From contig WQSN01000021.1 in assembly GCA_009787835.1 (NCBI GenBank), positions 1-42,671 of the forward strand: a stretch of DNA of 42,671 nucleotides. The letters run 5' to 3'. Numbering within the stretch: the first letter of the stretch is position 1; each line of letters starts with the position of its first letter. The position numbers and the translations under genes are program-made. This document shows, piece after piece, positions 1-42,671 of the stretch. The DNA comes from Treponema sp. GTDB lineage: Bacteria; Spirochaetota; Spirochaetia; Treponematales; Breznakiellaceae. The notes under the pieces were generated by a model. It saw only the letters and a list, made by a program, of their open reading frames with translations, did not search any database and was not told where the DNA came from.

Positions 1-24
1 TGGTCAGATTTTTTGGAAGGTTTT

Positions 25-1548
25 ATGAGTGAATACATTCTTGAGATAGAAAATCTGACAAAGGAATTCCCCGGGGTCAGGGCAATTGATAATGTAAGTT
101 TTAAAATTAAAAAAGGCGAGATTCATTCACTTTGCGGTGAAAACGGCGCTGGAAAATCCACATTAATGAGCTGCATCTCGGGCGTTTATCCAAAAGGCAG
201 TTATGAAGGCAAAGTTTTATTTAATGGTCATGAAACCAGTTATCACAGTGTAAAAGACAGTGAGAAAGTAGGGCTTTCAATTATTCATCAGGAACTTGCT
301 CTTAGTCCTTATCTTTCCATATATGAGAATATTTTCCTGGGTCACATGGAAACCAGGTTTGGTATAATTGATTGGAATAAATATTTAAAAGAATCGAAGC
401 ACTATTTAAAAACTGTAGGTTTAAATGAGCCGCCGGAAATGATTGTCAGCAAATTGGGTGTGGGAAAACAGCAATTGGTGGAAATCGCCCGCGCTCTGTC
501 AAAGAAAACAGAACTGCTAATTCTGGATGAACCTACCTCATCTTTAAACGATGATGAAAGCGAGAAACTCCTTAACCTTATGCTGGAGTTGAAGAAACAG
601 GGAATTACTCTTGTAATGATTTCCCATAAATTGCATGAGGTATTAAAAGTCGCGGATACTGTCACAATTCTGCGGGACGGAAAATCCATTAGCACCTATG
701 ATGTTAAAAGAGATAAACTGACCGAAGAAATGATTATCAAAGATATGGTCGGGCGTGATTTAACGCACCGGTTCCCGGAAAGGAAAACTTCGCCTTCGGA
801 TAAACTGCTGGAGGTAAAAAACTGGACAGTGTATCATCCTGATTATCATAATATCAGAGTTGTAGATAATGCTTCATTCTTCCTTAGAAAAGGTGAAATA
901 TTGGCTTTCTGCGGTCCGATGGGCGCAGGACGCACAGAACTTATGATGAGCCTGTTTGGCAGGTCCTATGGTTACCGCAGTGAAGGCGATCTAATAATTC
1001 ACGGGAAGAAATATTCATTCCAGAGCCCCCATTCGGCAATTGCTTCCGGGTTTGGATATATATCAGAAGATCGTAAAAATCTGGGTTTGATATTAATCCA
1101 GGATGTTAAGACAAATATCACCCATTCAAGCCTTAAAAAAATATCCAAATTTGGGGTTATAAACAGTCAGAAAGAGATTAAGGAAGCTGAAAAGTATCGT
1201 AAAGATCTAAACATCAGAACACCGTCCATAAACCAGTATGTCCGCAATCTGTCCGGCGGCAATCAGCAGAAAGTTGTTGTAAGCAAGGCTTTGCTGGCGG
1301 ATCCTGATATTTTAATAGTTGACGAACCTACGCGCGGTATTGATGTCGGAGCGAAAACAGAAATATACGGCATATTGAATGATATGATTACCGCTGGCAA
1401 GAGTATTATCATGGTCAGTTCCGAGCTTCCTGAAGCTTTGGGAATGGCGGACAGAATCTATGTAATGAATGAAGGAAAAATAAAAGGGGTGCTGAACAGG
1501 GAAGACGCAACCCAGGAAAAAATAATGCATCTGGCTCTGGTTGGATAA
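25..1548 (+). CDS. CUT2-type sugar ABC importer, duplicated ATPase subunit (GguA/XylG/MglA family)
   Basis: Tandem-ATPase subunit that energises import of a monosaccharide through the permease encoded next. The first ATPase half has Walker A GENGAGKST near residue 40, a Q-loop (IIHQEL) and Walker B LLILDEPTSS. The second half has the degenerate P-loop GPMGAGRTEL, signature LSGGNQQK and Walker B ILIVDEPTRGID, the asymmetry usual in this family. The length (507 aa) is typical. I chose ATG 25 over an upstream TTG at 13 because GGAAGG at 15-20 sits just before it and the family N-terminus (EYILEIENLTKEFPG) follows at once. The cognate binding protein is probably upstream of the window, since these operons usually run binding protein-ATPase-permease. 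The sugar cannot be read from the sequence; overall resemblance is to GguA/XylG-type multiple-sugar systems rather than to the mglA copy at 4285. Confidence 0.9.
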   Translation: MSEYILEIENLTKEFPGVRAIDNVSFKIKKGEIHSLCGENGAGKSTLMSCISGVYPKGSYEGKVLFNGHETSYHSVKDSEKVGLSIIHQELALSPYLSIYENIFLGHMETRFGIIDWNKYLKESKHYLKTVGLNEPPEMIVSKLGVGKQQLVEIARALSKKTELLILDEPTSSLNDDESEKLLNLMLELKKQGITLVMISHKLHEVLKVADTVTILRDGKSISTYDVKRDKLTEEMIIKDMVGRDLTHRFPERKTSPSDKLLEVKNWTVYHPDYHNIRVVDNASFFLRKGEILAFCGPMGAGRTELMMSLFGRSYGYRSEGDLIIHGKKYSFQSPHSAIASGFGYISEDRKNLGLILIQDVKTNITHSSLKKISKFGVINSQKEIKEAEKYRKDLNIRTPSINQYVRNLSGGNQQKVVVSKALLADPDILIVDEPTRGIDVGAKTEIYGILNDMITAGKSIIMVSSELPEALGMADRIYVMNEGKIKGVLNREDATQEKIMHLALVG

Positions 1549-1573
1549 AGCGAAAAAGTTTAAGGAGAATTAA

Positions 1574-2848
1574 ATGGATAACAAGATTATTCACACTTCT
1601 GATTTAAAATCTATAATAACAAGTAATCTGAGAAGTTACTCAATGTTTATCATGCTGGTTCTGATTATGGTGATCTTTTCCGTGATAACAAATGGAGTTA
1701 ACTTTATTCCCCGCAATTTTATTAATATTTTCTTTCAGAACAGTTATGTAATTATTCTGGCCGTAGGTATGGTATTGATAATCATAACGCAGAATATCGA
1801 CCTTTCTGTCGGTTCTGTCTGCGCCTTTGTCGGAGCTTTAAGTGCGATGATTTATAATACCGGAATAGGAATGCCGGCTACTGTTTTTATTTCCATATTG
1901 CTTGGTGTCGTAATTGGCGCGTATCAGGGAGTCTGGGTCGCTTATGGAAGAATGCCAGCGTTTATTGTAACACTTTCCGGAATGATGCTTTTTCGCGGTC
2001 TTACATACATTATTACAAAGGTTAACCCTGTCAGTCTTAAAGATATTGGTTATTCGCTTTTTTCTACCGGAATCCTTGATGAAATTATGTTTACAGGCGC
2101 AATAAGATCAAACTACGCAGGTCCGCCTGAAGAACTGACTCAAAGAATGATATTAAATTCGCTGGAACAGTCCTATAGAATCGGTCCGTATTTCCCGATG
2201 CCTTTTGTACTTGCTATAATTCTGCTGGTAGTTTTCTATTTTGCTGAATTCTCCGGACGAAGAAAAAAAATAGCCAATGAATTTGATGTTTCTCCATTGC
2301 CTGTATTTATTACCAAGCTTGTTTTAATCAGTGTTATAATACTGGGTCTTGCCGATCGTTTCGCCCGTTCCCGCGGTCTTCCCATCATTGTGCTGGTTTT
2401 GGGTGTTACAATCTTTATATTCCACTTTATAATGAATAATACCGTTCTTGGCCGTTATATTTACGCTGTTGGCGGTAATCCCCGTTCGGCAAAACTTTCC
2501 GGTATAAACTCGGAACTGATTACTTTCATTGTATTCCTTTTTATGGGTGGCTTAACAGGTCTTGCCGCGGTTGTAAGCACCGGTTATATGAACAGCGCAT
2601 TGCCTCAGGCCGGTAACCTCTTCGAGCTTGACGCTATTGCCGCCTGTTATGTCGGCGGCGTATCCGCAGGCGGCGGTATTGGAACTGTAATCGGAGTTGT
2701 AGTCGGCGCTCTTGTAATGGCGGCTATCAATAACGGTATGGTTCTTATGAACCTTGGAACCCATTATCAGTATGTTGTTAAAGCTTTGGTTTTGGTTTTG
2801 GCAGTATTCTACGATGTTTACTCAAGACGCAAAGCCGGATTAGGTTGA
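1574..2848 (+). CDS. CUT2-type sugar ABC importer, permease subunit (GguB/XylH/MmsB family)
   Basis: Inner-membrane permease partner of the preceding ATPase, 25 nt downstream with a good ribosome site (AAGGAG about 7 nt before ATG). The 424 aa are mostly hydrophobic, with about ten predicted membrane segments. Family hallmarks are the early GMVLIIITQNIDLSVGS segment, the loop YAVGGNPRSAKLSGIN and the late ELDAIAACYVGGVSAGGG segment, which match branched/CUT2 permeases (BPD_transp_2). An extended loop at about residues 165-205 makes it longer than MglC or RbsC, as in XylH/GguB-type permeases. It is the last gene of its unit: a strong terminator begins 32 nt after the stop. Family is certain; the sugar is unknown. 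Confidence 0.9.
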   Translation: MDNKIIHTSDLKSIITSNLRSYSMFIMLVLIMVIFSVITNGVNFIPRNFINIFFQNSYVIILAVGMVLIIITQNIDLSVGSVCAFVGALSAMIYNTGIGMPATVFISILLGVVIGAYQGVWVAYGRMPAFIVTLSGMMLFRGLTYIITKVNPVSLKDIGYSLFSTGILDEIMFTGAIRSNYAGPPEELTQRMILNSLEQSYRIGPYFPMPFVLAIILLVVFYFAEFSGRRKKIANEFDVSPLPVFITKLVLISVIILGLADRFARSRGLPIIVLVLGVTIFIFHFIMNNTVLGRYIYAVGGNPRSAKLSGINSELITFIVFLFMGGLTGLAAVVSTGYMNSALPQAGNLFELDAIAACYVGGVSAGGGIGTVIGVVVGALVMAAINNGMVLMNLGTHYQYVVKALVLVLAVFYDVYSRRKAGLG

Positions 2849-2880
2849 TATATAATCTGTTATTTTAACAGCCAGTTATT

Positions 2881-2926
2881 GAGCTTATTACATAACCACG
2901 CCGGTTATGTAATAAGCTCTTTTTTT
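2881..2926 (+). terminator. Strong intrinsic terminator after the first sugar importer
   Basis: A perfect 17-bp stem (arms 2881-2897 and 2903-2919, GAGCTTATTACATAACC and its complement) closes on a 5-nt loop and is followed directly by seven T residues. It lies between the permease stop and the mglB promoter, separating the two transport operons. Confidence 0.95.
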
Positions 2927-2985
2927 GATTATTTTATAAATATTTTCTATTTCTTTTTAGGTTTTTTTTAACTGTCTAATTTTTC

Positions 2986-3013
2986 TTGACAAGCATATAT
3001 GGTGATGTATAAT
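2986..3013 (+). promoter_or_regulatory. Consensus sigma-70 promoter of mglB
   Basis: TTGACA at 2986-2991 and TATAAT at 3008-3013 are both perfect consensus hexamers with a 16-bp spacer. The mglB start lies 29 nt after the -10 box, leaving a short leader that carries the ribosome site GGAGG at 3032-3036. Strong promoters are expected for abundant binding proteins. Confidence 0.9.
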
Positions 3014-3042
3014 TAATATAATAATTTTATTGGAGGAAATAG

Positions 3043-4182
3043 ATGAAAAAAGCTATTGTATTCGTTCTAATGATCGTTTTGCTGACTGCTTCTGTGTTTG
3101 CGGGAGGCAACAGGCAGCAAAGTTCAGGTACGGCCAGTGGAACCGCAAGCGGCGCCGGCGGCGCTATTCAGGTGGATGTGTTTTGGTATCAGTTTGGAGA
3201 CACTTATTTGACCAGTGTTCGTAACGCCATGGCAGCCGAATTCAGTTTGTCAGATCAATTCACAGTCAGGCATCATGACTGCGCAAATGATCAGGCAAGA
3301 CAGACTCAGATGGTTCAGACAGCTATAACTCAGGGGACTAAACTACTTATTGTTAATATTGTTACAACCGGTTCCGAAGAAGCGGCAATGAACATTGTCA
3401 ATATGGCGAAAAACGCCAATATTCCTATCGTTTTCTTTAACCGCGAAGTTTCTAACGCGGTAATCAGGTCTTACGCCAACGCGGCTTTTGTTGGCACAGA
3501 CGCGAATGAAGCCGGATATATGCAGGGCGAAGGCATTGCAAAATTCCTGCTCAAACCGGAAAACTGGGAAGGCAGCAGATCCAAGTTCGACCTGAACGGT
3601 GATGGAAATATTAATTATGTTATGTTCCGCGGCGAGCATGGTAACGCGGAAGCATTGGGACGCACCAAATTTTCCATTGAGGAAGCCAACAAAAGGCTTT
3701 CTGGAAGATTAAAATTAACCCCCTCTCCGGCTAACCAGACCAGCACCCAGTATGAGAATGACGGTATCAGCAATTACTTCCTGTATGCCAACTGGTCTGC
3801 GGCTGAAGCTGCCAACCTTATGCGCACTGCTTTAGCGGCCCACTCCCTTACCACAGGCGCTATTGAGCTTATTGTCGCAAATAACGACGATGCAGGTCTT
3901 GGCGCGATTGAAGCCATGAACGAGCAGGGCTTTAACACTGGAAGAGCCGGAGCGGGATATGTTCCGGTATTCGGCGTTGACGCTACCCCGGTTGCCCAGG
4001 AAGCAATCCGCGCGGGCAGAATGACAAGTTCCGTGCTTCAGGACGCCGTTGGAATGGCAAAAACAATCGTCGCATTGGCAAAAAATATCGCCGGCGGACA
4101 GCATGTGTTTGCCAACACATCCAGCTACAATGTGGATGAAGGCGTAAACAAGATTCGCGTTCCATACGCTTTGTTTGAATAG
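3043..4182 (+). CDS. mglB: Periplasmic galactose/glucose-binding protein
   Basis: Periplasmic binding protein that delivers galactose or glucose to MglA/MglC and may also present it to chemoreceptors. Residues 1-20 form a type I signal peptide ending ASVFA; no lipobox cysteine is present, so it should be soluble. A Gly/Ser/Thr-rich linker (about 21-41) precedes the sugar-binding fold. The segment around residues 183-191 (DLNGDGNIN) matches the EF-hand-like calcium loop that marks the E. coli galactose/glucose-binding protein. IELIVANNDDAGLGAIEAMN and VPVFGVDATPVAQ match the sugar-contact regions of that family. Length 379 aa. ATG 3043 has GGAGG 6 nt upstream. It heads mglBAC, with a hairpin between it and mglA that may hold mglA/mglC expression below mglB. 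Confidence 0.92.
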   Translation: MKKAIVFVLMIVLLTASVFAGGNRQQSSGTASGTASGAGGAIQVDVFWYQFGDTYLTSVRNAMAAEFSLSDQFTVRHHDCANDQARQTQMVQTAITQGTKLLIVNIVTTGSEEAAMNIVNMAKNANIPIVFFNREVSNAVIRSYANAAFVGTDANEAGYMQGEGIAKFLLKPENWEGSRSKFDLNGDGNINYVMFRGEHGNAEALGRTKFSIEEANKRLSGRLKLTPSPANQTSTQYENDGISNYFLYANWSAAEAANLMRTALAAHSLTTGAIELIVANNDDAGLGAIEAMNEQGFNTGRAGAGYVPVFGVDATPVAQEAIRAGRMTSSVLQDAVGMAKTIVALAKNIAGGQHVFANTSSYNVDEGVNKIRVPYALFE

Positions 4183-4195
4183 TTTTTTCTGCAAG

Positions 4196-4246
4196 AGAGC
4201 GGGATTCTTTTCTCATTCATGGAAGGAATTTCGCTCTTTTGTTTTT
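4196..4246 (+). terminator. Intercistronic hairpin/terminator between mglB and mglA
   Basis: Arms 4196-4212 and 4221-4237 form a 17-bp stem including several G-U pairs, with an 8-nt loop, followed by a T-rich run interrupted by one G (to 4246). It starts 13 nt after the mglB stop. It probably causes partial termination or protects the mglB message from 3' decay, giving more binding protein than transporter. Confidence 0.75.
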
Positions 4247-4284
4247 CTGATTAATTGCAATTTTGAAGTTAAAAAGGGTTTGTT

Positions 4285-5778
4285 ATGGGAAATGAACTGC
4301 TGCAAATAATACATGTAAGTAAATCTTTTCCTGGCGTAAAAGCTTTGGACAATGTCAGCCTTAATGTTCGTTCAGGAACCATTCATTCCCTTATGGGAGA
4401 AAACGGAGCGGGAAAATCCACTCTTATGAAATGTCTGTTCGGCATATACACTACAGATACCGGTGAATATATACTGGATGGAAAAAAAGTTCTTTTCGCC
4501 AATCCAAAACAGGCAATGGATAACGGCGTATCCATGGTTCATCAGGAATTAAATCAGGTACATACGCGCAATGTAATGGAAAATATCTGGCTTGGCCGTT
4601 TCCCCGGATTACCGCCTGTTTATGTAAACCACAAGAAAATGTATCAGGATACCCTGGATATTTTCAAAAAACTTGATATTCAGATAAATCCCAAAGCTAT
4701 TATAAGCACTTTGTCTGTTTCTCAGCGCCAGATGGTGGAGATTGCGAAAGCTGTTTCCCATGACAGTAAGGTGATTGTGCTTGATGAACCGACTTCATCA
4801 TTAACAGAAATTGAAGTTGAACAGCTTTTTCGTATTATAAACAGTTTAAAAAATCGCGGATGCGGCATTATATATATATCTCATCGTATGAACGAGATAT
4901 TGCGGATTTCTGACGATGTCTCTGTTATGCGGGACGGTAAAATGGTAGATACGCAGCCAGCGTCCAGGCTTACTACCGATAAAATAATCACGATGATGGT
5001 AGGACGCGAACTCAGTAAAGTCTTCCCGCCGAAAACCAATATGCCGGGAGAAGTAATTCTGAAAGTGGAAGGACTTACAGCTCAATACTGCAATTTAAAA
5101 GATGTTTCATTTGAATTGCGTAAAGGTGAAATTCTCGGAGTGGCCGGTCTTATGGGTGCGGGCCGTACTGAACTTTTGGAAGGAATATTCGGGCTTAATA
5201 CCATAAAAGCCGGAAAGATCATTAAAAACGGCAAAGAGATAAAAACAGGTACGCCCAATCGCGCGAAAAAACGCGGTTTTGCCATGCTGACCGAAGAAAG
5301 GCGCGCAACTGGTATTTTCGGAGTTTTAAACGTTTGCGAAAATGTAACAGTAGCTAATATTGAAAAATACAGAAGTCTGTTTTATATCAGCAGCAGGAAA
5401 ATGAGCGTAGACGCGGAATGGGCTATTAAAACTTTAAGAATTAAAACTCCCAATCAACGGACGCTTATTCGCTCACTGTCAGGCGGGAATCAGCAAAAGG
5501 CCATTTTCGGACGATGGATGCTGACTGATCCTGACATACTTTTGCTGGACGAACCTACACGGGGAATAGATGTCGGCGCGAAATATGAAATTTATCAGTT
5601 AATGATTGATCTGGCAAAGGACGGGGATTCAATTATTATGGTGTCCAGCGAACTGGAAGAACTGCTGGGTATCTGTGACAGGATAATTGTTATGTCCGGA
5701 GGTTTTAAAACAGGTGAAGTGGATCCGCGCTCTACAACACAGGAAGAAATAATGACTTTGGCGGCAAAATGCGCATAA
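4285..5778 (+). CDS. mglA: Galactose/methyl-galactoside ABC importer, duplicated ATPase
   Basis: ATPase of the Mgl importer on the cytoplasmic side of the membrane. The first half has Walker A GENGAGKST (about residues 38-46), MVHQELNQV and Walker B VIVLDEPTSSL. The second has the degenerate P-loop GLMGAGRTEL, signature LSGGNQQK and ILLLDEPTRGIDVGAKYEIY. At 497 aa it is the usual length, and FPGVKALDNVSLNV and HQELNQV are typical of MglA rather than XylG. An AGGG ribosome site precedes ATG 4285. The gene is 102 nt after mglB, across the intercistronic hairpin, and 22 nt before mglC. Confidence 0.92.
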   Translation: MGNELLQIIHVSKSFPGVKALDNVSLNVRSGTIHSLMGENGAGKSTLMKCLFGIYTTDTGEYILDGKKVLFANPKQAMDNGVSMVHQELNQVHTRNVMENIWLGRFPGLPPVYVNHKKMYQDTLDIFKKLDIQINPKAIISTLSVSQRQMVEIAKAVSHDSKVIVLDEPTSSLTEIEVEQLFRIINSLKNRGCGIIYISHRMNEILRISDDVSVMRDGKMVDTQPASRLTTDKIITMMVGRELSKVFPPKTNMPGEVILKVEGLTAQYCNLKDVSFELRKGEILGVAGLMGAGRTELLEGIFGLNTIKAGKIIKNGKEIKTGTPNRAKKRGFAMLTEERRATGIFGVLNVCENVTVANIEKYRSLFYISSRKMSVDAEWAIKTLRIKTPNQRTLIRSLSGGNQQKAIFGRWMLTDPDILLLDEPTRGIDVGAKYEIYQLMIDLAKDGDSIIMVSSELEELLGICDRIIVMSGGFKTGEVDPRSTTQEEIMTLAAKCA

Positions 5779-5800
5779 GATCGATTTTAAAGGGGAATAT

Positions 5801-6901
5801 ATGAATAATAACAAATTACTTGGTGCGTTAAAGCTTCGTTGGCATAATTACAATGAACTTGACCGCAGGGATAAATTTGTATTGTGGGGTGATTTTCTGA
5901 TAAGAAACGCCATGTATATAATTATTATTCTTGTGGTTATATATGTGCAGTCTTACAGTATACGGCAGGGTTTCGCGAATACCTTTCTTTCTTTCAGGTC
6001 AATCATTGATATTCTGATGCGGTCGGCATCCGCGTTATTTTTGGCATTGGGTGTCGGAGGAATAATAGTGCTGCAGGGAACAGATCTTTCCGCCGGAAGG
6101 ATTATGGGACTTACAGCCTGCGTATGCGCTTCGCTTCTGCAGATGCCGCTTGCGGAATACAGTGTAAAGATGTTTCCCAATATGAACGCTCCCCCCATCA
6201 TTCTGGTCTTATTGCTTTCAATGGCTATAGGAGCGTTATTCGGTATTTTTAACGGTTTTTGTTCCGCAAAGTTCCAGATGCATCCTTTTATTGTGACTCT
6301 TGGAACGCAGCTGATTGTTTACGGGCTTATTCTTATTTATGTGCAGTTTGGAACAAACGGCGGCGGTCCCATTTCAGGTTTGACCGATCAGTATAAAAAT
6401 GTTGTAAAATACACTATAAATTTCCGGGGAACCGCAATTCCTCTGTACGTGTTTTACGCGATAGCAGCGGCTGCCATAATGTGGTTTATCTGGAATAAAA
6501 CAACATTGGGAAAAAACATGTATGCTGTAGGCGCAAATCCTGTAGCGGCGAATGTTTCCGGTATCTCTATCCTGAAAGTTAATATTTTGGTTTTTATGCT
6601 TGGCGGTATATGTTACGGCATCTCCGGATTTATTGAGGCGGCGCGCATTGGCTCAAACGGTCCTGCTACCGGGCTTAATGCCGAGCTGGACGCCATAGCG
6701 GCCTGTGTTATAGGCGGCGTGAGCTTCCTGGGCGGCGTAGGCAAGATTAGCGGCATAATTACAGGCGTTATACTTCTTCAGATAATTAGCGTCGCCTTGC
6801 AGTGGCTTGGCGTTTCAGGAGATGTACAATACATAATAAAGGGCGGAATCATACTTATTGCCGTAGCCATAGATATGCGAAAATATCTGGCAAAGAAATA
6901 A
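5801..6901 (+). CDS. mglC: Galactose/methyl-galactoside ABC importer, permease
   Basis: Membrane permease of the Mgl importer, 366 aa with about nine or ten hydrophobic segments. Recognisable features are the GVGGIIVLQGTDLSAGRIMG segment, KFQMHPFIVTLGTQLIVYG (the conserved HPF-TLG region of MglC), MYAVGANPVAANVSGI, and ELDAIAACVIGGVSFLGGVG near the C-terminus. The N-terminal extension before the first membrane span is typical of MglC. AGGGG lies 6 nt before the ATG. It ends only 8 nt from the stop of the convergent DUF4954 gene, with no visible terminator between them, so transcripts may overlap. Confidence 0.92.
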   Translation: MNNNKLLGALKLRWHNYNELDRRDKFVLWGDFLIRNAMYIIIILVVIYVQSYSIRQGFANTFLSFRSIIDILMRSASALFLALGVGGIIVLQGTDLSAGRIMGLTACVCASLLQMPLAEYSVKMFPNMNAPPIILVLLLSMAIGALFGIFNGFCSAKFQMHPFIVTLGTQLIVYGLILIYVQFGTNGGGPISGLTDQYKNVVKYTINFRGTAIPLYVFYAIAAAAIMWFIWNKTTLGKNMYAVGANPVAANVSGISILKVNILVFMLGGICYGISGFIEAARIGSNGPATGLNAELDAIAACVIGGVSFLGGVGKISGIITGVILLQIISVALQWLGVSGDVQYIIKGGIILIAVAIDMRKYLAKK

Positions 6902-6909
6902 TACGCTTT

Positions 6910-9147
6910 TTATAGACGGGCTTTTACTCTTTCGATCATTTCATTAAAATGTTCGCTTTCCTTGTGTATCAGGCGGACAAATGAGTTGTCGTCCGGTTTT
7001 CCAAGTACCTGTTCCATCTCCGCCTGATTGCGGAACGTAGCTTTCTTAAACGGATTGTAATAGTCCTTTGCCCTGCTTTCAAAAATTTGCCTGTCTATCC
7101 ATTTCCGTATATCACGGGCGTTATTTAATTCTCTTTTAAACGCGGCAATGTCAACCGGCGATTGAGAACGGGCGAGGCTGCCTGTCTGAATGTGATCGGG
7201 CTGAAGATAGGCAAGAGTCGCCCAAGCATGGCGGCATTTATCCATTGAGTACTCATCATTCCAGGAAGCATACACACTGTGAATTTCATCCCAGGTTTTA
7301 TATTTTCCTTCGCCGATATTTTTACGAAGCTCGTCTACCCGAAAAGCAGGGACAATCTGTCCGCCGATATTTACCCAATCTTTAATCCGTGATGCGGTTA
7401 CACCGGATGTTTCTGCGTAAAGCAGTTCGTTTAATCTGTTAAAATCCATATCCGGGTCAGAGTCAAAAAAAACCGAAATTGTTTTTATCGCGTAGTAGCG
7501 CAGCATCTGGCGGTAAGAGGCTAAAGCTTCAAGCGGTTTAATAACAACCTGTTCGCGCTTACTGTGTTCAAGGTTATGACATCTTATATTGCGCACTATG
7601 CCTTCATCCATGCCTGTCATGTCAGCAGGAGAGTAACCGGCTTCTCCCAGCCAGTCTTCCAGAAGTGAGAGCGCGTGGATTATTTCTTCCGCGGTGTCCG
7701 GGGCAAGATAATCGCTTTCTATTTGCTGAATTTTTATTTTGCGTTTATCGCGTTTTTTGGTTTTCCAGGAATTTCGTTCAAGAGCATAGAGATTGTGAAT
7801 CCAGTAATAAGCGGGCATAATTTCCAGCCGGCTTTTATGAACATTATTGTTAACAAGCGAGAATGGCAGAGGTATATTAAGCTCCGCCGGGTATTCGCCT
7901 TTGGCGATAATCACAAAAGAAGCGAATACGCTTGAGTGTTTCAGGCTTACCGCCAGCCCGGGCCAAAAGCCCCTTTTTGCCCGAATCTCGCCGTCATTTG
8001 CGCGGCTGTTGTGATTGCTGCCGATTGTAGCCGCCGCCGCCATGTTCGATATACCCTGGATAAGGCTTGCTATCAAAAATGAATTGTTGTGATGCTGTTC
8101 ATGTACAGGGAAGATTAAATTGTTGAGTATCTCGCAGCATGAAACGGTTGAATTGTCACCTAACACCGAATGAATCAGCCGCGCTCCGTATTTCAGATTG
8201 CTGTTTCTGCCCAAAATAAATCGCACTGCTTTTGAACCGTAAAAGATATTGCACGCGTATCCTACAATGCCGTTTACCATTTCCACGCCTTCGCCTACCT
8301 GCGTACTCTCTTCCGCCGATGAATGTATTGTCAGGTTTTTTAGTTTATTCGCTCCCTTGATGTATGCGTGTTCCCCAACTGCCGTGTCTTTTATTATCGC
8401 GCAGCTTTTTATTACTGTACTTTTGCCGATGGTTCCGTAACTGCCGCGAAAGCCGCCGTATTTTTTTTGCGTTATTTCCGTTAGTTTTTCCGCCAGTAAT
8501 GTATCATCGCGGTAGGCAGCCCATAAATAGGCGTCCGCCGCTATCATATCCTCAAACGGCAGAATCGAGCGTCCGCCCGCTTCATTCATCACATCGATCC
8601 ACGCACGCACTTCTTCATCTTCTCCGTCTTTTACCGCTCCGTTGCCGAATTTCGCATGATTGGTTGTCTGCATTTCATCTATTCCGGAAAGTATGCAATT
8701 GTCTGCGATAATGTAATGCGAAATATACGGGCATTCCTGAATGGACACATCATCGCCGATGTCGCATGAAATGATTGTGCTCCTGCGAATTCCTGAGGGA
8801 ACGCAGAAATCATTATGCTTTAACGAAATATTCCGCAATGCGCCCAGCCGTATCAGCCCGTAAAAATCACAGTCGCGTATCAATGAAGGATTAAACGGAT
8901 CCCGCACCAAAAAATTTTCCCAGGCGGAACAGTAGTTTCTGTTATTAATCAGAATTTCAATTTCTTCCGGCTTAAGATTGCGCCAGTAAGTTTTCAAATT
9001 TATTTTTTTTCCAGATCCCTCTTTTTTATATAAAATCTCCGTCTGCTGCGCGTTACGAAGCCAGTATTCATCAGCGCCGGGCGGTAAATATTCAGCCGGA
9101 ATAAAATCGTAACCGTAGCGTTCAAGCGGCAAATTTTCTTCTTTCAT
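6910..9147 (-). CDS. DUF4954 protein, left-handed beta-helix, unknown function
   Basis: A 745-aa protein I recognise as DUF4954, a family found mainly in Spirochaetes and Bacteroidetes with no established role. The middle (about residues 75-400) is full of short hydrophobic-x-x-G/N turns such as IISCDIGDDVSI, YIIADNCILSGI, AIIKDTAVGEHAYIKGANKL and SVLGDNSTVSCCEI, the pattern of hexapeptide left-handed beta-helices in acyl- and nucleotidyl-transferases. The C-terminal third is helical and charged. No signal peptide is seen, so it is probably cytoplasmic; a sugar-nucleotide or acyltransferase-like role is only a guess from the fold. It follows pheS by 26 nt with AAGGA upstream, so it is likely the last gene of guaA-pheS-DUF4954. 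Confidence 0.8.
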   Translation of the reverse strand: MKEENLPLERYGYDFIPAEYLPPGADEYWLRNAQQTEILYKKEGSGKKINLKTYWRNLKPEEIEILINNRNYCSAWENFLVRDPFNPSLIRDCDFYGLIRLGALRNISLKHNDFCVPSGIRRSTIISCDIGDDVSIQECPYISHYIIADNCILSGIDEMQTTNHAKFGNGAVKDGEDEEVRAWIDVMNEAGGRSILPFEDMIAADAYLWAAYRDDTLLAEKLTEITQKKYGGFRGSYGTIGKSTVIKSCAIIKDTAVGEHAYIKGANKLKNLTIHSSAEESTQVGEGVEMVNGIVGYACNIFYGSKAVRFILGRNSNLKYGARLIHSVLGDNSTVSCCEILNNLIFPVHEQHHNNSFLIASLIQGISNMAAAATIGSNHNSRANDGEIRAKRGFWPGLAVSLKHSSVFASFVIIAKGEYPAELNIPLPFSLVNNNVHKSRLEIMPAYYWIHNLYALERNSWKTKKRDKRKIKIQQIESDYLAPDTAEEIIHALSLLEDWLGEAGYSPADMTGMDEGIVRNIRCHNLEHSKREQVVIKPLEALASYRQMLRYYAIKTISVFFDSDPDMDFNRLNELLYAETSGVTASRIKDWVNIGGQIVPAFRVDELRKNIGEGKYKTWDEIHSVYASWNDEYSMDKCRHAWATLAYLQPDHIQTGSLARSQSPVDIAAFKRELNNARDIRKWIDRQIFESRAKDYYNPFKKATFRNQAEMEQVLGKPDDNSFVRLIHKESEHFNEMIERVKARL

Positions 9148-9173
9148 GTTTTGGTTCCTTAAATTATGTAAAT

Positions 9174-10838
9174 TTATGACTTTGGCCGTCTAAGCCTGAC
9201 ATTTTCAATATCATAACTGAAAAGTTCGCGCAGATCATTTAAACCCAGCGCCATTAGCGCCATGCGGTCTATGCCTATGCCCCATGCTGCAACCGGAACA
9301 TTCACTCCCAGGCTTTGAGTTACTTCAGGACGGAAAATGCCTGAACCGCCCAGTTCGAACCAGCCGAGCACAGGATGTTTGATATGCACCTCTATGGAAG
9401 GTTCTGTAAACGGAAAGTAACCTGGAACATATTTTATTTCTTTCGCGCCTGCGACTTCGCGCGCGAACATTTCCAGCATTCCCAAAAGCGTGCGCAGGTT
9501 GACGTTTTCACCTAACACGATTCCTTCGGTTTGATAAAAGTCAGGAAGATGAGTAGCGTCTACGCGATCATAGCGGAAACAGCGCACGATACCGAAATAT
9601 TTGCCGGGGATTTTCGCGGTTGGAAGCTGTTTCGCGGAAAGAACTGTCCCCTGAGACCGGAGGATTAACCTGCGTGTAAAATCCCTGTCAAATTTATAGT
9701 TCCACCCGCGGCTGCCTGTTAGACCTCCGTCTTCATGAGCGGACGCCACATTTGAAAGCCATGGTTCGTCAATCGACTTTGCCCTTGCGATTCCGTCACT
9801 GTTCCTATTATCCTTATTGACTCCCGGTTCAGCTACGCTGTACGCGTCGTGAATGTCGCGCGCTGAATGGAACTGCGGCATAAAAAGAGCGTCTGAATTC
9901 CAGAACTCGGTTTCAACCAACGGGCCGTCGAATTCTTCAAAGCCAAGGGATGCGAGTTTATCTTTTACATTTTCCAGAAATTTCGCATATGGATTGCTGC
10001 GTCCCGGAGTCAGCCTTACAGGAGGCGTTTTAACATTATATGATCTGAATGTCTTTCCCTTCCAGCTTCCGTTTTCAAGCATTGATTGTGTCAACGCTCC
10101 GATTTCATCTCCTGTAATTCCTGCCGCCCGCAGAAATGCAGCTGCTTCCGCCGCCGGAACTGAACCGTCCTGCGCGGTTGTAAACCCAAAAACAACGGTC
10201 TCCCTGTCTATCTGACGGAAAGGCGCGTCAGATGCGCCGCGCTTTTTCGCGATGCCCGAAATTGCGCGTTTTTCATCTTCGTCCAGTTCTGATTCGGGAA
10301 TGGACATATTGGAAGCTTTTCCTTTTTCCAGTAAATTGCGAATAACGGATAGATTTTTAACAGACTGAGCGTTAACAGATTCCCCTTTAAAAAAAGCATT
10401 AAGCTGATTGTTAATGGATTCATCTTTTATGATTACATTTTTGTCGCTGTCCATTGCCAATACGCCTAGTTTGGAAAGGCTGCCAAAAGCGCTGCCAATA
10501 TCTTTATTTTCCAGATTAAGAGATTTTGCAATATCAGGCATTTTTAAAGCGCCCTGTTTCATTACCAATTTTATTATCCGTTCTTCCGGGCTGCCGTTTT
10601 CTTTCCATTCATGGCCCAGTGTTGTCATCTCGTAAAAAATCTCTGTTTCACGCCGTATTTCATTTAACAGTCCCTTGCCTGAAAGCCAGGAAAGCGCCTG
10701 GTTGCCGTTCCCCGGTTTAAAATTCAAATCCTTTTCAACTTTTTCGATTGTAAGTTCATCGCCGCTTTTATAAAACAGAAGTATCCGTACCTCAAGCGGA
10801 TGAAGATTTTTTACAATGTTTTTAATATCAATAGACAT
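9174..10838 (-). CDS. pheS: Phenylalanyl-tRNA synthetase alpha subunit, archaeal/eukaryotic type
   Basis: Charges tRNA-Phe as the catalytic subunit of the PheST heterotetramer. At 554 aa it is far longer than typical bacterial PheS (about 330-350 aa). It begins with tandem winged-helix-like segments (about residues 1-150: LHPLEVRILLFYKSG, MPDIAKSLNLE) as in archaeal and eukaryotic enzymes. The class II core has motif 2 around FRYDRVDATHLPDFYQTEG, ELGGSGIFRPEV, and motif 3 GIGIDRMALMALGLNDLREL at the C-terminus. An archaeal-type PheRS is known in spirochaetes, which supports the taxon call. pheT is not adjacent. The gene starts 17 nt after guaA; its GGAG site overlaps the guaA end. Confidence 0.93.
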   Translation of the reverse strand: MSIDIKNIVKNLHPLEVRILLFYKSGDELTIEKVEKDLNFKPGNGNQALSWLSGKGLLNEIRRETEIFYEMTTLGHEWKENGSPEERIIKLVMKQGALKMPDIAKSLNLENKDIGSAFGSLSKLGVLAMDSDKNVIIKDESINNQLNAFFKGESVNAQSVKNLSVIRNLLEKGKASNMSIPESELDEDEKRAISGIAKKRGASDAPFRQIDRETVVFGFTTAQDGSVPAAEAAAFLRAAGITGDEIGALTQSMLENGSWKGKTFRSYNVKTPPVRLTPGRSNPYAKFLENVKDKLASLGFEEFDGPLVETEFWNSDALFMPQFHSARDIHDAYSVAEPGVNKDNRNSDGIARAKSIDEPWLSNVASAHEDGGLTGSRGWNYKFDRDFTRRLILRSQGTVLSAKQLPTAKIPGKYFGIVRCFRYDRVDATHLPDFYQTEGIVLGENVNLRTLLGMLEMFAREVAGAKEIKYVPGYFPFTEPSIEVHIKHPVLGWFELGGSGIFRPEVTQSLGVNVPVAAWGIGIDRMALMALGLNDLRELFSYDIENVRLRRPKS

Positions 10839-10855
10839 AAAGTATTATTCTCCGG

Positions 10856-11842
10856 TTATTCCCACTCAATTGTGGCAGGCGGTTTGCTTGTTATGTCGTA
10901 GGTAACTCTGCCGACTTCTTTTACTGAATTTGTAATGCGTGTTGATATTTCCAGAAGATCGCGGGTTTCAAACGGATAAACGCCGGCTGTCATGCCGTCG
11001 GAGCTGATGATGGCGCGCAGCGCAATAACGCGGCTGTATTTGCGTACATCGCCCGCCACTCCCACCGAACGGACAGGTAAAAGGATTGCGAATGCCTGCC
11101 AGATATCATCGTAAAGGCTGCTGCCCGAAGGAGTGCGGCGGCGCTTTAATTCCTCAATAAAAATCGAGTCAACTTCGCGCAGTATATCGCAATTGGCCTT
11201 TGTTACTTCTCCGACTATCCGCACCGCAAGTCCCGGACCCGGAAACGGGTGACGGCTTAAAACAGCTTCATCAACGCCAAGGAAACGCCCAAGATCGCGG
11301 ACTTCGTTCTTGTAAAGTTTTTCCAAAGGCTCGATGATTCTTCCCGCTTCGCGTTTCGCGATTACAAGCGGGCTTGCCACATTGTGATGGCTCTTTATTA
11401 TATTTGCGTTCTTGCTGCCCTGCTGGCCGCTTTCCAGGAAATCAGGGCGAATGCTTCCCTGTGCGAGAAAATAATCATCCGGCAGCTTTAGACGAATAAC
11501 TTCCCGTTCCTGAATTTTCATATACATATCGCCGATGATCCTTCGTTTTTTTTCTGGATCGGTTACGCCTTTAAGCGCCGATAAAAATTCATCTTCACAC
11601 ATGATTATATGGATATTTTTTGCGCCCAGTTTTTCCAGATTGGCGCGGACAGCTTCTGTTTCATTTTTACGCATTAGGCCGGTATCCATGTACATAAGAT
11701 GAACCTGTTCGCTGTTCAATATTTTTAACAGCAGCGCGCTTGCCACAGTTGAATCCACGCCGCCTGAAATCAATAATAATACCGGTTTTTCCCAGACACG
11801 GGGTTTTATGACCCTGGTCTGTTCATCAATGAATTTTTCCAT
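10856..11842 (-). CDS. guaA: GMP synthase, ATP-pyrophosphatase plus dimerisation domains only (no glutaminase)
   Basis: Converts XMP to GMP by ATP-dependent amination. The 328 aa correspond to the C-terminal two thirds of ordinary GuaA. The PP-loop SGGVDS lies at residues 26-31, followed by QGSIRPD, KSHHNVASP, SRHPFPGPGLAVRIVGE and the canonical C-terminal dimerisation segment ending TYDITSKPPATIEWE. The class I glutamine amidotransferase domain that normally occupies the first 190 or so residues is absent, and the 235 nt upstream do not encode one. It is therefore either ammonia-dependent or paired with a glutaminase encoded elsewhere, as in archaeal two-subunit enzymes. The ATG has AGGGAG upstream. 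First gene of guaA-pheS-DUF4954. Confidence 0.9.
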   Translation of the reverse strand: MEKFIDEQTRVIKPRVWEKPVLLLISGGVDSTVASALLLKILNSEQVHLMYMDTGLMRKNETEAVRANLEKLGAKNIHIIMCEDEFLSALKGVTDPEKKRRIIGDMYMKIQEREVIRLKLPDDYFLAQGSIRPDFLESGQQGSKNANIIKSHHNVASPLVIAKREAGRIIEPLEKLYKNEVRDLGRFLGVDEAVLSRHPFPGPGLAVRIVGEVTKANCDILREVDSIFIEELKRRRTPSGSSLYDDIWQAFAILLPVRSVGVAGDVRKYSRVIALRAIISSDGMTAGVYPFETRDLLEISTRITNSVKEVGRVTYDITSKPPATIEWE

Positions 11843-11936
11843 AATGAAATTCTCCCTTTAAAGTTCTGCCTAAATCCGTATAATCATGCCTATACCGGTT
11901 TTTGTTCTTATTACCTTTATATGTGGAGTTTAGCAT

Positions 11937-11979
11937 ATTATATGAAATAGTAACAGGAGTAATGCAGAAAGTATACTTT
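11937..11979 (-). promoter_or_regulatory. Probable guaA promoter region with a 12-bp palindrome
   Basis: On the minus strand a perfect TATAAT lies at 11937-11942, about 95 nt before the guaA start; the -35 position (GCATTA) is weak. Just upstream of it, 11968-11979 reads AAAGTATACTTT, a perfect 12-bp palindrome. A factor bound there could help or hinder polymerase, but no regulator can be named. No riboswitch-like fold was recognised in the leader. Confidence 0.45.
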
Positions 11980-12074
11980 AAGAAAATCTTTATTAAGTGT
12001 TTTAAAGTGGTTTATTTTTTGTCTGTCAGCGGTCATTTATATTATTAGTTTTGGAATTATCATTTTTTTAAATT

Positions 12075-12101
12075 AAAAACCCCGCTTGATGGCGGGGTTT
12101 T
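12075..12101 (-). terminator. Intrinsic terminator of cheR-cheB
   Basis: CCCCGC (12080-12085) pairs with GCGGGG (12092-12097) across a 6-nt loop, and flanking A and T runs extend the stem. On the minus strand the GC stem is followed by five T residues. It begins 3 nt beyond the cheB stop. On the plus strand it also ends in TTTT, so it could act in both directions. Confidence 0.9.
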
Positions 12102-12103
12102 AT

Positions 12104-13243
12104 TTATCGCGGTGTTTTCGCTACTTCACAAATTCGGCGTCCCATATTGTCCAAGGAAACCTGTTCCATTACATGACCCATTTCGTACGCAATTCGGGGC
12201 ATTCCGTATACAACAGCGCTATGTTCATCCTGACCGAGTGTCATACCGCCTTCCCTGTAAATGGTTCCCAACTGCTGCGCTCCGTCCCGTCCCATTCCTG
12301 TCATTATTACGCCAAGCGCGTGATTTGAATAAGCCATAGCTACAGAGGCAAAAAGCACATCCGCGGACGGTCTGTGGCCTGATACCAATGGAGCGTCGGA
12401 AAGATGAGCTACAGCGCCGGTCGCTTTCTTTTCAACTTCAAGATGTTTATTTCCCTGGGCAATAAGGACTCTTCCGGGTATTATCGCATCGCCATTTTCT
12501 GCTTCTTTTACATCCAGCGGACATATCTTATCCAGACTTTTGGCGAATTCTGCTGTAAAACCTGCCGGCATATGCTGTACGACAACAATCGGTACACGTA
12601 AGTCCGCGTCAAGTTTTGAAAATACCACACGCAGGGCATCCGGACCCCCGGTACTGATACCAATAGCGATAATTTCTGTCCTTGCCGGTTTACGAAGCTG
12701 AGTCGGCGGCAGAGCGGGAGAAGAGGGAGGAGCTGTTGCCAGTTTAAAATGAATGGCAACATCATTGGCTTTGGTTGTAGGCGTCTTTGCTTCATATTCA
12801 GAAGGCGTAAGAACCTTTTTTCCAATTGATTTACGGTATGAGCCGCCATAACCCAGGAGCATGCTTATTAGCGTATCTTTTACTACATGGATATCTTCGG
12901 AAATTGAACCAGAAGGTTTCTGAACAAAATCGCTTGCGCCCAGAGATAGAGCTTCCATAGTGACTTCTGCGCCTTTTTTAGCGATGGACGAAAGAATTAC
13001 TACCGGAATCTTAATATCGCGTTTTTTTCTCTCTTTCAGGAATTCAATGCCGTTCATTTCCGGCATTTCCAGATCCAGAACGATTACATCCGGATTCGAC
13101 CGCGGTATTTTCTGTAAAGCGAATATGCCATTCATTGCTTTTTCCGCAATAACCAAACCCGGGGTGTCTTCGATCATACGACCAACTAAATTGCGCATTA
13201 ATGCTGAATCATCAACGATTAATACTGATATTTCATCTGCCAA
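12104..13243 (-). CDS. cheB: Chemotaxis response regulator methylesterase CheB
   Basis: Demethylates (and deamidates) glutamates of chemoreceptors during adaptation. The N-terminal receiver domain has the acidic pair DD near residue 11 and phospho-acceptor Asp57 in VLDLEMPEMNG. After a proline-rich linker (about 140-187) comes the methylesterase domain with the expected triad: Ser197 in GISTGGPDAL, His224 in VVQHMPAGF and Asp320 in MTGMGRDGA. Length 379 aa. The start is a TTG at 13243, preceded by AGGAGA that overlaps the cheR stop codon; no ATG fits the family N-terminus better. It lies 9 nt after cheR, so the two are co-transcribed and probably translationally coupled. Confidence 0.95.
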   Translation of the reverse strand: MADEISVLIVDDSALMRNLVGRMIEDTPGLVIAEKAMNGIFALQKIPRSNPDVIVLDLEMPEMNGIEFLKERKKRDIKIPVVILSSIAKKGAEVTMEALSLGASDFVQKPSGSISEDIHVVKDTLISMLLGYGGSYRKSIGKKVLTPSEYEAKTPTTKANDVAIHFKLATAPPSSPALPPTQLRKPARTEIIAIGISTGGPDALRVVFSKLDADLRVPIVVVQHMPAGFTAEFAKSLDKICPLDVKEAENGDAIIPGRVLIAQGNKHLEVEKKATGAVAHLSDAPLVSGHRPSADVLFASVAMAYSNHALGVIMTGMGRDGAQQLGTIYREGGMTLGQDEHSAVVYGMPRIAYEMGHVMEQVSLDNMGRRICEVAKTPR

Positions 13244-13252
13244 GATTTTCTC

Positions 13253-14071
13253 CTATATATTTTTTCTATAGAGAGTCGCCCACTCTGTTTTCAGGAATTC
13301 AAATTTTGTATTCATGCCGAACAGCGATTCGGAATGACCGATAAACAGGAATGACTTTGACGCCATTGCATCCCAAAAACGGCTCATAACAGCGGTCTGG
13401 GCTACTTCATCAAAATATATAATTACGTTCCGGCAGAACACAACATCAATGTTTCTTTGTCCGGAATCGTTTTTTAAGTTATGGTAGTCAAATTTAATTT
13501 TTGAATGAATGGAGGGGAGGATTTTGAAACCACCGTCTACCTTTGTAAAGTATTTTGCCAGATAATTATCCGGTATTCCTACAATCCTGCTTTCTGAATA
13601 GAACCCTTCTTTTGCTGTCATCAGACATTTTAGGGATATATCACTCGCGAGAATTTCAAAACTCCAGTTTTTGGGAAGAACTTCAGTTAATAGCATTGCA
13701 ATGGTGTATGGTTCTTCTCCGGTTGAACACCCCGCGCTCCATATCTTGATTGTACCGGGAATCTTCTTTATATTGTTGATTAAATCGGGAATCACATGTT
13801 TTTCCAGGGCGTCAAATTGAGCCTGATTTCTAAAAAACCGGGTTAAATTTGTGGTGATTGAATCCAGAAAGCCTTTTAATTCTTCTTTGTCAGTCTTAAT
13901 TTTATCAAAGTATGTTGTTACAGAATTGACATTCCTTTCCCGAAGACGTTCCTTTAACCTGCTTTCTAATATAGAGCGGTTCGTTGGTGTAAATGTTATC
14001 CCGCTTTCCGCATAGATAAGGTCACGATAGAGTGCATACTCAGAATCTTTAAGAAATACAGCATCTGCCAT
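13253..14071 (-). CDS. cheR: Chemoreceptor methyltransferase CheR
   Basis: Methylates receptor glutamates using S-adenosylmethionine, opposing CheB. The 272 aa have the helical N-terminal domain (about 9-80, with RSILESRLKERLRE) and a Rossmann methyltransferase domain. The SAM-binding segment is IKIWSAGCSTGEEPYTIAMLL, followed by ILASDISLKCL and VVFCRNVIIYFD, all standard for CheR. No Shine-Dalgarno precedes ATG 14071; a consensus promoter ends 6 nt before it, so the mRNA is predicted to be leaderless. It heads the cheR-cheB unit. Confidence 0.95.
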   Translation of the reverse strand: MADAVFLKDSEYALYRDLIYAESGITFTPTNRSILESRLKERLRERNVNSVTTYFDKIKTDKEELKGFLDSITTNLTRFFRNQAQFDALEKHVIPDLINNIKKIPGTIKIWSAGCSTGEEPYTIAMLLTEVLPKNWSFEILASDISLKCLMTAKEGFYSESRIVGIPDNYLAKYFTKVDGGFKILPSIHSKIKFDYHNLKNDSGQRNIDVVFCRNVIIYFDEVAQTAVMSRFWDAMASKSFLFIGHSESLFGMNTKFEFLKTEWATLYRKNI

Positions 14072-14077
14072 ATTTTA

Positions 14078-14106
14078 ATATTATGTGATAAATGACAAAC
14101 TGTCAA
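14078..14106 (-). promoter_or_regulatory. cheR promoter, predicted leaderless start
   Basis: On the minus strand TTGACA (14101-14106) and TAATAT (14078-14083) are separated by 17 bp. Only 6 nt (14072-14077) separate the -10 box from the ATG, so transcription should begin at or within a base or two of the start codon. Confidence 0.8.
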
Positions 14107-14202
14107 TTGGTTTTTTTTCGATAGTTTAGTTTTATTTGTAAAATTTTCATTTTTATTTTAATTCCCTTTTTTTCATGCTTTAAAAATGATAAAGTTACAA
14201 AA

Positions 14203-14625
14203 ATGCAGGAAAATCATTTAATAAAGCTTGAGCTTCAATCGCCGTTGGTCTATTTCCGGGCAGATGATCTGCCTCATGTTTTAGCTGAAAATGATGAATT
14301 TTTGCTTTGTTTTAACCTTGACCCAGTTCAGAGCCGTAGTATTGAACCAAAACCGGATAATTTACTTTGTTCTTTGGTTTTTTCCGGTAAAAAGAGCGAT
14401 ACAGGAGTCTCTGGAGCCGATAAAGTATCATTACCGGCAGGAAAGTACCTTTTTACTCAATATCGAAGCTCTACAGGCCATCTGACGCAGGAGAAATGGT
14501 CAATCCTGGCTGTTGAACAGCAAAAAAATGGTCTTTGGGAGCGGTACAAACCCACAAACCGTCTCTTTGTCCGGTTTTTATATGAGGATTATGCGTTTGT
14601 TACACAGATTTTCAGGCCTTTATAG
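14203..14625 (+). CDS. Uncharacterised 140-aa cytoplasmic protein
   Basis: I do not recognise this family. The protein has no signal peptide or membrane segment and is rich in beta-type sequence (KLELQSPLVYFRAD, FLLCFNLDP, GKYLFTQYR, RFLYEDYAFVTQIFRPL). The codon pattern, the lack of a long overlapping ORF, and its fit between the divergent cheR promoter and the convergent hybrid kinase gene support a real gene. There is no Shine-Dalgarno before ATG 14203; TAAAGT at 14190-14195 could be a -10 box 7 nt upstream, which would make it leaderless. Its position between chemotaxis and signalling genes hints at, but does not show, a related role. Confidence 0.65.
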   Translation: MQENHLIKLELQSPLVYFRADDLPHVLAENDEFLLCFNLDPVQSRSIEPKPDNLLCSLVFSGKKSDTGVSGADKVSLPAGKYLFTQYRSSTGHLTQEKWSILAVEQQKNGLWERYKPTNRLFVRFLYEDYAFVTQIFRPL

Positions 14626-14672
14626 CAAGACAAGCTTTAATATTCTGCATGGGAAACAGCATCTGTAAGTAC

Positions 14673-14709
14673 GAGTCTATAATGTGTCTGTATTACGGAC
14701 AGACTCTAA
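14673..14709. repeat. Small inverted repeat, copy 1 (second copy at 39168)
   Basis: GAGTCT (14673-14678) and AGACTC (14701-14706) flank GTCTGT-type sequence, ending in GGACAGACTCTAA (14697-14709). The same 13-nt string occurs at 39196-39208, also inside a hairpin between convergent gene ends. This copy overlaps the last codons of the hybrid kinase gene. Confidence 0.5.
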
Positions 14710-17064
14710 ATAACCGGATAGTTTTTCTGATATTTCCATATAGTTCATTTTCATGATATTATCCTGCAGCCATGAAACCAGTCCGTTGTCGGCTTCATAT
14801 TCAAACGCTTCGATTTCATTCATCGCCTTTTCTATTTCTATTATCGTATAATTGCGGCAGGCTTCATTAAGTTTTGACAGCGCTTCAATGTACGGTTTGT
14901 CTTTTTTCGGCCTTTCTTTATTTTTTGTTTCAATTTCTAATGCATTGTCTATTTCCGTAGTCAATTTTTTAATTATTTCTATGAAGGGCGGGTTTTCTGT
15001 TATTACAAAATTAATATCTCCCGCTTTGGCTGCTTTTTCCAGGGTTTCCGCCCGATTCCCGGCGGCTTCTGCGAAAATGCCTCGGCACGAACTTTTTATC
15101 CCGTGAACAGTGACTGCGTAATCAGAAAGATTTTCCTTATTCACTTCATGGATTGATTTGACCGCAAGCTTTGTATTTGAAGAGAATGATTTTAAAATTT
15201 CTATGAATGTTTCCCAATCGCTGTTGAAGCGTTCCACTCCCTTGCTTATATCCAGTCCGTTAATCCTGTTTGCGAAACTGCGCCTGTCGTACCCCTTCCT
15301 TCTGTTTCCTTTGCCGGAACGCCTGTCAAATCCTGTGCGGCTGTCGAAGAATACTTCACCGTCTACTATAATTTGCTGGCCTGTTAATGTTTTTTCCAGT
15401 TCTTCATCGCGCACCCACTGTTTTATTACAGTATCCAGGCGCAAAATATCGATTGGTTTTGAGATAAACGCGTTAAAACCCTTGCTTAAAAACATGCTTT
15501 CGTTTTCGACAAGAGCGTTAGCTGTAAAGGCTATGATCGGAACTGTTCTGGCGTATTCAGTTCCAATCTCTTCGCGAATAATCCGCGTGGCTTCTATCCC
15601 GTCCATTACGGGCATCATGTGATCCATAAAAATCGCGTTATACCTTACCTTTTCTTCAAGCACAGCGTCAATTGCCGCCTGTCCGCTTGTCGCACAGTCT
15701 ATTTTCATTCTGTACGGCTTTAACATACCCAGCGTCACATCGAGGTTTAATATTACATCATCCACTAAAAGTATGCGCGCGTATGGCAGACTGATGCGCG
15801 ACAGCCGCGATTTTGAATCGCGTTTTCCGCTGTGGTAATGGTATTTTTTTAGGTTGTTTACAATGTCTGTTCCTAATATTTTATTTGATACGGCTTTCTG
15901 CGGAATTATTACCGTAAAAACGCTGCCTTCGCCGTATCTACTTTCAACAGAAATGCATCCGCCCATTAAATCTGTCATCATTTTTGTGATGGATAGTCCA
16001 AGTCCGGTTCCTTCGATCTTTCTATTCGCGCTTAAATCCATTTGGGCGTATTCAACAAACAGCCTGTCCATGTTTTCAGGACGTATACCGATACCTGTGT
16101 CTCTGACTGAAAATGACAGCCAAATCAGATCTTCGCCTGCGGCTATAATGTCATTCCAATTACCGGAATGTTTTAACCGCGGTTCAGGGGCTACTGAAAT
16201 TTTCAGTTCTATCGTCCCGTTCCTGGTATATTTAAAGGCGTTGGATAAAATATTGTTAACAATCTGTTTAATTCTGAGATCATCCCCGTAAAGCCTGGAA
16301 GGAATGTTTTCATCAACATCAAGAATAAATTCTATAGGTTCAATTCCTTTGCGCATAATGTTCTGGGAGACTGTGTCATTTATCATGCCCGCGGCATCGT
16401 ATTCCGCCGGCACAAGCTCAAACTTGCCGGCTTCAATTTTTGAAATATCCAGAATATCGTTTACAAGACCGAGCAAAGACGCTCCCGCGTTGCAGACTTT
16501 TTCCATATTTTCTCTTGCTTCTTCTCTTAACCCGTCAGAATCCAGAAGCATTTCAGACAGACCGATTACAGCGTTCAATGGCGTGCGCATTTCATGGCTC
16601 ATCCGGGCGAAAAATTTATTTTTTTCCTCTGTAGCTGCCAGAGCGGCCTGGATTTGCGCGTATTGTTCCAGCGCGCGGATTTGATTTACAATTTGAATTT
16701 GCTGATGTACCCTGGACTTCACAACATTGTTGCTAAAAGGTTTATGTATAAAATCTGCGGCTTCAAGGGCAAACCCTTTTTCTTCGTCTTCTATGCTTTG
16801 AAGCCCTGTAATTATTATTACCGGAATATGACGCGTTTTTTGTGATTCTTTGAGCGCTCTAAGCACGTCGAAACCGTTCATGTCCGGCATGATTATGTCC
16901 AGTAAAATCAAATCGGGCATTTGCTCAACGGCCATTTCTATTGCGGCGTAACCGCTTTTTGTCATATAAACCGCGTATTCGGGGGATAATATATTTCTCA
17001 GAATTTCAAGATTTGATTTTTCATCATCTACAATCAGAATGTTGTTTTTCCCGGTGTTTTCCAT
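14677..17064 (-). CDS. Hybrid sensor histidine kinase (REC-HisKA-HATPase-REC-Hpt)
   Basis: A 795-aa cytoplasmic phosphorelay protein without membrane segments. Domain order: an N-terminal receiver with phospho-acceptor Asp56 (LILLDIIMPDMNG); a short coiled linker; HisKA with His157 in FFARMSHEMRTPLNAVIG; HATPase with N-box about 270-280 (NNILSNAFKYT), G1 about 322-326 (DTGIG) and G2 about 352-358 (GTGLGLS); a second receiver with Asp481 (IFMDHMMPVMDG); an unusual Arg/Gly-rich linker (about 577-597); and an Hpt domain with His654 (VHGIKSSC). All key phosphotransfer residues are intact. Lacking a sensor domain, it is presumably switched through the N-terminal receiver by another kinase. No output domain is fused, so the final regulator is elsewhere. 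The ATG has no Shine-Dalgarno and lies 10 nt after a good -10 box. Confidence 0.92.
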   Translation of the reverse strand: MENTGKNNILIVDDEKSNLEILRNILSPEYAVYMTKSGYAAIEMAVEQMPDLILLDIIMPDMNGFDVLRALKESQKTRHIPVIIITGLQSIEDEEKGFALEAADFIHKPFSNNVVKSRVHQQIQIVNQIRALEQYAQIQAALAATEEKNKFFARMSHEMRTPLNAVIGLSEMLLDSDGLREEARENMEKVCNAGASLLGLVNDILDISKIEAGKFELVPAEYDAAGMINDTVSQNIMRKGIEPIEFILDVDENIPSRLYGDDLRIKQIVNNILSNAFKYTRNGTIELKISVAPEPRLKHSGNWNDIIAAGEDLIWLSFSVRDTGIGIRPENMDRLFVEYAQMDLSANRKIEGTGLGLSITKMMTDLMGGCISVESRYGEGSVFTVIIPQKAVSNKILGTDIVNNLKKYHYHSGKRDSKSRLSRISLPYARILLVDDVILNLDVTLGMLKPYRMKIDCATSGQAAIDAVLEEKVRYNAIFMDHMMPVMDGIEATRIIREEIGTEYARTVPIIAFTANALVENESMFLSKGFNAFISKPIDILRLDTVIKQWVRDEELEKTLTGQQIIVDGEVFFDSRTGFDRRSGKGNRRKGYDRRSFANRINGLDISKGVERFNSDWETFIEILKSFSSNTKLAVKSIHEVNKENLSDYAVTVHGIKSSCRGIFAEAAGNRAETLEKAAKAGDINFVITENPPFIEIIKKLTTEIDNALEIETKNKERPKKDKPYIEALSKLNEACRNYTIIEIEKAMNEIEAFEYEADNGLVSWLQDNIMKMNYMEISEKLSGYLESVRNTDTL

Positions 17065-17074
17065 AATTTTTAAA

Positions 17075-17103
17075 AGTATAACACATAATAAAAAATTTGT
17101 TAA
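17075..17103 (-). promoter_or_regulatory. Hybrid kinase promoter with extended -10, near-leaderless
   Basis: On the minus strand TTAACA (17098-17103), a 17-bp spacer and TATACT (17075-17080) preceded by TGT (extended -10). The start codon follows after 10 nt, giving an expected leader of only 3-4 nt without a ribosome site. The rest of 17104-17203 is very AT-rich with nothing else recognised. Confidence 0.75.
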
Positions 17104-17203
17104 TATAAGTATATATTTCCTTGTATAAAATCATAAAATCAATAAAACTGATAAAAATTATTTAAAAAACCGTAAAAACCAAAAATAATATAAAAGACGC
17201 TGA

Positions 17204-19798
17204 TTAAACAAGGTAAAACAATTGCGCGAGTTTATCCAGTTTTATTTTTGCGTTCGCAGAGTTATGCGCATCGCCCATTGCGGCGCAATGGAAACCTTCC
17301 GCGTAAGCGGTATCAATTCCTGTTATTGTATTCTCAACAACCAGCGTCTGGTTTACTGCGACTATCAGAGAGGCCGCGGTTTTTAAATAAATTTTGCCGG
17401 GTTTAACATATTTATCATCGCTGTCTATAACAACTGTTTTTATACCCATGGATTTTAGATGTTTTAATATTGAACGGGCATCCGTATTAATATTTTCATG
17501 AATAACTTTTGAACTAAAAAAAACCGCTTTGTACTTTTGAATTTCCCTTGCGGTGTTCTTGACAGGGGTTATAACAGTATATGTTAAATTGTACAGTTTA
17601 TCATAAATATATACAGGAACGCTGCCGCCTGATACAAGCGATAGTTGAATAGTATCCGTATCAATTGTTACTTCAATCAGATTTTCACCATAACGCAGTT
17701 TAAAACGGCAGGTTTTCCAGCGCTTTGGCAAATAAGGCGATATATATATTCCCGACTCTTTTACTTTTAATCCCATAAAACCAAAAATAATTGCCATGAA
17801 TGTTCCGCCAATGTTGGCTATATGTAATCCGTCTTTGGCATATCCTGCCTTGAATAAAAAATCCAGTTTGGCGGAATCGCTGAAATATTCATACGCTTCT
17901 TCATAAAAACCGTACCGCGAGGCTGCGATACTGAAAACGCAATTAGACAGCGATGAATCGCGTACTGTAATATCTTCATAGTAGAGGAATGAATTTATCA
18001 TTGTCTTAAGCGGCGCGTCATCAAATATTATATGCGCCAGAACTGTGTCCGCCTGTTTGCAAATTTGATGACGATAAAGAAAAAGCGGATGATAATGCGG
18101 CGGCAGCGGAAAATTTTCTTTTAAAATCCCGCCAGGGTTTACGCGTTTTTTTAAAAGGAATGAATCATCCTGCGGATTAATTCCGGTTTTTTCATCATAG
18201 GGAAGATACATCCCCTGAGCGGCTTCTGCGAAAACGCTTACTTCATTATCATCCAGTTTAATTTTTTCTGCGAGTGCAGAGAGCTTTCCGTTTTTTTTCA
18301 GCAGTTCATAAAATTTTACAGCCCATTCAAGATTTCTTTTAGCGCCGATGTTGGTATAATAATTATTGTTTGCGGCGCATGAGTATTGATCAGGTCCTGA
18401 CACATTGTTTATTCTGAATTGTCCCTCATGGAAAATGCCGGCGTCTATCCATAGTCTGGCGCACTCAAAAACAAGTTCCGCTCCTTTATGCGCGATAAAA
18501 TCCAAATCTCCTGTGACAAGGTAATAAAAAACAACCGACCACGCTATATCGCCGTTAATGTGGTATTGCGCGGCTGCGCATCCGTTGTCCATATTTGCGC
18601 GCCACGGAAACAGAGCGCCCGTTTTATATCCCAGATGCAGCGCGTTTTTTTTCGCCTGTTCAAGCGAGTCGTAACGGTAGCTTATAAGGTTACGTGCAAT
18701 TTCCGGGTTGCTTATAACAAAAAAAGGCTCGATATAAATTTCGGTATCCCGGGAATAATGCTCATCGTATCCCTGCGCGCATAAACCTTTGGCGGCGACA
18801 ATTCCCTGACCTTCCTTTCCGGCTGTTTGCAGAAGCTGGTACATATTAAACTGTATTGCCTGCTGCAGTTCATCGTCTCCCTCTATTTCAAGAAGGGCGT
18901 TATTCCAGTATTTATCAAGGTATTCGCGCTGCTCCTGAAACAGCGTCTGCGCGGGAGCGGCCATACTGTTTGCGAGTTCTTCCTTTGCTTTTTTCAGGCA
19001 ATCGGGAGCGCTGTCGCAGAATACCGAATATTTATGAAGCGTGATACTTTCATTTTGACTTATTTGCGCGTCTATTGTGCATGCTGCGGTGTTATTATTT
19101 ATTGCGGTTTTTATATTTGCGTCTTTGCTGAACACATGATCCACTGCGGTACAGACTTTAAGTTTTGATTTTATGGTTTCCGCAGTAAAAAACGAAGCGT
19201 TTTTCTCTGTTTCAGAATTAATTATATCAAGATACCGTTTTGCGTCTGCTTCAGCGCCCTCAAGATGGCCGGAATTTTCCACATCTGCTTTATGCGCCGA
19301 AATAATATGAACAGTACCTGAAAAATTCAGCGCTTTTACGGAATATTCAATTAAAAAAAGACAGGGTCTTGTAAATGAAGCGAGCCGTCTGATGCGAATT
19401 TCCGCTTCCTTTCCGTTCGGGGAATGCCAATGCACATAACGCTCGGAATAACCACCGCTCATGTTCAGGGTGCGGCGGCTATCTGTGACCATGCCTCCCC
19501 ATAAATTAAATTCTTCGTCATCCAGAAACAGGCGGATACCCTGCGTATCCGCGATATTAAGCATTATTCTTTTTTCTTCTGCTAAGCCGCGTAAATTTTC
19601 CGCCTGAGGCATATCCGCGTATTCGTAGAATCCATTAATATAGGTACCCCGGATACTTTTGATTCTATCCGGGTAACCTTCTTCAAAACAGGATCTGATT
19701 CCAATATAACCGTTTGCGTTATGGAATAAAGTTTCACATAATGATAAATCTGCAGCGTTTATTTTTATATCCTGCAGCTCGTATACTTTTTCCTTCAC
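17204..19798 (-). CDS. GH65 phosphorylase-like protein with a degenerate HAD (beta-phosphoglucomutase-like) tail
   Basis: Residues 1-740 follow the glycoside hydrolase family 65 architecture (maltose/kojibiose/trehalose phosphorylases): N-terminal beta-sandwich (ETLFHNANGYIGIRS), linker, (alpha/alpha)6 barrel and C-terminal beta domain. KQADTVLA (581-588) and DSSLS (614-618) are kept. Three usually conserved positions differ: FWDTE is SRDTE (Arg350), GPDEY is GPDQY (Gln471, the place of the catalytic acid) and HDSSLS is RDSSLS (Arg613). Residues about 757-864 resemble the core of beta-phosphoglucomutase (KAVFFSS, TLVVENTITGIDTAYAEGF) but lack the DxD nucleophile and the cap domain. In active systems GH65 makes beta-glucose 1-phosphate, which beta-PGM converts to glucose 6-phosphate; here both activities are in doubt. 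The start is GTG 19798 without a clear ribosome site, 33 nt after the permease gene. It is last in the CUT1 importer operon. Confidence 0.85.
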   Translation of the reverse strand: MKEKVYELQDIKINAADLSLCETLFHNANGYIGIRSCFEEGYPDRIKSIRGTYINGFYEYADMPQAENLRGLAEEKRIMLNIADTQGIRLFLDDEEFNLWGGMVTDSRRTLNMSGGYSERYVHWHSPNGKEAEIRIRRLASFTRPCLFLIEYSVKALNFSGTVHIISAHKADVENSGHLEGAEADAKRYLDIINSETEKNASFFTAETIKSKLKVCTAVDHVFSKDANIKTAINNNTAACTIDAQISQNESITLHKYSVFCDSAPDCLKKAKEELANSMAAPAQTLFQEQREYLDKYWNNALLEIEGDDELQQAIQFNMYQLLQTAGKEGQGIVAAKGLCAQGYDEHYSRDTEIYIEPFFVISNPEIARNLISYRYDSLEQAKKNALHLGYKTGALFPWRANMDNGCAAAQYHINGDIAWSVVFYYLVTGDLDFIAHKGAELVFECARLWIDAGIFHEGQFRINNVSGPDQYSCAANNNYYTNIGAKRNLEWAVKFYELLKKNGKLSALAEKIKLDDNEVSVFAEAAQGMYLPYDEKTGINPQDDSFLLKKRVNPGGILKENFPLPPHYHPLFLYRHQICKQADTVLAHIIFDDAPLKTMINSFLYYEDITVRDSSLSNCVFSIAASRYGFYEEAYEYFSDSAKLDFLFKAGYAKDGLHIANIGGTFMAIIFGFMGLKVKESGIYISPYLPKRWKTCRFKLRYGENLIEVTIDTDTIQLSLVSGGSVPVYIYDKLYNLTYTVITPVKNTAREIQKYKAVFFSSKVIHENINTDARSILKHLKSMGIKTVVIDSDDKYVKPGKIYLKTAASLIVAVNQTLVVENTITGIDTAYAEGFHCAAMGDAHNSANAKIKLDKLAQLFYLV

Positions 19799-19831
19799 TT
19801 AAATACCCGCGCTAATACGGTGAAAAAAGAT

Positions 19832-20698
19832 TTATCCCTTTACCGCACCGTCTACTATGCCCTTGATTATATACTTTTGAAGGAAGAGGAACAATATAAT
19901 TACAGGAAACATTGCCATTAAAGTTGATGTCAGAATTAAATCCCACCTTCTCAGGAATGAGCCGACAAAGTTCGCAACGGCCAATGGCAGCGTTTGAATA
20001 TTGTTTCCGCCTCCGAGAACCAGCAATGGCAGGAGGAAATCGTTCCAAATCCACATGCTGTTCAGAATTAGCACAGTTACCGTAATAGGAGTAAGTATCG
20101 GGAAAACAATTCTGAAAAATGTAACCGGTTTTGTGCATCCGTCGATTTTGGCGGCTTCTTCAAGCTCAATCGGCACTGTTTTGATAAAACCGTGGTAAAG
20201 GAAAATGGAAAGAGAACACCCAAAACCGAGATACGCGAAAATGATTCCCTGATAATTCTGAAGAAGCCTTGATGCTCCTGTAAGGCCGAACGCCACTTCG
20301 ATCATGCGAAACCATGAAACAAGGGGGAACATGACAACCTGAAACGGTATTACCATGGCTGATAAAAATACAAAAAAGATAATACCGGACAATTTAGTTT
20401 TGGTGCGCACAAGAACCCAGGCAGCCATTGAAGAACACAGTATAAGAAGCACAACGGATACAACCGTAACTATCAGTGATGTCATAAATGATGACGGATA
20501 ACGCACATTGGGACTTTCAAACACGGTCTTGATGTTTGTGAAAAACTGCATTGGGTTTTTTGGGAATGCCAAAGGCTCTACAATTATCTGCAATGAAGGT
20601 TTTGAAGCGTTAATTATAACCAGTACAAAAGGAACCATATAAATAATGAACAGCAGGATAGCGAGAATTTCCAGATTAATATTTTTTTTTCTATTCAT
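19832..20698 (-). CDS. CUT1 sugar ABC importer permease, MalG type
   Basis: Inner-membrane permease of 288 aa with six hydrophobic segments. The EAA-type cytoplasmic loop reads ELEEAAKIDGCTKPVTFFRIVFPILTP, the ATPase contact of MalG-family proteins. The N-terminus (LLFIIYMVPFVLVIINASKPS) and the C-terminal VDGAVKG are also typical. Its ATG overlaps the stop of the preceding MalF-type gene by one base (TAATG), so translation is coupled. With the MalF partner and the lipoprotein at 21747 it forms an oligosaccharide importer; by context the substrate is probably an alpha-glucoside handled by the GH65-like protein. No ATPase gene is in the operon. Confidence 0.92.
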   Translation of the reverse strand: MNRKKNINLEILAILLFIIYMVPFVLVIINASKPSLQIIVEPLAFPKNPMQFFTNIKTVFESPNVRYPSSFMTSLIVTVVSVVLLILCSSMAAWVLVRTKTKLSGIIFFVFLSAMVIPFQVVMFPLVSWFRMIEVAFGLTGASRLLQNYQGIIFAYLGFGCSLSIFLYHGFIKTVPIELEEAAKIDGCTKPVTFFRIVFPILTPITVTVLILNSMWIWNDFLLPLLVLGGGNNIQTLPLAVANFVGSFLRRWDLILTSTLMAMFPVIILFLFLQKYIIKGIVDGAVKG

Positions 20699-21615
20699 TA
20701 CATTTCTATCTCCCTCTTTTTATTATACCGGACCTGGATTATCGAAATAATTGCAAGAACGATAAAAAATATTACTGCCTTTGCCTGGCCCTGCGCGAGT
20801 TGGTTATATATAAAAGCCGATTTATAAATGTTTAACGCAAGAAATTCATTTGTGTTCACCGCCCTGCCAAGGAACATGCCTGAAGGCCCTCCGTTTGTCA
20901 GTGCGTAATTTACATCAAACTGTTTAAAGGAGTTTACAAGCGTCAGGAACATTGAAATTGTGAACGCGGGCGCGACCAGCGGAAACACTATAAACCTGAG
21001 GCGCTGTCCGCGGTTTACGCCGTCAATTTCCGCGGCTTCAAGAAGCGTATCGGGAATGCTCTGTATTGCCGCTACATAGATCATCATTATATAACCGGCA
21101 TACTGCCATGTGCCGACAATTACAATCGCCAGCAGCGCCAGGTTTCTGTCGATTAAAAATAAATTTTCCCTGAACCATGTCAGCCTGAGCATCCCTCCTA
21201 TGGCAGGTATCGCATTGTTAAATATGAACATCCAGATATAGCCTAAAATGATTCCGCCGATAAGGTTTGGAAGGAAGAAACCCGCCCGGTAAAGATTGGT
21301 CCATCTCAGTTTGCTTGTTACCAGGAGAGCCAGGAAAAACGCGCATATATTAATTACAATTATATTTAATACTGCGTATACTACGGTTATTAAAAAAGAA
21401 TTTAGAAATGTAATGTCCTGAAAAACAGCTAAATAATTTTTAACTCCAACCCATGTTACTTTGGAACCTGTCATCGCAATCCAGTCTGTAAATGAAAAGT
21501 ATATCCCCATGAAGAACGGTATAATAATTACCATTATAAATGCAAAAACTGAAGGAAATAGAAACAGGAAAAACGTCAGGTCATGCTGCTGCTTGCCGGC
21601 ATGTACTTTGCTCAT
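20698..21615 (-). CDS. CUT1 sugar ABC importer permease, MalF type
   Basis: Membrane permease of 305 aa with six membrane segments and the EAA loop LLEAAEIDGVNRGQRLRFIVFPLVAPAF. I place the start at ATG 21615 (MSKVHAGKQQHDL) rather than at an in-frame upstream start at 21669, because AGGAGGA stands 2-8 nt upstream and the upstream extension carries no family similarity. The 131 nt between it and the binding-protein gene hold large inverted repeats that could limit read-through. It pairs with the MalG-type permease that overlaps it by one base. Confidence 0.92.
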   Translation of the reverse strand: MSKVHAGKQQHDLTFFLFLFPSVFAFIMVIIIPFFMGIYFSFTDWIAMTGSKVTWVGVKNYLAVFQDITFLNSFLITVVYAVLNIIVINICAFFLALLVTSKLRWTNLYRAGFFLPNLIGGIILGYIWMFIFNNAIPAIGGMLRLTWFRENLFLIDRNLALLAIVIVGTWQYAGYIMMIYVAAIQSIPDTLLEAAEIDGVNRGQRLRFIVFPLVAPAFTISMFLTLVNSFKQFDVNYALTNGGPSGMFLGRAVNTNEFLALNIYKSAFIYNQLAQGQAKAVIFFIVLAIISIIQVRYNKKREIEM

Positions 21616-21637
21616 GTCTCCTCCTGAAAAAAAAATA

Positions 21638-21741
21638 AGGGAGCATGGGAAGTTTAAAACAGGATACACTGCCAGGATACCGGAATTAAATCCGGAATCT
21701 TTTTATTGGGCAATGTTCCTGTTTCCTGCTCCCTGCTCCCT
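21638..21741 (-). repeat. Nested inverted repeats between binding-protein and permease genes
   Basis: Outer arms: AGGGAGCATGGGA (21638-21650) is complementary, with one bulge, to TCCCTGCTCCCT (ending near 21737); ACAGGA-type sequences inside also pair. An inner hairpin, CCGGA (21680-21684) with TCCGG (21691-21695), sits in the middle. The arrangement fills the whole spacer after the binding-protein stop and could form one long folded mRNA element. It could stabilise the binding-protein message or be a short dispersed repeat. Confidence 0.6.
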
Positions 21742-21746
21742 GTATG

Positions 21747-23051
21747 CTACCTTGCTAATGTAGCAACAGCGTTTCTGAATAACTCTACGAATCTGGCTAC
21801 GTTAATGCTTCCCGATGCCAATTGATTATAAATCGGCCCTAAAGTATCTCCGCCAAATCCGCTTGGCATGTCATTTTGCTGCCATGCGTAAATCTTGCCC
21901 TGGTTGGCATAAGCCTGAACAGCTTTTGAGAATCCGCCGGAAGGAGTAAGCGTTACGGATTTAAACGCGGGAATCATGCCTGCCTGTGTGACCATGTAGT
22001 CATGACCATCGCGCGTTGTAGCCATAGCGTTAAGGAATTTCTTTGCTTCCTCAACATTCCTTGATTTTGAATTTACGATATAGTACCACGGAGCGCCGAC
22101 AAAAATACCGTCTGTATTTTCGGTAAGCATCGCGTGAGGGATATAACCCACTTCAAATGTCGCGCCGAACTCTGCCATGTTGGGATCAATCCAGTTACCC
22201 TGATGGACAAAGACGGTTTTTCCGATAACAAATTCACCAACCTGCTGGTCGTATCCGCCTGCTAGGAGAGTTGTTCTGTTGGAATATCTGAACAGAAGAT
22301 TCATATATTCAGCAAATGCCGTAAGACGGGTATTATCTACCTGTCCGCTGAGCATCATATCAATATATCTTCTTGAATTGTTATACGGTAAACCGAGTGC
22401 AAGGTATGTATTAGTACCATGGTTTCCAGGAACCCATGACATATCGGCGCTGGCCGCCATTGAAACTACAGCGTCAATGCCAAGCTGGGCTTTCATTGAG
22501 TCAAGCCTTTCAAATGCCGCCCTGATTGCATTTACGTTTATCAAAGTAGCCGGATTAATCCCTGCTCGGTCCAGGATTGATTTGTTATAACCAAGTCCCC
22601 ATCCTTCAATTGCCATTGGAAAGCCAACAGTTCTGCCTGACGCGTCGATATAGGCTACATCTGTGTCCCTTGCCCAGGCTTGATCGGAAAGATCAGTGAT
22701 TCTTCCGCCTGCCAGGTGTTCTTCGTATCCGGCCCTGCCTTCGATAGCGATGATCTCAGGTTCATCTCCTGCTGCGAGCATCGATCTGACTACTGAATCC
22801 AGACTTGTGTCTCCGCCAACGCTCCTGACATTAACCTTTACGCCTGTCTGTCTTTCATACAGCGCCGCGTAGGCCTTTAACGCAGAATCAGTCTCTATTT
22901 TGCTATGCATAACTGTAATTTCTACCGGAGCTCTGCTTGCGCTTGTACCGGCGGCAGCGCCGGCTGTAGTTTCGCTTTTCTTGCATCCAACCGTTAAAAT
23001 CATTGCTGCAAGGAAAATGCAAACCAGTGCAATAAAACCGCTTCTTTTCAT
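21747..23051 (-). CDS. CUT1 sugar ABC importer, lipid-anchored substrate-binding protein
   Basis: Extracytoplasmic solute-binding protein family 1 (MalE-like), 434 aa. The N-terminus MKRSGFIALVCIFLAAMI then LTVG-C is a lipoprotein signal with Cys at the lipobox, so the protein is membrane anchored. The body has family features: EITVMHSKIETDSALKAYAALY at the start, MAIEGWGLGYNKSIL, and GAPWYYIVNSKSRNVEEAKKFLNAM. I chose ATG 23051 because AGGAGG lies 7 nt before it; the ATG two codons earlier is too close to that site. It heads the importer/GH65 operon, and a 38-bp perfect palindrome lies about 70 nt upstream. The ligand is unknown; an alpha-linked oligosaccharide is inferred from context. Confidence 0.92.
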   Translation of the reverse strand: MKRSGFIALVCIFLAAMILTVGCKKSETTAGAAAGTSASRAPVEITVMHSKIETDSALKAYAALYERQTGVKVNVRSVGGDTSLDSVVRSMLAAGDEPEIIAIEGRAGYEEHLAGGRITDLSDQAWARDTDVAYIDASGRTVGFPMAIEGWGLGYNKSILDRAGINPATLINVNAIRAAFERLDSMKAQLGIDAVVSMAASADMSWVPGNHGTNTYLALGLPYNNSRRYIDMMLSGQVDNTRLTAFAEYMNLLFRYSNRTTLLAGGYDQQVGEFVIGKTVFVHQGNWIDPNMAEFGATFEVGYIPHAMLTENTDGIFVGAPWYYIVNSKSRNVEEAKKFLNAMATTRDGHDYMVTQAGMIPAFKSVTLTPSGGFSKAVQAYANQGKIYAWQQNDMPSGFGGDTLGPIYNQLASGSINVARFVELFRNAVATLAR

Positions 23052-23120
23052 TTTCATTCCTCCTGAAAATATTAAGTTGCGCAGAATTAACAAAAAAAAT
23101 ATTAATCCTGCGGCCTTTAC

Positions 23121-23158
23121 AGGGATTTCTTTTAAACTGCAGTTTAAAAGAAATCCCT
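23121..23158. repeat. Perfect 38-bp palindrome
   Basis: The 38 bases read the same on both strands with no spacer; the left arm is AGGGATTTCTTTTAAACTG and the centre is CTGCAG. No T run follows on either strand, so it is not a standard terminator. It lies 32 nt past the sigma factor stop and about 70 nt before the binding-protein start, both on the minus strand. It could be a hairpin in mRNA (about 17-bp stem, 4-nt loop), a cruciform, or a long operator. Confidence 0.9.
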
Positions 23159-23190
23159 TACAAACATAATAATGTTTTTATTAAATGACG

Positions 23191-24084
23191 TCAAGCTACA
23201 TACATTTGAAGTTTCTTCCCACGAACCGGGTTCTTCAGACGGGTTAAAGCTTTTTCTTCTATTTGCCTGATGCGTTCCTTGGTGAGATCGTATTTCATAC
23301 CCAGTTCCGTTAATGTTAATTGCGGACGCTGACCAAGGCCGTAATGATTGCGAATTATATCCGCTTCGTTTTTACTGAGAGTTTTTAACATGTTTTCTAT
23401 ATCGTCTGCCATCAGGCAATGTACCGCCGCCATGTCAGGAGTTGTATATTTATTATCTTCAATCAAGTCCACAAGCGGTGAATCCTGATTTTGCGAGGAT
23501 ATGACATCCAGTGACAGTATTTCTCTTGATATTCCAAGAAGATCGGTTACGCGTTCTTTGTCCATATTCAGTAACCCCGCGATTTCTTTGGCTTCATCTT
23601 CCGCCGATTTCTGATCCATTATTATTTTTTTCGCTTTTTCAATTTTTACAAGTTCTGAAGCGCGGCTCATCGGCAGCCGGATCATTCTGGATTTTTCACA
23701 AAGGGCGCTGAGGATTGACTGGCGTATCCACCACACAGCATAGGAAATAAAGCGGCAGTTTTTTCTCACATCAAAACGATCAACGGCGTTTACAAGACCG
23801 ACATTGCCTTCGGCGATTAGTTCCTCAAGCTGAAGTCCCATTGACTGGTATTTTTTCGCGATGTTAACCACAAAACGCAAATTGGCGTTTATAAGTTTTT
23901 CTCTGGCTCTTTTATCTCCCGCCGCCGCTTCTTTCGCTGTTTTCTCTTCCTCTTCCCTGCTCAGAAGGGGAATCTTGTTAATTTCGCCAAGAAAAAAAGC
24001 AAGAGTGTTATCAGCTGATTTCGCTCTTACTGCTTTTTTTGATTTCGCCGCTTTCTTTTCATTTTTTACAGTTTCGTTTGTCAT
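23191..24084 (-). CDS. RNA polymerase sigma-70 family factor, group-2-like, under a sigma-54 promoter
   Basis: Directs RNA polymerase to promoters. The 297 aa contain regions 1.2 (NTLAFFLGEINKIPLLSREEE), 2 (LINANLRFVVNIAKKYQ; GLQLEELIAEGNVGLVNAVDRFD; FISYAVWWIRQSILSAL), 3 (RLPMSRASELVKI) and 4 (LTLTELGMKYDLTKERIRQIEEKALTRLKN). It lacks the long N-terminal and non-conserved insertions of a primary RpoD (about 500-600 aa), so it is a compact RpoS/group-2-like factor. I use ATG 24084 (MTNETVKN), which has AGAGGTGAT upstream; an in-frame extension to 24132 would overlap the promoter. The Lys/Ala-rich N-terminus (about 6-27) is unusual. The gene sits behind a near-perfect -24/-12 promoter, so RpoN probably controls it. 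Confidence 0.9.
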   Translation of the reverse strand: MTNETVKNEKKAAKSKKAVRAKSADNTLAFFLGEINKIPLLSREEEEKTAKEAAAGDKRAREKLINANLRFVVNIAKKYQSMGLQLEELIAEGNVGLVNAVDRFDVRKNCRFISYAVWWIRQSILSALCEKSRMIRLPMSRASELVKIEKAKKIIMDQKSAEDEAKEIAGLLNMDKERVTDLLGISREILSLDVISSQNQDSPLVDLIEDNKYTTPDMAAVHCLMADDIENMLKTLSKNEADIIRNHYGLGQRPQLTLTELGMKYDLTKERIRQIEEKALTRLKNPVRGKKLQMYVA

Positions 24085-24113
24085 ATTATCACCTCTTATA
24101 TGTAACTTATATA

Positions 24114-24129
24114 GCAATAATCGTGCCAA
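24114..24129 (-). promoter_or_regulatory. Sigma-54 (-24/-12) promoter of the sigma factor gene
   Basis: The minus strand reads TTGGCACG-ATTA-TTGC, matching the sigma-54 consensus YTGGCACG-N4-TTGC, with the GG and GC dinucleotides at the required 12-nt separation. The expected start site is about 12 nt downstream (near 24102), leaving a leader of about 18 nt that contains the Shine-Dalgarno of the sigma gene. Confidence 0.85.
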
Positions 24130-24216
24130 CATTTTTATCCGGTTTTATTCTGTTTTGGGCTAAAATTCAGACATTTATGAGGTTTCTGTTTTTACTATTT
24201 GAAATTTGGCAGGAAT

Positions 24217-24257
24217 AATGACACAGATGTTTTTTTTTTCATTTTAATTGTGTCATT
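24217..24257. promoter_or_regulatory. Inverted repeat, candidate enhancer site for the sigma-54 promoter
   Basis: AATGACACA (24217-24225) and TGTGTCATT (24249-24257) are perfect 9-bp complements separated by 23 nt of A/T-rich sequence. The centre is about 110 bp upstream of the -24 element, the usual distance for an NtrC-family activator. No T run follows on the recR-proximal strand, which argues against a recR terminator. The binding protein is unknown. The remainder of 24085-24329 is AT-rich with nothing else recognised. Confidence 0.5.
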
Positions 24258-24329
24258 TTGACCATTTTTTTTTGGAAGTTCAGGATCATTTGAAAGGTAT
24301 AATATGCGTTTTTATTATATTTTTTTTAT

Positions 24330-24932
24330 TTAAATTTTTATACGGCCTCTGAAACTCCGTGAAAGTGTAAGTTTATCTATATATTCAATATTTCCGCCAA
24401 CAGGCATACCCGATGCCAACCGGGTAATTTCCACCGGATAATCTTTAAGCGTTTTCTGTAAATAAAGAGAAGTGGTATCGCCTTCTACTGTTGGGTTCAG
24501 CGCCAGGATGAGTTCTTTCACCTGAATTTTACTTGTATCATGCAGGCGCGCGATAAGTTTATCTATGGAAAGATCCGCAGGGCTTACACCATCCAAAGGA
24601 GCGATTAAACCGCCAAGGACATGGTAGATCCCGGGAAACTCTTTTGCATCTTCGATGATTCGCACATCCTGGGCGCATTCCACAACGCAGATTATTGAGT
24701 GATCGCGGTCCGGATTGGTACAGACTGAACAGGGATCGGTTTCTGTAAAACTGCCGCAAATACTGCATCGCCTGATTGCCTGATGCAGACCTGCCAGTTC
24801 CCTGGCGAGAGTTTCCGCCAGGATTGGACTGCTGTCCAGAATATGATACGCTATCCGTCCTGCGCTTTTTTTTCCAATTCCTGGGAGTTTTGCGAATAGA
24901 GTAATCAGCCTATCCAGAGCATTTGGATTCAT
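24330..24932 (-). CDS. recR: Recombination mediator RecR
   Basis: Works with RecO (and RecF) to load RecA on gapped DNA. The 200-aa length is standard. Features in order: helix-hairpin-helix (LITLFAKLPGIGKKSAGRIA), the four-cysteine zinc motif Cys56/Cys59/Cys68/Cys71 (CSICG...DPCSVC), and a Toprim domain (SIICVVECAQDVRIIEDAKEF; ILALNPTVEGDTT). It is last in the dnaX-ebfC-recR cluster, 9 nt after ebfC. No separate ribosome site is evident, so coupling to ebfC is likely. Confidence 0.95.
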   Translation of the reverse strand: MNPNALDRLITLFAKLPGIGKKSAGRIAYHILDSSPILAETLARELAGLHQAIRRCSICGSFTETDPCSVCTNPDRDHSIICVVECAQDVRIIEDAKEFPGIYHVLGGLIAPLDGVSPADLSIDKLIARLHDTSKIQVKELILALNPTVEGDTTSLYLQKTLKDYPVEITRLASGMPVGGNIEYIDKLTLSRSFRGRIKI

Positions 24933-24941
24933 GTTATATGC

Positions 24942-25283
24942 TTATTTGGCGCCTGAAAAACCTGGTATATTAAGTCCGCCCGGTATGTTTAAGCCGCCCG
25001 CCATATTACCGACTGCGCTGTTTATTTGTTCTTTTACCTTTGCCATACCGTCTGTAAAAGCGGCCATTACAAGATCCTGCAGCATTTCTGCGTCGCATTC
25101 CCTGGCCTGCGGAGTAATGCGCACGGCAAGTACTTCCAGTTTTCCGTTTATATCTATTTCAACCATGCTGCCGCCGGATGCTCCTGTCGCGGTGATAATT
25201 TCGAGTTTTTCCTGAAAACCGCTCATTTGCTCCTGAATCTTCTGTGCGTTTTTCAATACATCAAATGGATTAATATTCATCAT
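24942..25283 (-). CDS. ebfC: YbaB/EbfC family nucleoid-associated protein
   Basis: Small DNA-binding protein; the Borrelia member EbfC binds DNA and affects nucleoid organisation. The 113 aa have the family layout: amphipathic helix (NPFDVLKNAQKIQEQMSGFQEKLE), central sheet (TATGASGGSMVEIDINGKLEVLAVRI) and C-terminal helix (MLQDLVMAAFTDGMAKVKEQINSAVGNM) with a Gly/Pro-rich tail. Two adjacent ATGs are possible (25283 or 25280); GGAG upstream fits the second slightly better. Its position between dnaX and recR is strongly conserved in bacteria. Confidence 0.93.
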   Translation of the reverse strand: MMNINPFDVLKNAQKIQEQMSGFQEKLEIITATGASGGSMVEIDINGKLEVLAVRITPQARECDAEMLQDLVMAAFTDGMAKVKEQINSAVGNMAGGLNIPGGLNIPGFSGAK

Positions 25284-25349
25284 ACGCTCCGTTATTCAAT
25301 AATGTTTTAAAACCATAGATTTTAATTTATTATGCCAAAGGATAGTCAT

Positions 25350-26891
25350 CTACGGAACTATCGTCCCTGGAATCATTGATAAAACTCGCTCAACCTGCGG
25401 CGGAATTTCTGATTCAGTGTTTTTTTTAACGGAGCTGTCCCAAAGCGGGACATCATCGTCTTCCTGAACCGGAGGATCGAAGCTGGCGGCATCATTAATA
25501 TGCGATCCGTTTCCTGTTTCTTTTTTGGCTATCATGCGCTTGTAGTCTTCTGCCAGTGAACGCCCTCCGTCTGAAAATTTACTGCCTGTGTTGGCATTGT
25601 TATTAGCCTGCGCCTGTGACGGATTGCTGCGCTGAGGCTGAGCCTCTGTCTGAGTTACCCGAAGATTTCCTGAACGCGATGAATCTGAACTTGAGGAAAT
25701 GCGTTCACCAGCGCCTGAAGACATGAGAGCGTTCTGCGCTTTTTCAATTGCTTCTTTTAATTCAGGCTGAGAAATCCAGCGGCTTAACCATGACAATTTT
25801 GAAACAGCGGTTTCCAGTTCAAAGCGCGGGGATACCGAATAGCGAATGTCCCGGTAACAGTCAAGCAAAAGTTCCAGCGCCTGTTCAAACCGGATAGAAT
25901 CGTAAGTTTCCAGAACTTTCGCTGAAAACAGAACCGGACGGTATCCCAAAAGTGATTCTCTTGTTATGCCGTTTTTCAGCAATAAAAGACTGCGGTAGTA
26001 CCCTGTCAGATCGATTACAAACTGTTCAATCGCCACACCTGATGACAGAATTTCATCGGTAAGCGCAAAAGCGGCTGATGTGTCATTTGCTGCGCACGCT
26101 TCCGCCAGGGCGTTTAATTTTTCAAGGCCGATAATGCCCAGTTTTTCGCGGATTAAATCGCTGCGGATTTTTCCCGCGGAAAAAGATACAACCTGATCAA
26201 AAAGGGTGAAGGCATCGCGCATACTGCCGGTTGATTCCCTTGCAATCCAGAACAGGGCGTCATCTTCCGCTTCGATTCCGTTTTCGGCGCAGATTTTTTT
26301 CAATATTTCCTGAATTGTCTCGATAGGTATGAGCCTGAAATTAAACTGCTGACAGCGGCTTTTTATCGTAGCGGGAACCTTATGCAGTTCAGTTGTCGCG
26401 AAAATAAAAACGATATAGGGCGGCGGTTCTTCAATTGTTTTTAACAAAGCGTTAAACGCACCTCCGGAAAGCATGTGCACTTCGTCAATAATGTAAACTT
26501 TATAGCGGCCTGCCTGCGGAGGAAAAAGAACCTCATCTTTTATCTGGCGCACATCATTTACTGAATTATTTGACGCGCCGTCAATTTCCAGTACATCCAT
26601 ACTGGCTCCCAGGCTGATGGAACGGCAATTATCGCATTCTCCGCATGGGTTTCCGCTGTAACCAGTTTCCGCCGCTTTTTCGCAATTTAATGAACGCGCC
26701 AGAACACGCGCTGCGCTTGTCTTTCCGCATCCCCTGGGCCCAGAGAAAAGATAAGCGTGCGCAATTTGTCCGCTTTGCAGGGAATTTTTTATTGTAGATA
26801 CTACAAATTCCTGTCCTGCTATTTCATCAAATATTTTTGGTCTGCGTTTGGAAGCGGTTACTTCATAAGGCATGGAAGCTGTATTTGCCAT
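25350..26891 (-). CDS. dnaX: DNA polymerase III subunit gamma/tau
   Basis: ATPase of the clamp loader. AAA+ features: Walker A GPRGCGKTS (residues 51-59); zinc-binding Cys70, Cys83, Cys86 and Cys89; Walker B IIDEVHMLS; sensor 1 IFATTELHKVPATIKSRCQQFNF. Domain III follows to about residue 370. The remaining low-complexity Ser/Asn/Gln-rich region (about 385-440) and acidic tail are shorter than the tau extension of E. coli (643 aa), giving 513 aa in total. The start ATG 26891 has no obvious Shine-Dalgarno; MPYEVTASKRRP at residue 7 is an alternative. The SRP RNA gene lies directly upstream on the same strand. Confidence 0.95.
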   Translation of the reverse strand: MANTASMPYEVTASKRRPKIFDEIAGQEFVVSTIKNSLQSGQIAHAYLFSGPRGCGKTSAARVLARSLNCEKAAETGYSGNPCGECDNCRSISLGASMDVLEIDGASNNSVNDVRQIKDEVLFPPQAGRYKVYIIDEVHMLSGGAFNALLKTIEEPPPYIVFIFATTELHKVPATIKSRCQQFNFRLIPIETIQEILKKICAENGIEAEDDALFWIARESTGSMRDAFTLFDQVVSFSAGKIRSDLIREKLGIIGLEKLNALAEACAANDTSAAFALTDEILSSGVAIEQFVIDLTGYYRSLLLLKNGITRESLLGYRPVLFSAKVLETYDSIRFEQALELLLDCYRDIRYSVSPRFELETAVSKLSWLSRWISQPELKEAIEKAQNALMSSGAGERISSSSDSSRSGNLRVTQTEAQPQRSNPSQAQANNNANTGSKFSDGGRSLAEDYKRMIAKKETGNGSHINDAASFDPPVQEDDDVPLWDSSVKKNTESEIPPQVERVLSMIPGTIVP

Positions 26892-26949
26892 GGAATCAGT
26901 TTATCTAATAATAACAATATTTACCAGTAGCGGGAGAGACGGCAAACTT

Positions 26950-27055
26950 GCCCGCACCAGGAGGGCCACGGCGCAACAGACTTCCGCTTACCGATGCTTC
27001 CTTCCGGACCTGGCGGAGTTGGGCGGCGTCTGCTCGCATGGTTCCTGATGCGGAC
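26950..27055 (-). ncRNA. ffs: Signal recognition particle RNA, small bacterial type (4.5S)
   Basis: The minus strand carries the conserved apical core CAGGTCCGGAAGGAAGCA (within about 26993-27013), the Ffh-binding region. Flanking sequences pair as required: CTCCGC with GCGGA, CAGAC with GTCTG, and CGCATCAGGA near the 5' end with TCCTGGTGCG near the 3' end. The result is one long hairpin of about 106 nt. The ends are estimates. A promoter sits just upstream and dnaX follows, an order common in bacteria. Confidence 0.92.
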
Positions 27056-27060
27056 TTTTT

Positions 27061-27090
27061 ATACTAATACGCTGAGCGGACAGAGGTCAA
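27061..27090 (-). promoter_or_regulatory. Promoter of ffs
   Basis: The minus strand has TTGACC (27085-27090), an 18-bp spacer and TAGTAT (27061-27066), ending 6 nt before the predicted 5' end of the SRP RNA. Confidence 0.65.
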
Positions 27091-27110
27091 TAGGCGCGAA
27101 CAGCGGGGTA

Positions 27111-27920
27111 TTACCGGATTTTTGAGTATGGATTGAATGCGTCATACCATGGTTCCGGATATTTGTTCCATCCAATCAGCCATGCTGTTACAGGATCAAT
27201 AATTAATTCATTTATATTTTGTGAAATTCTGAGCATTATTGAATTTGGAAACAGATACAATGCCAGTTCTTCTATGGCGTTTGATTGCATAAAATTTTCA
27301 TATAAATCCCACGCGCCGAAAAGATGCAATAATTCATGCGCTATCCCTGAAGAAAGAATTTCATTTCCGTCTTCATTATAATCGTATAACATAACGCCTT
27401 CCATAAAATGCAGTTCCTTGTATATTAAATCCTCAGTGCTGAATTCACATGCTATCGCGTAACTTCTTCCCCTGCCTTTCGCCGCAATCAATATTAACGC
27501 GTTATCGCAATTTGTGTTATTAACTATAAATTCGTAAAATGACAAACTGTCCCTGTAACCGATTTCCCTTAATACTTTTGATACCATTGAAACATCTTCA
27601 TTCCCCGAACCGGTTCCGTAACCATAATCAAGTTTTATATCGGCGTTCATCCCGAAATTACCACCCTGAAAATTTATCGCGACATTGTAGTTCAGCGCCT
27701 GATCTTTTATCCAGTTTACAGCTTCATAATATTTTTTAAACCAGTCCAATTTCTCATTATAACTCCATGAATTGTTGGAACCGGAAATAAAACACACCAG
27801 CACATAAACATTTCCTTCCAGTGATTTCGCACTGCCGTAATTCTGAATTTGCGCGTTCTGTCCGTAAATAATTAAAAGAGAATTTAATAAAAAAATCAGC
27901 GAAAGGAAATATTTTTTCAT
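27111..27920 (-). CDS. Secreted metzincin-like zinc metalloprotease, putative
   Basis: A 269-aa protein with an N-terminal signal peptide (KKYFLSLIFLLNSLLIIYG, cleavage near residue 20), so probably periplasmic or secreted. Residues 195-205 read HELLHLFGAWD, which fits the metzincin zinc motif HExxHxxGxxD: His195, Glu196, His199 and Asp205 as possible third ligand. SIM at about 227-229 (PNSIMLR) could be the Met-turn. I cannot assign a named family or substrate. The promoter ends 9 nt before the ATG and no Shine-Dalgarno is present, so translation is probably near-leaderless. It appears monocistronic. Confidence 0.75.
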   Translation of the reverse strand: MKKYFLSLIFLLNSLLIIYGQNAQIQNYGSAKSLEGNVYVLVCFISGSNNSWSYNEKLDWFKKYYEAVNWIKDQALNYNVAINFQGGNFGMNADIKLDYGYGTGSGNEDVSMVSKVLREIGYRDSLSFYEFIVNNTNCDNALILIAAKGRGRSYAIACEFSTEDLIYKELHFMEGVMLYDYNEDGNEILSSGIAHELLHLFGAWDLYENFMQSNAIEELALYLFPNSIMLRISQNINELIIDPVTAWLIGWNKYPEPWYDAFNPYSKIR

Positions 27921-27929
27921 ATATGTTGA

Positions 27930-27958
27930 AGTATATTATACTGATTTTTTTCTGTCAA
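27930..27958 (-). promoter_or_regulatory. Promoter of the metalloprotease gene, near-leaderless
   Basis: TTGACA (27953-27958), a 17-bp spacer and TATACT (27930-27935) on the minus strand. Nine nucleotides separate the -10 box from the ATG, so the leader should be about 2-3 nt. Confidence 0.8.
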
Positions 27959-27986
27959 AGTTTTTAATTGTACTGTAAGTAATTAC

Positions 27987-28015
27987 ATGCGGATCCAGTA
28001 TCACCAGACCCGCAT
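27987..28015 (-). terminator. Hairpin after the GIN lipoprotein gene, possible terminator
   Basis: ATGCGG (27987-27992) and CCGCAT (28010-28015) anchor a stem of about 12 bp with G-U pairs and a 5-nt loop, starting 9 nt beyond the lipoprotein stop. No T run follows on the minus strand, so it may be an RNA-stabilising hairpin or a weak terminator. Confidence 0.45.
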
Positions 28016-28024
28016 TAAAATTGT

Positions 28025-28771
28025 TTAATCAAGCCGCCTGATGCTGACCAATCCGTCCCTGTTAAGGCTAAGGCTGGGAGAGCCTTTGTATTCAACTGTG
28101 CCTACGCCGTCAGCATTGATTTGCAAATTTCCGGTACTGAATACCCTTATGGTTCCCGCGCCTGACATATTAACTATAGCGTCGCGTGTTTGAAGCGATA
28201 GCGCGTCCAAATTACCGGCGCCGTTTAAAATATAACTGGCTGTATCCGCCGTGCCGGATAATTTAAAATTTCCAGCGCCTGTTATCTCTACATAAAGACT
28301 GCCTGTTTCAAGTTCAGCTTTGCCTTCGGCGGCTCCGTCCAATAAAAAAGTAAATGAATCGGATGTAATTTTATTATATGTTGTGAAGGAACCGGCGCCG
28401 GTAATTGTAACCTGGTCCAATACAGGCGTGGAAACTGTCAGCGTGGCGCTTTTATTTGAATTGAATGTGACTCTTCTTGTTGTACTGACTGTTAGTTCAC
28501 CGTTTACTACTTCTACTTTATAGTATTCCCGCAGATTGGGTTGAACCGCCAGGGTAACGGTATCGGAAGGCGCGGAGTAATAGCGGATTTCACACAGACC
28601 GTCAATTTTTATTCTGTTGAATTGGCCGACATTTAATTCAAAATTTTCCAGATCGCCCTGTCCTGCTATGGCGTTTAAATCACCGATGTTTACAAATATA
28701 CAGCCTGATAAACATACGATAAGCGTTGTAAAAATTGTCAGGTGAAACGCTGAATAAAATATTTTTTTCAT
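28025..28771 (-). CDS. GIN-domain (DUF2807) lipoprotein
   Basis: A 248-aa lipoprotein whose signal (KKIFYSAFHLTIFTTLIV then CLSG-C) ends at lipobox Cys24. The rest matches the head-GIN/DUF2807 beta-helix family: a FNRIKIDGLCEIRYY start, then repeated Gly-rich turns TGAGSF, DGAAEG, TGAGNF, NGAGNL, SGAGTI and DGVGTV roughly every 19-20 residues. Members are cell-envelope proteins of unknown function, sometimes annotated as autotransporter-like adhesins. ATG 28771 overlaps the permease stop by 4 bases (ATGA), so it is translationally coupled to the ABC exporter. A long in-frame upstream extension has no family similarity and was rejected. Confidence 0.85.
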   Translation of the reverse strand: MKKIFYSAFHLTIFTTLIVCLSGCIFVNIGDLNAIAGQGDLENFELNVGQFNRIKIDGLCEIRYYSAPSDTVTLAVQPNLREYYKVEVVNGELTVSTTRRVTFNSNKSATLTVSTPVLDQVTITGAGSFTTYNKITSDSFTFLLDGAAEGKAELETGSLYVEITGAGNFKLSGTADTASYILNGAGNLDALSLQTRDAIVNMSGAGTIRVFSTGNLQINADGVGTVEYKGSPSLSLNRDGLVSIRRLD

Positions 28772-29535
28772 AAATTGATCTTCCTTTCTATTAATTTTGA
28801 TGTCAGGATAAATATACCTGTGGTTTCCAGTAGTGTCAGTATGACTAACAATGGAAGCGCCACATTGCTTCCAGGTGTAATTATAATAAAAAACAGGTAC
28901 CGTTGAACATCGCTGAACGGCGCTAAAACCAGTTGTAAAAGGCTGATTACGTAGAAACACGCGCAGGCCAGCAAGAAAGCCAGAAGACCGGACGCCGGCA
29001 GATTGCAGAGAAATGATTTTCTTGCCGTTACGCTAAACATTATTATCATTATTGTTAATAGATAATAAGCCAAAGCCGCAAGCGGAATCCATAGTACCAA
29101 TGTCATTAACAAGGATGAATCCAGTGTTCCAAGGTAATTCCAGACCGTTTGCCAATAACCGCCTCCCGCCAGGTTGAAAGACAACCATACCTCGGTGACA
29201 ATTACATAGGTCATTGTAATTATATCCATCACCGCCATTGCTATTATGCCTGCCAAAAGGGTTTTCCAGCGCGGAACGGGAGTTAACGCGTGCAGATACG
29301 CGATCGGCGCGGAGAACATTCTGCGGGCAATTGCTATATCGCCGCCAATGTTAGCTGCTAACATAATGGCGATTGCGACTCCTCCCAGTGATACGGCTGT
29401 AACACTGGCTGCGAACGGAAGCACGCCAATCGAGCCTAATAAAATAAACACTGTATTCATTATGAAGATTACTGCGAACGCATATCCTCTGAAATAAAGT
29501 CCGGCCAAAAAAGCGTATTTAAATTGAGCCTTCAT
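28768..29535 (-). CDS. ABC transporter permease, YtrC/D-like
   Basis: Integral membrane protein of 255 aa with about six hydrophobic segments (for example YAFAVIFIMNTVFILLGSIG, LLALAYYLL-type stretches, LLVILTLLETTGIFILTSKL). It resembles the poorly conserved ABC-2/Ytr permeases rather than importers. ATG 29535 has GGAGGTG 9 nt upstream and lies inside the end of the ATPase gene (17-nt overlap); an in-frame upstream extension would duplicate ATPase coding sequence. By context it is the membrane part of the GntR-regulated exporter. The substrate is unknown; related Ytr systems respond to cell-wall stress or antibiotics. Confidence 0.8.
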   Translation of the reverse strand: MKAQFKYAFLAGLYFRGYAFAVIFIMNTVFILLGSIGVLPFAASVTAVSLGGVAIAIMLAANIGGDIAIARRMFSAPIAYLHALTPVPRWKTLLAGIIAMAVMDIITMTYVIVTEVWLSFNLAGGGYWQTVWNYLGTLDSSLLMTLVLWIPLAALAYYLLTIMIIMFSVTARKSFLCNLPASGLLAFLLACACFYVISLLQLVLAPFSDVQRYLFFIIITPGSNVALPLLVILTLLETTGIFILTSKLIERKINL

Positions 29536-30268
29536 TGTAAAACACCTCCAGATAAGCCTGTTCCACGGTTTGATTTCGTTTTTCACGTAATGCATCGCAT
29601 GAACCTGAAAAAACAATTTTCCCTTTGGACAGAAAAAATACACTGTCGAATATGCGCTCTATATCCTTGACAAGATGAGTTGATACAAGAGTAGAAGCGC
29701 CCTGCGGCTGCATGGCAAGTATTGCGTCGATAACGCGTGTTTTCCCAACCGGATCAATACCGTCCAGCGGCTCGTCAAGCAGATACAAATGCGTCTCGCG
29801 GGAGAAAGTGAGGCCCAGTACGAGACGTTCCTTCATTCCCTTGGACAGCTTGTTGATATATTTATCCTGAACATTTTGAAGATCAAGAATACGAATAAGT
29901 TCATCAGCGCGCGTCTGTGAATAATCGCCGTACATTTCCTTAAAAAAAGTAAACGCGTTACGCACGCGCATCCAGTGCGGGAAGATAAGAGTGTCAGGGC
30001 AAAAGGCGATTGTTTTTCTTGCTTCCGGTCCCGGCGCTGCATTCCCATAATAATTTATTTGCCCTCTGGTCTGCTGAAGCAGTCCGGCCGCGATCTTCAG
30101 TAATGTGGTTTTTCCTGATGCGTTTGGTCCCAGAAGTCCTGCGATCTGTCCGGCTGGTATGGACATATCCACCCCTTGCAGAGCTTCACAGCCCCTGAAG
30201 TGTTTTTCAAGTCCCGTGATTTCAAGAACCGGCGGCGACATGGAAACCGGCGTTTGCGTTGTTGCCAT
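29519..30268 (-). CDS. ABC transporter ATPase, YtrB-like
   Basis: A 249-aa ATPase with Walker A GPNASGKTT (47-55), a Q-loop-like region after FCPDTLIFPH, the divergent signature LSKGMKERL instead of LSGGQ, Walker B LYLLDEPLDGID and switch His in VSTHLV. The LSKGM signature and GPNA P-loop fit the CcmA/YtrB group of GntR-linked exporters. ATG 30268 has AAGGAG upstream even though it overlaps the GntR gene by 47 nt; that overlap is accepted because the ribosome site is good. The third gene supplies the permease. Confidence 0.9.
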   Translation of the reverse strand: MATTQTPVSMSPPVLEITGLEKHFRGCEALQGVDMSIPAGQIAGLLGPNASGKTTLLKIAAGLLQQTRGQINYYGNAAPGPEARKTIAFCPDTLIFPHWMRVRNAFTFFKEMYGDYSQTRADELIRILDLQNVQDKYINKLSKGMKERLVLGLTFSRETHLYLLDEPLDGIDPVGKTRVIDAILAMQPQGASTLVSTHLVKDIERIFDSVFFLSKGKIVFSGSCDALREKRNQTVEQAYLEVFYNEGSI

Positions 30269-30656
30269 TTTTAACTCCTTCTTTAATAAAAATTTCGAGT
30301 TCCTTCAGGATCTCCGTGTCTGCGCAGCCTAAAGCGCGCATTTCTCCCATAAAACGGCTCTGTGAATCCAAAGCCAGGATGCGGCGTGTTTTTTCAATCA
30401 TTTCTTTTTCCTCCGTAGAAAAATATCCGGTGCCTCTTTTACTGCTGATCAGTCCATCCCGCTCCATTTCCTGATACGCGCGCTGCATGGTATTTGTGTT
30501 TACCTTTAACAGCGCTGACATTTCTCGGATTGATGGAATACGCTCACCCGGCGATATATCTCCCCGGACAAACGCCTGACTGAACTGGAGAATAATTTGG
30601 CGGTATATCGGACTCCGGTCATCAAACGCCAGTCTCCATTGTTCCCATAATAACAT
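30222..30656 (-). CDS. GntR-family repressor, YtrA subfamily
   Basis: A 144-aa regulator with an N-terminal winged helix (SPIYRQIILQFSQAFVRGDISPGERIPSIREMSALLKVNTNTMQRAYQEME is the canonical region, about 15-65; GLISSKRGTGYFST is the wing) and a short C-terminal dimerisation segment without a ligand-binding domain. That compact shape and the downstream ABC genes define the YtrA subfamily. It probably represses its own operon by binding the inverted repeat in front of it. ATG 30656 has AGGGAGG upstream. Confidence 0.92.
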   Translation of the reverse strand: MLLWEQWRLAFDDRSPIYRQIILQFSQAFVRGDISPGERIPSIREMSALLKVNTNTMQRAYQEMERDGLISSKRGTGYFSTEEKEMIEKTRRILALDSQSRFMGEMRALGCADTEILKELEIFIKEGVKNGNNANAGFHVAAGS

Positions 30657-30671
30657 AGTGCTACCTCCCTA

Positions 30672-30711
30672 TGTGTACTATAACACTAATACACAATAAC
30701 ACTTTTGTCAA
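30672..30711 (-). promoter_or_regulatory. GntR operon promoter and YtrA-type operator
   Basis: TGTGTA (30672-30677) and TACACA (30690-30695) form an inverted repeat with a 12-bp spacer, close to the GTGTA-N-TACAC operators known for YtrA regulators. A minus-strand -35 TTGACA lies at 30706-30711; with a 17-bp spacer the -10 is TAGTGT (30683-30688), inside the operator. Binding would block polymerase, giving autorepression. Confidence 0.7.
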
Positions 30712-30742
30712 GCAATTTTTAGTTAAATTTTATAATTGAGGC

Positions 30743-30784
30743 GGTTCCAAAACTTTCGAACCGCAGGTTCGCGTTTTTGGAACC
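30743..30784. repeat. Near-palindromic hairpin beside the 23-bp array
   Basis: Outer arms GGTTCCAAAA (30743-30752) and TTTTGGAACC (30775-30784) are perfect complements. Inner arms CGAACC (30757-30762) and GGTTCG (30766-30771) also pair around a 3-nt loop, with a small internal loop between the two stems. No strong T run follows. It ends 7 nt before the first array unit and may mark the left edge of that element. Confidence 0.75.
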
Positions 30785-30791
30785 TTTACCA

Positions 30792-31204
30792 TAGATTTTA
30801 ATTTTCCTTTCGCAGAATCATGACTATGCTTTTTGCATTATTTCTATTATACTTTTCGCAGTAGGTATATTATACTTATTGCAATAATCCTAATACGCTT
30901 TTCGCATAATTTCTATTATTTATTTTGCAGATAGTTTAATGTTCTTTTTGCTCAATATCTACTATACTTTTTGCATTATTTTTACTATTTTTATCGCCGT
31001 AACCTTATTGTTCTTTTTGCATCTAATATTTTATTCTTATCGCATCATTTCTAATATGCTTTTCGCACAGTTTCTATTATATGTTTTGCAGTTACTTTAC
31101 TATACTTTTTATACAACTCCTATTGTACTTTTTGCATTACTTCTATTATACTTATTGCAGCAGTTTTATTATATTTTTCGCAGTAGAATAGGGGTTTTTA
31201 TGCA
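30792..31204 (+). repeat. Degenerate tandem array with exact 23-bp period, 17 units plus a 22-nt terminal unit
   Basis: Seventeen consecutive units of exactly 23 nt (first 30792-30814, last full 31160-31182) without insertions or deletions. Positions 1-7 vary; positions 8-23 follow TATTATACTTTTTGCA. Read directly, T at positions 11, 17 and 19 is invariant in all 17; A9, T8, T13, G21 and C22 occur in 16 of 17; A23 in 15. Position 18 alternates T/A and position 20 T/C. A final 22-nt unit (31183-31204) contains the ribosome site and the ATG of the AAA gene. The plus strand is T-rich. It could be protein-binding sites about two helical turns apart, a structured or bound leader RNA, or an iteron-like element. 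This array, the hairpin at 30743 and the operator at 30672 account for the gene-free stretch 30657-31199. Confidence 0.92.
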
Positions 31205-32435
31205 CAATGAATACAAACGCTGGCAGGCCGATGGCGTTAGAAATATCTTAAATACGCGCCGGGTCGTGGTAGTATCCGGAGCAAGGCAGACAGGTAAGAC
31301 CACTCTTTCCCGGCAAGTTATAGATAATCTTGAAGAATACCGTTCACTGGATGATTCATTTATGCTGGATTACGCTCTTTCTGACCCCAAAGGGTTTATT
31401 TTTAATAATACCGGGACTATGGTGATCGATGAAATCCAAAAAGCGCCAAAACTCATACCGGAAATTAAGCTGGTTGTAGACAAGGACAAGCGTCCTGGGC
31501 AATTTTTGCTGACAGGTTCCGCCAACATTCTAACTTTACCTACCATTAGCGATAGTCTTGCCGGTCGTGTAAAGTACATTCGTCTGCGGCCGCTTACTGT
31601 CGGTGAAATAATGGGTAAAAAGCCGTCCTTTTTTTCGCGGGCTTATGAAAAAGATTTTCCCGCGATAATAAGCGGCTACAACAAGGAATATATTATCAAT
31701 TTGGCTTTTCGGGGCGGTTATCCGGAAGCGGTGGCGATTGATAATATTCAGCAAAGAAGAGTCTGGCATAATGATTTCATAAATACAATACTCATGCGTG
31801 ATTTAAAGGATATTGCGAATATTCGCAGGCAGAATGACTTGCAGAGTCTGGTTGGCATTCTTGCCTCATGGTCATCCAAATTTATGGAACTGTCCCAGAT
31901 AACATCCGCGCTATCCATCAATAAAGTTACTTTGGACAGTTATATTAATACGTTGGTTTCAATGTATATGTATGAAAAGGTTTTACCGTGGTTAAAAACA
32001 GATTATGAACGGGTTGGCAGAAGGTCGAAATTTTACGCGACAGATACCGGAATAATGGCGTCATCTCTTGGCTGGAATCCAAAAGAAGTCATTATGAATA
32101 ATGACCGTTCGGGTAAATTAATTGAAACATTTGTTTTCCAGGAACTTGCGGCGCAGGTAGACATGGATTATAAATACAGGCTTTTTCAATACCGCGACAG
32201 GCTCGACAGGGAAATTGATTTTCTGATTGAGCGTGATGACGGAGCGCTGCTTGGAATTGAGGTAAAAGCCGGACACAGCGTTTCAAAAGACGATTTTAAG
32301 TCTCAATTTTGGTTTCAGGAAAACATAGTGAAAAATAATAATCCTTATATTGGGATTATTGTTTATTCAGGCGACAGAACTGTTCCATTCGCGGAGAATA
32401 TGTTTGCGGTTCCCACAGCGGCCTTATGGCTGTAA
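31200..32435 (+). CDS. AAA-family ATPase with DUF4143 (PD-(D/E)XK-like) C-terminal domain
   Basis: A 411-aa cytoplasmic protein of the AAA_14/DUF4143 family. N-terminal ATPase: Walker A GARQTGKTT (27-35), Walker B TMVIDEIQKAP (73-83), sensor LLTGSANI (103-110), then the family's RVKYIRLRPLTVGEI. The middle has a winged-helix-like segment (LSQITSALSINKVTLDSYI). The C-terminal DUF4143 region contains REID (337-340) and GIEVKAG (352-358), the E/D...ExK pattern of PD-(D/E)XK folds; function is not established. An ORF without stops extends upstream through the repeat array, but 23-nt units cannot code periodically and GGGG at 31191-31194 marks ATG 31200 as the start. Located between a GntR operon and yjbQ, it looks like an inserted accessory module. 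Confidence 0.88.
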   Translation: MHNEYKRWQADGVRNILNTRRVVVVSGARQTGKTTLSRQVIDNLEEYRSLDDSFMLDYALSDPKGFIFNNTGTMVIDEIQKAPKLIPEIKLVVDKDKRPGQFLLTGSANILTLPTISDSLAGRVKYIRLRPLTVGEIMGKKPSFFSRAYEKDFPAIISGYNKEYIINLAFRGGYPEAVAIDNIQQRRVWHNDFINTILMRDLKDIANIRRQNDLQSLVGILASWSSKFMELSQITSALSINKVTLDSYINTLVSMYMYEKVLPWLKTDYERVGRRSKFYATDTGIMASSLGWNPKEVIMNNDRSGKLIETFVFQELAAQVDMDYKYRLFQYRDRLDREIDFLIERDDGALLGIEVKAGHSVSKDDFKSQFWFQENIVKNNNPYIGIIVYSGDRTVPFAENMFAVPTAALWL

Positions 32436-32440
32436 CCGCC

Positions 32441-32848
32441 CTACTCGCCCATTACACGTACATGAACCTTCCGCGTTCTGGGCCCGTCGTATTCGTTAAA
32501 CCAAATTCCCTGCCATGTACCCAGTAACAGTCTGCTTTCCGTAACAATAATTGTCAGCGAAGGCCCAACAAGGCTTGTTTTGGTGTGCGCGTCTGAGTTT
32601 CCTTCTCCATGGCGGAATTCGCGCCGGTTAGGTGAAATCATGTTCAGCGCTAAATTTACATCGCGGGGGACATCGGGGTCCGCGTTTTCATTGATGGTTA
32701 CCGCGGCTGTAGTGTGCGGTACAAAGACTACACAGATTCCTTCGCGTACGCCGGAAGCTGCGATTGATTTTTGAACTTCACCTGTGATGTTGATCCAGTC
32801 TGTTTCGCCGCCCGAGCGGACATTAAAACATGAAAGAAATGTGTTCAT
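32441..32848 (-). CDS. YjbQ/UPF0047 family protein
   Basis: A 135-aa protein of the UPF0047 (YjbQ) family; the E. coli member has weak thiamine-phosphate synthase activity but the physiological role is unclear. Motifs: CVVFVPHTTAAVTINENADPDV with the conserved histidine and Asn/Glu/Asp cluster, FRHGEGNSDAHTKTSLVGPSL, and LLLGTWQGIWFNEYDGPR. These residues form the likely metal/phosphate site. Its ATG overlaps the stop of the kinase-phosphatase gene by 4 bases (ATGA), so the two are translationally coupled. It converges on the AAA gene with a 5-nt gap. Confidence 0.9.
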   Translation of the reverse strand: MNTFLSCFNVRSGGETDWINITGEVQKSIAASGVREGICVVFVPHTTAAVTINENADPDVPRDVNLALNMISPNRREFRHGEGNSDAHTKTSLVGPSLTIIVTESRLLLGTWQGIWFNEYDGPRTRKVHVRVMGE

Positions 32849-34125
32849 GGCTGCTCCATTATCTGTTTTTTATGAATAGGGTCATAATACTTGTATTTTG
32901 CTTTTACCTGTACGATTTCTTTTTCCGGATAACGGTATGCGCTCAAATTGCCGCCGAATACACAACCCGTATCAATGCAGGCTGTGTTGTTTATTAACTG
33001 CGGTTCAATAGACGGAATGTGCCCGTACACCACCAGAGCTTTCCCCCTGTATTCATTCGCCCAGGGCGTTCGTACCGGCAGACCGTATTCATCTGTTTCG
33101 CCCGTTGTCTCGCCATAAAGGCAAAATTCCCGCACGCGGCCGGAACTGCGGCCATGATACTTTTCCTTAATTCCGGCATGAGAAACAATCAGCCTGCCGC
33201 CGTCGAACATATAATAGCTGGTTAATCCGCTGATAAAATTCTTAACTTTTTCCCTAAATTTGGCGTCCTGCAATTCCAGTTGTTCCACTGTCTTGTCAAG
33301 GCCGTGTGTTAGCTGCACATTTTTTCCGTTCAGTTTTCTTAACAGTTTTACATCATGGTTGCCTGCCACGCACCATGCGCCGCCTTCCTGTACCATGTTC
33401 ATTACAAGACGGAGCACTTCAATATTTTTAGGGCCCCTGTCGCAGAGATCTCCCAAAAATACGGCTTTGCGGCCTTTGGGATGGCTCGCCGAAAATTTTT
33501 CGGTGTCTGTTTCATAATTCAGTTTTAATAAAAGTTCGCATAACTCATCATAACAGCCGTGGATATCTCCTATAATGTCAAAAGGCCCTGTTTCGTTCTT
33601 TTTGCCGCTCCGCAGCGGAACTCGCGCTATTTCTGCGTTTGCTATTTCTTCTTCGCCTGACAGAACGTAAACGCAGTGAAACCCCTCTTTTTGCAAATGG
33701 CTGACAGACTGCCGCAATTGTTCAATTTGTCTTGTTAAAATATTTTCTGGCAACGTTCTGTCAGCACGTTTAATGTTTCGTTCTCTTATAATTTCTTCAG
33801 GGACATCAAGTACAATCGCGGCGGCGGGACAATTCTGCTCTTTGGCAAGATGCATTACGGATGAACGCGCGTGTCTTTGCACATTTGTCGCGTCTATGAC
33901 TGTAAAAAGGCCCAAATCCAGGCGTTTGTTTGCTATATTATAAAGCGCGTCAAATGCCTGCGGCGTTACCTGCTGATTATTTTCATCATCAGAGACAAGA
34001 GCGCGGAAAAAGTCTGATGAAAGAACTTCTGTAGGTTTAAAATGATTTTTGGCAAAAGTCGTTTTACCGCTGCTTGATACGCCTACAAGCGCGACTACGC
34101 ATAATTCAGGTAACTCGATTCGCAT
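32845..34125 (-). CDS. Polynucleotide kinase-phosphatase, Pnkp-like, without ligase domain
   Basis: A 426-aa two-domain enzyme. Residues 1-170: P-loop kinase with Walker A GVSSSGKTT (15-23), substrate Asp in LSSDFFR and lid Arg cluster RERNIKRADR, as in the 5'-OH kinase of bacterial Pnkp. Residues about 180-400: metallophosphoesterase with GDIHGCYDE (186-194), GDLCDRGPKN (225-234), GNHD (255-258), SHAG and VVYGH. The C-terminal AYRYPEKEIVQVKAKYKYY matches the end of the phosphatase module of Clostridium thermocellum Pnkp, where a ligase/adenylyltransferase domain follows; here the gene stops. No Hen1 is adjacent. It may repair or process RNA ends with a separate ligase. A TATCAT -10 lies 7 nt before the ATG and there is no Shine-Dalgarno. 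Confidence 0.82.
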   Translation of the reverse strand: MRIELPELCVVALVGVSSSGKTTFAKNHFKPTEVLSSDFFRALVSDDENNQQVTPQAFDALYNIANKRLDLGLFTVIDATNVQRHARSSVMHLAKEQNCPAAAIVLDVPEEIIRERNIKRADRTLPENILTRQIEQLRQSVSHLQKEGFHCVYVLSGEEEIANAEIARVPLRSGKKNETGPFDIIGDIHGCYDELCELLLKLNYETDTEKFSASHPKGRKAVFLGDLCDRGPKNIEVLRLVMNMVQEGGAWCVAGNHDVKLLRKLNGKNVQLTHGLDKTVEQLELQDAKFREKVKNFISGLTSYYMFDGGRLIVSHAGIKEKYHGRSSGRVREFCLYGETTGETDEYGLPVRTPWANEYRGKALVVYGHIPSIEPQLINNTACIDTGCVFGGNLSAYRYPEKEIVQVKAKYKYYDPIHKKQIMEQP

Positions 34126-34132
34126 TTATTTA

Positions 34133-34215
34133 ATGATACTGTAGATATTATCTTTATAACAGATAAACAATATAAGACAGGCTCACTATTCACAAATTAT
34201 CAATCAATATATAAT
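34133..34215. promoter_or_regulatory. Divergent promoters of pnkp-like and his genes, both predicted leaderless
   Basis: Minus strand: TATCAT (34133-34138) lies 7 nt before the kinase-phosphatase ATG, with a weak -35. Plus strand: TTCACA (34189-34194), 15-bp spacer, TATAAT (34210-34215), 6 nt before the hisA-hisIE ATG. Neither start has a ribosome site. Confidence 0.6.
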
Positions 34216-34221
34216 AATTTT

Positions 34222-35532
34222 ATGGTAATCGCATCAATAGATATACAGAACAGTAAAGTTGTCCAGTTAAAACAGGGTAAAGAACTCATATTGCAGCGTG
34301 ATAATGCGGCAGATCTTGCGGAAGAATTTAACCGTTATGGTGAGGTTGCAGTAATAGATTTGGATGCCGCGATGGGTAAAGGTTCAAATCTTGATATGAT
34401 AAAACCGCTTTTAAGAAAAGCAGAATGCAGAGTGGGCGGAGGTATCAGAACACCGGAACAGGCCAGGGAACTTATTGGTTTTGGAGCGCAAAAAATTATA
34501 ATTGGTTCTTCTGCATTTCGCGATCCCTCTGGAAAAATCGCAAGCGGCATGAACGGAGAATTTGCGGTTAATGTTACCTTCCTGGAAGCAATGTCAAAAA
34601 AAATCGGGCGCGAACGGCTGATTGCCGCGGTTGACGCCAGAAACGGTGAAATTGTTGTGGATGGCTGGAAAACTCCGACAGGTTTGGATTTGATACAAAC
34701 CGCGAAAGCTGTTGAACCTTTTGCCGCTGAGCTTCTTTTTACATGCGTGGAACGCGAAGGCACCATGACCGGTACAGATCTTGCAGCTGTGCGGAAGCTG
34801 CGCGAAGAAGTCTCGTGTAAAATTACCGTAGCGGGCGGAGTGTCAACGTTAAGCGAAATTGAGGAAATAGCCGCGCTTGGCTGTGATGTGCAGCTTGGTA
34901 TGGCTCTTTATACCGGAAAAATCAGTCTCGCGGATGCTTTTACCGCTTCCTTAAACTGGAAGAAGGGACAAACCTGCAGTGCAGATTCCCGCTCATTGCT
35001 TCCGGTCATTGTTCAATCGTCTGATGATCAGGCGCTTATGACTGGTTTCACCGACAGCGTATCGTTAGCTGAAACTTTCAAGCGCGGCAATGTTTGTTTT
35101 TTCAGCCGCACCAAAAACAGACTCTGGATGAAGGGCGAAAGTTCAGGCAATGTTTTAAAACTTATCCGTATAAGGGCCGATTGTGATCGCGATGCGCTGC
35201 TGGCAGTCGCAGAACCCACAGGCCCTGTCTGCCATACAGGCGCGTGGTCATGTTTCGTGGCCGGCAGAAACTATACCTGGAAATATTTACAGGACATAAT
35301 CGCAGAACGTTTCCGCAATCCCGTATCTGGTTCATATACAGCGACTCTTGACGATGATCTGGTACGTGAAAAAGTTATGGAAGAAGCGAAGGAACTTTGC
35401 GAAGCGAAAACGCGCGATGAGATTGTTTGGGAAGCGGCAGACCTGCTGTATTTTTCCACTGTACTTATGACTCGTGCGGGAATAAATGTACAGGATGTTC
35501 TTGATGAACTTGATCGCCGTCACGCCAAATAA
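34222..35532 (+). CDS. hisA/hisIE: HisA-HisI-HisE fusion: histidine biosynthesis steps 2-4
   Basis: A 436-aa fusion. Residues 1-245 form a HisA-type TIM barrel (ProFAR isomerase): Asp7 in IASIDIQNSKVVQL and Asp138 in AAVDARNGEIVVDGW are the expected acid/base residues, with VGGGIRT, AGGVST and GMALYTGKI phosphate loops. Residues 255-345 are HisI (PRA-CH, phosphoribosyl-AMP cyclohydrolase): SRTKNRLWMKGESSGN, DCDRD (320-324), CHTG (337-340) and Cys344, the metal ligands. Residues 355-436 are HisE (PRA-PH, phosphoribosyl-ATP pyrophosphatase): EEAKELCEAK and EAADLLYFSTVLM. One chain thus covers PRATP to PRFAR. HisIE fusions are common; a HisA barrel on the front is less usual. First gene of hisA/IE-hisC-hisD. 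Confidence 0.9.
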   Translation: MVIASIDIQNSKVVQLKQGKELILQRDNAADLAEEFNRYGEVAVIDLDAAMGKGSNLDMIKPLLRKAECRVGGGIRTPEQARELIGFGAQKIIIGSSAFRDPSGKIASGMNGEFAVNVTFLEAMSKKIGRERLIAAVDARNGEIVVDGWKTPTGLDLIQTAKAVEPFAAELLFTCVEREGTMTGTDLAAVRKLREEVSCKITVAGGVSTLSEIEEIAALGCDVQLGMALYTGKISLADAFTASLNWKKGQTCSADSRSLLPVIVQSSDDQALMTGFTDSVSLAETFKRGNVCFFSRTKNRLWMKGESSGNVLKLIRIRADCDRDALLAVAEPTGPVCHTGAWSCFVAGRNYTWKYLQDIIAERFRNPVSGSYTATLDDDLVREKVMEEAKELCEAKTRDEIVWEAADLLYFSTVLMTRAGINVQDVLDELDRRHAK

Positions 35533-35589
35533 GGAATGAAAGGCAAGGAACCAGATATGAGGATGATAATTTAACAAAGAACAGGAATT

Positions 35590-36684
35590 ATGAGTACTTA
35601 CTGGAATACGCGTACAAAAAATCTTTCTCCCTATGTTCCCGGCGAACAGCCCAGGGACAGGCGGTTTATTAAACTTAACACAAACGAAAATCCGTATCCG
35701 CCTTCACCGAAAGTTATCGAAGCTGTTCAGAAAGCCGCAGATGAACGTCTGCGTCTGTACCCCGATCCTGAATGCACGGAATTCCGCGAAGCCGCCGCTG
35801 CCCGTTACAGCGTAAAACCCGAACAGGTATTTGCAGGTAACGGTTCCGATGAAATTCTCGCTTTTGCTTTCGGCGCTTTTTTTGAAAGCGGCGCAGAAGC
35901 GTATCCGGTTCTCTTCCCTGATATTACCTACAGTTTTTATCCTGTTTACGCGAATCTTTGGAATATTCCGTACAGCGCCATTCCGTTATGTGAGGATTTT
36001 TCTGTTAAAACAGATCATTATAAAATTCCCTCAGGCGGAGCGGTTTTTCCCAATCCAAACGCGCCGACCGGCATACCTGTACCGTTAGCTGATATTTTAT
36101 CGCTTGCCGGGTATCTTGGCGCTGTAAATAAAGCGCTTGTTGTGGATGAAGCGTATATAACATTCGGTTCTGTAATTGATGGCGGGCAATCTGCGGTTCC
36201 CAATATCAATGATCATCCAAATCTTCTTACCGTGCATACTCTTTCCAAATCAGCTTCTCTTGCCGGATTAAGGTTTGGTTTCGCAATCGGCAATGAAAAA
36301 TTGATCGAAGGACTCCGCCATGTCAGGGATTCTTTTAATTCCTACACAGTTGATCGTCTTGCTCTCGCCGGCGCGGCGGCGGCGGTTAAGGATTTTTCCT
36401 ATTACGATGAAATCAAACGCCGTGTTGTCGCAACACGGGAGCGGACGGCAGAATCATTACGTAGTCTGGGATTTAATGTTCTGCCTTCGGCGGCCAACTT
36501 TCTGTTTATCAAAGCCCCGAATGTCAGCGGAAGGGATTTATCCGCCGCGTTACGCGAAAACGGTTTCCTTGTGCGGCATTTCAATAAAGAAAGAATCGCG
36601 GATTACCTGCGGGTCAGTATGGGAACAAATGAAGAAATGGACGCGTTTCTGAAGGCTTGCGGGGAAATCACAGGGAGAGCGTAA
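35590..36684 (+). CDS. hisC: Histidinol-phosphate aminotransferase
   Basis: PLP enzyme converting imidazole-acetol phosphate to histidinol phosphate. 364 aa, aminotransferase class I/II: LNTNENPYPPSP (30-40), AGNGSDEIL (82-90), PNPNAPTG (154-161), Asp186/Tyr189 in VVDEAYITFG, PLP Lys220 in TLSKSASLAGLRFGF, and the C-terminal Arg in LRVSMGTNEEMD. The N-terminal DRRFIKLNTNENPYPPSP is characteristic of HisC. AGGA precedes the ATG. It starts 57 nt after the fusion gene, and its stop shares a base with the hisD start (TAATG). Confidence 0.93.
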   Translation: MSTYWNTRTKNLSPYVPGEQPRDRRFIKLNTNENPYPPSPKVIEAVQKAADERLRLYPDPECTEFREAAAARYSVKPEQVFAGNGSDEILAFAFGAFFESGAEAYPVLFPDITYSFYPVYANLWNIPYSAIPLCEDFSVKTDHYKIPSGGAVFPNPNAPTGIPVPLADILSLAGYLGAVNKALVVDEAYITFGSVIDGGQSAVPNINDHPNLLTVHTLSKSASLAGLRFGFAIGNEKLIEGLRHVRDSFNSYTVDRLALAGAAAAVKDFSYYDEIKRRVVATRERTAESLRSLGFNVLPSAANFLFIKAPNVSGRDLSAALRENGFLVRHFNKERIADYLRVSMGTNEEMDAFLKACGEITGRA

Positions 36685-38039
36685 TGCGGATAATAAGCGG
36701 CGGTGAGTTTAGTTCATATTGGAAAAGCCAGACAGCGCGGGAGGAAGATAATAAAACAGAATCAATTGTAAAAGAAATTATCGCCTCAGTGCGAAAAGAC
36801 GGGGATAAGGCAGTGCGTCATTACGCATCCAGATTTGATAAATCTTCTCCCGCTCAGCTTGAAGTGTCTCTTACGGAAGCAAAACGTTCTTTTGAAGAGT
36901 TACGCGCAAACGATCCGGCTCTGACACAGGCGCTGGAACTTGCATCTCGTAATTTAAAACGATTCTCAGAAAAACAAAAAGAACAGTTTATTGATTTTGA
37001 ATATGAAATGGATACAGGGCTAATTACAGGCCAGCGTGTGATACCAGTTCAAAGAGCGGCGGTTTATGTTCCCGGAGGGCGTTTCCCGCTTTTTTCTTCG
37101 GTGCTTATGTGCATGATTCCCGCTTTTTGTGCGGGATCAGAAGAAGTGATTCTTTGTTCTCCGCCTGCGGAAGACGGTCTGCCTGACAGAAAAATACTCG
37201 CAGCAGCCGCTATAGCTGCGGATGAGGCTGGAGTTTCAGATAACGGCAGGCTGCGTATCTTTGCAATCGGCGGCGCACAGGCAATTGCGGCTCTCGCGAT
37301 TGGCACTGAAACTGTCCCTCGCGCTGATATTATCGCAGGACCCGGGAACAAATATGTCGCAGCGGCAAAACGTTTTCTCTTTGGAGAAACAGGCATTGAT
37401 TTTATCGCAGGCCCTACAGATGTGCTGATTATTTCTGACGGCATGGACGTAAAGTGCGCGGATGCTGACGACTTTTCGCCGCAAGCGGCGGATATTATAG
37501 CGGCGGATATGCTGGCTCAGGCTGAACATGATCCTGACGCGCGAGCGAGAGTACTTGTTCCAAATAAGGAATTTGCGCAGCTAATCGCTGCCGCTGTTGA
37601 GTCTCGCCTGATAGCGCTGCCAACCGCCGAAATCGCGCGCGCTTCACTGGAAGCGGGCGGCCTCATTGTCGTTTATCAAAGCATGGAAGAAGCGCTTCGA
37701 ATCGCTGATACCATCGCGCCTGAACATCTTGAGTTGCAGCTAAAGGATGCGGAAAGCTGGGCGCCTCTTATAAAAAATTACGGTTCCCTTTTTATCGGCG
37801 CGCTTTCCGCTGAGGCGCTTGGCGACTATTCGGCGGGAGTTAACCACACCCTGCCGACATCAACAAGCGCGCGTTTTACAGGAGGTTTGTCTGTCCGCCA
37901 CTTTTTTAAAACAGTAACAACGCTGCGCTGTACTCCGGGTGAAGGTTTTGAAAAAGCGCGTAACGCGGCGGAAATAATCGCCCGTTCTGAAGGACTGGAA
38001 GGCCACGCACAAAGCGCGGCGTGCAGAAAAAAAATATAA
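36684..38039 (+). CDS. hisD: Histidinol dehydrogenase
   Basis: NAD- and zinc-dependent enzyme making histidine from histidinol, 451 aa from ATG 36684. Motifs: YVPGGRFPLFSSVLM, AGPGNKYVAAAKRFLFG, DFIAGPTDVLII, AEHDPDARA, TIAPEHLEL with the catalytic Glu-His, and GDYSAGVNHTLPTS near the C-terminus. I reject a start 27 nt upstream because AGGGAG precedes 36684 and the start overlaps the hisC stop by one base, typical coupling. hisG, hisB, hisH and hisF are not in the window. Confidence 0.95.
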   Translation: MRIISGGEFSSYWKSQTAREEDNKTESIVKEIIASVRKDGDKAVRHYASRFDKSSPAQLEVSLTEAKRSFEELRANDPALTQALELASRNLKRFSEKQKEQFIDFEYEMDTGLITGQRVIPVQRAAVYVPGGRFPLFSSVLMCMIPAFCAGSEEVILCSPPAEDGLPDRKILAAAAIAADEAGVSDNGRLRIFAIGGAQAIAALAIGTETVPRADIIAGPGNKYVAAAKRFLFGETGIDFIAGPTDVLIISDGMDVKCADADDFSPQAADIIAADMLAQAEHDPDARARVLVPNKEFAQLIAAAVESRLIALPTAEIARASLEAGGLIVVYQSMEEALRIADTIAPEHLELQLKDAESWAPLIKNYGSLFIGALSAEALGDYSAGVNHTLPTSTSARFTGGLSVRHFFKTVTTLRCTPGEGFEKARNAAEIIARSEGLEGHAQSAACRKKI

Positions 38040-38049
38040 ACAGGCTTGT

Positions 38050-38071
38050 TCTATAATGGGAACATTATAGA
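38050..38071. promoter_or_regulatory. Inverted repeat overlapping a -10-like box before the oxidoreductase gene
   Basis: TCTATAATG and CATTATAGA are perfect 9-bp arms around GGAA. The left arm contains TATAAT (38052-38057), but no -35 is visible. It begins 11 nt after the hisD stop and ends 24 nt before the next ATG. It could be an operator over a promoter or a small intercistronic hairpin. Confidence 0.5.
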
Positions 38072-38094
38072 CAAATACAAATATGGAGGAACTT

Positions 38095-39165
38095 ATGCAG
38101 AAAGTCGGAGTTGTGGGAATAGGCAACATCAGTAAAATTTATCTTAATAATCTGAGCGTGATGTTCGCAAACAGGATAAAACTGACGTCGGTAACCGATA
38201 TTATTTTTGACAGGGCAGAAAAAGCCGCGGCGGATTACAATTTAAAAGCGTATAAAACGTTAGACGAAATGCTAAAGAAAGGCGAAACGGACATTATCCT
38301 TAATATAACTCCGCCTAAAAATCATTATGAGGTGGCTCTTGCGTCTCTTAATGCCGGAAAGCATGTTTACAATGAAAAACCGGTCTGTACAAGGTGCGAA
38401 CATGCGGCGCATCTTCTTGAAACTGCGGCGGAAAAAGGAGTAAGGGTTGGCGGCGCGCCTGACACATTCCTGGGAGCGGGGATTCAAACCTGCCGTAAAC
38501 TTATTGATGACGGATGGATTGGAGTTCCTGTTGCCGCGACTGCTGTCATGATGGGTCACGGCCCTGAAAGCTGGCACCCTTCCCCGGAATTTTTCTATAA
38601 GGCAGGCGGCGGACCAATGTTCGACATGGGACCCTATTACATCACAGCGCTTGTAAATTTGCTTGGACCTGTCGTCAGGGTTTCAGGCAGCGCGCGGATA
38701 AGTACGCCGGTAAGGACAATAACCAACGCGAGCCGTTACGGTGAAATTATCAATGTGGAGGTTCCTACTCATATATCGGGCGTGCTTGATTTCGCCTGCG
38801 GAACTGTGGGCACATTAATTACCAGTTTTGATGTTTACTCTCATTCGCTGCCGCGCATTGAAATTTACGGAACGGAAGGCACGCTCCAGGTTCCAGATCC
38901 AAACACATTCGGCGGGCCCGTGTTTGTCAGGCGTTTCCGAGAAGAGGAATGGTCAAAAATTCCGCTGCTTAAAAGTTTTTCTGATAATTCGCGGGGATTG
39001 GGAATTACAGACATGGCTGAGGCAATAGAGGAAAACCGTCCGCACCGCGCGTCAACCGAACTTGTGTATCATGTGCTGGATATAATGCACGGCATACACG
39101 ACGCTTCAGCGTCAGGAAAGTACTATAAAGTCAGGAGTAAATGCAAACAACCTGCATCTCTGTAA
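38095..39165 (+). CDS. Gfo/Idh/MocA family NAD(P)-dependent oxidoreductase
   Basis: A 356-aa dehydrogenase. The N-terminal Rossmann domain has GVVGIGNISKIYLNNL (GxGxxx dinucleotide loop), VTDIIFDRAEKAA and ITPPKNHYEVALASLNAGKHVYNEKPV with the conserved EKP lysine. The C-terminal substrate domain has GGGPMFDMGPYYITALVNLLGP, where the GG-x-x-D-M-G-P-Y motif is typical for sugar or inositol dehydrogenases. Substrate unknown. I start at ATG 38095, which has GGAGG 5 nt upstream; an ATG at 38083 overlaps that site. It follows hisD by 55 nt but is probably metabolically separate. Confidence 0.88.
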   Translation: MQKVGVVGIGNISKIYLNNLSVMFANRIKLTSVTDIIFDRAEKAAADYNLKAYKTLDEMLKKGETDIILNITPPKNHYEVALASLNAGKHVYNEKPVCTRCEHAAHLLETAAEKGVRVGGAPDTFLGAGIQTCRKLIDDGWIGVPVAATAVMMGHGPESWHPSPEFFYKAGGGPMFDMGPYYITALVNLLGPVVRVSGSARISTPVRTITNASRYGEIINVEVPTHISGVLDFACGTVGTLITSFDVYSHSLPRIEIYGTEGTLQVPDPNTFGGPVFVRRFREEEWSKIPLLKSFSDNSRGLGITDMAEAIEENRPHRASTELVYHVLDIMHGIHDASASGKYYKVRSKCKQPASL

Positions 39166-39167
39166 TC

Positions 39168-39208
39168 AGAGTCTGTCTATAAACCAGCAGGCTATGGACA
39201 GACTCTAA
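39168..39208. repeat. Inverted repeat between convergent genes, copy 2
   Basis: AGAGTCTGTC (39168-39177) pairs with GACAGACTCT (39197-39206); four further pairs extend the stem to 14 bp around an 11-nt loop. It shares GGACAGACTCTAA with the element at 14697-14709. Without T runs it is not a typical terminator, though it stands between the convergent stops at 39165 and 39227. Confidence 0.6.
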
Positions 39209-39226
39209 CAAACAGTTAAAGAAGCA

Positions 39227-40942
39227 TTAGGTATTAACGTCTCCGCGTTTTATCTTTTTGGTTGTTGTCATTTCCATGGCTTTATCCAGAATTGCTACCT
39301 TGTTGATTTTTTGGTAAGGCTGCAATCTTTGGTTCACTTCGGAAATGATGGCGTCAATTCTGCTTTTCATTTCATCTTTGGACGGCGCTTCTCCCTTTGC
39401 GTTCTTGAATTCCGGATTTGGATAAACCAGGGCTTCAATGCCTTCGGTTTTCATTTTTGAATCGAGAATATAACCGCGAATCAAAATCTGTTCAATTTCC
39501 TCGTAAAGCTGGAATTCGTTTTCAATTTCTTCGGGGTATACATTCTTGCCGCCCTCGGTGACAATCATGTTTTTTGCGCGTCCTGTCAGGTAAAGATAAT
39601 TTTCATTATCCATATAACCCAGATCGCCTGTTTTCAGATAACCATCTGCGGTAAATGCCGCTGCTGTATCTTCGGGCATATTGTAATAACCGGGCATTAC
39701 CATCGGGCCTTTTACAATTACTTCACCGATACCGCGTTCATCAGGATTTAAAATCTTCATGTCTACCTGCGGGCATGGGCGTCCTACACTGGTTTCCTTG
39801 TACGCTTCAATCGGGTTAATTGCGATGATGGGTGATGTTTCTGTAAGTCCGTAACCCTGAACAAAGTCGATGCCAAGCTGATTGTATTTTTTGAATATGC
39901 TCGGAGCGAGCGGGCCGCCTCCGCAGATGCAAATGCGAACCGAAGTAAGGCTTGCTTTATCAAGAATAAATCCGAACATTTTTTTACCAGGATTAACCTT
40001 AAAAACTTTTTTAATGCCGCCTGAGATTGCCATTAGAAAGGAAATCAGCCCGTAAGCTATAGGCCCCTTTGCTTTAAGTCCCCGTATTATTCCTGCCAGC
40101 ACTTTATTAAACAGCATCGGAACGCCCAATAACATTGTAATCTGCGCTTCTTTTAAATCTTTTAAAATTTGGCTTGTAACCATTTTCTTGCCGAAAACTA
40201 CTTCCGCGCCGGTTGATATTGTTTCAATAAAAACGGCAAGCATTGTGTATGAATGATGAATTGGAAGAATTGCGTAAAACACATCGGTATGTAAAACGAT
40301 AAGAGGCGTTCCCTGAGCAAGGTAAACATCAGATACAAGGTTCCTGTGTGTAAGCATAACACCCTTTGGCACTCCTGTTGTTCCTGATGTAAAGAGGATT
40401 GCGGCAAGGTCGGTTTCTACCGCCTGTTCAATGTCAGCAGCAGGCCCGTCCAGATCGTAAATGTAGGTTCCAATTCCTTTTCTTAGGGAAATAACAGTTT
40501 CCAGCCCGACAGGTTTTTTGGCATAGTAATCATATTTTTCTTCATCGACAAAAAGAATGCGCGCGTTTGATGTTTTTATTAATAAATCTGTCTCTTCATT
40601 TTTTAATTGATAGTCGATTGGAACCACCACGCCGCCCGCAAAAAGTATGGCAAGATAGGCGACTGTCCATTCCGGCGCGTTCTTTCCGGTAACAGCCACC
40701 TTGTCGCCGCGGCGTATGCCTTTACTGTGGAGCCATCTTGCGATAGCCTCAATAAGTTTAAGCGATTCAGTATAGTTCAGCGTGATTCTGTCTGGATCAA
40801 AAACAGTGAAACATCTGCGTTCAGGATAGCGGGAAACGGTAATTTTATACATTTCCGGCAGCGTGGGCCATTGCCCTTTAAAAACTTTTCCCCTGTAATC
40901 ATTTAAAAATTCCCAGGGCTTTTCTGTATACGGAACAGACAT
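39227..40942 (-). CDS. AMP-forming acyl-CoA synthetase (long-chain fatty acid-CoA ligase type)
   Basis: Activates a carboxylic acid, probably a fatty acid, as acyl-AMP and then acyl-CoA. 571 aa. Adenylation motifs: ILFTSGTTGVPKGVMLTHRN (P-loop), GYGLTETSPI, YLKTGDLGYMD and GRAKNMIVTEGGKNVYPEEIE; the C-terminal lysine region NKVAILDKAMEMTTTKKIKR is also present. A hydrophobic stretch in the middle (GPIAYGLISFLMAISGG) may associate with membrane. ATG 40942 has GGAGG 5 nt upstream; an in-frame start four codons earlier is less suited. The 146 nt before the divergent lipoprotein gene include TCTATATAGA (near 41013) and GACA-N5-TGTC half-sites that might bind a regulator. Confidence 0.9.
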   Translation of the reverse strand: MSVPYTEKPWEFLNDYRGKVFKGQWPTLPEMYKITVSRYPERRCFTVFDPDRITLNYTESLKLIEAIARWLHSKGIRRGDKVAVTGKNAPEWTVAYLAILFAGGVVVPIDYQLKNEETDLLIKTSNARILFVDEEKYDYYAKKPVGLETVISLRKGIGTYIYDLDGPAADIEQAVETDLAAILFTSGTTGVPKGVMLTHRNLVSDVYLAQGTPLIVLHTDVFYAILPIHHSYTMLAVFIETISTGAEVVFGKKMVTSQILKDLKEAQITMLLGVPMLFNKVLAGIIRGLKAKGPIAYGLISFLMAISGGIKKVFKVNPGKKMFGFILDKASLTSVRICICGGGPLAPSIFKKYNQLGIDFVQGYGLTETSPIIAINPIEAYKETSVGRPCPQVDMKILNPDERGIGEVIVKGPMVMPGYYNMPEDTAAAFTADGYLKTGDLGYMDNENYLYLTGRAKNMIVTEGGKNVYPEEIENEFQLYEEIEQILIRGYILDSKMKTEGIEALVYPNPEFKNAKGEAPSKDEMKSRIDAIISEVNQRLQPYQKINKVAILDKAMEMTTTKKIKRGDVNT

Positions 40943-41051
40943 ATAATCCTCCAAGTTTGATTTTCAGTAATAAAGATAACTCTACCTTATGACATTACGA
41001 CACTATTTGTCTATATAGAGTTGCAGGAAATCAATAAAATAATGATAATAA

Positions 41052-41080
41052 TTGAAAAATTCATTAAATTGAGATATTTT
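41052..41080 (+). promoter_or_regulatory. Promoter of the 41089 lipoprotein gene, predicted leaderless
   Basis: TTGAAA (41052-41057), 17-bp spacer, TATTTT (41075-41080), then 8 nt to ATG 41089. No ribosome site is present. Confidence 0.65.
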
Positions 41081-41088
41081 ATTTATTA

Positions 41089-41820
41089 ATGAAGTATTGC
41101 TATTCCAAAACAATGCGTATATTTTTCATTCTCTGTTTATCTCTTTGTGCGATGCTTATATCCTGTGCAGGCAGGATAAACGGCTCTCTCGCGGCGGACG
41201 GGTCTGCGCAATTGACTGTCAGCATGTCTCTGGAGCCCAGAATGTCCGCTTTAATTCAGCGATTATCCGCTGCGGGAGGTCAGACGAACAGTAATCTGGT
41301 GTTGAATGGTCCTTCAATTTCCCAGTCCATGTCTAATGCTTCGTTTGGAAATGTCAGAGCTTCACTCAGAAATACCGCTCCTGCCGCTGTAGATGGAACA
41401 ATTCAGGTTTCAAATATTAATCATTTTCTTACAACCGGTAATATGGGAGGGTTCATCTTTTTTGAACAGAGAACCGGCGGCGGCCGCTGCGAAATCAGGA
41501 TCAATATGAATAACGGTCCTGTAATACTTTTAAATTTTTCTCCTGAAGTCGCCGGTTATTTGGGCGCGTTAATGGCTCCGCTTGCGACAGGCGAAGTGAT
41601 GAGTAAATCTGAGTATTTATCACTTGTTACATCTGTTTATGGCAGAGGTGTAAGCGATGAAATCGCAGGTTCTGTAATACGCGCTTCAATTGATTTTCCC
41701 GGCCCTATTACGAATGTAAGGGGAGGCTCATTCTCAGGCAGAAGAGCGGAGTTTAACATACCGTTACTCGATCTTTTGGTTCTTGAAACGCCCATAAATT
41801 ATGAAGTTACCTGGAATTAA
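41089..41820 (+). CDS. Uncharacterised lipoprotein
   Basis: A 243-aa protein with an N-terminal signal (MRIFFILCLSLCAM then LISC, lipobox Cys near residue 26), so probably anchored in the membrane facing the periplasm. The mature part begins GRINGSLAADGSAQLTVSMSLEPRM and continues with beta-rich segments (GGFIFFEQRTGGGRCEIRINM); this looks like the lipoproteins conserved among treponemes, but I cannot assign a function. ATG 41089 is used because a promoter stands 8 nt upstream; an internal ATG at 41113 would also leave an intact signal. Confidence 0.75.
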   Translation: MKYCYSKTMRIFFILCLSLCAMLISCAGRINGSLAADGSAQLTVSMSLEPRMSALIQRLSAAGGQTNSNLVLNGPSISQSMSNASFGNVRASLRNTAPAAVDGTIQVSNINHFLTTGNMGGFIFFEQRTGGGRCEIRINMNNGPVILLNFSPEVAGYLGALMAPLATGEVMSKSEYLSLVTSVYGRGVSDEIAGSVIRASIDFPGPITNVRGGSFSGRRAEFNIPLLDLLVLETPINYEVTWN

Positions 41821-41862
41821 TTTTTCCAAAATAAATTCAATACATAAATGCATTCCTGTGTC

Positions 41863-41889
41863 TTGAACAATACAACAGAACAATATAAG
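41863..41889 (+). promoter_or_regulatory. Promoter of the XRE-cupin gene, predicted leaderless
   Basis: TTGAAC (41863-41868), 15-bp spacer (short), TATAAG (41884-41889), 8 nt to ATG 41898, without a Shine-Dalgarno. Confidence 0.5.
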
Positions 41890-41897
41890 ATTACACC

Positions 41898-42479
41898 ATG
41901 GCGCATACATTGGGCGAGCATATCGCGGAAATAAGAAAAACATATTCAATCAGCATGGACGATCTTGCTGAACGCAGCGGCGTATCAGTTGAACTGATCT
42001 CAAAAATAGAAAACGCGGGTCTAATTCCGGACCTTGCTCCTCTTATTAAAATATCCAGAGGGCTGGGCGTTCGTCTTGGCACGCTTCTTGACGATCACGA
42101 ACAATTAGGTCCTGTTATTTGCAGAGCAGGCGACGCTTCATCCGCGGGCCGTTTTAAGACAGGATTGCCGGAAGGCGCGGCATCATCTGGCGGTCATCAT
42201 GGCATGAGCTTTTTCGCGCTTGCCGCTGATAAAACAGGGCGGCACATGGAGCCGTTTATTGTAACAATTGAAGCCGACGCAAAGCAGGAAAAATCCACGC
42301 ATGAAGGCGAAGAGTTTATTTTTGTAATGGAAGGAACATTGTCGCTTGAATACGGCATGAATAAGGAAACATTAAATACAGGAGACTCGGTCTATTACGA
42401 TTCCATTGTTCCGCATCGCGTGTTTTCAGCTAACGATAACCCTGTAAAGATATTAGCTGTTATTTATACGCCTGTGTAA
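41898..42479 (+). CDS. XRE-family regulator with C-terminal cupin domain
   Basis: A 193-aa transcription factor. Residues about 5-70 form a helix-turn-helix of the XRE type (MDDLAERSGVSVELISKIENAGLIPDLAPLIKISRGLGVRLGTLL is the recognised region). Residues about 115-190 form a cupin_2 barrel (HEGEEFIFVMEGTL; YDSIVPHRVFSAND) that could bind a small effector. It is followed after 10 nt by an AMP-forming synthetase, a pairing that suggests it controls that gene, perhaps sensing the acid or acyl-CoA involved. Confidence 0.9.
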   Translation: MAHTLGEHIAEIRKTYSISMDDLAERSGVSVELISKIENAGLIPDLAPLIKISRGLGVRLGTLLDDHEQLGPVICRAGDASSAGRFKTGLPEGAASSGGHHGMSFFALAADKTGRHMEPFIVTIEADAKQEKSTHEGEEFIFVMEGTLSLEYGMNKETLNTGDSVYYDSIVPHRVFSANDNPVKILAVIYTPV

Positions 42480-42489
42480 GGAACAAACA

Positions 42490-42671
42490 ATGGAATACAT
42501 CGAAAAAACTTTATCTCAGGTTTTAAGAGAGAAGAAACAGGCCAACCCCGATCATGACTTCATAGTCTATGCGGATCGCAATCTTCGTTTTACATACGCC
42601 GAATTTGATAAAAGGGTAGACGATTTCGCGAAAGGTTTGCTCTCTATGGGCATAAAAAAGGGTGACCATGT
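42490..42671 (+). CDS. AMP-forming acyl-CoA synthetase, 5' part (cut by the window end)
   Basis: About 60 residues are visible, beginning MEYIEKTLSQVLREKK and continuing FIVYADRNLRFTYAEFDKRVDDFAKGLLSMGIKKGDH, the usual N-terminal region of AMP-dependent synthetases/ligases. AAGGA overlaps the stop of the XRE-cupin gene, 7 nt before ATG 42490, so the two form an operon. Substrate and catalytic motifs are beyond the window. Confidence 0.8.
   Translation, partial: MEYIEKTLSQVLREKKQANPDHDFIVYADRNLRFTYAEFDKRVDDFAKGLLSMGIKKGDH

Follow-up and report, generated by a model that had tools for sequence, protein, structure and literature searches.

Why should an ATPase gene of a Treponema sp. be preceded by a block of short direct repeats kept to an exact period, and which protein might read them? 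The locus lies in what we call the window, that is, the whole stretch of 42,671 nucleotides that was analysed, and its main features are as follows.

30792..31182, + strand: direct-repeat array of 17 x 23-bp units (register print, lag identity, column counts, TRF)
31190..31194, + strand: AGGGG, likely ribosome-binding site, 5 nt before the ATG at 31200 (sequence)
31200..32435, + strand: AAA_14/DUF4143 ATPase of 411 aa, PDC-S01 family (Pfam; PADLOC PDC-S01, 421 bits)

A register print of 30792-31182 resolves the block, which we propose to be an operator array, into 17 abutting 23-bp units in strict register with zero indels, just as the initial annotation had it. The unit core, approximately TATTATACTTTTYGCA, occupies unit positions 8-23, and the 5' third is variable. 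Self-identity reaches 0.60 at lags 23 and 46 and stays at 0.24-0.40 at the remaining lags between 5 and 59. Column counts agree with the earlier tally of nine constant positions: columns 8, 9, 11, 13, 17, 19, 21, 22 and 23 carry a single base in at least 15 of the 17 units. Positions 1-7 had been called free, which holds except for position 3 (A in 12/17) and position 6 (T in 13/17). The 22-nt stretch at 31183-31204, previously counted as a last unit, does hold the ribosome site but matches the unit poorly. Between-unit identity averages 14-16/23 at every separation of 1-12 units; since about one third of the bases thus differ regardless of distance, the units did not arise in a recent burst of copying. 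TRF at its default score reports 30792-31182 as the sole tandem array in the window, tolerating 3% indels where the register print has none.

The array ends 17 bp before the ATG at 31200. The reading frame of this gene is open upstream to 30939, within the array, so that an automatic caller could set the gene start too early. A period of 23 is not divisible by three, which rules out a coding repeat, as had been argued before; the open frame is incidental. A CRISPR array had also been dismissed, correctly so given that the units abut, share 14-16 of 23 bases and have a variable part of only about 7 nt. An imperfect inverted repeat, partly terminator-like (30757-30771), is visible by eye at 30739-30783, in the gap that separates the array from the divergent GntR gene. 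The alignment with a syntenic relative (G010) shows no counterpart of it, and a search for inverted repeats (at least 14 bp, 9-bp seed) found none.

The gene downstream of the array encodes a protein with three recognizable parts.

31257..31610, + strand: AAA_14 domain, residues 20-137 (Pfam, alignment)
31827..31985, + strand: predicted winged-helix domain, approximately residues 210-262 (AlphaFold2 model, alignment)
32097..32414, + strand: PD-(D/E)XK-like C-terminal domain, approximately residues 300-405 (alignment, AlphaFold2 model)

Pfam matches to AAA_14 (88.2 bits, cut-off 27) and DUF4143 (114 bits, cut-off 28.1), together with an EID/EVK motif, uphold the earlier description of an ATPase with a PD-(D/E)XK-like C-terminus. 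The PADLOC PDC-S01 profile scores 421 bits over residues 1-410 and is also matched by 5/5 relatives scanned. The AAA_14 domain carries the Walker A motif GARQTGKT and the Walker B motif MVIDEIQK. In the C-terminal motif EID...(13)...EVK, E338 and D340 are invariant and E354 and K356 nearly so, and from this motif we take the domain to belong to the PD-(D/E)XK superfamily. The same superfamily is stated for PDC-S01 in part of its published description (PMC12988326). In the AlphaFold2 model, helices at 211-223, 231-238 and 242-254 and a strand at 258-261 form what we read as a winged helix, with SINKVTLDSYINTL as its candidate recognition helix. Fold comparison of the model (VIA-align) places the archaeal ATPases 2qen and 2fna and NLR/CED-4 at the top and also matches an Orc1/Cdc6-DNA complex; a sequence search found no credible relatives in the PDB (best E 0.2). 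The predicted protein thus has the NTPase plus winged-helix fold typical of the STAND class, a resemblance rather than proof of membership. No Rep initiator family was matched in Pfam at E up to 0.001, with AAA_14, DUF4143 and a weak AAA_22 match present.

In order to determine whether the link between array and ATPase is accidental, a doubt raised by the initial annotation, we surveyed other DUF4143 genes. A home-made profile detected 100 + 132 DUF4143 ORFs, of which 95 + 97 were kept; those removed had no P-loop match, a short or N-rich upstream region or a duplicate upstream sequence. The resulting 192 genes, from the treponeme order (n = 95) and from other genomes (n = 97), exclude the window gene, which was added to the protein tree and covariation set. 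The loci were 60 hand-picked among the matches listed plus 29 given, and 60 more picked among the matches listed plus 30 given, the hand-picked ones being chosen roughly by score or genome spread and not randomly. Some members of the diverse set are orthologues picked up through their similarity to the window protein, the surveyed genes are related and hence not independent, and most of the genomes are probably MAGs. Start codons were estimated from the position of the P-loop. An array was called at a score of at least 9 within 200 bp upstream, with periods of 19-36 searched and thresholds set by us after seeing shuffled and control scores. Controls were other genes of the same loci, dropped where their upstream region overlaps that of the DUF4143 gene. 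In a first control set, 14/426 genes scored at least 0.6, and 13 of these 14 lie in loci whose DUF4143 gene has the same period; because the period is shared at the locus, these 13 signals are the same array as that of the DUF4143 gene.

Upstream arrays were called in 97/192 DUF4143 genes and in 6/709 control genes (53/95 versus 3/379 in the treponeme order; 44/97 versus 3/330 in other genomes), and similar repeat blocks precede DUF4143 genes within the genus, across the order and in several bacterial phyla. Among the 97 calls, 24 have two units and 8 stop over 60 bp short of the start; a stricter rule (at least 3 units, end no more than 60 bp from the start) retains 69/192 genes, with periods of 23 (39 genes), 33 (14), 32 (9), 22 (6) and 21 (1). 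Averaged lag profiles avoid any threshold: both DUF4143 sets show peaks at 23 (z 5.4 and 4.4), at 32-33 and at 46, and these peaks appear in neither control set. Arrays occur inside 0/187 DUF4143 genes and within approximately 200 bp downstream of 3/187. The array-ATPase link is therefore not accidental, given 97/192 against 6/709, and arrays are not universal in the family: 95/192 genes have none by threshold, 15 of them ambiguous. The three downstream cases are L092_2, whose locus includes a further DUF4143 gene that has an array, and L037_0 and L190_0, with 24-bp and 20-bp repeats; with so few of them, an origin as mobile-element ends was rejected.

Two of the surveyed loci are unusual. At L037 a 24-bp repeat (CTGGCACCTCAC-like) lies upstream of the ATPase and another repeat of 24-bp period downstream, near a 156-aa ORF that resembles a transposase; these repeats are probably unrelated to the operator arrays. 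On an Asticcacaulis plasmid (L163, 1375-2533) the annotation splits the ATPase into an AAA piece and a DUF4143 piece that overlap, apparently a broken gene. Plasmid homologues reach the array score at 3/16 loci (L166, L263, L265), and several of the remaining plasmid loci show, by eye, an inverted repeat at the start. The three Thermus loci examined gave 0/3. A survey centred on Bacteroidota, around a Butyricimonas isolate (genomes drawn evenly, one best match per genome, 27 of 29 loci scored), yielded arrays at 6/27 genes, with periods of 22, 23, 32 and one of 34, and inverted repeats at 19 further genes of the 27. Among AAA controls with a sub-threshold ATPase_2 match (20 loci, 12 scored), 2/12 have arrays (L312 and L319), and these two are members of the DUF4143 family since the DUF4143 profile matches them at E below 1e-110. 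The remaining 10 have neither array nor inverted repeat.

The 97 periods are bimodal, with 21-24 bp in 56 genes, 31-33 bp in 41 and nothing at 25-30, so that the two groups stand approximately one helical turn apart. Units of the 33 class tend to be palindromic (median 0.52 versus a null of 0.33; 54% of 41 beyond the null 95%), which the 23 class as a whole is not (0.37 versus 0.35; 14% of 56). Genes without an array have a long inverted repeat at the promoter (score of at least 9) in 66% of 95 cases, compared with 12% of 200 sampled controls. One or the other element precedes 160/192 DUF4143 genes and 83/709 controls, or 141/192 and 30/709 at a stricter inverted-repeat limit; 32/192 DUF4143 genes have neither. 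On a protein tree of 188 sequences, built with FastTree only, the 23 and 33 classes require 4 changes, where 300 shuffles average 31.5 and never fall below 23, and presence versus absence of an array requires 24 versus 56.7 when shuffled.

Some single cases illustrate these layouts. Near-perfect palindromes of 43-46 bp stand directly before array-less DUF4143 genes at L186 (-78..-33), L175 (-81..-39) and L260 (by eye). By-eye comparison also finds ACTCAGTATACTGAGT or close variants before DUF4143 genes of Actinomycetota, treponeme and other genomes, spaced by 21-22 bp or as a single palindrome: L265 (a Collinsella plasmid), L029 (contig C12 of the window's own genome), L291 and L222. In the cultured isolate Butyricimonas synergistica DSM 23225 (L156), three 22-bp copies can be made out by eye ahead of the gene, where the array caller chose a different stretch. 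Among PF01637 ATPase_2 genes of relatives (L298-L307), a strong inverted repeat lies just upstream in 8/10 genes over the family cut-off, and 0/10 reach the array score; self-operators may extend to this related family.

Could the array be a functionless product of neutral slippage? Unit number does differ between syntenic loci. In the relative G010, whose ATPase is 79% identical to that of the window and sits beside relatives of the window GntR and ABC-transporter genes, the intergenic region has 5 units where the window has 17, both with a period of 23 bp, so that count varies while period holds, the behaviour that the initial annotation had thought worth looking for. Slippage nevertheless has a negligible probability, given that the calls are confined to 21-24 and 31-33 bp in a search of 19-36, that they mark 97/192 family members against 6/709 controls and that period is tied to protein clade. 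The restricted periods, and the unchanged 23 bp at 17 and 5 units, support the earlier proposal that the spacing is under selection.

The assembly to which the window belongs contains five DUF4143 matches, four of which have clear arrays: the window, C5 and C30 at 23 bp and C12 at 21 bp; the fifth (C113) gave a weak two-unit call at 32 bp. C5 and C30 (L027, L028) encode the same DUF4143 protein behind an identical printed array sequence, and are either a true duplication or an artefact of assembly or binning (8.4% contamination is listed). A two-unit pattern has 20 matches in the assembly, of which the window accounts for 16 and two other DUF4143 loci for the remaining 4, compared with 1 for a control pattern. 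A wider regulon was rejected, as this pattern is confined to DUF4143 loci and the upstream stretches of the two other loci are identical. For a single-unit pattern 7/8 matches fall inside the window array, and a reversed control has 4 matches; the 23-bp unit is private to the window array and elsewhere in the assembly is not above chance.

Most arrays have 2-5 units; beyond the window and one 15-unit array of 33-bp period, the maximum in the 192-gene set is 7. The 15-unit array lies upstream of the DUF4143 gene L216_1 (G211, contig 44, a MAG labelled Chitinispirillales). Seventeen units, far above the usual number and approached by one other member only, together with a predicted fold that resembles oligomerising STAND proteins, would suit an array that serves mainly as a docking, assembly or target site for an immune function, for example by parking the ATPase-nuclease in an off state or concentrating it, with transcription secondary. 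We consider this improbable, as arrays lie upstream of the family's own genes, are rare downstream and absent within genes, and as the two-unit pattern occurs in the window's own assembly only before DUF4143 genes.

A -35/-10 pair with a 17-bp spacer was found in 23/56 genes of the 23 class, 16/41 of the 33 class, 28/95 others and 39/709 controls; in the 23 class, each other spacer from 14 to 20 occurs in 1-5 of 56 genes. L103, for example, has TTGACA-17-TATAAT, and both L146 and L107 have TTTACA-17-TATACT; in L147, TTGACA and TATAAT stand 18 bp apart as counted by eye. By a looser rule the promoter is recognizable in 30/56 genes of the 23 class, and in 22 of those 30 the -35 lies inside the array, so these relatives show the overlap of sites with the gene's own promoter that is expected of an operator. 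Since 6 + 17 = 23, the -10 falls at the would-be start of the next unit, and array and polymerase hexamers share one register. A search of 30650-31260 in the window found zero consensus sigma-70 sites; register with the orthologues suggests the following candidates.

31147..31152, + strand: TATACT in unit 16, candidate -35 (placed by orthologue register)
31170..31175, + strand: TATATT in unit 17, candidate -10 (placed by orthologue register)

The same anatomy bears on whether the repeats function at the RNA level, in a leader structure or as a source of small RNA. Some last units do reach or include the start codon, which lies within the last unit in L095 and L139. With the -35 inside the array in 22/30 genes, however, most units are upstream of transcription and a leader RNA fits poorly; moreover, 23-bp units are non-palindromic as a class, and no known RNA element was matched in Rfam up to E 1 across 30600-31260. 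We therefore regard action in RNA as very improbable.

If the array is an operator, the repeat should follow the protein that reads it. We compared repeats and proteins in 40 genes with a period of 23 and at least 3 units, the window included. Repeat similarity climbs with protein similarity, from a median of 0.28 at 20-30% identity to 0.77 above 70%. With the other domains held fixed, the partial correlation with the repeat is 0.200 for the winged helix (maximum of 300 permutations, 0.197), 0.054 for the AAA domain (95% permutation limit 0.074) and 0.113 for the nuclease domain, which is above its own 95% limit (0.075). Covariation between site and DNA-binding domain, another trait of operators, is thus seen in the winged-helix partial correlation and is weak at single columns: residues 249, 214, 154 and 242 rank highest, and three of these four belong to the predicted winged helix, which holds 6 of the top 20 columns (p = 0.049) and 8 of the top 40 (p = 0.19). 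These single-column values are suggestive and weakly favour the winged helix.

Repeats that resemble those of treponemes (32 pairs, 0.46-0.83) also accompany orthologues of 58-61% identity in MAGs that carry the labels Betaproteobacteria, Chitinispirillales, Fibrimonadaceae and Endomicrobium. Judged by their isolate names all four MAGs are presumably from termite gut, and misbinning is thus possible. Paralogues of one genome are mostly unlike in repeat (15 hand-listed pairs, 0.15-0.56). Overall, repeat sequence follows the protein rather than the host, and best its predicted winged-helix domain. No neighbour gene family recurs in more than 2/20 orthologue loci, so that the ATPase alone among the proteins was observed to accompany the array. 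The array and promoter anatomy would suit any DNA-binding regulator, and binding by the ATPase is our inference, so that another host regulator could read the operator with the ATPase merely its target. This we hold to be quite improbable, because paralogues in one genome differ in repeat while orthologues from MAGs labelled as other phyla have similar ones, because no neighbour family accompanies the array and because the unit is not found above chance elsewhere in the assembly. The winged helix of STAND proteins often serves autoinhibition rather than DNA reading, which counts against its reading of the array.

Taken together, the array is probably an autogenous operator whose reader would be the winged helix of the ATPase itself; this is our best explanation of the locus. 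Of the options in the initial annotation, a putative self-regulatory operator or cooperative DNA platform fits best, with the bound leader RNA a poor fit. We propose that a STAND/AAA-like ATPase-nuclease would bind each 23-bp unit through its winged helix, one protomer per direct repeat, and that the oligomer would grow along the promoter. Gene-proximal units would cover the -35, with the -10 one period (23 bp) further downstream, and the bound array would exclude RNA polymerase, so that the level of the protein would be set by negative feedback. In other clades the same logic may operate through palindromes that recur in tandem at 32-33 bp, or through one long inverted repeat, and the window's 17 units may represent an expansion of the usual 2-5. 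What we observe are the array, its family-wide link upstream of DUF4143 genes, the restricted periods, the promoter overlap in other members and the match of repeat to protein, closest for the winged helix; binding by the ATPase itself, cooperativity, repression and any tie to immunity we infer.

More tentatively, and with considerable doubt, the whole PDC-S01/DUF4143 family, perhaps with ATPase_2, might consist of self-reading immune ATPase-nucleases that form ordered oligomers on private promoter arrays. Period would then be a clade code (23-bp head-to-tail, 33-bp palindrome or single long palindrome), and displacement, for example by invader DNA or nucleotide state, would trigger both activity and the protein's own expression. 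The autogenous operator would explain a previously unplaced repeat layout and would extend the known modes of gene self-control to long direct-repeat arrays whose period is fixed and specific to the clade. With a cis element matched to its protein, every array-bearing PDC-S01 member has a predicted DNA target, which offers a test of the role of the winged helix as well as a measure of when the gene switches on.

How does this compare with known systems? The initial annotation knew of no described system with this layout. Direct-repeat operators as such are known, among them iterons and RptR; the statement stands for the DUF4143/PDC-S01 family, in that our search of the literature on DUF4143, AAA_14, PDC-S01, operator arrays and iterons found no report of the layout. 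Plasmid iterons are direct repeats of approximately two helical turns placed before the gene of a self-controlling winged-helix Rep initiator. The window locus is alike in having direct repeats ahead of a gene for a winged-helix protein predicted to control its own synthesis. It differs in that the protein is an ATPase-nuclease without a Pfam Rep match and with no replication function indicated, and in that the locus lies among ordinary genes on contig C21 of a 143-contig assembly, where a chromosomal location is assumed. Compared with the STAND ATPases 2qen and 2fna and NLR/CED-4, the window protein adds a C-terminal PD-(D/E)XK domain and, as proposed here, self-operator arrays.

In the parts of PMC12988326 that concern it, PDC-S01 is the fourth most common defence across prokaryotes and still an unvalidated candidate, experimental validation of most PDCs being described as pending; that description of PDC-S01 mentions no cis-regulatory element, and the word "promoter" occurs 0 times in the main text (PMC12988326). 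In Thermus thermophilus, a passage of PMC4406477 reports that the AAA_14/DUF4143 gene TT_P0211 is up 6.6-fold in wild type with versus without plasmid, and that a strain lacking Argonaute shows no more than 4-fold change on plasmid addition. This induction is a weak external hint of a regulated DUF4143 gene; TT_P0211 was not recognised among the three Thermus loci scored. Among the closest parallels to a defence-linked array is RptR, a repressor described in part of PMC12255303 as binding three direct repeats in a defence-island promoter, which indicates that a direct-repeat promoter layout can regulate defence genes. There, too, direct repeats follow one another in an anti-phage promoter and are bound by a dedicated regulator, but the reader is a small separate repressor with three repeats and a 6-bp palindromic site (PMC12255303). 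At the DUF4143 loci, in contrast, the effector gene itself likely encodes the reader, and the repeats follow periods of 23 or 32-33 bp with up to 17 units.
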